From: Leuctra nigra
Lineage: Eukaryota > Arthropoda > Insecta > Plecoptera > Leuctridae
Reading direction: 5' to 3'
DNA: 64,000 nucleotides
NCBI GenBank assembly: GCA_934045905.1
Contig: OW203766.1
Coordinates: forward strand, 25,352,309 to 25,416,308
A model generated the notes under the pieces. That model did no database searches, had not been told where the DNA came from, and saw nothing but the letters and a program-made list of their open reading frames with translations. The translations under genes and the position numbers were made by a program. Positions 1-64,000 of this stretch are shown here, piece after piece (the first letter of the stretch is position 1; every line of letters begins with the position of its first letter).

Positions 1-640
1 TGGAGGACGTCAGCAAAGTGCTTACCTGATATCAGAATAAGCTGCGTTTTATTGTTAATTAGTAATGCGTTTTTCAATGAAGAAGCAATATAATGACATG
101 ATGCTTAATTTGTGAAAGGGAGGTCTCTTGAAATTTTATTGTAGTTAATTTGTAGATATCAACACAAATAACAATAACAAACACACCTATCACCAGAAAA
201 ATTTAAAATTTTCATTCATAAAAATCAAATTCAAATATCATTGGAAATTTTGGCGGGAAAAACGGCAGGCAACGAGAATCAGGATTGTGATGTGATTTCC
301 AAGTCTCCAACAATGTGTTACAATGGTGATTCTTTGTTGCCATGGCAATATAGCAGATTGTGATGTCATTGTCAATTTTCCTGTTTTAAAATTGCAAGAA
401 ATATATGAATCTTTGTAAATTAATTCCTCGAAAATTATTCATCTCACAACAAAACTAACACCAATGTGTTCAGCAACATCTCAAGTTTCATGAAACAAAT
501 ATTATATTGAAATCTAATTTTAAGGAGACTTCCCTTAACATTTCAATTGTCTCAAACACCGATAATGTTGGTCCCAATGAGGCAATAAAAGATAATCGAT
601 CAAACACACAGAAAGGAAAGAATGCAAAATGTATAATTAC
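1..640. other. Intron/intergenic sequence with a dispersed repeat
   Basis: No gene is seen here. It lies downstream (minus strand) of the protease exon ending at 641, so it is probably intron before an unseen final exon carrying the catalytic Ser. A stretch near 165-265 (TTTTGGCGGGAAAAA with neighbouring TTCATTCATAAAAATCA) recurs inverted near 43050-43145 and more weakly near 56860-56960, so it is a dispersed repeat. Confidence 0.5.
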
Positions 641-915
641 TTCCATTCCATCCCCAGCCAGTGACCCAAGCATCGACTCCTTCATAAGTGTCATTATTCT
701 TTGGCAGGCAGATGGGTCTGATGTGGTCCATGTACATCACAGATTCCTCCCACATCATAAGCGCTACGTCGTTGTATGTGTTCTCATATGCATCGCTGTA
801 CTCGCCATGCTGGGTGACTCTGCTGGCATTCCTTGTGATGGAGGGCAGCGGTTCTTTAAGCGTGTTGGATGTGTCCGTATCGCCCAGAGTGATGTTGTAA
901 ACGTATTTATTACCA
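641..915 (-). CDS. Serine protease (S1 family), exon with catalytic Asp
   Basis: This minus-strand exon encodes the middle of a chymotrypsin-fold domain. The motif NDVALMMWEE carries the catalytic Asp, followed by HIRPICLP with the conserved Cys and then VTGWGWNG. The acceptor is TTATAG before 915 and the donor GT is at 640-639. It joins in phase to the exon at 6371-6566: that exon ends two bases into a codon and this one begins with the third base, giving ...HCYFGNKYVYN. The exon holding GDSGG should lie below coordinate 1. With His and Asp intact this is probably an active protease, unlike the three homologues to its right. It is expected to be secreted; the substrate is unknown. A LINE occupies the intron between the two exons. 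Confidence 0.85.
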
Positions 916-1081
916 CTATAAGGAGAAATTATTCAAATGGGAGAAATTATTTAGATTTATTTAGATTTATTTTGTACACATCTTACAAGTAGTGGGTATC
1001 CACAAGGTGGTAAGGAACAACAGTAAAATGAAAATTAATAATATGGTATAATAAATAATAGAGCCAGCTCTCAAGGTCCTT

Positions 1082-2920
1082 CTAATTCTTGTTGTCTTCA
1101 CTTCCTTCATCACCGTCCTCCTCGTTCTTAGATGTCACCATATGTCGAAACTCTTTTACAGATATGTCAGTCATATCAAAGTGTTGCAATTTGTTCCAGT
1201 CACGAACGGTTCTGGCCAAAAATGAAAATCTACCGCAATCGGTTCGTGCAAAAAGTTCTTTTATCATGTGACTTGAGGTTGTTCTTCCTTGACGTTTTTC
1301 TTCTAACTTTCCAGCACATTCAGACCATCCAATATTGCCATTTCTCATTTTAAACATATTGCATAACCTTGCAGTCTTCCTTCTGCTTTCTAAAGTTTCC
1401 CATTCCAATTCCTTCATCATTTCATTGGGACTTTCCCAAACAACATTCAAAACACCTCTCTCATTCCGTTCCTTCTTCCACTTCTTTACTCTACCAGTCA
1501 CCCTTCTAGCCGCAATTTTTTGAATATTTTCTAGTGACCTAACTGCATTTTCTCGGTAAGGGTCCCATATGGCACCTCCATATTCCAGAAGAGGTCTCAA
1601 GAGTGTCTTATATGCCATGTTTTTCGTAGCTATGCTTGCTCCCATCAAGTTTCTATAGACAAAATTTATGTTTTTAAGGGCTTTACTGGCAACTAGACTT
1701 ATATGGTCTTTCCACTCCAAAGTTTCATCAATCCAGACTCCAAGGTATTTGTAGCCATTCATCACTTGCAGTGTCTGCTCAGCAATGGAATATTTGGCAG
1801 GATTACTTTTTCTGGCTCGCGTATAACTCACAACTACGCACTTCTTCACATTCAAGCTCATTTCATTCTTAATCATCCATTCATTGATCACTTCCAAGTC
1901 ATGTTGAAGATCCTGCTCATCTTCTTCATTACTAATCTTCCGATAGACAACTAAATCATCAGCGAAGAGTCGAACAGGTGACTGTACATTTGATACTAGA
2001 TCATTTATGTAAATGAGAAACAGTAATGGGCCTAGAACGCTACCTTGAGGTACTCCGGAAGTGACTTGTATACTGTCTGACAGGGTGTTTCCAACTTTGA
2101 CCCTTTGTTCTCTCCCTAAAAGAAATGCTTCCAGTACTTGAATGACTGCATCGTTTGGAACTATTGATTTAACTTTTGAAATGAGTATCTTGTGGTGAAC
2201 CTTATCAAATGCTTTCATCATGTCCAAATATACTGCATCCACTCGTTCTCCACTATCCAGTGCATCAGACAGTTCTTGTACGAAGCCAGTAAGTTGCGTC
2301 TCACACGAGAAATTTGCCCTGAAGCCGTGTTGTGCTTCTATGATCCAATTCTTTTCAACTAATATTTGCCAGATGTATTGGTTAATTAGTTTCTCCAGGA
2401 TTTTGCACGCAAGGGACGTAAGACTAATGGGTCGGTAATTGGTCAGTCGGCACTTCTCACCGCCTTTAAAGATTGGAATAACAATTGCCTTCTTCCAGTC
2501 AATTGGAATTGCACCATCTTTTATTACTTGAGTATACAGGTGGAAAAGGTATTTGGAGATAATGTAACCACCCAATTTGAAGAAGCGAGCTGTTAGTCCA
2601 TCCTCGCCGGGGGCTTTTCCATTTTTGAGTTTGCGAATAATGTCGAGAACTCCTGCAACACTAATGGAAAATGGATATGCTCCCATTGAAACTCCCGCAT
2701 TTACGTCTTCATTCAAATGGCAATGATTTTTATTAAATACATTGGAGTAGAAAATGTTCAATTCGTTTGCCTTCTCTTCATTAGTCGAAAACTCTGTGCC
2801 ATCTGTTCCTACTAAAGTTGGTAAATCTCTTCCACCCGTTCCACCCTTTTGCTGACGTACATGTTTATACAGCATGGACCATCCGCCTGCTTCATCATCT
2901 TTTCGAAACATGTTTTTCAT
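1082..2920 (-). CDS. LINE ORF2, reverse transcriptase part
   Basis: A 612-residue frame with the non-LTR RT motifs in order: NYRPISLTSLACKILEKLI (about 161-179), GFRANFSCETQL (199-210), YLDMMKAFDKVHH with the first catalytic Asp (231-243), SGVPQGSVLGPLL (288-300), the FADD catalytic box (319-322) and a YLGVWID thumb-side motif. The C-terminus carries an RTVRDWNKLQ block typical of CR1/Jockey-group elements. It reverse-transcribes the element RNA at the nicked target. Its ATG overlaps the TGA of the endonuclease frame (ATGA), but this is probably not a real start: the frame continues upstream with sensible lysine-rich sequence to an A8 run at 3078-3085, where the endonuclease frame shifts. Confidence 0.9.
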   Translation of the reverse strand: MKNMFRKDDEAGGWSMLYKHVRQQKGGTGGRDLPTLVGTDGTEFSTNEEKANELNIFYSNVFNKNHCHLNEDVNAGVSMGAYPFSISVAGVLDIIRKLKNGKAPGEDGLTARFFKLGGYIISKYLFHLYTQVIKDGAIPIDWKKAIVIPIFKGGEKCRLTNYRPISLTSLACKILEKLINQYIWQILVEKNWIIEAQHGFRANFSCETQLTGFVQELSDALDSGERVDAVYLDMMKAFDKVHHKILISKVKSIVPNDAVIQVLEAFLLGREQRVKVGNTLSDSIQVTSGVPQGSVLGPLLFLIYINDLVSNVQSPVRLFADDLVVYRKISNEEDEQDLQHDLEVINEWMIKNEMSLNVKKCVVVSYTRARKSNPAKYSIAEQTLQVMNGYKYLGVWIDETLEWKDHISLVASKALKNINFVYRNLMGASIATKNMAYKTLLRPLLEYGGAIWDPYRENAVRSLENIQKIAARRVTGRVKKWKKERNERGVLNVVWESPNEMMKELEWETLESRRKTARLCNMFKMRNGNIGWSECAGKLEEKRQGRTTSSHMIKELFARTDCGRFSFLARTVRDWNKLQHFDMTDISVKEFRHMVTSKNEEDGDEGSEDNKN

Positions 2921-3984
2921 GAATTTATCCTTTGCCTTAGCCTTTTCCTGATTAAGTCTTTTAGTGAGAAGTTTAAGTTTCTCCTTGTAGCCGCCCCTAA
3001 ACTTTCCTCTATTGTAATGATTTCGAACCTTTCTTTTGAGTTTCTTGATTTTTTCGTTATAGTACTGTGGGTCACTATTTTTTTTAACACAAGTTGAGGA
3101 ATGTGGTGTACCATCGCGGCTTTACAGATATTCAAGAATCCATCCCAAAGTTCTTCAACGTTCTTGTCTACAGATGCCCAATCAGAGAAATTGTAGCTTA
3201 ACTCATCTTGAAGTCCTCTTCTATTGGTTTTCTTGTAACACCATACTACTGCTTTTGTCTCCGCCTCAGTAACCAAGCCATTCATATCACATTCGACTTC
3301 AACGATGACTGCCTTGTGATCGCTCAGATCTACCTCAACAACATCACTTCTAAGCAGACTGTCTATTGGATTAATCAACACCACATCCAACAGGTTGCTC
3401 CTGGTCCCATCAATCATCCTTGTGCCCTCCTTTACAACTTGTTCATAACCTTGATTCATGATGGAGTAAACTACTCCCTGCTTAGTAATTACATTCGTAG
3501 CAATTCCATGTTTCCATTCAATTTCTGGAAAATTGAGGTCACCGGCCACTATTGTCCTCTGATTGATGTCCTGTCGCTGCAGATGGTCATTCAATCTTTG
3601 AAGAAACTCAATGCCACCGGTGCCACTTCTGTAGGTACCTATGACATTAATCGTCTTGCTTTTACTAGTACTGATTGCGACGCATATCATTTCAAAATTG
3701 TCATCAGTCCAGAGAACTTTTCCTTTCAGTTCATGCTTGGTGCCAATCATCACTCCTCCACCATGTCTGTTGCGATCATTTCTATGAAGTGTGTAATTTG
3801 CCAGAGATACTTCGCTGTTGTTTATATCTTGACTCAACCACGTTTCAACAACAACAAACAAGTCGGGATCATAAGTCTCGACAATGGTTCGGAAATTATC
3901 AATCTTCTTTAAAATACTTCTAGAGTTGATTAGTAACAGCCGTACCGCATTTCGCTGATTAATCACATCGCCCTTTTCCCTCAC
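2917..3984 (-). CDS. LINE ORF2, apurinic-like endonuclease part (frameshifted from RT)
   Basis: A 355-residue frame with an exonuclease/endonuclease/phosphatase fold: LLLINSRSILKK near the N-terminus, VVVETWLS with the catalytic Glu (about 47), GGGVMIG, VAGDLNF with Asp and Asn (149 and 151) and LSDHKAV with Asp and His (222 and 223). All expected catalytic residues are present. In these LINEs the domain nicks target DNA and is fused to the RT. Here the frame is intact to about residue 300, then runs out of register at eight consecutive A (minus strand, 3085-3078) and ends at a TGA at 2917. No ATG is seen close to the frame start; the listed start is a GTG and translation may begin upstream, overlapping the end of ORF1. 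Confidence 0.85.
   Translation of the reverse strand: MREKGDVINQRNAVRLLLINSRSILKKIDNFRTIVETYDPDLFVVVETWLSQDINNSEVSLANYTLHRNDRNRHGGGVMIGTKHELKGKVLWTDDNFEMICVAISTSKSKTINVIGTYRSGTGGIEFLQRLNDHLQRQDINQRTIVAGDLNFPEIEWKHGIATNVITKQGVVYSIMNQGYEQVVKEGTRMIDGTRSNLLDVVLINPIDSLLRSDVVEVDLSDHKAVIVEVECDMNGLVTEAETKAVVWCYKKTNRRGLQDELSYNFSDWASVDKNVEELWDGFLNICKAAMVHHIPQLVLKKIVTHSTITKKSRNSKERFEIITIEESLGAATRRNLNFSLKDLIRKRLRQRINS
3078..3085 (-). other. A8 run at the ORF2 frameshift
   Basis: Eight A residues in the minus-strand reading. Upstream the endonuclease frame is open; downstream the lysine-rich linker that leads into the RT is in another frame. A single-base length change here accounts for the break. It may be a mutation, an assembly error or a slippery site. 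Confidence 0.7.
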
Positions 3985-4013
3985 AACCCATTGTGCATTT
4001 CCTTCAAGACCAG

Positions 4014-5843
4014 TTAACGCAACCAGTTTCCCGAGAAATTGGCATTGTTTTTAACACGAATCATGCTTTTACCAAAATCCTTGAATATTTCCAGCCAAGT
4101 GTTTTCTCCTAAGTTGTTCAATCTATTCCCGTCCGCTTTCATTTCTCTGGCTCCAATGTGTTGACCAGGATCTACAAACCAACCTCCTTTTCGAATAACT
4201 TCCTCCCTTATGATACAGTTCATTCTGCATACTGTCGCAATTCCTAGATCTTTCCTCAATGGAACTCCACTGGCACAGATTTCAGCTCCCTTAAATGTCT
4301 CCTTGACTACTCGTAGCAGATTTGCAAAGTCATTAACAAGATTCGCTGCATCTATTCCCAGCTTTGCATCTTGAACACCTACTTGGAGAAAGACAATGTC
4401 ATGTTTCATAGGTTCTTCTGGTTGAGACAATTGAAGCTGTTTTGTAAGTTCACTAATGCGAATGCCTGGGAATATTCTTGAGTCTTCATTCTTCCACAGA
4501 TGAAAATCTCTTGCATTGGCAAGGGTAGAGTCTCCCAAGAGAAGCATGGTTGGCATTATAATAGTTCTGTTACTTGTACCATGCGAGCGAGGACAGGATT
4601 CAATCCGTACTTGATTACTTTCAGCCGGTACTGTACTTGCGGTTACGGATACGGATATCGGATCATTTAGCAGTGTTTTATTTTCTGATTCGCCAAATCT
4701 CAAATCATAATCCTGAACTAAAGGTTTATTTGGTAGATGAATCATTGGTCTGTTCAGTGCGTTTGATCTTTGGTTCCTAGTCTTTGATGTCCACACCCTG
4801 CCTGTCTCATTATAATCCTTATCAGTATGATTATTTTGTGGATACGATTTTGATTGGATGCCATTTTGAACCTTTTGAGCATGTCTGTTCAGCACAGCTG
4901 TTGTTCTTGGATTTCTAGTCTTGGAATTGTCCGACGACCAGGCTACACTTCGTTGGGTACTCAACCTCTGCCCGGCATGCAGAGAATAGACCTTGATGAT
5001 AACGTCAGATTCTTTGAACGTATTTTCTAAAACACTCTTAACTAGGTCCCAGGTGAAACCATCAATTCCACAACCAATTTTCGGTAAAGCCAATTTTTTA
5101 ATGTCTTTTTCAATGCATATGGATTTTAGGCTTGATATAGTTTTTACAAAATCAATGAGAGTTGGCTTCCCAGAAGATTTTTCTTTCGTCACGAGATGAA
5201 AAATGGGTCTACCATCAACTTCTTGATACACTACTTCTCCGATATCCTTCTTTTGTGCCGCCAACAACTGACTGCCTCCAAATCTACTTTTAAATTGAAC
5301 AGCAATTCCACTTCCCATCACCAAGTCCTTCCCAACACAATGAGCGAATGCATAATCTGCTGGGGCATCAAATAAGTTGCCTCTGATAACATTAATACAT
5401 GAATTAGCAGGTAATTGGCGTAGTGATCTTGCGGTATCAGTAGAGATTACGTCAGTAATGCGAAGGATACCATCTTCAATCTCCGTCCCACTGTCTGCCA
5501 CGTCTGCTGTCGAGACTTCAAAGCTTACTTCATTGATTGCAGAGCAGAAGTTATTCATAGCATTCTTGTTTATTTGTCCTCCATCTAATGTACATTTATG
5601 CTCTACTCCTCGATCTTCACCCTCTTCAACTTCAACACCTTTCTTCTGTTCTTCTACATCTAGTGTCAAGACTTTAGCGCTGGTTTCATTGACTACGCAG
5701 AAAGAGTTAGAGATTTCAGAAGAATAATCGGTCGAGATTTGACTGTTCTCTCTTTTACTTCCTATATGAGATGCCAGGCTGACTACACCCTCTCTCAACT
5801 CTTGCACTTCATTTGACAACATATGCAGTGTTGTTTTCGTCAT
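4014..5843 (-). CDS. LINE ORF1 with TARG1/OARD1-like macro domain and SGNH-like domain
   Basis: A 609-residue intact frame ending 30 bases before ORF2. Residues 1-30 could form a short coiled coil. Residues about 149-288 are a macro domain of the TARG1/OARD1 type: INVIRGNLF, FAHCVGKDLVMGSGIAVQFK, FHLVTK and LPKIGCGID. Aligned with human OARD1 from memory, Lys220 matches catalytic Lys84 and Asp261 matches Asp125, so an ADP-ribosyl or O-acetyl-ADP-ribose hydrolase activity is plausible. Residues about 300-430 are a basic, Asn/Arg-rich linker. Residues about 433-585 look like the SGNH/GDSL esterase domain known in CR1-type ORF1: GDST with Ser439, FPGIRI, GVQD in place of GxND, and DGNRLN where DGxHLN is expected, so the catalytic His appears to be Arg574. 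The first ATG of a 14-bp tandem repeat at the start is followed by an early stop; the second opens this frame. Confidence 0.85.
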   Translation of the reverse strand: MTKTTLHMLSNEVQELREGVVSLASHIGSKRENSQISTDYSSEISNSFCVVNETSAKVLTLDVEEQKKGVEVEEGEDRGVEHKCTLDGGQINKNAMNNFCSAINEVSFEVSTADVADSGTEIEDGILRITDVISTDTARSLRQLPANSCINVIRGNLFDAPADYAFAHCVGKDLVMGSGIAVQFKSRFGGSQLLAAQKKDIGEVVYQEVDGRPIFHLVTKEKSSGKPTLIDFVKTISSLKSICIEKDIKKLALPKIGCGIDGFTWDLVKSVLENTFKESDVIIKVYSLHAGQRLSTQRSVAWSSDNSKTRNPRTTAVLNRHAQKVQNGIQSKSYPQNNHTDKDYNETGRVWTSKTRNQRSNALNRPMIHLPNKPLVQDYDLRFGESENKTLLNDPISVSVTASTVPAESNQVRIESCPRSHGTSNRTIIMPTMLLLGDSTLANARDFHLWKNEDSRIFPGIRISELTKQLQLSQPEEPMKHDIVFLQVGVQDAKLGIDAANLVNDFANLLRVVKETFKGAEICASGVPLRKDLGIATVCRMNCIIREEVIRKGGWFVDPGQHIGAREMKADGNRLNNLGENTWLEIFKDFGKSMIRVKNNANFSGNWLR

Positions 5844-6210
5844 CTTTTGTTCGTCATCTTTTGTTACTATGCTTCTTAGGTCGGGTAGGACTAACTAACA
5901 TTGGAAACCCGACCCTTTCTCTCATTAAGAGCTTGGTTTCAAAACTATTGAATTTGAACAGTTGATTGGGAAAGATTACCGTGCCAATAACCAAATAAAG
6001 TTCTAGAATGACCATTTGCATTAAGCAACTGTTAAACTTAGATATTGATTTAACAAAGCAATGAAAAACCAGCCCCAACATCGAAATATGTAAAATGTCT
6101 CGTTTACATTTCCGGCGTGAAGAAGTGAACAAGCTAATCTTTATACTTTGCTATGATGTAGGTTGGTTTTCCAGCACTATGTAAGAGTATAAGCTAAAAC
6201 GTCCGTCCGT

Positions 6211-6292
6211 CCGCCAGCCTGCGTAGCTCAGTTGGTAGAACTCTCGCCCGGCAAGTGAGAGGTTCCGGGTTAGAGCCTCGGATCGGACAGAC
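6211..6292 (+). repeat. tRNA-like dispersed element, copy A
   Basis: Contains TAGCTCAGTTGGTAGA (A-box-like), TCGCCCGGCAAGTGA and a degraded B box (GGGTTAGAGCCTCGG), flanked by CGTCCGTCCGTCCG and CGGACAGAC. It is related to copies at 23617-23692 and 51934-52009, with less complete acceptor pairing. It is a tRNA-derived repeat, not a functional tRNA gene. Confidence 0.6.
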
Positions 6293-6370
6293 ATTTTTAC
6301 TAAACACGAAACTCAAAGGCAAGGATGTACAGTCTGAACCAGCGTATAACTATATGATATCTATACTTAC

Positions 6371-6566
6371 AAATAGCAATGTGCTGCTGTTATAATGAAG
6401 TTGGGAGTCAGCAGTGACCCGCTGCACAAGTATTGGTCACGGCTAGGTGTGACGTTGATGGCTACGTGCCAGGGCCATTCACCAGGTCTCGAATCCTTCC
6501 CATTGATGATTTTGAATTGTTTGACAGAACTGCCATTTGCTTGGATCAATGGACGTATACCGCATT
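6371..6566 (-). CDS. Serine protease (S1 family), exon with catalytic His
   Basis: The minus-strand exon begins with CGIRPLIQANGSSVKQFK (the first complete codon is Cys), then the activation site IINGKDSRPGEWPWHV and finally SGSLLTPNFIITAAHCY, where AAHC carries the catalytic His. The acceptor is TCTCAG before 6566 and the donor GTAAGT starts at 6370. The phase matches the exon at 641-915 of the same gene. The cleavage site appears to be ...FK|IING, so trypsin-like activation after Lys is likely. The Cys before the activation peptide suggests the usual disulfide linking a light chain to the catalytic domain. Upstream exons (signal peptide and any CLIP or LDL domain) were not found to the right. 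Confidence 0.87.
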
Positions 6567-8150
6567 CTGAGACAAATCAACTAGTGTTGAATTGGTTTGC
6601 AAATTCAAGAAGATTATCACTCGTTTTCGGAAAATTTATATTATTTTTGTGGTGTTTTTGTGTTTTTTTGTAGGGTTGTTTGCCAAAATTACATACATTA
6701 AATTACGCTCCAAAAATAGATGGTGTGAATTAAATCCCCAAAGGGTTTGAATCGACCTGTCTTATCAACAATGAGTTTACACATTCATTTGGTGCATAAT
6801 GTGAATCCGCATAACAACTCTCCAGGTACTCTCCGGAACTCTCCGGGTTATTAAAGTTAGGCTGCTTTGGACGTGGCATGTTTTCTTCTCCATGCTAGTT
6901 GGAGATTATGAAAAATAATAAATAAATAGCCGCGCGAAAATCGTTAAAAAGAACGGTTTAGTAATTATTAGAACTTGTTAATAATAATTCATTATCTCAA
7001 ACTTAGTTTGGAGAAGATATTATAGTAAACATGCCAGATCCAAACTTGGAGGCCATAGCTCCAAATTAACTATATATAGGCCACAGCTAGACCATAGCTC
7101 CAAATTAAAATATTGCACAAAAATGTAAGATATTCAATTTTTAAGATCCAGTATGGCCAAAAATCTTATTTAGAATGGCAAATGCCGTACGACTTGGTTG
7201 GCGGGGAGTCACCGCTTCACTATATTATAATATTTTTATTGTTAAAATATTGGCCATCAATCTTACCTGTAATGTTATTTTCTCCGGTCGTCACTGATAT
7301 AGCTACCAAGAGAATAATTAAGATAATCATATTGGAGTGTTTTAAGTTGCAAAAAAAGCATGAAATAATTACTTCATTTCTATACACACCTATTATTTGA
7401 AACTTTCGTCGCGTTCGTTATGCATTTCAAACAAGAACTGAATCGCCATTAGTGATAATAGGTTCGATATAAATAAGTGAGTTTTATGTATTTGATTATT
7501 ATTAAGATTGCCAAACACTCGCGCTACACTTCCACAAGACTTTAACTGCAAACAATGCAATCAATAAAGTAATATATTCGTGACGTCAACTAGCATAATG
7601 CAATTAGAAATGAGAGTTGATACCACTGATATGTACTAAACTCGACTATCTGAAACCCCTACAAAATATCAGCTGTGATCAATGACCAACATTATTTCAT
7701 ATTTTACAATTTTGAGACTAATATGGCGATGCAAAGCTAGACCGACAGGTCGGTCACTAGCTGGCGCTAGCGTCGATGGAGGTCACTTTGAAATCAAAGT
7801 ATTTTTTGCTACACAGACCGTATTTTCAGAAGAATTGAGAATAAGAATGAAGAATTGATGTTGTTATTTTGTTATTTACCGAAATTTACAGGTGCCATTT
7901 TACAAAACGGCGAAACCGATTGGAACCAAACAGGAACATTTACGATATCAATTAATAACAAATGATTTAATTAAAATTATACATTAAATCGACAATGCGA
8001 CCTGTTTTTTCATTTAACTTTTATTATAAAAATACAAGGAATTCTAATCAAGACATTTTTCAAGGCAACATCAATGTTAATTAAAAATAAAATTTCTAAG
8101 TGTTTTATTCGTATACATTCGATGTGATAATTTTAATGAAATGCAATGAA
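6567..8150. other. Gap with repeat fragments, no gene seen
   Basis: No convincing exon was found. About 7030-7225 is a degraded copy of the palindrome/CTAG element body (TACGACTTGG near its end, AAGATCCAGTA inside). About 7716-7875 (GCAAAGCTAG..GACAGGTCGG..GCTAGCGTCGA) recurs at about 25258-25400 as a two-copy repeat. Confidence 0.5.
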
Positions 8151-8158
8151 ATGAGCGA

Positions 8159-8173
8159 CACGTGTGACCTTGG
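8159..8173 (+). promoter_or_regulatory. Conserved upstream block of SPH gene 1 (CACGTGTGACCTTGG)
   Basis: The 15-mer starts 137 bases upstream of the ATG. It is identical upstream of SPH gene 3 (19560) and has one mismatch upstream of gene 2 (15117). It contains an E-box-like CACGTG and TGACCTTGG, the reverse complement of CCAAGGTCA, the established monomer site of FTZ-F1/ERR-type nuclear receptors. Upstream similarity (GTGATAATTTTAATGAAAT) continues between genes 1 and 3. TCAGT initiator-like sequences follow near 8218-8235. The function is inferred from conservation only. Confidence 0.55.
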
Positions 8174-8295
8174 TCTGTGCAACTTTGAGATTATGAAGGT
8201 ATACACCATACATGGGCATCAGTTTCAGTTGGATTTCCAGGATACAAGTTTATATCTCGCTTGATACGTACAGATAACCTCAGAGACAAGTTGCA

Positions 8296-11228
8296 ATGAT
8301 GCTGGTCATCGGTTTCACAGTATTCCTTGCATTCGGGATGGATCAAGTGTTGGGGGGACGTAAGAATCTTGAAATATTAACGTATTTCCTTGAAAATGTA
8401 TTTGGTATAATCAAACTAAAAATTCCGCTGTAATGAGAACTGACATGGGTATTGAGCATTGATACTGGACCTGTGGCAATGACTCACCTATGTACGAAAG
8501 AATATTGATACTATTGTCTAATTTGTATTATTCACAAACCTCCTACATTTAATTGAGCCAACGAGAGAATCTTTTTACTCTTTTGACACAGACCTCAGTA
8601 TATCTTGTCTGTTTCTTGCAATAAATATACAGGTCGGACAGTTTCACCGATCAATCTGAAATTTTGCATACATGTTAAGACCAAATGGTCTTCAAACTGA
8701 TAATTTTACGAAATCTGTTGATTAGATTCTTCTTCCCGTCACTTCCAGCTTTTTCCGGCATCAAAGAATTCTTCAGTGCCATTCGTGGTCTCTTCTTCCC
8801 TTACTGCATCCCTATTTTGAATGCTTTTAGACACATGCGGTATCAACCCTGGTGTTAAACCACACCCAAAAATTCCTGGTGGAACCGTGGCCAGTTTTAA
8901 TGAATTTCCGTGGCAAGTATTGGTGACGTTGGTGAACGAGAAGGGAAGGCACGTCACTCCACATTGTGGAGCTGTGCTCATCAGCCACGGCTGGGTACTT
9001 ACTGCCAAGACTTGCTTGCCTAAGTATGTATTGTATTAGTAAATCTAAATCAGGAGAGATTTTAGTGGACGATGGCAGATTTGATGGATGCTCTCCTCTT
9101 ATCTGAAATTACAGCTTCATTTAGTCAGTGGATCGACCATCTCCATTCAGAACCGATTGCACGAATCGTTTATTTTGTATGTGTATTTCGCATTACATTG
9201 TCAAACGAGGCAAATTTCTGCACAAAAGTTTCAATACTATCCGTTTCTCTAGCCTATGATAGGATACATGTATAGATTTATTTAAATCAAGTCAAATATT
9301 GCATATTATTATCATCTCGAACTTACCTGAATATATTTCTTGCACAAGTAATCACTGTAATTATAAGATTTATTTATTTAGATTTATTTATCCCACAATA
9401 TTTTTCAATAGGTTTATTGTGGCAACTATTTCTGTTACAAGATGCCTATAGGTGTAAAAATAAAATGAGATTTGACCAATACGTTTCAAATGGAGATGCT
9501 TGCTTACTCTTATCTGACCCCGAACCAATGGTTTATAAGAAACATAACTCTTCGAATAAATTGTAATTAAAACTTCAAAATTATAATTTAACATTCATAA
9601 TTCCTGAAATGCTTGATTCTCGACAGGGCCAAGCAGTCAATCTTATTGGTTGTTGGAGAATATGACGTCAGCAGTTCAAATGAGCCTGAACGAGAAATCA
9701 TGAAAAAAGTAAAAAAGACCGTCAAACATCCAAAAAACGAATTAGTGATGCTACAATTAGATACACCAGTCGTTTGTAATAATCACATCAGACCAATTTG
9801 TTTGCCTAAAAAAAATCAAGACTTCGTTGGTGAAAATGCCATAGTAACTGGGTGGGGCTCTAAGACATTTGGTAAGTTGATGTTATTTCATGTGTAAAGA
9901 AAAGAAATTGAATTATTGTTAGTCATAGTTTAAGAGGGCTGAGTAGTGAGCGTGGCCTTGAAGAGTTTTTTAATCGATTTTTATCAATATCTTTTATCAA
10001 TGCAATTGTTAACAAAATAGGGCTTTGTACGAGTATTCAGAACAGTTCAATGAAAATAATTTCATAGTTTGGAATAAGTTATTAGTTTCATTTTGTCCAT
10101 TATTTTGTGCCATTTAGTGCCATAATTTTACAAATTTTCGGGCACTAAACGTCTGTAGGACAAAGTAAATCTAATAAACCATTACAAGCTATGGAATTAT
10201 TTTCATTGAACTGTTCTGAATACTCGTACAAAGCCTTATTTTGTTAACAATTACATTGGTAAAAGATATTGATAAAAATCGATTAAAAAACTCTTCAAGG
10301 TCAAACTCACTACCCAGCCGTCTTAACATTGAATAGGTCCTCGTTATGCGTCTCATTACATCAATCAATACCATGTTTTCAGGTGGCAAAGTCTCCAACA
10401 TTCTTAAAAAGGGGGAAATCCCCGTCTGGAAGAATACTGTGTGTAAAGCTAAGTGGCCGAAGTACACGTTTAACAGCGAGTTGCTGTGCGCCGGATACAA
10501 GAACGAAACCAACTTCTGTGACGTAAGACATGTGCTATTAACTTTTATTTTATTTGTCAGCTTTTTCTTGCGCTGTATCTATTGTAGGAACCAAAATTAT
10601 CAAATATATCAAATTCTTTTTACAAGTGAAGATTGTAAAACCTTTTTTTTCGAAATTTTTAAGGCCCTGTTGTACAATGCCCCTTTAAGGCCCGGTTGTA
10701 CCAAGTCCCGATAAAGTTAGCGGTAAGATTTATCACCTGAAACCATGGCAACAGCCAATGAAACACAGCCATCTAGACCGCTAAAGTCCACTTTAGACTA
10801 AAGTGAACTTTATCTTACTTATCGGGACATGGTACAACCGGGCCTAAGTGAGATAAAGTTATCTTTAGCCTAAAGTGGACTTTAGCGGTCTAGATGGCTG
10901 TGGTTTCATTGGGTGTTGCCCAAGGACGGTGAATAGGCAAAGATGAACATGCTCTATAGCATCATGGACCGGCCTGTAATAAATGGTATACCTGACAACA
11001 TGGTGGGTTTATCTTTGCCTGTCTCCGACCGTAGATGTACATCATTTTAGAAGTCGATACATTTTGTTTTCTTAGAGTGATCATGGTGGCGCACTGCAGC
11101 ACAAGAACAAAGGCATCTACACTTTAGTTGGTATTGCTTCCATCGTACTTACTGGAAAATGTGCTCTTCCTGGTATATTCGTGAGCGTGCCTGGAAACAT
11201 CGACTGGATTCAAAAAAACATGAAATAA
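8296..11228 (+). CDS. Serine protease homologue 1 (inactive S1 domain), five coding exons
   Basis: Exons: 8296-8359, 8831-9023, 9627-9871, 10383-10522, 11076-11228; all GT-AG and phase-consistent (264 residues). Residues 1-17 are a signal peptide. A Cys (TCGINPG) and an activation-like site PK|IPGG lead into an S1 domain with FNEFPWQVLV, PHCGAVLI, HIRPICLP and IVTGWGS-type blocks. All catalytic positions are changed: AAHC is TAKTC (Lys81), the NDxAL Asp is Glu124 (KNELVML), and GDSGG is SDHGG (His217). The disulfide Cys are kept and there is no stop or frameshift, so it is a maintained serine protease homologue, not a pseudogene. SPHs usually act as non-catalytic cofactors or binding proteins in hemolymph or secretions; its partner is unknown. 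It is first in a tandem trio with the genes at 15225 and 19687. There is no CLIP domain. Confidence 0.92.
8575..8760 (+). mobile_element. Degraded 5' part of a Helitron-like repeat
   Basis: Lies in intron 1 of SPH gene 1. Blocks such as TACAGGTCGGACAGTTTCAC and CAATCTGAAATTTTGCA match the 5' portion of the Helitron-like copies at 39675, 45645 and 47394. Confidence 0.5.
9930..10326. mobile_element. TTAA-bounded MITE with ~125-bp inverted repeats
   Basis: In intron 3 of SPH gene 1. The ends are TTAAGAGGGCTGAGTAGTG and the inverse CACTACCCAGCCGTCTTAA, each bounded by TTAA, with long inverted repeats of about 125 bp (for example GAACTGTTCTGAATACTCGT). TTAA borders suggest a piggyBac-related non-autonomous element. 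Confidence 0.7.
10684..10915. repeat. Inverted-repeat element (GGCCCGGTTGTACC)
   Basis: In intron 4 of SPH gene 1. GGCCCGGTTGTACCA at 10690 is inverted at about 10830-10846, and a second inverted pair (CAGCCATCTAGACCGCTAAA) lies at about 10768 and 10886-10905. It looks like a partial tandem or chimeric MITE. Confidence 0.6.
10922..11033. mobile_element. Short MITE with GGCAAAGATGAAC inverted ends
   Basis: About 110 bp ending in CGGTGAATAGGCAAAGATGA and its approximate inverse (TTTATCTTTGCCTGTC). A second copy lies at 55859-55953. Both have a GGCCGG centre. Confidence 0.55.
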
Positions 11229-11424
11229 GTAAGTAAAAATCAAATTGTTGTTGTTGTTGTTGTTGTTGTTGTAGTTGATGTTGTTGTTGTTGTTGAATTG
11301 TTGTTGCTGCTGCAGAATGATTGGTTGATTACAGTTATGATGGCTATTATTCGAGGATGGACGTCAATTTATCGAGATTTGAGGATTTCATTAAGAAATA
11401 TACATTTCTCTTCTTCTTTTTCAG
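11229..11424 (+). other. Predicted 3'UTR intron of SPH gene 1 (donor fused to stop codon)
   Basis: The stop codon TAA is followed directly by GTAAGT. The acceptor is TTTTTCAG at 11424, before a block conserved in SPH genes 2 and 3. A (TTG)n microsatellite lies at about 11249-11300. Confidence 0.6.
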
Positions 11425-11560
11425 ATATGCTATTACACACATCAGTATTTACCCAGCAGCATTTCTCTCAGATGTCTTCAACATTTCAAATATAATTAAT
11501 ACGAGTAAATACCTGCAATTTTACTTACACCTGAAAAAAAACTTTCAATATAATAATTAA
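11425..11560 (+). other. Predicted 3'UTR exon of SPH gene 1
   Basis: It begins after TTCTTTTTCAG. Its first 55 bases (ACACACATC, then GCATTTCTCTCAGATGTCTT) are related to segments just after acceptors at 17700 and 35540. The 3' limit is a guess; no clear AATAAA is seen. Confidence 0.5.
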
Positions 11561-13092
11561 TTGAATAATTGAACTTGCAATTCTGATTTACCTCAATCAA
11601 TCCAGTCCACCTAGCAACCTAACAGCCTAGCATGCTCAAAAGAAGTTGCGTCCGCAAGTAGATATTTGCGGATGTCAGTCCTCAACACCACAAGACTGTG
11701 AGCTAATAATCTTATGGATGGAATAGACTCTGGTCACTTGCGTCGATAAATCCGGAAATTCTTTTGAGCATGAGGCTGTAAGCCGGGTCCACATAGACCG
11801 TGTTAGCGTTTTGAGTTTCCTTTTTTTCTATTGACCAATACAAGTCTGCCGTGATGAGATTCTGGACTTGTGATTGGTCGTGCGTAAGAAATAAACGTAA
11901 AACGCAGAACGCAAAACGGTCAATTTGGAGCCAGCTTTATTAGATGATATCCAAATTCTGTAAAATAAATATTGTAATTATTTTTTTTAACAATATTGAA
12001 CTTTTTTCACATATTAACATCAAAATATGCATATTCAATGAATTATATAGGAATCCTGCTCGTGACGTCACAGTGGTAGAAAAATGGAGGATGCTCTGGT
12101 AGGGGATATGACTCAAAGCTATAAATAATCGGTATAAATCATGTTTCTCAGATGAATATTTAACGTGAACATGTGTATGGATAAATATTGCGTATTATTA
12201 TTAACTTGTACTTACTTAAATATCTTTCTTTCACATTAGTAATCACTCTAAATATGATATTTGGATTGACGCTGTCAGATTTGTTTATTCCCTATACTTT
12301 TATGTAGGTTGCTATGGCAACCTTTTCTCACGCAGGATGCCTATTCGAACAAATAAGCGCACTTCTGGCAGGAAACTTTTTAGATGCACTTTTTTATTTT
12401 AAAGTTCGTGTTTCCATAGGGCAGTAAAAAAGGAAAAACAATAATTTTAATTTTAATTTAGTTACAAGTGTACTTTTTCAGCCATTACAAACAACTTAAG
12501 CAAATTAAATATAATGTATTTATATAAATATCCCCCTGATATCCTCCCTGATCTCCCCTATATCTAGTACCAAAGAATCCACCAGAGGTCAGTCGTGTTC
12601 CTTATTTTCTCGAATAGGTTTAACAATATTGATACCTACGTTATCATAAAATCAGAAAGAAATTTCTTCCGTCTTCTGTCTTTAAACAATATTGCTTATG
12701 TTTTAAGTTGACCTATAGTACTACCCCCACAGAAACGGGCGACTTTTAGTCGCTTAGTCGCGGCGATTTTACGCCGGCGAGTCGACACACGGGCGACATT
12801 TAGACGCGCGCGTCTTTTTCGCGCTGGCAAGACGCAACATGTAGCGATTTCTTTTCGCCACGCCGCCGTATGCCATTGGTTAGTGTAGTAACAAGATAAG
12901 AAAGTTTCAGGCGGTTTAGTTGATGAACGACATTCTGGGAAAGTTGAGTGGGGTTAGTTGATTTTCTGTGATAAACTGATAATGTGTTATTTATGTATTT
13001 GGTATTGAATTTCTATGTATTAAATAGCTATAAGATTGGATTCTCTCTCTCTCTCTCTCTTTCTTCAGCTCTTGTGGCACAGGTAATATAAA
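11561..13092. other. Intergenic region with one MITE and low-complexity sequence
   Basis: No gene is seen. About 11790-11938 is a MITE with inverted ends (CCACATAGACCGT near the left end, GGTCAATTTGGAGCC at the right). About 12735-12870 is an unusual GC-rich patch with repeated GGGCGAC/TAGTCGC units. A (CT)n microsatellite is at about 13038-13055. Confidence 0.5.
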
Positions 13093-14994
13093 CCCCATAA
13101 AAAACACTTCGTGTAAAAATACCAGCCAAGTCTCTTCTACAAAAAAAATATATGAAATCTAAAAATTCTGCACTGAAAAGTAATGATATCAAAAAATTTG
13201 CAAAGTCAAAACTTTATTTGAAAATCAAAAAATACTTGGCGCATCGTGTATATTAATAGCTTAGAAGTATAGGCCAGATATAAAATATACATAATATATA
13301 AACACATATAGTATACCTATAATGCCCTAAAAAATCGATGCGCCAAGTATTTTTTGATTTTCAAATAAAGTTTTGACTTGGCAAATTTTTTGATATCATT
13401 ACTTTTCAGTGCAGAATTTTTAGATTTCATATATTTTTTTTGTAGAAGAGACTTGGCTGGTATTTTTACACGAAGTGTTTTTTATGGGGATATCACTCCT
13501 TTTTTTAGTTTATTCTAACAATTTGTGACACATATGAAATGAACAATTACTAAATTATTTTCAAAAATCATCACCCTTTACAATTTGGTTACTACTAATG
13601 AATAGCAGCGTATGGTCCTAAATAATTGCTTTAAATGATCTTTCATGAAGAATAGCAAAGGTTTCATTCCAATCAGTCAACCCAGTTCCGAGATATGGCA
13701 ACACTTCAGTTTTCAAAATGGCTGCTGAACTTTCTGCAATGCCACATAGAATTTATTTCTATAAATGATGTGTATCATTTTAAGCTTTCTGAATATGTAT
13801 TTATTGTATAGGAGGGAATTATAATAATTTATACATTTAATTGACGTCATTTCCGGTCTTATAAATAGGAAAATTCTATTTGTACTGTTCATATTCCATA
13901 GAGATGGCTTTCCGAATCGTTTGGCGCTAGTTTCATACCGATTTGTCTACCAGTTTTTGAGATATGACGTTACTTCCGGTTTAAAAATGGCGGCTGAAAT
14001 CTCTGACCCCTTGAAGTATATTTTAAACATGATTACAATTTTATAAGCTGTCTCAAATAGTATATTTATTGCATCAAAATAAAAATTTGTGAGATTATTA
14101 AAATGTGTGACGTCATTTCCGGTTTAGGTATGGGAAACTGCAAATATTATTGATGATAATACATAAAGTTGACCGTCTAAATTGTTTTGCGCTGGTTTCG
14201 TTGAAATCTATTTAGCCGTTATTGAGATATGATGTCACTTCCGGTTTCAAAATGGCGGATTCCGGTTGATTTATAACAAGTCACATGAGACGTCAAAAGA
14301 ACATACGTTACATAAATATCAAAATAATCGGATCAACCTTTGTTGCCAAAAAGCCAATCGATGTATTTCAAATTTCATTACGTCATTTCCGGTTTCTTTA
14401 ACATAATGTTTAGCCTTTTGCTACTTATAATGCATATAGATGACCGTCTGAATCGTTTGGCGCAATTTTCGTTCCAATCGGTCCAGCCGTTGACGAGATA
14501 TGACGTCACTTCCGGTTTCAAAATGGCGGCACAAAAAATTCATGGGGTGAAGGTTAAATCAGACGCCAAAAGTGCACACGTGGTAAAAATGTGAGATCAA
14601 TCGGTTCAGCCGTTTAGGCTGTGGCCTGTTTACCGGATTTGAATTCCAGGAGACTACTACTACTGAGATTATTATTATTATTATGAAAACCGCCCTAAAA
14701 CACTGTTTTCACGGCCCTCTAGCGCGCAAAGGGCGTAACCTATTGTTCCCAAATTTGGTATATGTTGTAGGGTGGGCCATAGCGTGAAGGAGTGAACGGG
14801 CTGATCTTTATACTATGGCCATAGCTCGAAATTAAGATATATGGCAACAATGTGAGATTTTCCAATTTTAAGATCCAGTAGGCCGAAAATGCCACTTTGA
14901 TGCTTACAGTAAAAGTGGGTTTGCTCCAGCCTTTTTAAATGAGTGTGTGCGCGCGCCGTACGACTTGGCTGGCGTGGAGCGACCGCTCCACTAG
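13093..14994 (+). mobile_element. Palindrome/CTAG element, full copy 1
   Basis: The 5' part is an inverted repeat: left arm 13093-13246 (CCCCATAAAAAACACTTCGT...GGCGCATCG), 89-bp loop, right arm 13336-13489, both 154 bp. The body follows, with several TGACGTCA..CTTCCGG..AATGGCGGC modules and a repeated GTCTGAATCG..GGCGCAA..GTTCC block. The 3' end is the hairpin GTGGAGCGACCGCTCCAC running into CTAG. No coding capacity is seen; it is non-autonomous. Related copies lie at 34097-35414 (inverted), 36383-37467 and 51454-55724. Confidence 0.75.
14780..14822 (+). other. Small insertion flanked by GGCCATAG
   Basis: Relative to the copy at 55549, this element copy holds an extra ~34-bp segment (CGTGAAGGAGTGAACGGGCT...) between two copies of GGCCATAG. 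A related segment lies at about 6114-6148. Confidence 0.6.
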
Positions 14995-15116
14995 ATTTCA
15001 ATTTCCTGACATAAATCGATCTCTACGTAATCGATTTTTTAAAACACATACCTACCTATATTTTATATGTCTTTTTAGTTTTTAATTAAAATAAAGAAAA
15101 TGTTATTTCAATTCGG

Positions 15117-15131
15117 CACGTGTGTCCTTGG
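15117..15131 (+). promoter_or_regulatory. Conserved upstream block of SPH gene 2 (CACGTGTGTCCTTGG)
   Basis: It begins 108 bases upstream of the ATG and has one mismatch to the 15-mer at the other two SPH genes, inside the nuclear-receptor half-site (TGTCCTTGG instead of TGACCTTGG). Confidence 0.5.
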
Positions 15132-15224
15132 TCTATGCTTCAGGACTACGTGGGAGCTTTTTCATTAACAGAAGGTAGTTGGTAAGGATTCAAGTTGCGT
15201 GTACGCGTTCACATCCCAGAAACA

Positions 15225-17538
15225 ATGAAGTTCTTCATTTGTTTGATGATTCTTATCGACATTTTGATAAGTGGTGTATTTGGACGTAAGCATCTCGAAA
15301 TATTTACCTACTTATCTTCTGAATAATGTAGGAGCACATTTTCAAACTTGTAGTCATCTAAAAAATTTCAACTGATGTGATTAATTGAGCATTGAATACT
15401 GAACTTTGGACAATGACTCGTCTGTTCCCTAGACTCAAAATGTAATACCATAAACTAAAACAAAAAACGCAAAAAAAAAAATTATATTGTGCATTACAAT
15501 TAAAGTTGTTCATAGATGTTTACTGCATGAATGATAATGACTGAATATTTTGCATATTATTCACAGACACCTGCGGTATAAACCCTGGTGTTAAACCTAA
15601 ACCAAAAATTCCTGGGGGAACAAAAGCATCTTTCAACGAGTTTCCCTGGCAGGTTTTAGTGACGTTGAAGAACGAGAAAGGACAGTTTGTTAAACCGCAT
15701 TGTGGTGCTGTTCTAGTCAGCCATGGCTGGGCGCTCACTGCCAAGAATTGCTTACCGAAGTTAGTGTTTAACTGTGTATATAACTGTCAATTCAATTCGC
15801 TTATCATCCATGCTGTGTTTGATAATTTACTCTCATCCATGCAACAGGTTTGCACAATGTTTTGCCCTTAAATTCGACGGTATCTTATGCACTAAAGTTC
15901 AATAGTTCAATAAAGCGATGCCCCAATGTTATACTGAGACATCTCCAAAATCCTAGTTTTGAGATAAATCGAATGTAATATTTCAATATGATGTCTCAGT
16001 ATAGAACTGGGACATTTACATATGGTTATTTTAATAGACAAATGAGATGTCTTGGTACAGAACTGGAGAATGTTATAGAGATACATCCGCGATCTCGTGG
16101 AGGCAAATGAAACTAAATGATGTCTCAGTACAGTACTGGATAGAGCTGAAATTTTGAATCCTGCAATGATATATAATTTCATTTTTTCATTTTTTTGAGA
16201 TGTCTCAGTATAACATTGGGGCATCGAAAGGAGCATAATAATGCCAATACAATATAATTAGTATTACGAAGCTTTACTAATTCTTTGCAAATAACGTCGT
16301 CAATAATACATATTTGAATTATTTCTGTACAGAGCCAACCAGTCTATTGAGCTCGTGGTCGGAGAATATGATATCGAAAGTTCATCAGAACCCGAACGAG
16401 AAATCACGAAAAAGGTCGCTAAGACTATCAAACATAAAACGAATGATTTGGTCCTGTTAAAATTGGATTCGCCAGTAAAATGTGACAATCATATACGGCC
16501 TATATGCTTACCAAAATTAAACGAGGATTTTAAAGGTGAAGAGGGCATCGTTACCGGATGGGGATCGAAGACATTTGGTATGTTTATTGCAAATACTTTA
16601 TGTTAGACATTTATTTTTTATTGTATTTATTATCATGTTCTTCCATGAAATGAACTAGTTTCAACAATGATACTGAAATAGTAAGTATATTCTGCACCAG
16701 CCACACTCTCTTTCTAGATGTGCGTAAAACGAGTAGATGGTGGTTGATTATATATTGATATAATATTGATTTATAAATACCTATTATTAATAATTTAGAA
16801 GATTTCCGTTTAAAAAATAGGCAAGTGATATGTAAATACTAATTACATACGTTGCATAATATCTTCACACTTTTTTTAAAAAATTTGAGTGCCCAACTCT
16901 ATTGCGTCAATGTTATGATTTTGCAGGAGGCAAAGTCTCCAATATCCTCAAGAAAGTTGAGGTGCCAATATTATCTCCCAACGAGTGTAAGAAGAAATGG
17001 CCGAAATATACGTTTAGCAAGGAGCAGATATGCGCAGGGCATAAAGACAAGGCAAACTTCTGCGAAGTAAGTTTTTAGGAACTTTTCTTCAATTGCACTA
17101 TTTCTCGACCTAATTGTTTATTTGCAATATTGCTTTTATTTTTAATTCGAAGTAGGTACATCATTTATTGGAACTGCGTATTGTTCGTTGTGAGAACGCA
17201 AAATACCTCATGTAAATTTATGTAACATAATAATATATAACTTTGTTTGGATTGTGTCAGAGTAGAAGATCAGTTGTGGAGAAAGTTGCTTTCAAAAGGT
17301 TGGATTTCAGATATGAAGTTGATTTTACAAAATGAATCCGGATTGATGAGAAGTCTGTTTTATAAACTATTTTGGGATTTCTTAGAGCGATCAAGGTGGC
17401 GCCATGCAACACATGAAAGGCGGTGTTTATACTTTGGTTGGAATTTCCGCTGTTGTGCTTCCTGGAAAATGCGCTCTTCCTGGTATCTACGTGAGTGCCT
17501 CCGGGAATCTCGATTGGATCAAAAAGAATATGAAATAA
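15225..17538 (+). CDS. Serine protease homologue 2 (inactive S1 domain), five coding exons
   Basis: Exons: 15225-15285, 15567-15759, 16333-16577, 16927-17066, 17386-17538; all GT-AG (263 residues). The signal peptide is MKFFICLMILIDILISGVFG. The activation-like site is PK|IPGG. The S1 fold blocks are kept (FNEFPWQVLV, PHCGAVLV, HIRPICLP, IVTGWGS). Catalytic His is Lys80 (TAKNC) and Ser is Gln216 (SDQGGAM), but the Asp is retained (TNDLVLL, Asp123), the only triad residue left in the trio. Exons 2-5 match those of its neighbours in length to the base, showing recent tandem duplication with selection on the frame. It is predicted to be secreted and non-catalytic; the binding role is unknown. 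Confidence 0.92.
15915..16226. mobile_element. MITE with CGATGCCCCAATGTTATACT inverted ends
   Basis: In intron 2 of SPH gene 2. About 30-bp terminal inverted repeats (CGATGCCCCAATGTTATACT and its inverse ending GGGGCATCG) enclose several degenerate ATGTCTCAGTA..ACTGG repeats. Confidence 0.7.
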
Positions 17539-17699
17539 GTAAGTTCCAAGTTTCAGATGCATGCCTTTTACTATAATACTTCGTGGTTGGTGTAGGACGT
17601 AGGACGTATAATAGAATAGAATAGAATAGAAATCGTCTTTATTGTATAAGGGAGAGATATTGCACGCTTTAATGCTTTGGTTTATTTCTTGTTTTACAG
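17539..17699 (+). other. Predicted 3'UTR intron of SPH gene 2 (donor fused to stop codon)
   Basis: TAA is followed directly by GTAAGT, and the acceptor TTGTTTTACAG ends at 17699. An (AATAG)n run lies at about 17607-17630. Confidence 0.6.
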
Positions 17700-17860
17700 A
17701 TTTGGCGCTAACACGCATTTCAGTAAGCATTTCTGTTGGATGCTTCAACCCAACATAATGTTCCATAAACCAAGTAAAGAAAAGTGATTGTAGCTTAGTA
17801 AATATATTACTAATTTTAAAATGAAGATTGAATATGCAACAATACTCCACTGTTATTTAT
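17700..17860 (+). other. Predicted 3'UTR exon of SPH gene 2
   Basis: The first ~55 bases (ACACGCAT, AGCATTTCT, GATGCTTCAACC) match the predicted 3'UTR exons at 11425 and 35540. The 3' end is not defined. Confidence 0.5.
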
Positions 17861-17885
17861 CATATATTCCAAAATGTAGCATAAC

Positions 17886-18360
17886 CCCATTAAACAAACA
17901 AACTCAGTGGAAAAATGCCAGCCAAGAGTAGCTCCTCAACTAAAAGAAAATAGATAAAATTAAAATTCTAAACTGAAAAAAGGTGTCTATGTATCATAAT
18001 AAATAAGTCAAGTAAACACATTCATTTAAAAAATATTTTTAAATATCAAAAACAATACTTGATGCATTGTGTACATAACTTGATATCGAGTATGATATCG
18101 AGTGTCGAACTTTGTCTGAACTTTTGAGGCTTGTGACAGCAAGAAAGATTGAAAAGGATTTTATTGATAAGATAGGTTTATTGATAAGTGATTTTCGTTT
18201 GAATTACCATATGCAAGTGAAGTAAAGAAAATGTAACACTGAAAAAAATAAAAAAGCCAAAGTCAAATAGAAAAAAAAAATTAAATGAGCAGTGATAATT
18301 GAAATCAAATCTGTGTTACTTGGCTGTGACTTGGCGCAAAGTTATGTACACTATGTATAA
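17886..18360. repeat. Old, degraded palindrome element
   Basis: The left part resembles the CCCCAT...CAGCCAAG arm and the right part ends in GACTTGGCGCAAAG, but both are much decayed. It is the oldest copy of the palindrome family in the window. Confidence 0.5.
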
Positions 18361-18487
18361 AGTTTAAGATAAATCCAATTGGTTAAAATTGAAAAAAAAT
18401 ATTCAGATTGGTAAAAAATCAAAACGCATCAATTTTCATGGTGATCAAGACTAGACCAACATTATATCATATTTTACACATTTCCAA

Positions 18488-18783
18488 CGTAGCTAGTGAC
18501 GACACATGGATCTGTTAGTGGTTAACGCTCTGAACTTGTATTCCGGAGGCCCGGGTTCGATTCCCGCGGCCGTCCTTCCTGACTGAGGTTTTTTCGTGGT
18601 ATTCCCTCAGTCGACAGGCAAATGATGGGAAGGTACCCTACTAATAGGCCACTACCGCTTCCTTCCCACCTTCCATCCTTACCTACTCTTCACCATCATT
18701 TCCCAATCATCATCATAATCATTTCATCCGTCGCCATTAGCCTCGCTGCAGAACAGAGCGACGTTAAGCCCTAGACAAAAAAA
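18488..18783 (+). mobile_element. tRNA-derived SINE
   Basis: The A-box-like TTAGTGGTTAACGC and B box GGGTTCGATTCCC are spaced as in a tRNA head. They are followed by a ~200-bp body (GACAGGCAAATGATGGGAAG... CGACGTTAAGCCCTAGAC) and a terminal A run. This is the standard pol III SINE layout, in plus orientation between SPH genes 2 and 3. Confidence 0.8.
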
Positions 18784-18896
18784 AGTCTAGGAAAGTTGCA
18801 AGGAAAATCGTATTGTGCTGTGTGTGTCATGTATCGTGTTTGGCTGGGGATGTTGCACGTATTTGTGCTCGCTCATCTGTGCTCGCGCTTTCCTAG
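18784..18896 (+). mobile_element. Helitron-like 3' end fragment
   Basis: A short 3' remnant ending GTGCTCGCTCATC...TTTCCTAG followed by T, matching the other Helitron 3' ends. Confidence 0.5.
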
Positions 18897-19559
18897 TAAA
18901 CTGCTGAACAACGATTGATGTGTGGGTCAATCCCCAAGAAAATGTTGATCATTTTTTTTAAATGTAAAACGTCGTCCCCTAGGAATTTCTTCCCATTAGT
19001 TAAAACATCAACGCCAAGTTTTTCGGTGAAGATTTGAAGCGGCTGAGGGACATCATTCTGCGTAAATGTTTGAACAAGTTGAAGAACAACGACTGTGTTG
19101 GTATAACCATGACAAGAGTCCGCGCACGTTTAAAACCATGTTTGCCACTACCTGGCTTACAAAAACAGGACTATAAATAACTGAAATAACTCCAAAATTG
19201 CTGAATACATGCTGAAGGGTGATACTTACGAATATGTCGATTGGAATATAGTATTTTTTTTTTTATTTTTTTTTTACTTTATTATAACCGTTGCGAACTT
19301 TTGGTCAGCACTCGTATCAGTGCCAATTCAATTATTAAATTCTTGATTTTTTTTAAATTGTCGCAACACAATTTTTTAAATAAATTTATTAATTTTTAAT
19401 GGCAGCTTATTGAAAAACTCAATACTATACAATATCCCATTAATGTCAACGAAAGTATTGAAAGTACTACTTCATAAAATACACCATAAAGTTTTTAGTA
19501 GTGAACGGTATACATTTCATGTGATAATTTTAATGAAATACAATTAATGGAATGAACTG

Positions 19560-19574
19560 CACGTGTGACCTTGG
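19560..19574 (+). promoter_or_regulatory. Conserved upstream block of SPH gene 3 (CACGTGTGACCTTGG)
   Basis: It begins 127 bases upstream of the ATG and is identical to the block of SPH gene 1. Preceding sequence (GTATACATT, GTGATAATTTTAATGAAAT) is also shared with gene 1. Confidence 0.55.
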
Positions 19575-19686
19575 CCAGTTCAGCATAGAAACAGCAAGGC
19601 TATCTTATGAATCAGTAGGATTGCCACGATTCAGTTGTCAGATCGCTTGATTCGTCCACTGAAGTCAGCAGTCAGCACAAAGCTGC

Positions 19687-22600
19687 ATGAAGGTGTTAGC
19701 AACTTTGATAATATTCTATGCAATCGGGATGACTGGAGTGTTTGGAGGTAAGCATCTTCATTCCAGGAATACACTTTGTAGGAACATTTGTATTGTATTT
19801 ATGTATGATAGCCAATTGCCTGTTGACTGTTGACAATAAAATGTTTATTTTTCAAAACGATCAGCCCGCACACAAGAGTTTTCTCTTATGCGGGCTCGGG
19901 CTTCCAAATTAATTGAATTTTCTCTATGTAAAAAGTAAAAAATAAAATGAAATTGTGTTTTGTGAACTCTGTAATAAGAGTAGTTAATTGTTAATTTTGT
20001 TAACATTGTTAATTTGTAATCTAGTGGAGCGGTCGCTCCACCCAGCCAAGTCGTACCGTACACTCACACTCACTCAACATACCGTAAATGCCTAATAAAC
20101 TGAGGAGCAGACCAAACACTTTTACTGTATCTGTAATAAGGTAACTAGAATAAAATGAATTAGACATTGAAACAAAATCCGCGGCGTTTTTTTCTCAATA
20201 TGTCACTAAGGATAACATCAAAGGGTACTTCGCGCACCCCCACCGCCAGGCAGCGCTAACATAACTTCGCGGAAAATAGCGCCAGGCAGCGCTAACAGCA
20301 CTAATATAACTTCGCGGAAAATAGCGCTGCCTAGAGCGGTGGGGGTATCCTTAGTTTATATTGAGAAACAACGCCGAGGATTTGAACAATAGCTTGAACC
20401 ATTCCTGTAGTATCGCTGCTATAACCTAAGGCCGACTATAAAGTTTATTGTTAAATAAAGCTACAAGAAGTACCTACTATGAATTGCAATTTGCCTCAAT
20501 GTAATTTCTCTCATTATTTCAGACTCCTGCGGTTTAAACCCGGGTTACAATGAAACCAGGAAAAGGTTTAAGGTAACTGGCGGAGAGAATGCAGGACTCA
20601 ATGAGTTTCCCTGGCAGGTGTTGGTGAATGAAAAAGGACGAAGTGTAATTCCACACTGTGGAGCTGTGCTTATTCATGCCAGCTGGGTGCTAACAGCTAA
20701 AACGTGTCTTCCCAAGTTAGTATAACACCATAAAAAAACACTCCGTGTAAAAATACTAGCCGAGTCTCTTCAACTAAGAAAAAAATATAAAAGGAAATCC
20801 AAAATTTCAGCACTGAAAAGTATTAAAAATATTATCCAAATCAAAACTTTATTTTAAAATTAAAAAAATACTTGGCGCATCGTGCATTAAATAAAAAGTA
20901 AGTATGGAAGTATCTAGCCTAGAAATCAAATATACATGTCTTACATATAACATTTAATGCCCTAAAAACGATTCGCCAAGTAGTTGCTTAATTTTAAAAT
21001 AAAGTTTTGACTTGGCCCATTTTTTGATATCACTACTTTTCAGTGCTGAAATTTAGATTTTTTAAAATTTTTTTCGTAGTTGAAGAGATTTGGCTGGTAT
21101 TTTTACACAGAGATTTTATATGGGTATGTAAATCAACAGGAAAATAAATATAAACCAAATTAATTACTATGTTTTGAATTTGATTGGCCGGGTGTAGGAA
21201 GAATCAGTCAATCCAGTTGATTCTGGGTGAATATGACTTCAGCAGTTCAAATGAGCCAGACCGAGAAGTATTGAAGAAAGTAGTAAAGATAAAAAATCAG
21301 TATTCCAGGCAGTTAGTATTATTAAAAATGGAGTCTCCAATTAAAACTGACAATCACATCAGACCGATTTGCCTGCCAGCAAAAGGTGAAGATTTCACAG
21401 GCCAAGACGCTGTAGTAACTGGATGGGGTTCAGTGACATTTGGTAAGTTGATTCTTCTTTTCGAGTCCGTTGGTTTCACACTCTAGCCATCCAGAATCGC
21501 GTCTCATCATTACAGTTAAATCGTACCGTCATGTCATGTCATGCCATGTCATGTCATGTCATGTCATGTCATTTCACAAAACATAACATTTACAACTAAT
21601 TCGCAGCTTTCTTATACAGACACGTCGTGTTTCCGGACTTGAAGAGTTGTCGTAGAGGTGTGATTTTCTAGTGCACAAAGTTCAAATGTGTTCAAAGTGG
21701 TTGCGATAATCGCTTCATGGGTGAAAAATTAGACATTGAAAAACATTTTTTAAATCACTTTTATTCTACCACTCCACATCCTGTTACTACTGGCTTCCAA
21801 CATGTTTGCCCAAATATCTGCATTGCAATAAACGTATTTATTTCCAGGTGGCCAAGTATCTGAAGTACTAAAGAAAAATGTGGTGCCAGTCCAGGACAAC
21901 GATTTATGCAAAGCAAAGTGGCCGAAATTTACTTTCGGAAAGGGACTAATTTGTGCAGGGTACAAGAACAAGACCAATTTCTGCGAAGTAAGTTTATAAG
22001 AAAATTAATACCTATTCCTTTTGTACCAGTACTCTTTACAGTTCTTTTTACCGATATATTAACATATAATATGGTGCTGTTTCCTGGAATGTTTGCGCAC
22101 GGGTATGGCCAACATGGCAATGGTCATACCCTTGGGTCATACCTAATGCATCAGCCTACCTATAGTCCATAGGCTGAGGAAAATCATAGCATATCTGCCC
22201 CAAAATCATTTTCAGCCATAAGAGAGCAAAATATCCTGATCCACTACATCATAACACACAAATATCAAATAATTCGCTGCGCGGCATTTTCTACTTTTTG
22301 GTCTAGTAGGTATGTTTTGAACAATGGACATATTAGTTTTTCTTCAAGGAATTTACCCAAATAATGATCCAAAAATTCACTGCGCAGCATTTTCTTGTGA
22401 AAATTTTAGCCATGAAAATTTACGTAAATTTCTGTTTTCCTAATTAATATACATTTAAATTTTTTAAACCTTCCTATGCGAATGTTAATAGAAAAAAAAT
22501 CGCTGAGTTAATTTTCGGACTGTGAAAATTTCGGACTGTGTTGTTTTCGGATTTTCGGACTTCATTAATGGCCATAATGAAAAGTGCTGCGCACGCCTAT

Positions 22601-24475
22601 GAGAAAGAGTTGTTACAAGCCAGTTGTAGCCAGTTACAAGCTTCAGAGATGAAATTTCTTAGGAGTGCGAAAGAGTGACGAAGTTCGACAGAATTAGTAG
22701 TTTAAAGATTAGGAAGGAATTGGATGTGGAGAGATTGGGATTTAAGTGGGGGGGGGGGGGGGGGGGGGGATTGAGGTGGTTTGGTAACATGAAGAGAATG
22801 GAATTGAAAGGATGGCCAGAACAGAGCTGGAATCAATAATGCTACTAGAAGTGTTGAAGGCCTAGTAGAGCACAGTGGAAGAGTTTGATTGAAGAAGATG
22901 TGAGCACAAGAGGGGAAGACTGGAAGATGGTTGAGGAGGAACGTTGATGGGAGGAAGAAAGTGAGGAGGGAAAAGAGTCTGAAGTAATTTCAACCTGTCC
23001 GGCTAACCGGTTGAGACATTTTAGCCTTAGTATGTCTGGTTAGACAATGAATGTATGTTGTATGTAAAGTGTCTATTGTCTAACCCTGACCCAATTTTTT
23101 TTGTAACCGGGGTTTGTTCAAATATAAAATTCCTTTTGATGCTTTGAAACTGTTCTTGCAATTCAGAATAATAACAAGTCCTCCCGGTTTTGCTGTTTCG
23201 TTAAAACAACGACTCACCCCTTTTTTAGATTATGATCGCTGGTCCTATACACAAGTTGTAACGTACACTCCCCCAAATAATAAACGGTACTTGGTACAAA
23301 ACGTATTGGCTGCTGGGCCGGTTCCTTGACAATCAATCCTTGTTATTATCAATGAAATCAGAGCTCACCTAAAAGAGTTAGATAATGCGTTAGCACTGAC
23401 TTCATGGGATGATGCCATCAAACCTTAATCAGTCAATTCATTTTCTTTCGAGTACCGTTTATTATTTGGGGGAGTGTACATATTGGAGGAACAAAATATA
23501 ATTATTAAATAAACGACGCAATCCACTCACAAGCTCGGCGAGGTCCAATAAGATAGACAGAATGTCCATATCGCAAGGCCATTTATATAATTCATTGCAC
23601 AGTTATTGATTACAGTCCGACCGGGTAGCTCAGTTGGTAGAGCTCTCGCCCGGCAAGTGAGATGTGCCGGGTTCGAGCCCCGGTTCGGTCGGATATTTTT
23701 CACAACGCACATCCCTTCCTATCATCCTGCCTCCATGGAAGTTTTCCACAGAAACCTACATTCTCATAAGAAGAACTCTGGCACCCTAATATCCTGTTCA
23801 CACGTAGAATTCGATCATGATCCAGTTCATAATTACAATCGAAATCAAAATGGAGGCAAGATTCAAGTTAAACTTTATAATGCTTGTTACATGCATATTA
23901 CAGCATGCATTGCTGTGCATTGCGAAAACTTACAAATTGTGTAAGTTTTCGTTTTTAAAATTCATGATTTCTTTTGTTTGACCTTGAGTTCGATCATGAT
24001 TCAGATTTCGATTGCGTTCTTACAACTCAATCGAGATTTGGATCATGATCGAATCCTCAGTGTGAACAGGGTATAACTCCCCTGCCGTTTGCTCGAGAAG
24101 GTCGGCCATAGGGCAAGGGTCGGGAAGTTGTGGGCCGGGCCGGGCCGCTTATTTTTTACGTTGACTAACTGATTTCGAGACTAATACCTGTGCGAATACC
24201 CTTTGTATCGTATTCGTTACTTGAAATGAAATATGGGAGACTTCAACTATAATTGTCGTATTTTTAAGTTATAAATGCAAGTTACAATATTTGAGATTCA
24301 AATTGAAATTTGTTTTGTTTAGAGTGATTATGGTGGTGGACTGCAGGTCAAGAAGGACGGCGTCTACACGTTGGTCGGGGTTGCTTCAATAGTGCTAGAA
24401 GGCAAATGTCAATTACCCGGAATTTACGCTGCTACCTCCAAATTCCTGGGATGGATCAACAAAATTATTAAATAA
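19687..24475 (+). CDS. Serine protease homologue 3 (inactive S1 domain), five coding exons
   Basis: Exons: 19687-19747, 20523-20715, 21198-21442, 21848-21987, 24323-24475; all GT-AG (263 residues). The signal peptide is MKVLATLIIFYAIGMTGVFG. The activation-like site is FK|VTGG instead of PK|IPGG. All triad positions are changed: Lys80 (TAKTC), Gln123 (SRQLVLL) and Tyr216 (SDYGGGL). The extra Cys before HIRPICLP seen in its two relatives is Thr here. Introns are much longer than in genes 1 and 2 because of insertions: a MITE in intron 1, a palindrome element in intron 2, and LINE, MITE and tRNA-like pieces in intron 4. The intact frame argues for selection despite the load. It is predicted to be secreted and non-catalytic. 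Confidence 0.92.
20031..20135 (-). mobile_element. 3' end fragment of the palindrome/CTAG element
   Basis: In intron 1 of SPH gene 3, inverted: CTAGTGGAGCGGTCGCTCCA then CAGCCAAGTCGTACCGTACA, matching 34097 onward. A GC-rich hairpin (AGCCCGCA...TGCGGGCT) lies just left at about 19862-19898. Confidence 0.65.
20174..20382. mobile_element. MITE with GC-rich internal duplication
   Basis: In intron 1 of SPH gene 3. The ends are approximate inverses (CCGCGGCGTTTTTTTCTCAA and TTGAGAAACAACGCCGAGG) and include an inverted AAGGATA. Inside, ATAACTTCGCGGAAAATAGC occurs twice in tandem with CAGGCAGCGC. Confidence 0.6.
20728..21124. repeat. Palindrome module, older copy in SPH gene 3 intron 2
   Basis: Arms of about 155 bp (20728-20883 and 20968-21124) facing each other around GGCGCATCG/CGATTCGCC. 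The arms differ at many places (for example TATTATCCAAATC against TGGGCCAAGTC), unlike the younger copies at 13093, 35025 and 51454. No CTAG body is attached. Confidence 0.7.
22615..22995 (+). pseudogene. Decayed LINE reverse transcriptase C-terminus
   Basis: In intron 4 of SPH gene 3. Pieces in different frames read EMKFLRSAKE, LRWFGNMKRM and IEEDVSTRGEDWKMVEEER, the familiar tail of insect endonuclease-reverse transcriptases. Stops, frameshifts and a 22-base G run (22748-22769) interrupt it. Confidence 0.7.
23266..23476. mobile_element. 211-bp MITE with TA target duplication, copy 1
   Basis: Inverted ends CACTCCCCCAAATAATAAAC / GTTTATTATTTGGGGGAGTG, flanked by TA on both sides. A near-identical 211-bp copy is at 39813-40023. 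TA duplication suggests a Tc1/mariner-type non-autonomous element. Confidence 0.8.
23617..23692 (+). repeat. tRNA-like dispersed element, copy B
   Basis: 76 bases that fold as a tRNA: CCGACCG/CGGTCGG acceptor stem, GCTCAGTTGGTAGAGC D arm, CTCGC-CCGGCAA-GTGAG anticodon arm (GGC in anticodon position, C instead of U at position 33) and CCGGGTTCGAGCCCCGG T arm. The 3' flank (ATATTTTTCACAAC.CACATC) is shared with copy C at 51934. Because it is repeated with its flank and lacks U33, it is read as a tRNA-derived transposable sequence rather than a tRNA gene. Confidence 0.7.
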
Positions 24476-24948
24476 GTATGTAGGGTTTTCCCATTGGTTG
24501 ATAGTTGTAACTAGTAATTTGCACAGGCCACGCAATTCTATTTTATTCTGCTAGTTCTTTGTCTTCTTGGGATACCTACTCTCTTTGTAACGCAATGCGC
24601 GAAGCTTAATTTTTTAGATTTTAGATATAAATATTTTAAAAATGTTGCTAAGAAAACATGGGATACTCTATCAAGTTTAGAGAAAACCAGAGCAGCTCTC
24701 TCGGTTGAGAGCTGTCACGTGATCTTACTTGCCTCCTGATGATATAAAATTTCTTCATAGAATTAGAATCCACTAGAATCCATTAGAAGGTCACTAGGAT
24801 TAATAAATGTAGAGAGAGAGAGCCAGATAGCCAGTGTGGTGGCCAGGAATTTGACAGCAATTCAAGACGTAGTTAACAAAATTGTCATCATTGTTTGGAA
24901 CACAGGGAAAATCTACGATAACCGTTATTGACAACACCTTTACCTGAG

Positions 24949-25060
24949 CGAGCATGGCAGAGAGTAGCCATGGATTTGTTTCACTCAAGGAACACAAGTA
25001 TGTGATTGTAGATTATTTCTCAAAGTTCCCTGAAGTATTGTTGTTGGACAAAACCACCTG
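24949..25060 (+). pseudogene. Ty3/gypsy-type integrase fragment
   Basis: About 110 bp: one frame reads AWQRVAMDLFH and, after a frameshift, another reads HKYVIVDYFSKFPEVLLLDK. This is the N-terminal core of a retrotransposon integrase (first catalytic Asp region). It is an isolated relic; no LTRs are seen. Confidence 0.65.
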
Positions 25061-25465
25061 TGTTGTAGTCAATTACTAGTTAATAACTTTATAAGCTTTA
25101 TTAATTCACACAGAATAATATTGTTATACATGTGGTAGTAGATCTACAGGAACCAACTATGCAACTACTCAAGGCACACAAGACAAGAGTCTATCTTGTC
25201 ACTTCCTGTTGGCACGGCCTTCTAGATCATCAGTTCTAGTTGCCAACCATCAACGATGGGGCGATGTAAAGCTAGGACGACAGGTCGGCCACTTTGACGC
25301 TAGCGTCGAGGGAGTACTTTTCAATTCAAAGTATTTCTTACCCCACAGTCCGTATTTTCATGTTATATTATAAGAATTAATGTTATTTATTATCGTATGG
25401 TTTTTCATTGGAACAATACAAGTAAACAATAGATAAACAAGAAAACCAATTATAAATTTAAGTTA

Positions 25466-25917
25466 TCAAGCCATTCGATCGCTTCTCCTGTCAGATGCAA
25501 GATGTCTTCCTCCTCTCCTGGAAAGGCCAGCACGGGACAACTGCTCATGATGTGGTCTGTTGTCTGCTTCGGATGTCCGCAGACACAACTCGGATTGTCC
25601 GAAAATCACCATTTGTGCATCAAATAATTGCACCTCCCATGTTGAGTTCTTAACCTGTTCAGGTTGCACCAAGCTCTTCTACTAAGGTGAAAACCTGAGA
25701 GCCGGTCTCGGCTGTCGAAGTCATAAACTGGGCTGCTTCGATTAGTCTCTTTCCATTGGCTATTCCATAGTTCGTTGACATCGAAATTGCTCTCAAACAA
25801 ACTTTTCGCCATGAGCAAAGGTGGATTCCGTGATCGCAAACGTTCATTTGGTGGCCTCAGCAAATACTCACTGACGGGCAAGTCAGGGCTCTTCAGTATC
25901 TTTGAGTGCTCCCTCAA
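25466..25917 (-). pseudogene. Non-LTR retrotransposon C-terminal fragment with internal stop
   Basis: The minus frame includes LNRLRTQHGRCNYLMHKW, an in-frame TGA, then NPSCVCGHPKQTTDHIMSS and a final GEAIEWLDNL. The Cys-His pattern is the C-terminal zinc-knuckle-like region of insect RT proteins. The RT core is absent. Confidence 0.75.
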
Positions 25918-27698
25918 TAGCGCCTGCTTTTACCGCAAGAGAGGATAATTTTATGACATTTGTAGGAATAATGATATTTTGGTCATGAAATGACTGCTCA
26001 CATGATTTTTGTTTCCAGTGCTCTCTTGAACTGACTCTTTGCATAATGGAATTTTGTAACTTTCAATTAAAACAATTGAGAGGGTGTCGCCTCAGATTGA
26101 AATAGAATTTGCTTTAGATTTTGCACTATCTTCTTATTTTTACACATTTTATTATACTAGAGTAAAAAATATATATACCTATCTAAACAGTAAGTATATC
26201 TTCTTACGCCTGTCAAAATAAAGTTTCGCGAGTTTTAATTTTGAGTGGCACAAACAGCTTACTTCAAAGCTTACTCACACTTCATACTCACAACCGATGG
26301 CAGCTCTGCAGCACCCTAGCGGGAAAAAGTTTGGCTAGTGCCCTGTTGTCAATAAACTAATGAGAAGTTACAGCAATTCAAAGTTTTTGGATATTTCGTC
26401 ATGTTTTTGTAAAATTATTTATTTTTGTCAACAGTTTCGATTTTAGTATCAAAAACTTCCTCAGGACAACAACTTAAAAAAATGTCATAAAAAATTACAC
26501 TTTAAACAAAAGTATACAATAAAAAACAATTTCCTAGAGGCATAACCCCCAGACTGCCCCAGACAATATACTGCTTGTCCATTTTCTCGTCTGTTGCATC
26601 TTCTTCTGATTTTTCTTCTGATTTTTCTTTTCCCGTTGTCTTTATTTGTCTTTAAAGGCCTTGGCCAGGTTGCTTCAGCTTCTAAATAATAATGTGACAA
26701 TAATGATTTTATCCAATATTCCAAAAAATCAAATCGATCCGACAATCACAACGCTCACAATATGACAATTAAACTCTTGCCGCAACCCGCCACACACTGA
26801 ACGCAAGCCCGCAACGCATGGATCAGTGACGTCAGTGAGAGGGACCGCCCTGCAAGCCAGCCCGCGGCCGGCCGCGTGCTCTTACGCTGAAGCAACCTAC
26901 TAACTCTATGCCGACAAATGATAAGTCAAATCTCAAATAAGTCAAATGTCCCCGGGTTTTACCGTAATTTACCAAGACATTTTTACCGATAATTATTTCA
27001 AACTCGTCCACTTGGTGGTGGTTTCTTAGATACCTACAATCTGATTTCCAGACAGATTTCGGCGATGCATTCGCACAAGGAAGTAATTCGCACTTAAATC
27101 TATTTGTAATGTCATAATCAGTATCTGTAAAGTGGTTTGAACAAACTATAGTGATTATTTAGTAGGAGTAAAGTTGTCTCTGGTAATGTTATGAAGCCAC
27201 TGTTTATATCTGTCTGCTGATGACTGACTGGGAAATCAATGAAAAGAGAGTTTAATCCATCCGCGCCTACACATTTTGAAGTAGTGTTACATTTATATAC
27301 ACATCATTCTTTAACCATTATTACGGTTTTTCACACGCAAGTAAAAAATTTAAACTGATACTTACATTTTTCACTTCTATTTATTCATTTCTATAGTCAC
27401 TAGTGTAAACGCTTTTATAATCACTATTTCAATTGTCTATAATAATGATATACCTACTAATTACTATTATGAAATAAAAGCACTATACATCCAAAGTTAT
27501 TTACTTGCTAGTCTTGCTACTGTCCAGCCTTTCTCGCATAAAATAAAAACACACTGAAATACACCACCTATTCATGAAACCACACAAATCAACTGAAGAC
27601 AGTCAACGCGCTGCATCCTGCTGTCTTGACGCCGAGCGATCCCTCGCACTGACGTCATGCCCCATCCGTGACCGGAAACTAAGAAGGGGTGAAATTCT
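25918..27698. other. Non-coding stretch with a Penelope-like 3' end
   Basis: About 26395-26760 (minus) is a Penelope-like element 3' end, listed separately. A GC-rich patch lies at 26815-26890 (CAGTGACGTCAGTGAGAGGG ... CGCGGCCGGCCGCG). Otherwise AT-rich with no gene seen. Confidence 0.4.
26395..26680 (-). mobile_element. Penelope-like element 3' end, inverted copy
   Basis: The reverse complement reads GTTGTTGTCCTGAGGAAGTT, GATACTAAAATCGAAACTGT and an upstream GAAAATGGACAAGCAG, matching the plus-strand copy at 33720-34005. The CCTGAGGAAG...ATCGAAAC signature is typical of Penelope-like 3' ends. Confidence 0.6.
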
Positions 27699-28005
27699 GC
27701 ACGGAAAAAAATGGTATGGCTGTGGCAGCAATAATCGTATTGCTGACCCATTTCTTGCTACCGGAGCGATCTGAATTTCTGCCTTAATCACTACGGTATT
27801 GCTGGAAACACAAGCGTATTATTGCTGAAAATGTCTGACTGCAGTTTCAATAAAGATTGTTGTCACAGCAATACTCATATTTCATAAACAACTCCCACGT
27901 TATCTCCACCTTCCGTTGCGACCGTTGAGACACATGAGTCAGCTGAATGACGTGATCTAGCCCATTCCCCCCTTCCCACACCCCGCCGCATCACCAAGCT
28001 GCCTC

Positions 28006-28190
28006 AGTGAACGAGTGATTCCCACGCAGAGAGACGCGTATTATCAACGGTGCGAAGTGAATGCGTGCAGTTTCTGCAGTGTGTTTATCTAGTGCAGTGT
28101 ATTTGTATAGTGCAGTGTGCTTCAAGAATGCTCAATAATTGTGTTAATAAAACCTCGATAATGTTGGATTGCAGCGTCTAAAGATTGAAG
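28006..28190 (+). other. Possible first exon with TCAGT initiator
   Basis: TCAGT at 28004-28008 with AGACG about 27 bases downstream resembles an insect Inr plus DPE (one base off ideal spacing). The block is less AT-rich, carries three GTGCAGTGT-like repeats and ends at AAG|GTAATA. No long frame. Speculative. Confidence 0.25.
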
Positions 28191-28634
28191 GTAATATATA
28201 ATATTCAATTATACCTACTAATGTAGGTACCTAGTGCCACTTCAAAAATCAAATGCCAATGATTACATTTACATTACAGGCTGTACAATACCTACATAAA
28301 ATTATGTCTTGCTATAGGAATTGCAATTTCATAGGAAATTACATAGGTACACAGATTATTTTGAACATCACTAATTCAGTTGGCGGGTTCTAGATTTTAG
28401 TTGAACATTTGAAATGGACATGTAAAGGGGGGGGGGGGGAGGAGGGGGGGTCGATCTTTTTAAAAGAAAAATTGGTGCCTTCTAGAACATTCAGCTCTAC
28501 ATTTCTGCATTTAGCCAGAACATTTGGTAAAATTTTTAAATGTGAATATAGGTAGGTTTTAGATAATTTCTCGATCATATAAAATTGATACCATTTTGTT
28601 CACAGGGAAGTGGGGAGGGGGAGTTACCTTAGAT

Positions 28635-29711
28635 CAGTAGTACTCAACATTTTTCACTTGCGGGTCAATAATACGAATTTGATTTTGTTGGCGGGCATAA
28701 TTTTTTTAAATGTAGGTACAATAATGTTCACATTATCAGGTAGTGTTAGTAATAGATATTTAGGTACATAGGGCCAAAAAAACTTCACGTAATTCAAATT
28801 TGTGGATGAGTTCCTTGGATGTATTTAGGTAAGAATTTCATAATTACATACGCATCATATTAATAAATAAAAACTGAGTAGCAACCCATGGTAGTAGCAA
28901 GTAGCAACCCAATTTAAAAATTGTTTAAAAATTTAAATATATATTTTGTAACCTATTTAGTAGATTTAGGTATAATAATAAAGTAATATCTTTTGCTACA
29001 TAAAAGAACATTTTGTTACTGAAGTTGATGCTAAGTAATGTAGCGTCTGTTTCAAACCTACGCACAGAAACGCACATGCAACGTATGCAAAAGCACTGAT
29101 AAGAATGTGTCGTACAGTCATTGACGTACACTGGGGGTGGGGACATGCGACTGGCCAGTCATCTGTCGTCGATGTCTAGTGACAAACGGAACCGCCCCGT
29201 TCTTACGTACAGACCAAGGTCAAATTCTTCACTCGTCCGGCTGAGATCGTCTTACATTTGGAAAGATTGCACGGAAAGCTGACGCAGCACAACAATAAGC
29301 TTAATTTAGGCCTATGTTATAAATATGAAGGCATGTTGTAGCATTGAACAAAATTAATAATATTGTCTTTATATTGCCAGAATCGTGGTTTGTAGTGCGG
29401 CCTCAGACATCGGCGGAAGCATTCAGTGCTGCAGCTATAGCTGTCACGAGTCCCATACTGAGCGGTAGTCAATGGTACAGTCACGTCCAGCAGTCTCCAA
29501 ATCACTGACGCATGCAATTTACTAAAAACAGAACAGAATTGAGTTGGGTTGGGATTGTTCAAAACGTAATTTGGTGGCTTCCTTCTTTAAATCAGAATTT
29601 CTCTCAAATGAAACTAGAATACATTTTTACACATTTTGTGAATAAAAACCCAGGTATTTGAAACACTCACTAGGGGGCCACAAAAATTTAGTCCCAGGTT
29701 GAGTACCACTG
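28635..29711. mobile_element. Non-autonomous hAT-like element with 8-bp target duplication
   Basis: Ends CAGTAGTACTCAACATTTTT and GGTTGAGTACCACTG are inverted repeats of the hAT type (CAGTGGTTCTCAACC style). The flanks CCTTAGAT and TCTTAGAT match at 7 of 8 bases, the target duplication size expected for hAT. No transposase frame is seen in 1,077 bp. Confidence 0.8.
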
Positions 29712-29950
29712 TCTTAGATAATGGAAAAATTTACGTACTGCAAATGTACAATACAATTATATTGAACTTAAAATAAGGAATTCATAGATGTAGTGGGAAA
29801 ATTAGAAGGTATACCTAATGCGAATAACATTTTGGCGTGGCGTTATGAAACAGAATACGAGCTCCAATTATCTGATTGGTTTGTGACGTCATTTTTACAA
29901 CGCTTCTGATCGTTTCAGTACTCTTATGGATTTTTTTTTTTTTTACTTAG

Positions 29951-31007
29951 ATGTTTGATGAAGGCATCGATGATACCATATGATACCATTGGCGTCTCCA
30001 ACAAACGACATACTCAGAGAACCAGTTCCGAAAATTGGAGTTAGAGAGGGATATTTCTCACAAAATTCCTGCCACAGAGCCCAAAATGATGCTGGAACGT
30101 CGACGTTCAAAACTTCGACGATACAGGTCAGTACTTACACCCATTTAAAAAGCGTGAAAAATGCACACAAAAAAGCTCCATTATTTGGGGAAAATTATGC
30201 CCTTTTCCTTTCCAAACAAATTCAAATTCGTTATGACAAAGTATACCTATCTTCGGTAGATATTTTAATATTTATTTAATTTTTTAATTACTGTACCTTA
30301 ACAATTTTAATGTTTATTTATCACATTTTTTATTTTGAATCTGTTTTTATTATGCTATAGGTATTTGATATTTTAAAACGTTAACTTCTCATAATTTTTA
30401 AATAATATAATTTTTTATTTTGTAGACCCTCAATATACATATTTATTTTCATTTTTATAATAATTTTATACATTAACAATATTTTGTTTCTTTTCCTACT
30501 TTTTAGTAGGTACCTATTGAGATTTTTTTCTCACCCGATATTTTTAGGTATTTTCAATGCTCTTCATTTTGTGTCCCAATTTTTATTACGTTTTTATTAT
30601 TTGATTTTGTATTACTTGTGCGTCAATAATTTGAGAATGGCTATTACAGCATTAGCATAGGGGATCACTTTACAAGCAAATTATTAATTGATACTTTTTC
30701 ATACTATTTTTAAATATATATTTTAAACGAGTTCATCCTCTTACATCAATTTAGCGCAATAATCTTATCCAAATCTTGCAAATCTTTGCAAGATAAGTTG
30801 GTGGGACCTTGAAAATATTTTTGGCAATATCTCGTCAAACTCGTCAAGATGTTTCGAGGTTTTCTCAGCAGGATGCAGTCTCTCTCTTGAAACATCCACA
30901 CCAGTAAATTCTTAGCACAATCAAATGTTTTTGATTTTTAGTTTGAAGAGACTCATCGGATTGATGATACCGACGACTTGGACGAGATACCTGACATCAG
31001 CCCCTGA
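29951..31007 (+). CDS. Speculative two-exon small protein inside the 5.6-kb element
   Basis: Exon 29951-30126 (acceptor after a T-rich tract, TTTTACTTAG; donor CAG|GTCAGT) joins in phase to 30942-31007 (acceptor ATTTTTAG). With the ATG at 29980 the product is about 70 residues: MIPLASPTNDILREPVPK... and an acidic tail DDTDDLDEIPDISP. No family is recognised. Splice sites are good but the coding evidence is weak. Further exon-like blocks follow at 31891-32040 and 32313-32374, so a spliced non-coding transcript is an alternative. Confidence 0.2.
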
Positions 31008-32687
31008 AACAGGAGTCGCCCCCCCCCCCCCCCCCCCGCTATTCAAGAAGCACCTCTCCTGACTCGAAAATCAAGAATAATTGGGAAGTGAAAGTATTCG
31101 CCTGCAAAGTGGACAACACATAGCCCCGGCATGAAAGCGAACTCTGATGCTTGAGGTAAAAACATAATGATTATTTTATTAATACAGTTATTATTTTAAA
31201 CAACATTAGATATGTGTTATTTTTTAAATACCTTTTGTTTTGTTCACTATTATTTATCTGGTATGATGTTGCATCATCTTTTTAAAAGCGATTTAAAATC
31301 TAGTGGTGCGGTTTCATTACATGGAGGGTCACTAGCCTACTATTTTTCTAGATTTGTGTAAATTTATTTATAAAGTCTATTAATTTCTCCTTCTCTACTG
31401 TTTAATCAAAAGAACCAAAATATAATTAGTTTGACTTATTGTGTTTAACGAACACAATGCACAATCTGTGGATAGACTAAGAAGATGCTATCACTAATCA
31501 GCTATACTACCTTATATGGCAAGGCAGGCAAGGCATTCATTAGAATTTATTGACTTTTCATACTTTTTCCCCAATATTGTAGTATGTGATGTTTTAAGAC
31601 TCTTCATTTTAAAGGAACATTATATGACAATTGTGTGGGGATTGTTAAATAGTGACAGCCCTGTTTGGTACCTAGTAAAATTATTTGCCTAGACATTTAT
31701 TTTATCTTATCTATTATCCAGATGATTTTCTACAAATTATTAATTATCTGATTTGTTATCTTTTAAATATATTACCTATCGTTTTCTGTTATCTACCAAG
31801 TTGGAGAAAGCAAATAGTTTGAAATGTCACACAAAAATTAATATGCCAGAAAATACAACATTTATAATTTTTTTGTAATTTTTTTGCAGGGCTTGTACCA
31901 TTCTCTTGTATCTTCACTGGAAGGAAGAAAGGAAAGATCAGAAACAGAAATCACAAGTCGTTGTACATTGTTTCAAGATGGCTGTGTGTGACCGGTTAAG
32001 TGTTAATCCAGTGGATATTGAAGGTGGATGAAAGCATACGGTATGAGTTATAAAAACATTTTAATACTACCTTTTGACAGTGGCATGCAATCAATTTTTA
32101 ATGATAAAACTTCGATTAAGTATTCTGTAACTCTAATGTAAAATCAAATATTTATAATAATAGCTATTCAACAATTATTATTGTCTTCAATTGTTTTTTT
32201 ATTTATATGGCGTTAATCATTTATATTACACTGTATATTCAAAGTATTGCAAGTTACTTCAACAATAATTGCAAATAACTACTAAATAAAATGTGTATAA
32301 TTTTACTTAACAGTCTCTTCTCTGACAAGCACCTCAAACCATTGCAGTCATTCCCAACTCTATCTCTGAGCTAGGTAAATTACATTTATATCTGACATAT
32401 ATTTTTAATTTTATAAAGGATTTATTTACTTTTTGGGGGTAATTGCTTCAAAGTTGTATAAACGTATGTGTTGTAATATCATGTGAGTGTATAGCCGTGT
32501 TGGTAGGGAAGCTATTCATATTGCGAACATGCTTTCATTGTCATATCTACTCAATGTTCTTGGTACTTTTACTCTTTGGTCACTTTAAGTAAATCGAAAA
32601 GTAAATGTACCGAAAATATTGAGAACATAGGATAAAGTTCTGTGTTGGTAGCAATATACATTTGCTGCATTACCTTCCAGTAAGGCT

Positions 32688-33018
32688 GCAGTAGCAATAT
32701 GGTATAGCTGTGCCAGCAATATGAGATGGCTACACCAGCTATATAATATGGCTACACCAGCCATATGAGATGGCTACACCAGCAATATGATATGGCTACA
32801 CCAGCAATATGATATGGCTACACCAGCAATATGATATGGTTACACCAGCAATATGATATGGCTACACCAGCAATATGATATGGCTACACCAGCAATATGA
32901 TATGGTTACACCAGCAATATGAGATGGCTACACCAGCCATATGAGATGGCTACACCAGCAATATGAGATGGCTACACCAGCAATATGATATGGCTACACC
33001 AGCAATACTGGAGTGGTT
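32688..33018 (+). repeat. 22-bp minisatellite, about 15 units
   Basis: Unit ACACCAGCAATATGATATGG + CT, repeated about 15 times with a few positions varying (GATATGG/GAGATGG, CAATATG/CCATATG). 22 is not a multiple of three and stops occur in all frames, so it is not coding. It lies within 250 bp of the right end of the putative TIR element. Confidence 0.9.
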
Positions 33019-33269
33019 GGGGCAACAATATTATGGAAACTGCAACAACACTAGTATTGCTGGGCCAGCAATTCAGCCCTTTCCCAGCAATCTATAGATT
33101 GCTGGGGCAACAATAATTCTGGCTGCGCCAGCAATAAATTTCCAGCAAGAATCGTATTGACGTCACAGCAATAATTCTCACTGTCATAATACTAGCATAA
33201 CTGTATTGCTACCGCAACAAGAATTCTGGCTGCCCCAACCATACTTTTTTTTCCGTGTGCTCATGGGCC

Positions 33270-34010
33270 GAAAACAACATTTTTTTTTACGCCTCAGCTC
33301 TTCCGACATCAACTACCATCCATTGAAACACATACCTTAGGAAGTCGTACTGGGGCTTTAAATGGAGTGTATGAAATACCTTGTGAGTGTGGAAAAGTAT
33401 ACATAGGCGAGACAGGAAGGAAAGTTGCAGTCAGATTGAAAGAACATATGAGCCACGTTCGTCTGGGAAGAGAAGCATTGAAGGTCATCATGTAAAGAGA
33501 CACAAGCGACTCGGCGGTCGGTGGCCGATCATGCTCTGGAAAAAAAAAAATTCTCTTCGATAATACCAGAATTTTGGCAAAGGGTTTAATGGGTTGGCCT
33601 AGTATGGTCCGGGAGGCTATGGAAATAAGGAAAAATATTAATAATATCAATAGAGACGCAAGCTTTGGTCTTAGCCATGCTTGAGACCCTTTATTTCTAA
33701 GCACAACGGGAAAAGAAAAATTAGAAGAAAAATCTGAAGAAGTGCAATTAGAAAATGCAACAGAACAGAAAATGGACAAGCAGGTTATTACCAACTCATT
33801 GTGGGAAGGTCGACTTCGAGTTAGGAAATAAGATGTTATAATTATGTGTTTTTTTTGTACATATCGTCTGTAGTTTATGCCTCTGGGAAATTGTTTTTTA
33901 TTGGAAACTTTTGTTTAAAGTGTAATTGTTTTTCGTTCTGATGAAAATTTGTTAAGTTGTTGTCCTGAGGAAGTTTTTGATATGAAAATCGAAACTGTTG
34001 ATTTTTTTTT
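33270..34010 (+). pseudogene. Penelope-like element 3' part with GIY-YIG endonuclease remnant
   Basis: From about 33369 the frame reads GVYEIPCECGKVYIGETGRK and RLKEHMSHV, the GIY-YIG endonuclease start of Penelope-like Pol. A small indel near 33510 and other shifts break it; pieces DHALEKKKIL, REAMEIRK and NINNINRDAS continue the domain. The 3' region has CCTGAGGAAGTTTTTGATA and ATCGAAACTGTT. The RT part is missing, so the copy is 5'-truncated and dead. Confidence 0.8.
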
Positions 34011-34096
34011 TAATGGCTATATTCTCTGTTTCAATGAAGTCAGGTAGTTTTATTTTGATCGAGTGGATCGTATTTCAATTCACTATAAACGTATAT

Positions 34097-35414
34097 CTAG
34101 TGGAGCGGTCGCTCCACCCAGCCAAGTCGTACCGTACACTCACAGTCACTCAACATACCGTAAATGCCTAAAAACTGAGGAGCAGACCAAACACTTTTAC
34201 TGTAAGCAATAACATGGCATTTTCGGCCTACTGGATCTCAAAATTGGGAAATCTCACATTGTTGCGAAACATCTTAATTTTGAGCTATGGCCCACCTGAC
34301 AACATATACCAAATTTTATAACAATAGGTTATTCCATTTGCTAGCTAGAGGGCCGAGAAAACAGTGAAATTACACCACTTTGATCTTTAGATGATTCAGA
34401 TGATATCAGGAAACACCGCTATCACCGCCACAGCCTAAACGGCTAAACCGATCGATCTGAAATTTTTACCACGTGTGTACTTCTGGCGTCTGAGGTGCCT
34501 TTTTATAAAACCAACCGGAAGCCGCCATTTTGAAACCGGAAGTGACGTCATATCTCGAAAATGGCTAAACCGATCGGAATAAAACTAGCACCAAACGATT
34601 CAGACGGCCCTCTATATGAAATATCAATAGCAAAACTAAAGTTTTCTGATTACTGAAACCGGAAATGACGTCATATTTATGCGAAATCAGCCTAAATTCA
34701 CTTCCCCTTTATATAAAAATCTATAAATATCTATTCAGAAGGCTTATAATGATACATAACATTTATAGAAATAAATTCTAGGTGTCAGTAATATCAGCCG
34801 CCATTTTGAAAACCGGAAGTGATGCCATATCTCGAAAACGGCTGGACCGATTGGAACGAAGCTTTCGCTTTTCTTCATGGAATATCATTTTAAGCTTATA
34901 CTTAGAACCAAACAACATTTTTCTAAGTTACCAATTCGTAAATGGCATATTTTTTTAAAGGAATTGGTCATTGCTCAACTATGTCTTACAAGTTGTGTAA
35001 ATAAACTAAAAAAATTAGTGATATCCCCATAAAAAACACTCCGTGTAATAATACCAGCCAAGTCTCTTCAACTATAAAAAAATAGAAGAAATCTATAAAT
35101 TCAGCCCTGAAAAGTAGTGATATCAAAAAATGGGCCAAGTCAAAACTTAATTTTAAAAACCAATATGTACTTGGCGCATCGTTTTTTACGGCAGTATAGG
35201 GTAGGTAGATTTTATGTATTACACATCTGGCCTATACTTCTAAACTATCTATATGCACGATGCGCCAAGTATATATTGGTTTTTAAAATTAAGTTTTGAC
35301 TTGGCCCATTTTTTGATATCACTACTTTTCAGGGCTGAATTTATAGATTTCTTCTATTTTTTTATAGTTGAAGAGACTTGGCTGGTATTATTACACGGAG
35401 TGTTTTTTATGGGG
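34097..35414 (-). mobile_element. Palindrome/CTAG element, copy 2 (inverted)
   Basis: In minus orientation: the CTAG/hairpin end is at 34097, the body carries the CTTCCGG/GACGTCA modules, and the palindrome lies at 35025-35181 and 35258-35414 (157 bp each, 76-bp loop). Variants specific to this copy (TAATAATACC, CAGCCCTGAAAAG) occur in both arms; one difference between the arms was seen (TATGTAC against TATATAC). Confidence 0.75.
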
Positions 35415-35419
35415 TTATA

Positions 35420-35507
35420 TTTTCTGTGCGTAACGATATTCCGGTTGGAGATGTGGCGAGCATTTCGGTGCTCGCTCATCAACGCGTTACATAGAGCGTT
35501 TTCCTAG
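35420..35507 (+). mobile_element. Helitron-like 3' end fragment
   Basis: Short remnant: TGCTCGCTCATCAACGCGTT, ACATAGAGCGTT hairpin partner, then TTTCCTAG|T. Confidence 0.65.
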
Positions 35508-35539
35508 TATTTAACTGTTACTTATTACTTCTATTGCAG

Positions 35540-35645
35540 ATCACACACACTTCGGGCGACATTTCTTCTAGAGGTCTTCAACACGGAGATATGTTTCGAT
35601 AGTATTAAAAAATATACTAAAAATAAATAGTATGTCATTGTATAT
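35540..35645 (+). other. Predicted 3'UTR exon of SPH gene 3
   Basis: After TTCTATTGCAG the sequence ATCACACACACTT...CATTTCT...GTCTTCAACA is related to the predicted 3'UTR exons at 11425 (about 22 of 28 positions in the core) and 17700. AATAAA is at 35622-35627. It lies 11 kb from the stop codon of gene 3; it could instead belong to a lost paralogue. Confidence 0.4.
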
Positions 35646-35737
35646 TATTAAATACAGAAGAAATTAATTACAAGATTTCAAGATTTCAGGATATTTTATT
35701 GATATACAGTTACAAATATATAAAATTGTAGTTTTTG

Positions 35738-36024
35738 CACAGCCTTCTTGACAGTCACTTCGTTCTCTGGGTAGCTGCCTGTTGACCGCCGATTCAAGCC
35801 ATTCAAGCTATGACGTCATCGGGTTCTTGCACGGCCGGGAGCGCTACTCCCGGCGGGGTGGCAATAAAATGTACTACAAGGTGGTTAGTACAATTTATTG
35901 CCACCCCGCCGGGAGTAGCGCTCCCGGCCGTGCAAGAACCCGATGACGTCATAACTTGAATGGCTTGAATCGGCGGTCAACAGGCAGCTACCCAGAGAAC
36001 GAAGTGACTGTCAAGAAGGCTGTG
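35738..36024. repeat. Near-perfect palindrome, 137-bp arms, 13-bp spacer
   Basis: Arms 35738-35874 and 35888-36024 are reverse complements with very few mismatches and no indels. The inner half is GC-rich (GCCGGGAGCGCTACTCCCGG, itself a small hairpin) and each arm contains TGACGTCA. It is unrelated to the CCCCAT/GGCGCATCG palindrome family. A short frame on the right arm (from 35956) is a by-product of the GC content. Confidence 0.85.
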
Positions 36025-36382
36025 AGTTTTTGTATCCTTGGAAAGACAAAATTTTGTCTTTGTGACGATGTCATCAAAAGTTCCACACGTTCCATCATCG
36101 CATTCCTAGGAGTGGACTCGGGAAGATTAGAAGGGCTATAAGCGAGCGTCTGCATTCGACACTTTTGATTCTCATTCATTCATTTTCCGGTTGTTCACGC
36201 TTTATGTTTTACCACCTAATAGGTATGGTGTACCCAGTTTTTGATGGTACCTGGAAAATAAATTCTTACCTAAAAACACAAATTTCAATTTACAAATTCA
36301 AAATATTTCTATTTACCTAATTTCTCATGTGGTTTTAAATACATATACTTATAGTACCTATACCTACAATGCCCTAAAAAAA

Positions 36383-37467
36383 CGATGCGCCAAGTATTTT
36401 TTAATTTTCAAATAAAGTTTTGACTTGGCTCATTTTTTGATATCACTACGTTTCAGTGCAGAATTTTTAGATTTCATATTTTTTTTTTTTAGTTGAAGAG
36501 ACTTGGCTGTTTTTTTACACGGAGTGTTTTTTTATGGGGATATCACTTATTTTTTTAGTTTATTTACACAATTTGTAAAACTTATTAGGGCAACAATGGC
36601 TAATTCCTTTAAAAAAATACGCCATTTCCGAATTAGTTACTAAAAAAATATTGTTTGGAGCTAAATTTAAACTTAAAGTGATATGCCATGAAGAATTGCG
36701 AAAGCATCGTTCCAATAGGTCCAGCCGTTTTCGAGATATGGCATCACTTCCGGTTTTCAAAATGGCGGCTGAAAGCTCTTACACATTGTAGGTATTAATA
36801 TGTATATAAATACTAATATTTCATTATAAGCCTTCTGAATATATAGTTGGTTTTTATATAAAGGGAAGTGAATTTAAGCAGATTTCGCTAAACTATGACG
36901 TCATTTCCGGTTTCAGTAATTAGAAAACTTTAATTTAACTATTGTTATTTCATAAAGAGGACCGTCTGAATCGATTGGCGCAAATTTCGTTCCGATCGGT
37001 TAAGCCGTTTTTGAGATATGACGTCACTTCCGGTTTCAAAATGGCGACTACCGGTTTGATTTATAAAAAAGCACCTCAGACGCCAAAAGTGCACATGTGG
37101 TAAAAATTTCAGATCGATCGGCTAAGCCGTTTAGGCTGTGGCGGTGATAGCAACGTTTCCTGATATCATCAGATAGGTTTTAAAAGGGGTGTAATTTCAC
37201 TGTTTTCACGGCCCTCTAGCACGCAAATGGCATAACCTATTGTTCCCAAATTTAGTATATGGAGTGGGGTGGGTCATAGCTCGAAATTAAGATATTTCAC
37301 AACAATGTGAGATTTTCCAATTTTATGATCCAGTAGGCCGAAAATGCCATGTTGTTGCTTACAGTAAAAGTGTTTGGTCTGCTCCTCGGTTTATTAGGCA
37401 TTTACGGTATGTTGAGTGACTGTGAGTGTACGGTACGACTTGGCTGGGTGGAGCGACCGCTCCACTA
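36383..37467 (+). mobile_element. Palindrome/CTAG element, copy 3 (left arm missing)
   Basis: Begins with a right arm (36383-36539) without its partner, then the body with three TTCCGG/TGACGTCA modules and the hairpin ending in CTAG at 37467. It supplies the uninterrupted version of the site used by the Helitron at 52814 (TTTAAAAAAATACGCC at about 36607). Confidence 0.75.
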
Positions 37468-37478
37468 GATATCATTAT

Positions 37479-37725
37479 GATTTGAGTGGTCCCAGGTTTA
37501 TTTTTTTAAAGATATCCTGTGATTTTTGAATATAAACAAAAGGAACAGTTCAATCATAAAGGTTGATACTAACATTTTAGGAATATTTAGAGATTATTAT
37601 TTAAGTCTGACGAAATTCAAGAATTATTGGCTTTTAATGATATTTTCGATATACATAATTTCGGTTCGAGGTGTTCCGCGTATCCGTGCTCGCTCATCAA
37701 CGCGTTACTCAGAGCGTTTTCCTAG
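37479..37725 (+). mobile_element. Helitron-like 3' fragment
   Basis: Begins TTTGAGTGGTCCCAGG, includes TTCGGTTCGAGGTGTTC and ends TCAACGCGTTACTCAGAGCG..CCTAG|T. It abuts the CTAG end of the element to its left. Confidence 0.7.
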
Positions 37726-39674
37726 TTATTTTCTGTTACATAATATGGCAAGAAAAAGTGGTCAACCTGAACTAATTTTCGAGATAATATCGCTTAAAAG
37801 TTACAGTTTTTCTCTCAGTCACACGGAAAAGTCATGCTGATATTTTCGAAAAAGCTGCTATCCTACATATAGATTTTTTTTAAACTACTATAGCGTGTAT
37901 CAGATGCAATATTTTATTTTAACATTTTTAAATGTATACCTTCGTGGTTGTTTTACCGAGCTAAGAGGGGTTACTGCTTTATTTTTGCGTTTACGGTTTT
38001 TCCATCTGAAAAGTGCAGTTTTACATGTAAAATTGTGTTGCCATAGTGAAACGGCCTTCTAAAAATTCGAATTATCTTTGCAAATGTATAGACATTTCCA
38101 GATTATACTTGATTATACCATAGAGATTCATATACTTATAGAGAGGGGCAAGTAGATAGCCAGCCTTGGTATGATGCGATGTACTACATTGTCAGGGTAG
38201 ATCTGAGCATGCTCAGCCACCATCTTGGAGATTATTTCAAAAATTACTTTAAAAATGGCACCCCCCTCGATTGTAATGTTGTTGGCAAGAGACTTGAATG
38301 TTACTTTGTACTAACCTTCAGTGCATACTTCACAGTAACAAACAACACAGAACAAATAAATGTACAGTAAAAACAAGATATAATATTGTAATAGTCTTCT
38401 GATTCAAGTTAAAAACGTGTTTCTAGTAAGTTTAAAATTTGACAGCTCAAAGTAATTTTTTCACTGCCTTCCGAATTAATTTTCCATTTCAGTGGCAGTG
38501 AATTATTAAATATCTCCAATATGGAGAAAAAGGATCTTTCAAAATTAGTCAAGCATTAACCAGTAGTTACCCCTCTCTGTAATATATCTCTATGATTATA
38601 CTGAGCGTTTTCCTTGTTCTTTATCACCAACAAGAACTTTTGTTCTCCAATATACGTTTCATTCCAAGGACTCTGGTTGATTTTTGTATTAGATCAAGTG
38701 TGCTGTGAATGTTTAGTGAAGATTGTTCTCGTATTTCAATGCATCAAGGAAATGAAGGAAGTTAATTAATTATAAATTTGAAGATTCAGTAAACTTTAAA
38801 TATCTTCAATGTGGAGCAAGTGTTATCAAGTAAGTAAATAATTTCAACTAAAGAGACTATAGACCTACACTTCCCCAGGCGCGTAGGAACTTTATTTTGA
38901 GTGGGTGGGGGGGGGGGGGGGTCAAATTAATTGACCGTTTAATTGACTTTTCGATAACCAAATTCGAACAGATGTTACTTTTTTCTACATTAGTAATGTT
39001 TTTGAAACTTTCACACATCAAACCTTGGTATGTTTGTTATAATATGTGAGATGTTCAGCCAAATTACTGAAGAAGTTTCATCACAGCGATATTTCGCCTA
39101 TTGGACCATTTCTTGCGCCAACCGGAATTTAATAATCGGCCCACGTTGTTAGTATGTATAAAAAGCTCAGTTTGTAACCTTTTTTCCCCAAGATGGCGGC
39201 GTTGGACATTTTTGTTTCCTTTTTTTCAAATTACATAATCCAATTTGTGTGTGCCAATTTTTCAGATTTTTTTTGAATCCGTCGATTTTTTTGAAAAATG
39301 CCCCCCGCCCCCGCCCCCGGCTAGGGTTGCGAGGTTGGCACCATGACTTTTCATACATCTAAAAGCATGCTTTATCAAATGACATTTGGTGCCAGCCCCC
39401 TTCACAAAAATCCTACGGTATATTTCACTTGTGCCTGTACTACCTCCATAAAAACGAATTGCAAATAAGTTCGATTTCTATTCAAGAAATATTGCTTTTC
39501 CTCAACAATAGAAAACAGAAGATTGTTGCGAATTCGGGAAAGTTGACCCAAAGAATGTACCTTTCATATGCCGCAAAGATTTTTTAGATCGGATGAACGG
39601 TTTCGGCGCTACGATGTCATAAAAAAGCGGTAAAATTCACTCCGTTCAAGGCCCCCCGAGATCAATTAACATTG
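37726..39674. other. Repeat-rich gap, no gene
   Basis: About 38106-38596 is a ~490-bp MITE whose ends are approximate inverses (CATAGAGATTCATATACTTA left; TCTCTATGATTATA right). A 14-base G run is near 38907. About 39130-39640 (AAGATGGCGGC, GGTTGGCACCATGAC, CAAAAATCCTACGGTAT) is a repeat with a second copy at about 40800-41250. Confidence 0.45.
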
Positions 39675-40789
39675 TTGAGCGAGCGAAGCGAGCGTCTCCT
39701 TTTGGCTCTTTTGGCACGGACCTCTGTTTTTTTTTTTTGTTTTTTTTTCTGTTACTGACGATATACAGGTCAGAGTTTTTCTTCGATCGAGCTGAAATTT
39801 TGCACACATGTACACTCCCCCAAATAATAAACGGTACTTGGTACAAAACGTATTGGCTGCTGGGCCGGTTCCTTGACAATCAATACTTGTTATTATCAAT
39901 GAAATCAGAGCTCACCTAAAAGAGTTAGATAATGCTTTAGCACTGACTTCATAGGATGATGCCATCAAACCTTAATCAGTCAATTCATTTTCTTTCGAGT
40001 ACCGTTTATTATTTGGGGGAGTGTACGTAACATTTCTGATTGTTGCAGACCCTAATTTTTTTGAAATCCATTGATTGGTTCAAATTTAAAAAAAAATAAC
40101 TTTTGATTGGTTGTTTCGATCAAATTGAAATTTTGACAAGTCTTTACCCCCAACATTGTACCCAATCAAACAAAGTTTCAGCCAAATCCTCCCATTGGTT
40201 AAAATTTAAAACCATCTTTCCTGTGTTTTTAGAAATTTAAACTAGAACCGATTGAACGATCAACTTATAACTTCGCATGATGGTTGGGACCAACATTATC
40301 TTCATTTTTGACAATTTTCATACTAATCTGTGTTTAAATCCAAAAGTTATTGACATTTTACGGACTTTTTGCGTGTTGGCTGTCAAATTCACGGCGACTT
40401 CGAATCTTCAGTTCAAGGCAAGGTAGTTATAGCAGAAACTTTCAAACGCATAATGAATCTGATAATGACCGTTCAACAGTCGATCTGATATTGTGTAGAC
40501 ACACTTATATCATATGAGTGGTCTCAGGTATATTTTTTGAAGGAGATCCTGTGATTTTTGAAAATTAACACGGAACCGTTCAATCATAAAGGTTCAATCG
40601 ATCAACTAACAGCTTTGCATGGTTATTTGGACCAATATTTTAGGAATGTTTTGAGATTTTTATACAAATCTGTGGCGAATTTTAGAATTATTGGCTTTTA
40701 ATGACATTTTCGATAGACAGAATTTAGGTTCGAGGTGTTGCGCGTATCCGTGCTCGCTCATCAACGCGTTACCCAGAGCGTTTTCCTAG
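39675..40789 (+). mobile_element. Helitron-like element with nested MITE
   Basis: 5' end TTGAGCGAGCGAAGCGAGCG, pyrimidine run, body with repeated TTTTGACAAT/CCAATCAAAC-type blocks. The 3' end is AACGCGTTACCCAGAGCGTT (hairpin AACGC/GCGTT) followed by TTCCTAG|T. GAGCGAGC near the 5' end and GCTCGCTC near the 3' end form short subterminal inverted repeats. The 211-bp MITE at 39813-40023 is inserted in it. No coding capacity. Confidence 0.75.
39813..40023. mobile_element. 211-bp MITE with TA target duplication, copy 2
   Basis: Same element as 23266-23476, flanked by TA. The Helitron copy at 52814-54128 holds the empty site (CATGTACGTAAC in inverse), fixing the borders exactly. Confidence 0.9.
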
Positions 40790-41254
40790 TGTAGTCCCTA
40801 TCCCGCTCCGAAAAACGGCACTAAATCGGCTCTTACTTATAAAGTATTGGTCATAGAAACAAAAATTAAATTACAAAGTTATTGAATTTTTTGAGTACTA
40901 TAACTTTTGTTTGAGACATTTTTTCGTTCAATGACCGATTTAAAGTGTATATAAATTCTTAATGTTTAAATTTTTTTTCCAAGATGGCGGCCAAATTTTT
41001 TTAAAATACAATTTTTTCACAATAGGGCATTCAGTTTTGATCTTAAATAAAAAAAATTAATCCTCTATGTCTTTTCGTGTAGGGTACAGGAATGAATAAC
41101 TTTAGCCCCCAGCCCCCAGCCCCCGCCAGGGGTCTGGGGGTGGCACCAAAATTTTTTAGGTTTTGGACCTATAAATGCATTTAGTGAGATAGGTGGCAGC
41201 TTCCCTTCACGACGATCCTACGGGATACCACTTGGCCCTCTACTAATTTGCTCA

Positions 41255-41801
41255 TTTTGCACGGACCTCTGTTTTTTTTCTTGTCTGTTACTAACCGATA
41301 CACAGGTCGCACCGTTTCACTGATCGATCTGAAGTTCTGCACACATATACCTAAAGACAACATTTTTAGTTTGCAGACAATAATTCTTTTGAAATGTTGG
41401 TTAAAATTAAAATAAATATCTCCTCATAGGTTGAAAATGAAAATACTCTTCGATAAATCTGATCAAAATCATAATTTGCATGCCCAAGACCAACATTGTC
41501 TCATATTTTACAAATTTTCAAAATGTTTAATACTACTTTTTTTTAACATGTCAGAAATGAAGTATCGAAATGATTGGTAATTTTCCATTGCAACTTAATC
41601 TGGTTTGCTTTACGTACCAGAGTGTTTAGAGTGTCTATTCTCAAGTTTCAATGAAAAACAAATACTTTTATGTTGATTGCGCTTCTTATTTCAATTCAAT
41701 ATGGATGTATGTTTTTTGTGAATTGTGTACGCAATTCCGGTTAGATAATTTGCACGTACTGGTGCTCGCTCAACAAAGCGTTACACTGAGCGTTTTCCTA
41801 G
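41255..41801 (+). mobile_element. Helitron-like element, diverged subtype
   Basis: Starts near GCACGGACCTCTGTTTTTTT and ends GCTCGCTCAACAAAGCGTTA, CACTGAGCG hairpin, TTTTCCTAG|T. The 5' GAGCGAGC is missing. The 3' subtype matches the segment 52814-53246. Confidence 0.65.
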
Positions 41802-41932
41802 TTTAACTTCATGCCACATTCAGATCAGGAATTCTTCGGTCCAATAAATTACGTTCACTTTATAATAGAGACCAATACAATAATTGCATGAGTTTCCTTG
41901 TATTGAGCAAAATCTATTTGTTTTGTTCGCAG

Positions 41933-42463
41933 ACTCTGGTGCTCTGCATGTTCCTATTGAACTTCTGCTCGTAAACAATTGCTTTGGAATGTGTTGTCTG
42001 CGGTGAAGATGAAGCGGGATGTGGGAAACTTTCTGACGTCGCGAAGTTGCCGTTGGTGAAATGCGAAGTGGGAGTCAATGAATGTTATGCTGGTAAAACT
42101 GTTGATGGTACGCATAGAGATTGCGGCTATGAAAATAAGGACAGGAAACCAAACACTCCATTCTATTGTGAAGATGACGGCGATGACGTGATATCGTGTT
42201 ACTGCAACGATAAGGACGGGTGTGTGGAGACTGGCAACGTATCTTCCGCTCCAGACAATGGAGTGACCAGGAGCTCAGGCGGTGGTGCGTCACCAGGCAA
42301 AGACGCCCAGGCGAACCCAGGCAACACCGGCAACGCTGGCCAGGCGAATCCAGGCAACACCGGCAACGCTGGCCAGGCGACGCACAGGAACAACGCAGGC
42401 TCGACTTCTAGTTCCATCTTGTTGTCGATTGTCCTAGCGCTGTTCAAGGTCATGATCTTCTAG
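41933..42463 (+). CDS. Ly6/uPAR-type GPI-anchored protein, last exon, with in-frame stop
   Basis: The acceptor TTTGTTCGCAG ends at 41932. The first codons read TLVLCMFLLNFCS, the hydrophobic core of a signal peptide, then an in-frame TAA at 41972-41974, then TIALECVVCGED and an intact frame to TAG at 42461. The mature part has ten Cys in the Ly6 pattern (ECVVC start, SCYCNDKDGC end). Two copies of QANPGNTGNAG follow, then a hydrophobic tail LLSIVLALFKVMIF, a GPI-attachment signal. A single CAA-to-TAA change would explain the stop. So this is a recent pseudogene, a polymorphic null or an error. AATAAA is at about 42561. The first exon was not found. Confidence 0.75.
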
Positions 42464-42589
42464 GCGGAAGAACAAACAGGAACAGCCGCGTGTGTCGCGA
42501 TGTGAACATACACGGACATTCGGAAGACTAATTGACGCGGCATTCATCTATGTGTTTACTAATAAAACGTTGTAAGATATTGAGCCGTC

Positions 42590-44309
42590 TTTAGTGAGTA
42601 ATTCTCATTCTATACATGCTCAGGCTTGTCGTCCGTTTTACCTGGTCAGTTCGAAACTGTGCAGGTAAGACGGAGCGTGGTATCCAGCAAAACTGTGCAA
42701 CACGGGGTGGAGAACTGAGCAAAATAGCTGAAATCTTGCTCCGTTCTCCCATCTTTCTCTGGATAAATCAGAGATTGGTTCTGCCGGAATTGAATGGGAA
42801 ATAGTGTTGTAAATTGTTATACTTTATGGTTATACCCTTGGGTTATACCTACGTGGACGCGTCATTCAATGATTTTTCCTATACGTTTGCGTTCCACATG
42901 TGTAGGCAAAACTATGCAGGAATGACGGGGTGGGGGAGGGGGGTTGATTTCATTATTTCTTCGTACCTATTTTGTTGGAGGGAGTTGGTAATATCAAGTG
43001 AAATTGTTGAAATTGCGTTATAGCCCAGTCATACGTCACACACTGTTTTTCCCGCCAAAATGTCACATGAAATGTCCAAAATGATTTTTATGAATGAAAA
43101 CTATTTTTTCTGGTTATGTATATTTGCGTTTGTCGTTATTATACCTACGTGTTAACTTTTAAAATAATACATAAACAAATTAAGTTAACTTCCCAATTTC
43201 GAATTGCACTCTGGAATCCTACACATCATGTGTTTGTAAATTTGTTTAAATCCTACACAAAATGATATTAAATGTCTTATTTCTGTCACCATTTTTAATA
43301 TCGACTTATTCGAATCTTATAAACTGAATGGAATTCTAATAATGTGTAGAATAAATTAAAGTCGATACACATTTCAAGTTTGTATACACGTTTACGATCT
43401 CGATGAACGAAACATTATTCTAATGTGATAAATAGTTGCTAAATCTGAATAAATTCTAAATGAACGAAAACGCAAGAACGCCAAATAAAACAGTCGCATG
43501 TTGTCGCCACACTCGTATTTTTTGCTTGAAAAATAAGGAGAGAATAATTGCTATTCAAAATTACTGAAAATTACTTTTTCCTCAAAGAAAAATTAAAGAT
43601 AGTTATCTATCTTCAATAACTTGGGCAACATAAATTGAGCCAAAGATCACTGGAGTTCAAATCCCTGAATTCCTTACTTTGATACAAATACAATAAATAA
43701 GGTGACATTGATAATTTAATATCAGGTAATTGGACATTGATGGCATATGCTCTGTGGTACAATTCGTCGCACCATCCCCACAACATTGGTCCTATTATCT
43801 AACTATTTGAGGAACATCATCTTTTCCTTTTTTATATTTAGCTGACAGTAACAAAATATATCTTCAGGTTGACTGAGCGTATGAGAGCTATCGCATAAAT
43901 CATTAAATATAAATCAAAATAAATCTTCCCTGGAAGGCATCAGTCACAAGGAATTGCAACGCCATCTGTGTGCTACGTGATTAACTTCTGATGAAGTAAT
44001 CAGTGTGGTACGACGTTGATACCACCATGCAAATAAGAACATAATTTTTTTTATAGAACGGAAAGCCCAATAAGTTTATACAGATCAGTATTTCCTTCAC
44101 AACATTATTCCCACAATCAAAGGTTAGTTAATTAAAGCTCCCTTCTAATTAGCACAAAACTTTAATTATAGTTGACCACAATTTCCTTCCACTTCATTTA
44201 CGATGACAGGAAGTAACTCCTCGATCGACTTCCCTTCTTGATGTCCTCTAGAAGTCGGGTTTAAACATTCCAGAACTAATCCTGATAGTTGACGTGCGCA
44301 AGAGTCGAG
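42590..44309. other. Intergenic region, no gene seen
   Basis: AT-rich. About 43045-43145 is an inverted copy of the repeat seen at 165-265. TATACCCTTGGGTTATACCT at about 42830 resembles CATACCCTTGGGTCATACCT at about 22125. Nothing else is supported. Confidence 0.4.
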
Positions 44310-47300
44310 ATGAAGATGTTGATGAGTCGGTGCTTGGCCGTGTTGTGTGGAATATCTCTGGCTCGAGCCCAGGTGGGGGCGGAGTTAAGATCACAAGGAG
44401 CGAAAGTCTCTGTGAACAGTGTTCGCAACCAGACGGGACACTGGATATCTGAGGTGAGATGCAATCAGAATAATCGAGAGTAAGTTGAAACAGTTCGTTA
44501 GGCATACTGATCGGTTTATTAGCTTAGCTACTTAGGTCCAGTTTTTCAATGCTCTGTTAAAACTAGAAATTAAGTTAACAGAGTAATTCAAGGAATGTCA
44601 TTGCTTGTTACCATGACAACACAGTCCTAATCAACTGTTTAAAAGTTAGCAAAGTATTGAAAGACTGACCCTTAATATAAAGCAAGTTATTAATCATATG
44701 CCATTGCATTAAATAATGCTAAAAGGAGCTTCCTTAATTTTTGGAAAATAATCAAGATCATCATAGCGAAGATACCGTCTCCTTTTTGACACCTTTTGGC
44801 TCTGGTGTCTGTGTCTTTTCGTTCGTATTTTTTACAGTCTTGACAAAATGTTCAAACTTTTGTCCGATCAAGTACACATTTTGCAAGGTTGTCAATGCCA
44901 TTATTTTAAAATGATAAACATGGTAAAACATGATAAAACATGATAAATATAATGTATTTCAAATTGTCATAGAAACGAGTTAAAATTAGATTTATTGACA
45001 TTTATGCTAATTTTTCCCGTTTGTCAAAACCGATATATCGATAAATAAAATGCACCGCATCTTTATCATTGCAAATGATTGGTTATTGTTTTCCCCCAGA
45101 GTGTTAAGATGGCGGTTTCTAGTTGCATTGAAGATCAATTACGTTAGTGTGTATTGATTGCTTTGATCAATTGTTATGATTTCATTTAATTTGAAACCCC
45201 GATCATCAGAGAAGGATCACGGTCCGAGGTGTTGCCACATACCATGCTCGTTTATCAACACTTTACACAGAGTGGTGTTTGATTGATGTTGGTCCAGGTG
45301 CGTGTGAGTGAGAGCGACGAGAAGACATCTCTGTCTGCTCCATGGTCAGTGGATTTCGAACCAAGCACCTCCAGCTGCAGCGGTTCCAAATCAACACTTC
45401 TTGCCATGTTAGTCAGATATTGTTGCTAATAACGACTTGACTATTGGTCCAGGTGTGTGTGAGTGAGAGCGACGAGAAGACATCTCTGTCTGCTCCATGG
45501 TCAGTGGATGTCGAACCAAGCACCTCCAGCTGCAGCGGTTCCAAATCAACACTTCACGTCAAAATTACGTTCATTGGTTAGTTCACATTAACATAATATC
45601 ATTTACAATAGTTTTGAATTGGAGTATCTTTGATTTGAATTATAATTGAGCGAGCGTAGCGAGCGTCACCACGGTACTCTTATGGCACTTTCTCTGTGTG
45701 TTTTTTTTTTTTTTTTTTTTTTTTTTTGTGGTCACACCCCAGGTCAAACCGCTCAAGCAATCAATCTGAAATTTTGTACACATACTAACGTACTTTATGC
45801 GGTCCCTGGGATCGTTTTTGAACGGGATCCCGTGATTGGTTCAAATTTTTAAAAAAATTATCTTTCGATTGGTTTGTTTTATCAATTTGAAATTTTGACA
45901 AGTCATTACCACTAACATTTTACCCAATCATACAAAGTTTCAGCCAAATCCTCCCATTGGTTAAAATTTAAAAAAATCTTTCATATGATTTTTGAAATTT
46001 AAACTAGAACCTTATGACCGACCAACTTAAAACTTTGCATGGTCATTGGGACCAACATTATCTGTATTTTTGACAATTTTCAGACTTATCTGTGTTTAAA
46101 TCCAAAAGTTATTGACATTTTACTGACATTTTGCGTGTTATCTGTCAAATTTCTCGAAAATGTTGATCACGGCTACTTCGACTCTTTATAGTTCCAAGGT
46201 AGTTAGAGCAGAAACTTTCAAACGTATGAAACTGATATGACCGTTCAACAGATCGTCTAATATTGTGTCAGTACACACACTTTTATCATATGAGTGGTCC
46301 CAGGTATATTTTTTTTTAAATATATCCTATGATTTTTGAATTTTAACAAGGAACATTTTTATCTAAGGTTCAATCATTCAACTGAATGACTGAATGATTT
46401 TTATGCCTACAAGTCTGACGAATTTCAAGAATTATTGGCTTTTAATGATATTTTCGATAGACATATTTTCGGTTCGAGGTGTTACGCGTGTCCGTGCTCG
46501 CTCATCAACGCGTTATACAGAGCGTTTTCCTAGTATCAAAATAGTGTCAATGGCTATCATCTAGATACCTTGAGAGTGTTACGTATCACTTTCATATCTG
46601 GGTGGTATCCATTGGTAGTCACTTGTAAGATACCTTCAGGATACGTATACAATACGAAGTGGCTATGATAGCCTGGACGTATCATTAAGTGATACCACGG
46701 GGATACTAGCAAAGACGTGCCCGTAATTTTCGAAGGTTACTAGTGGATACCCTGCGATACCGTAAAAATACTAGTGAAAAGGCCTATAATACTATGTTGA
46801 TACCAGTTGAATATCACTTTGATACGTCTTATTTCTATACGGGTGGTCATTGGGACCAACATTATCTGTGTTTTTGACAATTTTCAGACCAATCTGTGTT
46901 TAAATCCAAAAGTTATTGACATTTTACGGACATTTTGCTTGTTGCTATGGATCACGGCAACATTGACGCCTCAGTTCCAATGTTCCAAGGTATTTAGAAC
47001 AGAAACTTTCAAACGCATAATTATGACGCTAATAATCAACAGATCGATCTGATATTGTTTAAACACACTTATATCATATGAGTAGTCCCAGGTATAGTTT
47101 TTGAACAAGATCCTGTGATTTTTGAAAATTAACAAGGAACCATTTAATCATAAAGTTTCAGGTTCAATCGATCAACTTAAATCTTTACATGCTTATTGGG
47201 ACCAATATTTTCGGAATTTTTGAAGATTTTCATACCAGTCTGTGACGAAATTAAAGAATTATTGGATTTTTTTAATGACATTTTCAATAGACAGAATTTC

Positions 47301-50300
47301 GGCTCGATGTGTTGCGCATATCCGTGCTCGCTCATCAACGCGTTACACAGAGCGTTTTCCTAGTTCCAATAGAACCAATATTGCCGATCTTTATTGAGCG
47401 AGCGAAGCGAGCGACTCCATTTGGCTCTTTTAGCACGGACCTCTGTTTTTTTTTTTGTTTTTTTTTTTGTTTTTGTTTTTGTATGCTAAAGGAAGCAATA
47501 GAAGTCGCACCGTTTCACCGATCGACCTGAAATTTTGCACACATGTAAAGACAACCTTCTCTGTTTGCAGACCCAATTTTTTTTTGAAATCCATCCATTG
47601 GTTCATTGTTAAAATAAGTATCTCCTGATAGCCTAAAAAATGAAAATGGTCTTCGAGAAATGTGATCAAACTCATATTTAGCATGGTCAGTAAGACCAAC
47701 AATGTCACTTATTTTACAAATTTTCAGCCGAATCTGTCAAGAAAGTATGCACTTATTGACATTTTTAATAGCTGTCAGAAATGAAACATTGAAAATGAAT
47801 GTCTTTCCAATGCAACTGAATCTGATTTGCTTTAGGTACAAGAGTGTTTTGATGGTATGTACACTTTTTTAGTGAAAAGCAGATATTTTTATGTTTATTG
47901 AGTTGATCAAATTTGAATAATTCAATTTGGATCATAGTTTCCAACAAATCATTTCGAGTTTTTAAGGACCTTGATTGTCTTTTCGTCATTTTCGTAGTTC
48001 TGATGGCCGTGCCTCCCGTGTTTCTACTTGGCTGATTTTGCATCCAGGAGGGATTAGAAACATAAGCTCACATTTCAATAATATCATTGAGTGGCGTTTG
48101 TTCTCTTCTAGCGTTCACACGTCATTCCAAATCTCTACTGCATTTTGCTTCTTTTCGTTGATAATTTTGGCAATTTGGTGTACTTTGTGAAGGTATTAGT
48201 AAAATTGAATCGCTTTTAAAGCATAGATATTAGGTATCTACAGTTTTTGTCCAGGGGATTGATTATTTCAAATTATTTTCTTCTTGGAAACGTTGGATTC
48301 ATTCCGTTTCTAAACTAGGTAGTTACTATTTTACCTGATCCGTTTTTTTGTGTGGAACTTTGATTCCTTTCGCTTATTAGTTGAAAGGTGTTTACTTTAT
48401 TTTCATATTTGCGAAGTTTTGTTCAAGATTCATTTCGTAACATTACGACATTGAATACATTACGTCTTTGAGCACACATTTCGTGCATTTCAAACATTGA
48501 TCACACAAATATTATTGTACTTTAATTAGGTAGGTACTCTACTTCTTACTTTTTCATTACCTATCTTATCCCTATTTAAACATGCCGAAAAATGGAAAGA
48601 CTTCTGCTAGAATGAAAGCCATAAAGGCGAAAAAGCGTCTGCGTGAAATTGAAGATCAAGAAACTGACGAAGCTAAATCTAAAAGGTTGAAACAAAATGT
48701 CGTTAATAATAAAGCATCAAGGAGCAAAGAGACCCCCGACCAGACTGCTGCAAGGAGATACTCAAACAATCAACGCAATACCCGCTCTCGTGCAGCGGGT
48801 ATTGCCGATTGACCGACCAACTAAAAACTTCGCATGGTAATTGGTAGCAACATTTAAGGTATTTTTGCCAATTTTCAGTCTAATTTGTAGTTATTTTCAA
48901 AAGTTTATCATATCATATGAGTGGTCCCAGGTATATTGTTTGAAGGATATCATGTGATTTTTGAAACTTAACAATGAACCGTTCAATCAAAGGTTTAATC
49001 GATCAACTTAAAACTTAGCAAGGTTATTGGGACCAATATTTTTGGAAATTTTGGAGATATTTATACAAGTCTGTGACGAAATTCAAGAATTATTGGCTTT
49101 TAATGACATTTTCGATAGACATAATTTCGGTTCGAGGTGTTGCGTGTATCCGTGCTCGCTCATCAACGCGTTACTCAGAGCGTTTTCCTAGTAGTCTATA
49201 ATACTTGATAAAATCCATGTCAAGTTATAGATAAAGAGTAGACGTGTCTCTAGTGGCCCCAAAGTTTTATTTTTTGTTTAGTTATTTCAGGGCAGAGGTG
49301 CCAAAAAGATTCATATTTTGCCCATGTTAGCACCTCCGCAACACGAAAAAAATCATTTTTTATTATATTTTTTGATTCAATTAGGACACAGATTTACTCT
49401 TTATCTCTATGCTGTTAAATTTTGAAGACAATCGGTCAAGCCATGAAGAAAAAGTAGGGGCCGCCTTTTTATGGTTTTTTGTGGTTTCACTATTTGAATT
49501 AAAACGACTTACTCCACAGCAGTATTTGGAACATGCAACACACGATTAAATGTCACAAATGTCACATACAACCCAAAGCTAATGCATTTGCATGAATTTC
49601 TAGGATTTTTTTAACATCCGAATCGAAAATATCTGCGAGAATTATAGACTCTTAACCCTTTGACCGTAACGAGTATGCCCGTATCTCTTACGTGCTGGCA
49701 TTCTACATATACCTAATAAAAAAAAAAAATCTATATTTTGATAGCCTTATATTTTTATCATACAAAAATCAGCTTCCTAACTCATCCCAAAAAGGTTAAT
49801 GAAGGAAATTGCAAAGTAAAAAATGTTTGACCGAATCGGAATTCAAACCCGGATGTTGTTTCAGCTCCTCCCGCCTCCCCGAAAGGGCCTCCCGGTTACG
49901 AACTGTTCCCGGGGTTGGGGTTCTACAAGTTCCACACGGAGCCGGTGACGTGGCCGGCTGCTAAAGCTGCGTGTGAAAAAGAAGGAGCTCATCTCATTAT
50001 AATCAACTCAGAAGAAGAAGCCAAGATGGTGGTCAAACTCTTCGCGCAGAATCCGAATATTGTCGGGGCGAAAAGCAAGGACTATGTCTGGGTTGGGATA
50101 AAAGAATCAAACACTACTAATGGGGTGTACTTCACTGTCAAAGGTAACAAATTTACATTAAAAATCTTTTTATAATTATGGATTATGTGAGATGCAAAGT
50201 TACTATTTTAACCTCTGAAGAAAATATTACGTTAATGATTGAGAGAGTGAATGTATCTCTTTTGATTGGGATCCGTATTTGATTTCATATAGATTGTTGG

Positions 50301-50547
50301 GAGTTTGACGTGTGTATACACCCTAAAATAAAAGTACTAAATTGAACTTCTTAGCGAAAAATGAAACGTTTTGTTTCCAGGTCAGCCCCTGGAGCAGACT
50401 GGATTCGCTGTCTGGAGTTCTGGAGAGCAGGATAACAAGGGACCTGGAGATTACCTCATGGTATATGGAGCAAGTGCCCATCTGGGAGATGTTCCAGCGG
50501 CATTTAACTGGAAGCTCGCTTTTATTTGCGAACTAGAGATGTGCTAA
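44310..50547 (+). CDS. C-type lectin (hemolymph LPS-binding-protein-like), four exons
   Basis: Exons: 44310-44453, 45453-45576, 49865-50143, 50381-50547; phases agree (237 residues). The signal peptide is MKMLMSRCLAVLCGISLARA. Residues about 90-237 form a C-type lectin-like domain: GYELFPGLGFYKFHTEPVTW, AAKAACEKEGAHLIIINS, DYVWVGIKES, GFAVWSSGEQDNKGPGDYLM and AFICELEMC. This style is that of insect hemolymph lipopolysaccharide-binding proteins, soluble pattern-recognition receptors. The Ca-site EPN motif is GEQDN and the WND-type loop is weak, so sugar binding may be altered. Exon 1 has two possible donors; GAG|GTGAGA at 44453 keeps the frame, GA|GTAAGT further on does not. Intron 2 (4.3 kb) is filled with Helitron-like copies. 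AATAAA is at 50578. Confidence 0.88.
44532..44675. mobile_element. Short MITE (TTAGGTCCAGTTTTTCAATG ends)
   Basis: In intron 1 of the lectin gene. Ends GGTCCAGTTTTTCAATGCTC and the inverse (AAAGTATTGAAAGACTGACC). Relatives are at about 58705-58825 and 60475-60616. Confidence 0.6.
44780..45285 (+). mobile_element. Old Helitron-like copy
   Basis: Decayed: CCGTCTCC..TTTTGGCTCTGGTGTCTGTG at the left, GGTCCGAGGTGTTGCCACAT and ATGCTCGTTTATCAACACTT at the right, without a clean CTAG end. Confidence 0.45.
45298..45400 (+). pseudogene. Duplicated, truncated copy of lectin exon 2
   Basis: Preceded by the same TTGGTCCAG acceptor, it repeats the first 103 bases of the exon at 45453 with two base differences (TGCGTG/TGTGTG, GATTTC/GATGTC). 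It then diverges and lacks the phase-1 donor. A GTTAGT a few bases on would give the wrong phase. Confidence 0.75.
45645..46533 (+). mobile_element. Helitron-like element in lectin intron 2
   Basis: 5' end TTGAGCGAGCGTAGCGAGCG, a 26-base T run, 3' end CAACGCGTTATACAGAGCGT and CCTAG|T. No frame of note. Confidence 0.75.
46534..46843. other. GATAC/GTATC-rich stretch between two Helitrons
   Basis: About 310 bp with roughly fourteen GATAC or GTATC pentamers on either strand, unlike anything nearby. It begins at a Helitron 3' end and stops where a truncated Helitron begins. The origin was not recognised. Confidence 0.5.
46844..47363 (+). mobile_element. Helitron-like element, 5'-truncated
   Basis: Starts in the middle of the family body (GGTCATTGGGACCAACATTA) and ends CAACGCGTTACACAGAGCGT, CCTAG|T. 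Confidence 0.7.
47394..49191 (+). mobile_element. Helitron with remnant of the replicase N-terminus
   Basis: 5' end TTGAGCGAGCGAAGCGAGCG, 3' end CAACGCGTTACTCAGAGCGT and CCTAG|T. At 1.8 kb it is the longest copy and the only one with a coding remnant (48582-48812). It is an internal deletion product of an autonomous element. Confidence 0.75.
48582..48812 (+). CDS. Helitron replicase/helicase N-terminal fragment
   Basis: A 76-residue frame with a real ATG: MPKNGKTSARMKAIKAKKR, then a charged EDQETDEAKSKRLKQN block and ASRSKETPDQTAARRYSN. Repeated SRSxETPxQxAARR units are, from memory, the N-terminal hallmark of insect Helitron Rep-helicase proteins. It ends in GAD-type sequence and TGA, after which ordinary Helitron 3' sequence resumes, so Rep and helicase domains are deleted. 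The product, if made, would be a small basic protein. Confidence 0.6.
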   Translation: MPKNGKTSARMKAIKAKKRLREIEDQETDEAKSKRLKQNVVNNKASRSKETPDQTAARRYSNNQRNTRSRAAGIAD

Positions 50548-50589
50548 AAAAAAGGTTAAATGTATTGTCTGATGCACAATAAATATTTA

Positions 50590-51453
50590 AGTACGTACAT
50601 TGCTTATTCATTTTATTCAACATAGGTATCCTGATTCCTCATCTTTTGGTCAGGAATATTTGCACATAAATATATTAATAAAATATTTATATTAAAATTA
50701 TTCTACTGTTTTACTTAATTTTCGCTGTCAGATTCTACAGTCATAGGCGTGTGCAGGAGAAATCATTAAGGTGGGAATTCACGTTTGACTTTGGCCTATT
50801 TTGTAAAAGGCTGGCTGAAATAGCTGACGCGCGAAATCACCCCCCACTCCCAAGTGGCGACATGTGAAACGCTGGAGGAGGTCATAAATTTTAACGACTA
50901 GCCAGATTAGATTTCATTCATTCCAGACGTGTTTACTTCCGAGTAAATGAATGCGATAACATTTGGTAGACATGAGCGTTTGCACTTGTTTATTGATTTT
51001 CAATGTATTCACAATGTAGTAATTGTTAATTTGATTAATTATGGACGTAATTATTATTGTTAATTATTATTGGACTTTAATTTATTATTTATACTTTAGA
51101 ATGTGTTGATTTTGATTTTCAATGAATTTATAACCATTTATTTAACAATTTATAAACCATTTTCAATAATTTATTTTCTCTTTGTATTGTTATGAAGTTG
51201 GTAGATGTATTCTATCGACACGTTGGATAAGTAAAGATTGTCCAAGAGAAAATACTATACGAACTTATTCCCGAAAGAATAATCTAGCATGTTACCATTA
51301 ATTTCACAATATTGTAATTATTTTATAAATAAATTAAACAGTTCTTTAACTTTATAAGGGTATTTAGAGCAATGGGTATTTAGTATTTAAAGAAATAGTA
51401 ATGTTTATATATAATCTGTACAATATGAATTCACAAAGAGCATGTAGCATGTA
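50590..51453. other. AT-rich intergenic stretch
   Basis: No gene or recognised repeat. Sequence is very AT-rich with a few long T/A tracts. Confidence 0.4.
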
Positions 51454-51933
51454 ATCCCAGAAAAAAACACTCCGTGTAAAAAAGGCAGCCAAGTCTCTTT
51501 ACTTTAAAAAAATTCAACACCGAAAAGGAGTGATATCAAAAAAGGAGCCAAGTCAATGACATTTCCAAATATTTAATCGTATCTTTGAAATAAAAGTATA
51601 AACACCGAGAAATACTTTACAAAAGGACTTGGCGCATCGTTTTTTTAAAGACATCATTCTATCCTAAAAGTGGAAAGAAATTTACAAGTAGGTACATTTT
51701 CCTCTTTCTATTAGAGCCAGAATCTATGAATCAAGCTACTTTTAGTAATGACTATTTTATAGTTTTGTCAATGGCGATAGAAGCATGATTTTATGCTGTA
51801 ATATATAAGTAATATAAGGGTGAAAGAATTACATAACAATTGGAAGTGGTGAGAATGTAGGTTTCTTTGGAAAACTTCCATGGAGTCAGGAGTCAGGATC
51901 CTCATCAGTGTGTTGTGTCTAATGTCCGCCCGT

Positions 51934-52009
51934 CCGATCGGGTAGCTCAGTTGGTAGAGCTCTCGCCCGGCAAGTGAGAGGTCCCAAGTTCGTGCCCCGG
52001 TTCGGTCGG
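51934..52009 (+). repeat. tRNA-like dispersed element, copy C
   Basis: 76 bases with acceptor CCGATCG/CGGTCGG, D arm GCTCAGTTGGTAGAGC and the same anticodon arm as copy B, but a broken T arm (CCAAGTTCGTGCCCC). It shares the 3' flank ATATTTTTCACAACACACAT with copy B. Its upstream flank (GGAAAACTTCCATGGAG) is the inverse of sequence downstream of copy B, so the parent element was probably a foldback. Confidence 0.65.
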
Positions 52010-52813
52010 ATATTTTTCACAACACACATCCCTTCATATCAATTGGAAGTGGGCTCATACATATTCTTGCAGTACTGTTAATATGGCGATATTAGACTGG
52101 TATCTTTTCATAATTTGATCTTGACTGAAGGAAATCATGAAACGTTGACAAATAATTACTAACTAATGGAACACAATTATATATTTTTGAAGTGTCAAGT
52201 GTATAAAGTTAAATTTTTTAATAGAAATTCAATATGACTGTCTTCTTTGTGAAATGTATTTTTATAAAATGTGTATTAATAGAAATTGTTACATGATGAG
52301 AAGGTATAACGCATGATGAGACTTAATTATATTCACCACGAAACAATATTACGAAGATAACTATTGTGTATATTTATAGAAAGCATAGACAACAAGTTTC
52401 ATAGCGTATATATTCATATAGAAAATATTTTACAGAAGGTATGTATAATATGTACCTAATTGAAAGATGTTTCCCTATTATTCTAAACATTCAAAATGAC
52501 GGTTGTATATAAATGGCACATGCTTATGAATAGAAAAATGTCTTTAAAAAAACGATGCGCCAAGTCCTTTTGTAAAGTATTTCTCGGTGTTTATACTTTT
52601 ATTTCAAAGATACGATTAAATATTTGGAAATGTCATTGACTTGGCTCCTTTTTTGATATCACTCCTTTTCGGTGTTGAATTTTTTTAAAGTAAAGAGACT
52701 TGGCTGCCTTTTTTACACGGAGTGTTTTTTTCTGGGATATCACTTCTTTTGTTAGTTTATTCATACAGCTTGTAGCACAGCTTGTGTCCGTGCAAGAACT
52801 TATTTCTTTAAAA

Positions 52814-54128
52814 CTAGGAAAACGCTCAGTGTAACGCGTTGATGAGCGAGCACGGGTACGTGCAAATTCTCGAACCGGAAATGCGTACACAACGCACAGA
52901 AAACATATACATCCATATGGAATTGATTATGATATCAACTTAAAAGTGTATGCTTTTCATCGAAACTTTAAAATAGCATCTAAGCACCTGGTTCATAAAG
53001 CAAATCAGAATCAATTTTCAATTGGCACTGGAAAACATTCATTTCGATACTTCATTACTGACAGATATTAAAAATGTAAATAACTTCATACGTTCTTAAC
53101 TGATTGGGATGAAATTTCGTAAAATAAGAGACAATATTGGTCTTAATGATCATGCAAAATATGAGTTTGATCAGAATTATCGAAGACCGTTTTCATTTTT
53201 CAGCCTATCAGGAGATATTTATTTAAATTTTAACCAATGAATCTGAGTAACGCGTTGATGAGCGAGCACGGATACGCGCAACACCTCGAACCGAAATTCT
53301 GTCTATCGAAAATGTCATTAAAAGCCAATAATTCTAAAATTTCGCCACAGATTTGTATAGAAATCTCAAAACATTCCTAAAATATTGGTCCAAATAACCA
53401 TGCAAAGCTTTAAGTTGATCAATTGAACCTTTATGATTGAACTGTTCCGTGTTAATTTTCAAAAATCACAGGATCTCCTTCAAAAAATATACCTGAGACC
53501 ACTCATATGATATAAGTGTGTCTACACAATATCAGATCGACTGTTGAACGGTCATTATCAGTTTCATTTGCGTTTGAATGTTTCTGCTCTAACTACCTTG
53601 CCTTGAACTGAAGAGTCGAAGTCGCCGTGAATTTGACAGCCAACACGCTAATAGTCCGTAAAATGTCAATAACGTTTGGATTTAAACACAGATTAGTATG
53701 AAAATTGTCAAAAATGCAGATAATGTTGGACCCAACCATCATGCGAAGTTATAAGTTGATCGTTCAATCGGTTATAGTTTAAATTTCTAAAAACACAGGA
53801 AAGATGGTTTTAAATTTTAACCAATGGGAGGATTTGGCTGAAACTTTGTTTGATTGGGTACAATGTTGGGGGTAATGACTTGTCAAAATTTCAATTTGAT
53901 CAAAACAACCAATCGAAAGTTAATTTTTTTTAAATTTGAACCAATCAATGGATTTCAAAAAAATTAGGGTCTGCAACAATCAGAAATGTTACGTACATGT
54001 GTGAAAAATTTCAGCTCGATCGAAGAAAAACTCTGACCTGTATATCGTCAGTAACAGAAAAAAAAAAAAAAAACAAAAAAAAAACAGAGGTCCGTGCCAA
54101 AAGAGCCAAATGGAGACGCTCGCTTCGC
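52814..54128 (-). mobile_element. Nested chimeric Helitron-like element (inverted)
   Basis: Reads inversely: CTAGGAAAACGCTCAGTGTA (3' end) at 52814 and CGCTCGCTTCGCTCGCTCAA (5' end) at 54128. A second internal 3'-end-like sequence (AACGCGTTGATGAGCGAGCA) at 53250 shows that it is a fusion of two subtypes. It lies within the body of the palindrome/CTAG element. Confidence 0.75.
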
Positions 54129-54194
54129 TCGCTCAAAAATACGCCTATGCCGATTTGGATACTTAGAAAAGTTGCGTTTGGTATATAAGATTAA

Positions 54195-54785
54195 AATAAT
54201 TATCCAAGAAGAATAGCTTTAAGTTTCGTTACAATCGGTCCAGCCGTTTTCGATATATGACGTCACTTCCGGTTTTAGCAATGGCGGCCGAAAATAATGT
54301 CGTCTTGAATTCATAATTATTACTCCTACACATTTCCAAAATTTGGTTGCAATCGGTACAGCCGTTTTTGATATATGACGTCACTTCCGGTTTTAACAAT
54401 GGCGGCCGAAAATAATGTCGTCTTGAATTCATAATTATTAGTACAACACATTTCCAAAATTTGGTTGCAATCGGTACAGCCATTTTCGATATATGACGTC
54501 ACTTCCGGTTTTAACAATGGCGGCCGAAAATAATGTCGTCTTGAATTCATAATTATTAGTACAACACATTTCCAAAATTTGATTGCAATCGGTACAGCCA
54601 TTTTCGATATTTGACGTCACTTCCGGTTTTAACAATGGCGGCCGAAAATAATGTCGTCTTGAATTCATAATTATTAGTCCAACACATTTCCAAACTTAGG
54701 TTGCAATCGGTACAACCGTTTACGATATATGACGTCACTTCCGGTTTTAAAAATGGCCGCCGAGAACACTGCAACCTTGAATTTA
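54195..54785 (+). repeat. 118-bp tandem repeat, five units, each with TGACGTCA
   Basis: GACGTCACTTCCGGTTTTA recurs at 54259, 54377, 54495, 54613 and 54731, exactly 118 bp apart. Each unit has a perfect TGACGTCA palindrome (CRE/ATF type; TTGACGTCA in the fourth) and AATGGCGGCCGAAAATAATG (diverged in the fifth). Frames on the other strand are by-products of the repeat. Confidence 0.9.
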
Positions 54786-55724
54786 TAATTATTTACAAAG
54801 TACGTTTACTTATATCTATTTTAAAGTATAAAGTGGTGAATTTAGCGTCATTTAGCATATTTATGACGTCATTTCCGATATAGGTCATAAAATGTGTGAC
54901 GTCATTTCCGGTTTCGATATTTGAATCATCAAATATTACTGATTACATAAAGTTGACCGTCTAAATCGTTTAGCGCTGGTTTTGTTCTAATCTGTTTAGC
55001 CGTTTTTGAGACATGATGTCACTTCCGGTTTCAAAATGGCGGCTTCCGGTTGGTTTTATAACAAGTCAAATGAAATATCAAAAGTACAAACGTTACATAA
55101 ATATCAAGACAATCGGATCAACAGTTGTTGCTGAAATGCAAATCGATGTATATTAAATTTCATGACGTCATTTCCGGTTTATTTAAAATAATGTTCAGTC
55201 TTTTGATATTGATAATCCATATAGATGACCGTCTGAAACGATTGGCGCAAATTTCGTTCCGATCGGTCCAACCGTTGACGAGATATGACGTCACTTCCGG
55301 TTTCAAAATGGCGGCACAAAAAATTCATGGGGACAAGGTTAAATCAGACGCCAAAAGTGCACACGTGGTAAAAATGTGAGATCAATCGGTTCAGCCGTTT
55401 AGGCTGTGGCCTGTTTACCGGATTTTAGCTCCAGCCTACTACTATGATTACTGATTATGAAAACCGCCCTAAAACACTGTTTTCACGGCCCTCTAGCGCG
55501 CAAAGGGCGTAACCTATTGTTCCCAAATTTGGTATATGTTGTAGGGTGGGCCATAGCTCGAAATTAAGATATTTCGCAACAATGTGAGATTTCTCAATTT
55601 TAAGATCCAGTAGGCCGAAAATGCCACTTTGATGCTTACAGTAAAAGTGGGTTTGCTCCAGCCTTTATATGAGAGTGTGCGCGCGCCGTACGACTTGGCT
55701 GGCGTGGAGCGACCGCTCCACTAG

Positions 55725-58700
55725 ATTTTACGCAAACATTACTATCCTAAAGAGCAACAAGTACTCTACCATGTTTCCACTAAACTTTATAAATTAAATA
55801 AATCGAGTGTTAAAAACATACACAGCAGCGAGCGTGCTGATGCTTTCTTTGGAACTAAGCGGTGACAGGCAAAGATGAACCCGCTCTAACATACGCCGGC
55901 CGGCCGATACCTGGCAATGATAAACAGGGTTCATCTTTGCCTGTCACCGACCATAGGTATTGTTTTGACAGAAATATTATGTGATCAGATCATAATAAGA
56001 GATTGATCAGTAATTTTAAAGCAAAACTTAGTTCACATTTATTGTTTTTCTCGCAAAGACCACATCTAAAATATTTCGCTCTGTGACGTAGTACAGCATG
56101 TACCTAGATCCAGCCCTGAGTAGGTCGATCAGTGGTCATCCCACCCGGACAGTTGGATTTATACATACTTATACACTATGCACTATGTCCACTCAAACGG
56201 TCACCTGGGGGCCAGGGTCGGGCCAGGGTTAGATTACCGCCATGCAGGCGCGTGGAAAGGGTGGGGGAATGGGGGGAAAATCCCCCCCCCTATGATTCAA
56301 TTCCCCTCCCTATTTTTCTTATACATTTATGTGTCAAGAAAAAAATGTGTATAAAAAGTGTTAAAATCGCGTTGAAATGCACCAAATTGATGTTTGAAAT
56401 TCACAACAAATCCGGGGCTGTGCGCCCCGAACCCGCATTTTGCTGGGGGGGCCCTCCCCCCAGACCCCCCATTGTCTTCGTAGACACTATGTCCAGCTCA
56501 ATTTATTTTACAATATTATTCCCCCCCCCCCCCCTTGCAAATTTAGTTCCTACGCGCCTGCCGCCATGTCATTCGATCCTGAGGCATTTTACACGATTTG
56601 AAAATGATGAATGCTGCAATAGTATCATCCTAATAACAAGATAAGCATATTCTGAAAAGTACTCGTAAAACTCATAAAAGTACCTACTTTGGAAAAAAGA
56701 GTGGAAAATATCAATGTTGCGTAGTACTTGGTAGTACTTTGGCGACTGCAATGCCGCAATTACCGATTAGCATGCCAAAAGTGTTAATTTCTTCCGATAA
56801 TTCCATTCTAGAAACGTTCGGTAATAGGGAATCTAATTCCATTTTTATATTGTACATTTGTAAATATCAACACTAAAAATAATGACAAATACACTTTTAT
56901 TACCCGAAAAAATTAACATTTTTAATCATATTATATTATATCAACGTTTTAAAATAATTAATAATGTTTGAGTAAATGTATTTGTTCGCGTGCAAAGCTA
57001 TGCAGAGCGAGCGCATGTGTTTCTCAACAATGAATGACGTCATTCTACTCACACCACAGGGTGAAACTGATCTGTCTTGCTCTCGGATCTCGAGTTGATG
57101 TTATCGCTAAGTTGACAGTTAAATTAATGGCATCTACGTGACTCAGTCCAGGAATGCGAAGGGGAAATTTTCGCTGCAAATATGGACTCGAATTGAGCTG
57201 GAAAATTATCATTTTTAGAGATAGAATGCATTTTTCTCTGAATCGCGAGCACCAAACGGATTGACCAATTAATTTCAAAATTTCAGCAAATGTCACCAAT
57301 ACATGCACAATGATACTAACGGTTTTACATTTTCGATAAAAAAAATATATACGGCAGTTGTGATAGCTTGAAGTTGACAATTTTCAATATTTTCCATGCG
57401 CTTTTCCAGTACAAATGTTTAAAATATGTTATGAACATGAGAAAAAAATTTGGGAGTGCTCCTATAAGCCGTTCGTCAGTCATAGTTGAGTAAAAAATGG
57501 TTCAAAAAATGGAGCTTGAATTGCCACCTTAAGGGGGGGGGGGCAAATTACCGAATGAAGAAAAAGGGACCTGGATAAGGGCACCCAGGAGCAGAAGACG
57601 TGGGTCCGAGGCGCGTAGCCCTTTGTGATCCTCGAGTGGATTTGATGGATTTTGACACAATATGAATTTCAACAATATGTCATTAGAATTTCCATAATGT
57701 TTGGTAACCTTTTTAAAACGAAATTTTTACCATGACCACGTTTTATAACTTTTTCGAGGAGGCTGATTCATTAAGGGGGGGGGGGGCTATGCCACCTCCC
57801 ACTGCCCCCTCCCCCCATACCCACATATATGTTTAAAGTATTTGAATGTTAAATACTGCGTTGTGGTCAATATCTGGAATTGAAAATATTCATAATATTA
57901 TTTTGTAACTGGTCGAATGCCACAGAGTTCGGTACTCCACTTGTGTCACTCACTGGGCTGTTTTTGCCAGGTCTAAGCGATGGGAACAGGGGGGGGGGGG
58001 GGGGGGGGGCAGAGCGAGTGAATTTCAACAGAAGATTCAATACATCTGGAGGGGGGAGGGGGGGGGGTACTTTCCTGTAAGAATAAGGCCGTGTCCAAAT
58101 CAAGTTCAAAAATCGAACTTTCTTGAAATAATATTTTAATATCGTATCTTTCAATACAAATTAAATTATTTTAGTTATAACATTATAGGAATTCCTATAA
58201 GAAATTCAATTTTGCAATTATTGCTGTAATTTGGTTGTGTTAATTATTTTATTTATTCAAACATTTCTAAGGCGTAATATTTAAATTTTTGAAGATGCCA
58301 AGAAGACTGTACTAAAATCATCGTCTGATAAAAGTATCACGATGGATAGAAAGACGCTCTTACTTCCATTGTTCCCTTTTCAGTTTAAATGACATTAAGT
58401 TGGGTGTGTGATGTCATGCTCGATCATACTAGCACTCGAACTATCTCGAAAATAAACCAGGGGGGGCTCTCCCAGGAGGGCAGCCCTGGCCCTGTTGATA
58501 ATAGTTCTTCTCTGTATTAAAGCATGGAACTATGTATTAGCTTAAGTTCATTTTAATTTGTACATTGATGGCTGCAGCCATTAATTCGTAATGACATCCG
58601 TCAATTGATTGATTGATGTACTCGTCAAGCTAATATCTTTCAAGTGCAAGTTTTGATGAATTGTTCATTAAAACGTCCAGGCAGCCTCCATACAGGTGTA

Positions 58701-58829
58701 GGGTCAGTTTTTTAATACTCTGCTAATTTAGCAGAGTATTTAAACAGTTGATTAGGACTATATTCCTTGAATGAATTACCCTAGAACTTAACTATACTGG
58801 TTTAGCAGGGCATTGAAAACCGGAGGTGA
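55725..58829. other. Gene-free region with MITEs and G/C homopolymer tracts
   Basis: A short MITE (GGTGACAGGCAAAGATGAAC and inverse) is at 55859-55953. Long C or G runs lie at about 56282, 56520, 57532, 57776, 57990 and 58050, embedded in a diffuse repeat containing TCCTACGCGCCTG. A MITE related to 44532 is at about 58705-58825. No exon is supported. Confidence 0.45.
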
Positions 58830-58846
58830 ACAATTTAATTCGTCGA

Positions 58847-58852
58847 TTTATT
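58847..58852 (-). terminator. Candidate polyadenylation signal of the lipase gene
   Basis: AATAAA on the minus strand about 360 bases past the lipase stop. If used, the 5S-derived SINE lies inside the 3'UTR. Confidence 0.35.
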
Positions 58853-58859
58853 TTCTTTT

Positions 58860-59160
58860 CCTAAAAGAATCAGATTCCACTAATGACGATTGAATAAAGG
58901 TGTGTAGGAAACCCGGCGTAAATGTTGGCCTACTCCTGACGAAACCAAGAGTATAACCCACCAGAAGGACGGTGAACCATTTACAACACGTCCTCCACAA
59001 CCCGCGTCGTCGAGAGACTGATAACAGGTGGGGGGAGGTCGTTACACTACCCCCAAAGAGCAAGTATAACGAGTCAGACTGAACGGTCACCCATCCAAGT
59101 ACTGGGCGTGCTCGATGTTGCTCATCCTCGGTGATCTGACGAGAACCGCGGTAATTCCAG
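58860..59160 (-). mobile_element. 5S-rRNA-derived SINE (SINE3-like)
   Basis: The minus strand at about 59155-59080 reads GGTTCTCGTCAGATCACCGA, GGATGAGCAACATCGAGC, CAGTACTTGGATGGGTGACC, which is the 3' two-thirds of a 5S rRNA with its internal A and C box region. A non-5S body follows to about 58860 (CGACGACGCGGGTTGTGGAG and GGTTCACCGTCC). This is the layout of SINE3 elements. It is directly downstream of the lipase stop, on the same strand. Confidence 0.65.
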
Positions 59161-59209
59161 TTGTTGTGTTGTACTGCTGTACTGCATGTATACAGCTGAA
59201 GGTGTAGTT

Positions 59210-62200
59210 CTAGTTACATCCCTTGGCGAATGGAGGTGCGGAGTTGGTTGGCACTTGGACCACTCCACGGGTGCTGAAAATGATGACGTAATTATGTATA
59301 TCCCTCAAGACTATGTTTTATTAAGTGTTAATACTAAGCTGCATTAACGAATCAAATTAGTAAAATTCTTAAATTAATATGATTTATATTGTACTATTTG
59401 AGTGTCCTTTTAATTTGAAACAGTGACACAAGAGTTCAGATTCTTCATTTTTAGATTAGATTAGTTTGGTTTAATGGCGCGTCAACGACGAGGTTATATT
59501 GCGCACATTAATTGTTATATTTAACTTTGTTGATCATAATTGGAGGGCAAGGGGAGGGGGTCGACCTAACGGGCCCGATCCGGGGGAGTCCAGCACTGGT
59601 GGGAAGGCCAGGCCGGAATGGGGACGGACCGGGGGGTGTGAGGATTCGGGCCGGCTGAACCCGATTTCAGGGGGATCACCATCTCGAGGGGGGAGGCCGG
59701 CCCGAGGGGACCACAAATTCAAGGGAGGGCATGGTTAGGCCGACCCTGGCTGCTCTTGGTCTGGGCCTCACCACTGATCTTTCCGGCATGGGTAACCCTT
59801 ACACATGAGCATATGCTCGCCGGCGTAGCTGCAATGGATCATTGGCCAACACAAACCCCACCACCACGATAAGGTGACAGCCGTCGGGGGAGAACAGTCA
59901 GATTCTTAATTTCATCTCCGTCGGACGTACAAATTTGCATTGAAACTATGAATGGAATTGAAAATTACTTGTTTTGTAAATAAAAAATTACAAATATATT
60001 AAAATGTGACGTACATGCATCAGTATTCTGTATCGTAGTATTGATTTGTACTGAAATTTTAATTTTCTTGTGCCATTGAAATAACATAATCTTTCTAGGG
60101 AGAAACGCCTAAACCCCCTTCTGCATTCTAAAAACGATATTGGAATAATTCTGATAATTCCCCCTCTGAATCCCCTATTCATCAGACAAGTGACGTACTA
60201 ACCTTGGGCTGGCGCTGTTTCCCATGAGGATAGTTTGATCTCCATGGAACAGACAAACTCCTCCTGTTGTCGCAGAGAAAGAAGGACACGACCAGCCATA
60301 GAACCCAGTCACAGAGTTGATGGATTCGGAGAAGTACAGCACAGACCGCCAGTGGCTGCATTCGAAGACACTGGTGGCTGAAACATTGTCTCGTAGCTTT
60401 TATAATAACCTACACACTTGAATAATAAAACAAAGGTGGATTTATATATCTTTTTGTCGTCATTTTTGTAGAATTTGTTAAAAATTGGACTCTGCTATTT
60501 TTTAAACGGTTGATTGCGACTTATTGTCATGGCAACAACCAACAATGACATTCCTAGAATGACTGTGTTAACTTAATTAATGGTTTTAGAAGAGTACCTA
60601 ATGAAAGACTGGCCCTAAGCTTGCTCTATTCTAGAACTTTTAAATAATTTTTTTATGGCTATTTTTTATATTTATTTAACTTTTCCATTATGACTTATTG
60701 ACTTAGTATGGCTTTTCCATCAGAGTGGAATTTGGAAAACGTTCTAGAATAGATCTCCGGCTTTCATTTTTGATTACAGTGTTTATTCCATTGCATATCA
60801 GCCCCGATAACCAATTACGTGCCAACATACTAATGAATACATTTGTGACAAACACAAGGAATTCAATTTACATCCCAATACAATTTAGACTTGTGACGGA
60901 GAAAAAAATTTAGTCAAGACTGAATTACACGGACCAATTTTTTTTTATCAAGACTTGAAATACGTCATTGGTCTTGATTCAAAATTGATACTAGTAGTTT
61001 TATACATAAAGCTACTAGTAGGTTACATGTCATTGATCAAGACACGATTAATTCTTTGACTTGAGTCTTGGCTCCAAACTGATCCATGCTTTATTAAATT
61101 ATTTCACTGCCCATCTATGTCGTACTTTGGGATAAAATCTTTGAAACTTACAATTATCATTGATCGGGCATCCTGGCTGGAAGAAGGGTCCATTCACGTA
61201 GAAGTCGACGTGTCCGGCGGTCAAGATGTTGAAGGGCAGAGTGTGGATCACGTCGACGAAGGAGGCGAGCTCGGGACGGAGGCGATCATTGAATGAAGAC
61301 GCGAACAGCCACGGAAGAGGGTCCAGAGCTGAAAGATGGATATACACATCAAATACATTTCATTATACAATATTGTACGTCAATTGTTTTGCAGAATCCA
61401 CTTCCCTTCTTCAAATGATTTGTTCACTTGGTATAAGACAACATTGTGTAGCCGATTGAAAATTCTAAATAATTAAAGGTGAAGATTTTTTTAAAATTAT
61501 TGTGAACGTATACCAAATATAAGTTCGTCTCAGACCAGAGTAAAAATATTACCTTTATTAATCTGTCGATTTATAGTCGATTTGGTTTCGTCAGTGCAAG
61601 AAGGTGACGTCAGTGCTTCCACTCTCAGTGCCTCGCACCAACTAGGAATGTAAGTAAATAAGCAAACTGCTGACGAATTGAGTTCGTCCTTGACATCTCA
61701 CATGTAAAAGTGATAGATACCTAACAAAGCCACTCATGCAGCAAGCATCATCTTCACACATTCTCTTTCTCGTAAAAGAAACATTTGTTTTGATGATGGC
61801 CTTCTGTCAATCAATAAAGAATATTTATTATTTTATTGACAATACCTTCTGAATGAATGAAGAACACATTTCATTGGGGTAGTGAAGGTGTTTTAATTTG
61901 CCTTGCTTGTAAGGTACCTATACTCTTGGGACAAGGTTTATAATTGAAAATGATTGCACTTGCCTCTTGTCGGAGGATGCGACAAGGATAATTACCACAT
62001 GGATATTATCTTCATTACCAACTTGCTATTCATAGCATTAGTATCCAAAATAACGTTATATAGTCGCACTGTTCTGTGACTGTTTTAAGTACAACGAATG
62101 CATGATAACGATGATGATGAAGAATGTGTAAGATGTACGGTGGGAATAAGGCAGTCGTGGTCAAATATACCAGATTGACGTAATTTATATATACTGAGAT

Positions 62201-63964
62201 ACCTCAGTACCGAAGTATGTCCCGGGAACCGAACCCGAAAATTCCGGAGTACAAGTCCACTTCCCGTGATCCTCGGTACGGCAGGTTGGCGATAGCGGCG
62301 TACCCGGCGTGACTGTGTCCGATGACGTGGATGTCGGAGACGCCGGCGCCACGGAGGGCGGCGAGAAGACCTCTTCTACACAACTTGCTCCACTCACCTG
62401 TGATCCTCGGCAGGAGGTACGGCAGGTTGGCGATGGCGGCGTACCCGGTGTGACTGTGTCCGATGACGTGGAAGTCGGAGACGCCGGCGCCACGGAGGGC
62501 GGCGAGAAGACCTCCTGTACACAACTTGCTCCACTCACCTGTGATCCTCGGCAGAAGGTACGGCAGGTTGGCGATGGCGGCGTACCCGGCGATGTGCGCG
62601 CCGAGACTGTGCCCGATGACGTGGATGTCGGAAACGCCGGCGCCACGGAGGGCGGCGAGAAGACCTCCTGTACACGCGCCGACGTGCTTGGCATTCAAGG
62701 CGGTGGTCGGGTAGCAGAGCAGAGTGCTGGCCTGAGCGAGGTACAACCAGTCGACGCTGATCAGGTTGTAGTCGCCGTTGAGCAGGAACTCTGTGTAGGA
62801 GAGTGTAGAACATAAGCGCCAATAACTTGATATTACAGCAATATGTCCGGGAAGTAGACGGAATTTGAAGGAGTCAAAACTGAACGCCATGATTCAGAAA
62901 AGTAAAAAATGCCCAGTTGTGTAATAAAAATAATAATAAATAGTGCGCTGTGACGAGGTTGTTATGAATGATAAGGGACAGAGAGTTTACTTGTCTCTAG
63001 TCACTGTGTCACGGTGTGTTTATTACTTATTAGCCGGTTAGCTGCTATCTGTGTTGTGATTGAGCTGGCGGTTGGTTTGTTTACATCAGCTGTTTTTATC
63101 TGGGGTTTGGCGGTCGAGGTGGATTTCACGTCAGTGTGCACCTGATGAAGAAGATAGAAACATCTTCGAAATATTGTGTGGTTTTAAAATACCGGAGTCA
63201 GTCCAAAGATTGTTGTGTGGTTTTATTTAACGTGGCTCAATCGATCGAACATTCCAAAATATTTATTTTTTGAAATTACCCTCATGAATTACTTTTCCCA
63301 ACATTTCAACTATATTTAAGTATAAAAGAATCATAAAATCTTATTCAACTTGCAACTCCTGTCTTACAGCGAGGTTTCAATTTATTGCCTTTCGAGATTG
63401 AACAAAACTTTTAACACAGAAGGTAAGGGAAAACATTTCGTTTTTGGTTTGTAACTTTTAAAATTGCACACGTTGGTATTGTTTTCAATTTTTTCCTAAT
63501 AGAATGTCCAACTATCTATCATAAAATAAGTTTTTTCTTCAAAGTTGGGACAACATAAAAATTTAATCTACATTAATAGCCTAAATGTGACACGATTTTA
63601 CTTGTCCGCCATAAGATAACATGGAGAAGAAAACTCAAATTATCTCAGAAACTAGACTCGAGAAGTGTTTAATTTTTTCAATGATTTTGTATGGCATGAT
63701 TATCAATAAGTAGCCAAAAAAATATGAAACTCTGAGACTATGCCCAATTGGATGAGCCACCTTAATGAAATGAAACCATGTTGACTCAGGTATAACCCTA
63801 CCTTTGCGCATGGCAACAAAGTGCCAGTCCTTGGAGCTGCAATTCAGTCCATGGACGATAATCTTCGTGGGTCTCGAGAGAGAGAAGTTCGAAGACGTCA
63901 GATTGTTCGAGATCAGGTCAATCACTTGTCCCTCGGTAGGATGCGACCTTGAATCAGAGGACAT
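59210..63964 (-). CDS. Lipase of the pancreatic-lipase family (PF00151), five exons, 5' incomplete
   Basis: Exons in transcription order: 63964-63802, 62790-62539, 61328-61152, 60377-60203, 59273-59210; phases agree throughout (276 residues to the TAG). Domain marks: RPTKIIVHGLNCSS, GDYNLISVDWLYLAQA, the nucleophile elbow HVIGHSLGAHIAGYAA with the catalytic Ser, RITALDPLPWLF with the catalytic Asp, SFVDVIHT, GHVDFYVNGPFFQPGC, and FECSHWRSVLYFSESI with the catalytic His. The triad is complete, so the enzyme should hydrolyse acyl esters (triacylglycerol or phospholipid; the short inter-Cys region hints at phospholipase A1-like specificity, not certain). Just before the first listed exon is an in-frame TAG, so the acceptor AATAG must abut 63964 and the signal-peptide exon lies outside the window. 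Introns hold a Penelope-like end, a GC-rich repeat and two extra copies of the Ser exon. Confidence 0.9.
59545..59895 (+). repeat. GC-rich retrotransposon-tail-like repeat in lipase intron
   Basis: A sharply GC-rich block (GGGGGTCGACCTAACGGGCC ... GGCATGGGTAACCCTTACAC ... CCACCACGATAAGGTGACAG) in AT-rich surroundings. The end resembles, from memory, 3'UTRs of non-LTR elements with CATGGGTGACCC and CCACCACG motifs. Frames across it come from GC content. Confidence 0.4.
60475..60616. mobile_element. Short MITE, third copy
   Basis: Same family as 44532 and 58705: CATGGCAACAACCAACAATG inside, ending TAATGAAAGACTGGCCCTAA. Lies in the lipase intron. Confidence 0.5.
62279..62538 (-). pseudogene. 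Two extra tandem copies of the lipase catalytic-Ser exon
   Basis: The 141-bp unit (47 codons) containing GGLLAALRGAGVSD..HVIGHS and PRITG is repeated at 141-bp spacing downstream of the true exon. Both extra copies have lost four codons at the nucleophile elbow (GHSLGAHIAGYAA becomes GHSHTGYAA or GHSHAGYAA), and the last copy also loses the LLPR region and diverges. Each copy is preceded by TACAG-type sequence; only the first two units end in the donor GTGAGT. They read in frame with one another (minus 62890-62204), but normal splicing from the first donor at 62538 would skip them. Confidence 0.8.
63120..63235 (+). mobile_element. Penelope-like element 3' end
   Basis: CACCTGATGAAGAAGATAGA and AACATCTTCGAAATATTGTG are the characteristic 3' signature of Penelope-like elements. 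It is a short remnant in the lipase intron, unlike the family at 33270. Confidence 0.55.
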
Positions 63965-64000
63965 CTATTCTGTATAAGCCCTCTCAATCACTATTCGAAC

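What the first reader, a model, noticed from the sequence alone, without database searches (positions are those of the whole stretch)
4014..5843. TARG1/OARD1-type macro domain inside a LINE ORF1
Residues 149-288 of ORF1 match the ADP-ribosylation-reversing TARG1 family, with the catalytic Lys (220) and Asp (261) in place. I know of no standard LINE ORF1 with this domain. A retrotransposon that carries an ADP-ribose hydrolase could counter PARP-based host defence or DNA-damage signalling at its nick sites, or be a captured host gene.
Basis: partly seen in the sequence, partly recalled or inferred. Interest (0 to 1): 0.88.

Follow-up and report, generated by a model that had tools for sequence, protein, structure and literature searches.

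The report
ADP-ribose eraser inside insect retrotransposons
A recently active jumping gene in a stonefly carries, inside its first protein, a domain resembling the human enzyme that strips ADP-ribose off proteins, DNA and RNA, and many other jumping-gene families of that genome carry it too, which suggests that erasing this chemical mark helps them copy themselves.

Summary
Residues 138-288 of window ORF1 are a TARG1/OARD1-type macro domain (human OARD1, E 8.5e-36) with Lys220 and Asp261 on catalytic K84 and D125. It is no chimera: the window copy (952-5854, minus; 5'-truncated, frameshifted) belongs to a young ~5.7-kb LINE, and 13 of 17 genomic DNA matches to the macro segment are full-length and ~100% identical. 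Full-length ORF1 (797 aa) has PHD, macro and SGNH-like domains.

It is wider than reported. Among macro loci I opened in this genome (Leuctra nigra, by scaffold lengths) are 36 families (<80% identity); 19 could be typed: 13 LINEs (two endonuclease types) and 6 Ty3/Gypsy-like. 31 of 36 keep both catalytic residues. The host's own OARD1 is a separate gene with an intron. One thrips protein has the same PHD-macro-SGNH order.

Best explanation: an active TARG1-type hydrolase kept by selection for the element, probably removing ADP-ribose from its RNA, cDNA or particle. Domain identity, catalytic residues and constraint are shown; activity, substrate and benefit are inferred. Five of 36 families lack a catalytic residue, so some may be readers. 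One or several captures: unresolved. Searches of open papers found no such LINE; fish retroviruses with macro proteins are a precedent.

The parts
952..5854 (-). LINE copy, 5'-truncated, about 4.9 kb
   Evidence: blastn to sister copy L031: 99.898% over 4904 columns, 3 mismatches, 2 gap openings
4014..5843 (-). truncated ORF1 (609 aa); lacks the N-terminal 188 residues of the 797-aa ORF1 of L031
4980..5426 (-). TARG1/OARD1-type macro domain (residues 140-288)
   Evidence: PDB phmmer 2lgr E 8.5e-36, residues 138-288; Pfam Macro 6.6e-7
5184..5186 (-). codon of Lys220 = human TARG1 K84 (catalytic lysine)
   Evidence: alignments; role of K84 from passages of PMC6397177
5061..5063 (-). codon of Asp261 = human TARG1 D125
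   Evidence: alignments; role from passages of PMC6397177
4056..4568 (-). SGNH/GDSL-like domain (residues ~426-596); DGNR where an active SGNH has Asp-x-x-His
   Evidence: Pfam Lipase_GDSL_2 E 0.002, below its cut-off; profile A3 to 4c1b (ORF1-encoded protein) E 6.1e-13; alignment
2917..3984 (-). APE-type endonuclease part of ORF2
   Evidence: Pfam Exo_endo_phos 8e-12
1082..2920 (-). reverse transcriptase part of ORF2, out of frame with the endonuclease in this copy
   Evidence: Pfam RVT_1 1.5e-33
951..973 (-). 3' tail of short tandem repeats (AAATAAATCT-like)
   Evidence: read by eye

Best explanation
A recently active LINE encodes an ORF1 protein with a PHD finger, a TARG1-type macro domain and an SGNH-like domain. 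The macro domain is kept by selection as an ADP-ribosyl hydrolase working for the element. ORF1p would carry it on the element's RNA particle, where it removes ADP-ribose that host PARPs put on the element RNA, the nascent cDNA or bound proteins, so that reverse transcription or integration is not blocked. Shown here: domain identity, catalytic residues, many near-identical copies, sequence constraint, presence in LINEs of two endonuclease types and in Ty3/Gypsy-like pol. Inferred: hydrolase activity, the substrate (nucleic-acid bases favoured, because published work shows TARG1 acting on thymine and uracil bases) and the benefit to the element.
For: Human OARD1 match and catalytic residues. 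17 DNA matches to the macro segment, 13 full-length at ~100%, one full-length at 96%, three partial. 7 of the 18 loci L001-L018 share a 5' end within 5 bp at 99.86-99.95% identity to L031 (the 18 include the window's own copy, L031's own place, and two places counted twice). Across 36 families (median pairwise identity 36%), K84 is kept in 34, D125 in 31, both in 31; the other 21 human Lys/Asp positions average 30%. dN is below dS in all 7 of 12 pairs with a defined dS: 0.120/1.92, 0.264/1.37, 0.298/2.95, 0.382/2.17, 0.330/4.32, 0.006/0.041, 0.057/0.118. Macro identity follows endonuclease identity over 8 LINE families (r 0.59, Mantel p 0.006). In all 4 of the long Ty3/Gypsy-like stretches opened, the macro lies between protease and RT. 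Published: TARG1 reverses thymine-linked ADP-ribose in DNA (PMC8501950, passages) and uracil-linked ADP-ribose in RNA, other human hydrolases tested there showing little or none (PMC13036486, passages).
Against: No activity was measured. 5 of 36 families lack D125, two of them also K84. The 36 families came from searches with OARD1, the window ORF1 or the Pfam macro profile and were picked by me from capped hit lists, so families that have lost the motif are probably under-counted. dS is undefined in 5 of 12 pairs, including the window's own pair L031-L033, and 1.9 or more (saturated) in 4 of the other 7. One close LINE relative (L032, 68% in endonuclease) has no macro match, so the domain is dispensable there. 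No DarT-like enzyme was found in the genome; PARP-domain matches exist (12) but were not assigned to PARP types.
Confidence: 0.6

Rival explanations
1. The macro domain is an ADP-ribose reader: it tethers the ORF1p particle to ADP-ribosylated chromatin, for example PARP1-marked breaks, to find or hold target sites. Hydrolysis is secondary or absent.
For: 5 of 36 families lack D125, and 2 of those have Arg in place of Lys84, yet keep the rest of the domain. ORF1s of this group also carry PHD and SAP or SAP-like modules, usually tied to chromatin (recalled).
Against: 31 of 36 families keep both catalytic residues, far above other Lys/Asp positions. A pure reader would not need them.
Confidence: 0.2
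2. It is an active hydrolase, but its target is protein-linked ADP-ribose (Glu/Asp) made by PARP1 at the target nick, so it damps DNA-damage signalling rather than cleaning nucleic acid. (A special case of the best explanation, so the odds overlap.)
For: TARG1 removes ADP-ribose from Glu and Asp in vitro (PMC8501950, passages). The genome has PARP-domain sequence (12 matches).
Against: Does not by itself explain presence in Ty3/Gypsy-like pol, since such elements integrate by an integrase and not by target-primed nicking (recalled). Not excluded.
Confidence: 0.35
3. Passenger: a captured gene piece copied along without function, or an assembly chimera.
For: One sister family (L032) lacks it. 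Two Ty3/Gypsy-like rows (L050, L083) carry Asn at 125 (L083 typed only by likeness to L050).
Against: Found at many chromosomal places with the same 5' end and order; catalytic residues conserved and dN below dS; present in several element types.
Confidence: 0.04

Closest known systems
Human TARG1/OARD1 (C6orf130) and insect OARD1
   Same: Sequence and catalytic Lys/Asp
   Different: Cellular proteins of roughly 150-190 aa (P0009, P0011, P0018, P0021); here a module inside ORF1 or Ty3/Gypsy-like pol
CR1/L2-group LINE ORF1 with PHD (Type III) or esterase (Type IV), Metcalfe and Casane 2014 (PMC4120745, passages)
   Same: PHD finger, SGNH/esterase-like domain, APE endonuclease plus RT
   Different: 'macro' and 'ADP-ribose' have 0 occurrences in its main text; in its Jockey-superfamily set the esterase type was only in vertebrate subgroups; here PHD, macro and SGNH-like in one ORF1 in an insect
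Zebrafish ZfL2-1 ORF1p esterase (PDB 4c1b; PMC3905857, passages)
   Same: Best match among solved structures for the SGNH part of profile A3 (E 6.1e-13)
   Different: Catalytic triad conserved there; His position lost in the window clade, kept in L039, L041, L053
Fish epsilon-like endogenous retroviruses with macro domain proteins (Basta 2009, not held; one sentence seen in PMC4977317)
   Same: A reverse-transcribing element that carries a macro domain
   Different: Retroviruses with the macro in an additional open reading frame; macro class unknown to me; here LINE ORF1 and Ty3/Gypsy-like pol
DarG antitoxin macrodomain (PMC8501950, passages)
   Same: TARG1-like eraser of base-linked ADP-ribose in a genetic conflict
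   Different: Bacterial toxin-antitoxin partner; no DarT-domain match in this genome

Membership tests
TARG1/OARD1-type macrodomain | Best similarity to OARD1 rather than other macro classes | tested here: met
   Five OARD1 sequences at E 8.5e-36 to 3.7e-34, next macro 9.4e-8
TARG1/OARD1-type macrodomain | Catalytic Lys (K84) and Asp (D125) | tested here: met
   Lys220 and Asp261 in the window family; both kept in 31 of 36 families
TARG1/OARD1-type macrodomain | Published pattern TKx(30,35)Px[IL]GxGxD (PMC6397177, passage) | tested here: met
   Met in the window family (L031); met in 28 of the 50 rows scanned, which include host, human, P0001 and partial rows
TARG1/OARD1-type macrodomain | ADP-ribosyl hydrolase activity | not testable with these tools
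   Needs protein
APE-type LINE (non-LTR retrotransposon) | APE endonuclease plus RT in ORF2 | tested here: met
   Pfam Exo_endo_phos and RVT_1; no RNase H listed at E 0.05 in the 974-aa ORF2 of L031
APE-type LINE (non-LTR retrotransposon) | Multi-copy with variable 5' truncation | tested here: met
   17 DNA matches; 5' ends at 1795-1799 in 7 of 18 loci, later in others
APE-type LINE (non-LTR retrotransposon) | Target site duplication | tested here: inconclusive
   None clear by eye at the window copy; not searched at other copies
CR1/L2 group | RT groups with reference CR1 or L2 elements | not testable with these tools
   No reference LINE set at hand; placement rests on architecture only
ORF1 Type IV (esterase) | SGNH domain related to ZfL2-1 ORF1p | tested here: met
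   Profile A3 (7 ORF1s) to 4c1b E 6.1e-13; the window ORF1 alone only E 0.16
ORF1 Type IV (esterase) | Catalytic Ser and Asp-x-x-His | tested here: not met
   Window clade has GDS but DGNR; DGVH or DGLH in L039, L041, L053. So SGNH-like and probably not an active esterase in this family
Ty3/Gypsy (for L050, L051, L052, L057) | Protease, RT, RNase H, integrase in this order | tested here: met
   Order read from Pfam matches in L050, L051, L052; L057 stretch ends after RNase H. LTRs and an RT reference tree were not tested

The most novel reading that the evidence does not exclude
ADP-ribosylation of nucleic-acid bases is a restriction mechanism against retroelements in insects, and LINE and Ty3/Gypsy elements have taken up the macro class (TARG1) that can erase it, as a counter-defence comparable to DarG against DarT.
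Probability: 0.25. Interest if true: 0.93.

Novelty: new variant of a known kind. Interest (0 to 1): 0.82.

Why it matters
A hydrolase domain under constraint in different retroelement classes of one genome points to a host mark that hinders reverse-transcribing elements. Base-linked ADP-ribose has known erasers in animals and a candidate writer (PARP10, PMC13036486, passages); these elements give a natural case in which its role could be tested. It also adds a module to the known ORF1 types (PHD, RRM, esterase) and shows one module shared by LINE and LTR-type elements.

Tried and rejected
Chimera or single odd copy: rejected. Host gene mistaken for a LINE: rejected, EN and RT follow in L031 and the host OARD1 is elsewhere with an intron. 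Number of captures: AU tests do not reject one clade for 36 genome rows against 7 cellular OARD1 (p 0.36), for 11 LINE rows against 6 Gypsy rows (p 0.365) or the reverse (p 0.456); three rows (P0083, P0063, L073) were dropped before these tests. The 55-row tree left out ten partial or near-duplicate rows and recut P0001; 11 of 52 inner branches are starred and the bootstrap had not settled. In that tree the LINE label needs 4 changes (shuffled mean 9.0; as low in 0 of 500) and the Gypsy label 4 (6.3; 11 of 500), so like goes with like more than by chance, yet one or several captures stay open. DarT-like partner: no match. Element type of the 20 short loci L065-L084: flanks too short, only two SGNH matches. 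Whether MacroD-class domains sit in elements too was not tested; L046-L049, the top Pfam macro matches, had open frames of 64-101 aa and no significant OARD1 match. Protein database: 1 hit among 334 candidates, 85 among 993, 4 among 7994; of the last 4, only P0088 has PHD, macro and GDSL. P0001 (503 aa, JGI): Macro only, below cut-off. P0087 (beetle): no LINE feature seen by eye. P0085: an RT-like stretch after the macro by eye, but Pfam gave only Macro (below cut-off) and a weak Myb match.

Full report
What was checked. The window ORF at 4014-5843 (minus, 609 aa) is real. Its residues 138-288 align without gaps to human OARD1/TARG1 (2lgr, E 8.5e-36); five OARD1 sequences rank far above the next macro protein (9.4e-8); Pfam Macro gives E 6.6e-7. 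Lys220 and Asp261 fall on K84 and D125, described as the nucleophile that forms a lysyl-ADP-ribose intermediate and the residue that resolves it (PMC6397177, passages only).

The element. The copy spans 952-5854 (minus) and is 99.898% identical to sister copy L031. It is broken: 5'-truncated inside ORF1, and ORF2 split by a frameshift into endonuclease (2917-3984) and RT (1082-2920) frames. In L031, ORF1 is 797 aa from its Met with Pfam PHD (residues 100-152, at its cut-off), Macro (359-459) and a GDSL match below cut-off (646-751); ORF2 is one 974-aa frame with EN and RT and no RNase H listed. A SAP-like stretch before the PHD and a coiled-coil-like stretch after it were seen by eye only. Of the 18 loci L001-L018, seven start within 5 bp of each other (1795-1799 in L031 sense coordinates) at 99.86-99.95% identity, so the full element is about 5.7 kb and young; the 18 include the window's own copy (L005), L031's own place (L001) and two places counted twice (L015/L016, L017/L018). 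A DNA search with the macro segment gives 17 places: 13 full-length at about 100%, one full-length at 96%, three partial. By eye, the window copy lies in sense in an intron of a trypsin-like gene on the minus strand.

The genome. G000 contig lengths equal those of Leuctra nigra (needle fly, Plecoptera), for example 68,080,570 bp for the longest scaffold (PMC10280035, passages). Total and number differ slightly (536,196,549 bases in 144 contigs against 536,298,261 in 174 scaffolds).

How far it spreads. Whole ORF1 gave 84 matches to any part (72 of 756 candidates scored), Pfam Macro 76 (150 of 222), human OARD1 150 (150 of 385); these are lower bounds. I opened 27 longer and 20 short loci, chosen by me from those lists, and all 47 gave a macro row. 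After removing 7 rows (L058, the host exon; L044, L059, L060, L062, L071, L082, partial or uncertain) and clustering at 80% identity, 36 families remain. Nineteen could be typed from their flanks: 10 LINEs with the window's endonuclease type (L031, L033, L034, L036, L038, L039, L040, L043, L053, L054), 3 LINEs with a second, distant endonuclease type (L041, L055, L056), and 6 Ty3/Gypsy-like (L045, L050, L051, L052, L057, and L061 by its protease alone). Seventeen are untyped. In L050, L051, L052 and L057 the macro lies between the aspartic protease and RT, followed by RNase H and, in the first three, integrase. Pfam Macro itself is not listed for L050 and is below cut-off in L051, L052 and L057, but L052's segment hits OARD1 at E 3.7e-40 and OARD1 or the window macro finds all of them. 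ORF1 layouts vary: PHD-macro-SGNH (L031, L033, L035), SAP-macro-SGNH (L041), SAP-macro plus an RRM-like C-terminus (L040; RRM-like by eye), macro-SGNH (L053, L055).

Selection. Over the 36 families (median pairwise identity 36%, range 21-79%), K84 is kept in 34, D125 in 31, both in 31; W129 and C107 are invariant; the other 21 human Lys/Asp positions average 30%. The exceptions are L033 (D gapped), L036 (R and G), L050 and L083 (D to N) and L065 (R and E). Families that lost the motif may be under-counted, because they were found by likeness to OARD1-type domains. dN is below dS in the 7 of 12 pairs with a defined dS; four of those have dS of 1.9 or more, and 5 of 12, the window's own pair among them, are undefined. 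In 8 LINE families macro and endonuclease diverge in step (r 0.59, Mantel p 0.006; without L053 r 0.75, p 0.004), so there it has mostly been inherited with the element. L053 and L054 break the pattern (EN 32%, macro 52%), hinting at exchange. L032, sister of L031 by endonuclease (98/99), has SAP and GDSL matches below cut-off, a PHD-like stretch by eye and no Macro match, while the more distant L033, L034, L036 and L039 have the macro: best read as one loss.

The SGNH domain. Profile A3 finds 4c1b, entered as an ORF1-encoded protein (the ZfL2-1 esterase of PMC3905857), at E 6.1e-13. The window clade keeps GDS but has DGNR where L039, L041 and L053 have DGVH or DGLH; L033 and L035 also match Pfam OSK below cut-off, the domain of Oskar, which PMC3905857 calls a non-catalytic SGNH protein (passage). 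So in this family the macro, not the SGNH, looks like the working enzyme.

Origin. The host OARD1 gene is separate: an exon at about C8:32,880,109-32,880,216 ending at a GTGAGT donor, and a second after a TTTTTCAG acceptor, joining in phase at FK-QNF; expression was not tested. The macro tree is weakly supported: 11 of 52 inner branches starred, LINE and Gypsy labels need 4 changes each, fewer than most shuffles. AU tests reject none of three single-clade groupings. One capture with exchange, or several captures, are both open.

Elsewhere. A Frankliniella occidentalis protein (P0088, 518 aa, uncharacterized) has PHD (just below cut-off), Macro and GDSL matches in the same order and keeps Lys and Asp; whether EN/RT follow could not be tested. 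A JGI protein (P0006) joins an integrase zinc domain to a macro.

Mechanism. TARG1 reverses thymine-linked ADP-ribose in DNA, and its K84A form does not rescue (PMC8501950, passages); TARG1 and its fly counterparts Targ1 and Targ3 act on uracil-ADP-ribose, with little or no activity of other human hydrolases on the RNA substrates (PMC13036486, passages). That the element domains are of the TARG1 class fits a nucleic-acid substrate, though I did not test whether other macro classes sit in elements too. This step is inference; a protein substrate near the insertion site is nearly as likely, and a reader role is possible in the few families without catalytic residues.

Novelty. In open PMC papers, (2 papers; 1; 0; 1) showed all their hits; others (25 of 3,041 listed; 15 of 11,464 listed) only the top. 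None listed reports a macro domain in LINE ORF1 or Ty3/Gypsy pol by title or abstract start; of these papers only the one was opened. The ORF1 survey of Metcalfe and Casane does not use the word macro. The nearest precedent is one sentence on macro domain proteins in fish epsilon-like retroviruses (PMC4977317); its source (Basta 2009) is not held.

Noticed in passing
window 5838-5865: AACAAAAGATGACG stands twice in tandem across the 5' junction of the LINE copy (read).
   Followed up: no
window ~6198-6308: tRNA-like repeat with 43 other matches in the genome at 82-97% (40 of 212 candidates scored): probably a tRNA-derived SINE.
   Followed up: partly
window 23618-23692 and 51935-52009: Two tRNA-Ala (GGC) calls by ARAGORN; may be SINE heads rather than genes.
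   Followed up: no
window 62204-62890: ORF with a lipase-like stretch (HVIGHS) repeated three times in tandem.
   Followed up: no
L036:1147-3831, L038:1088-3805, L055:1447-4500: Macro-bearing frames carry long in-frame tandem repeats downstream of the macro domain (QYQSLQHCQPP and similar).
   Followed up: no
L033:4249-6573, L035:638-3331: SGNH-like domains match Pfam OSK (E 0.0011 and 0.013, below cut-off), a possible link between LINE ORF1 and Oskar-type SGNH domains.
   Followed up: no
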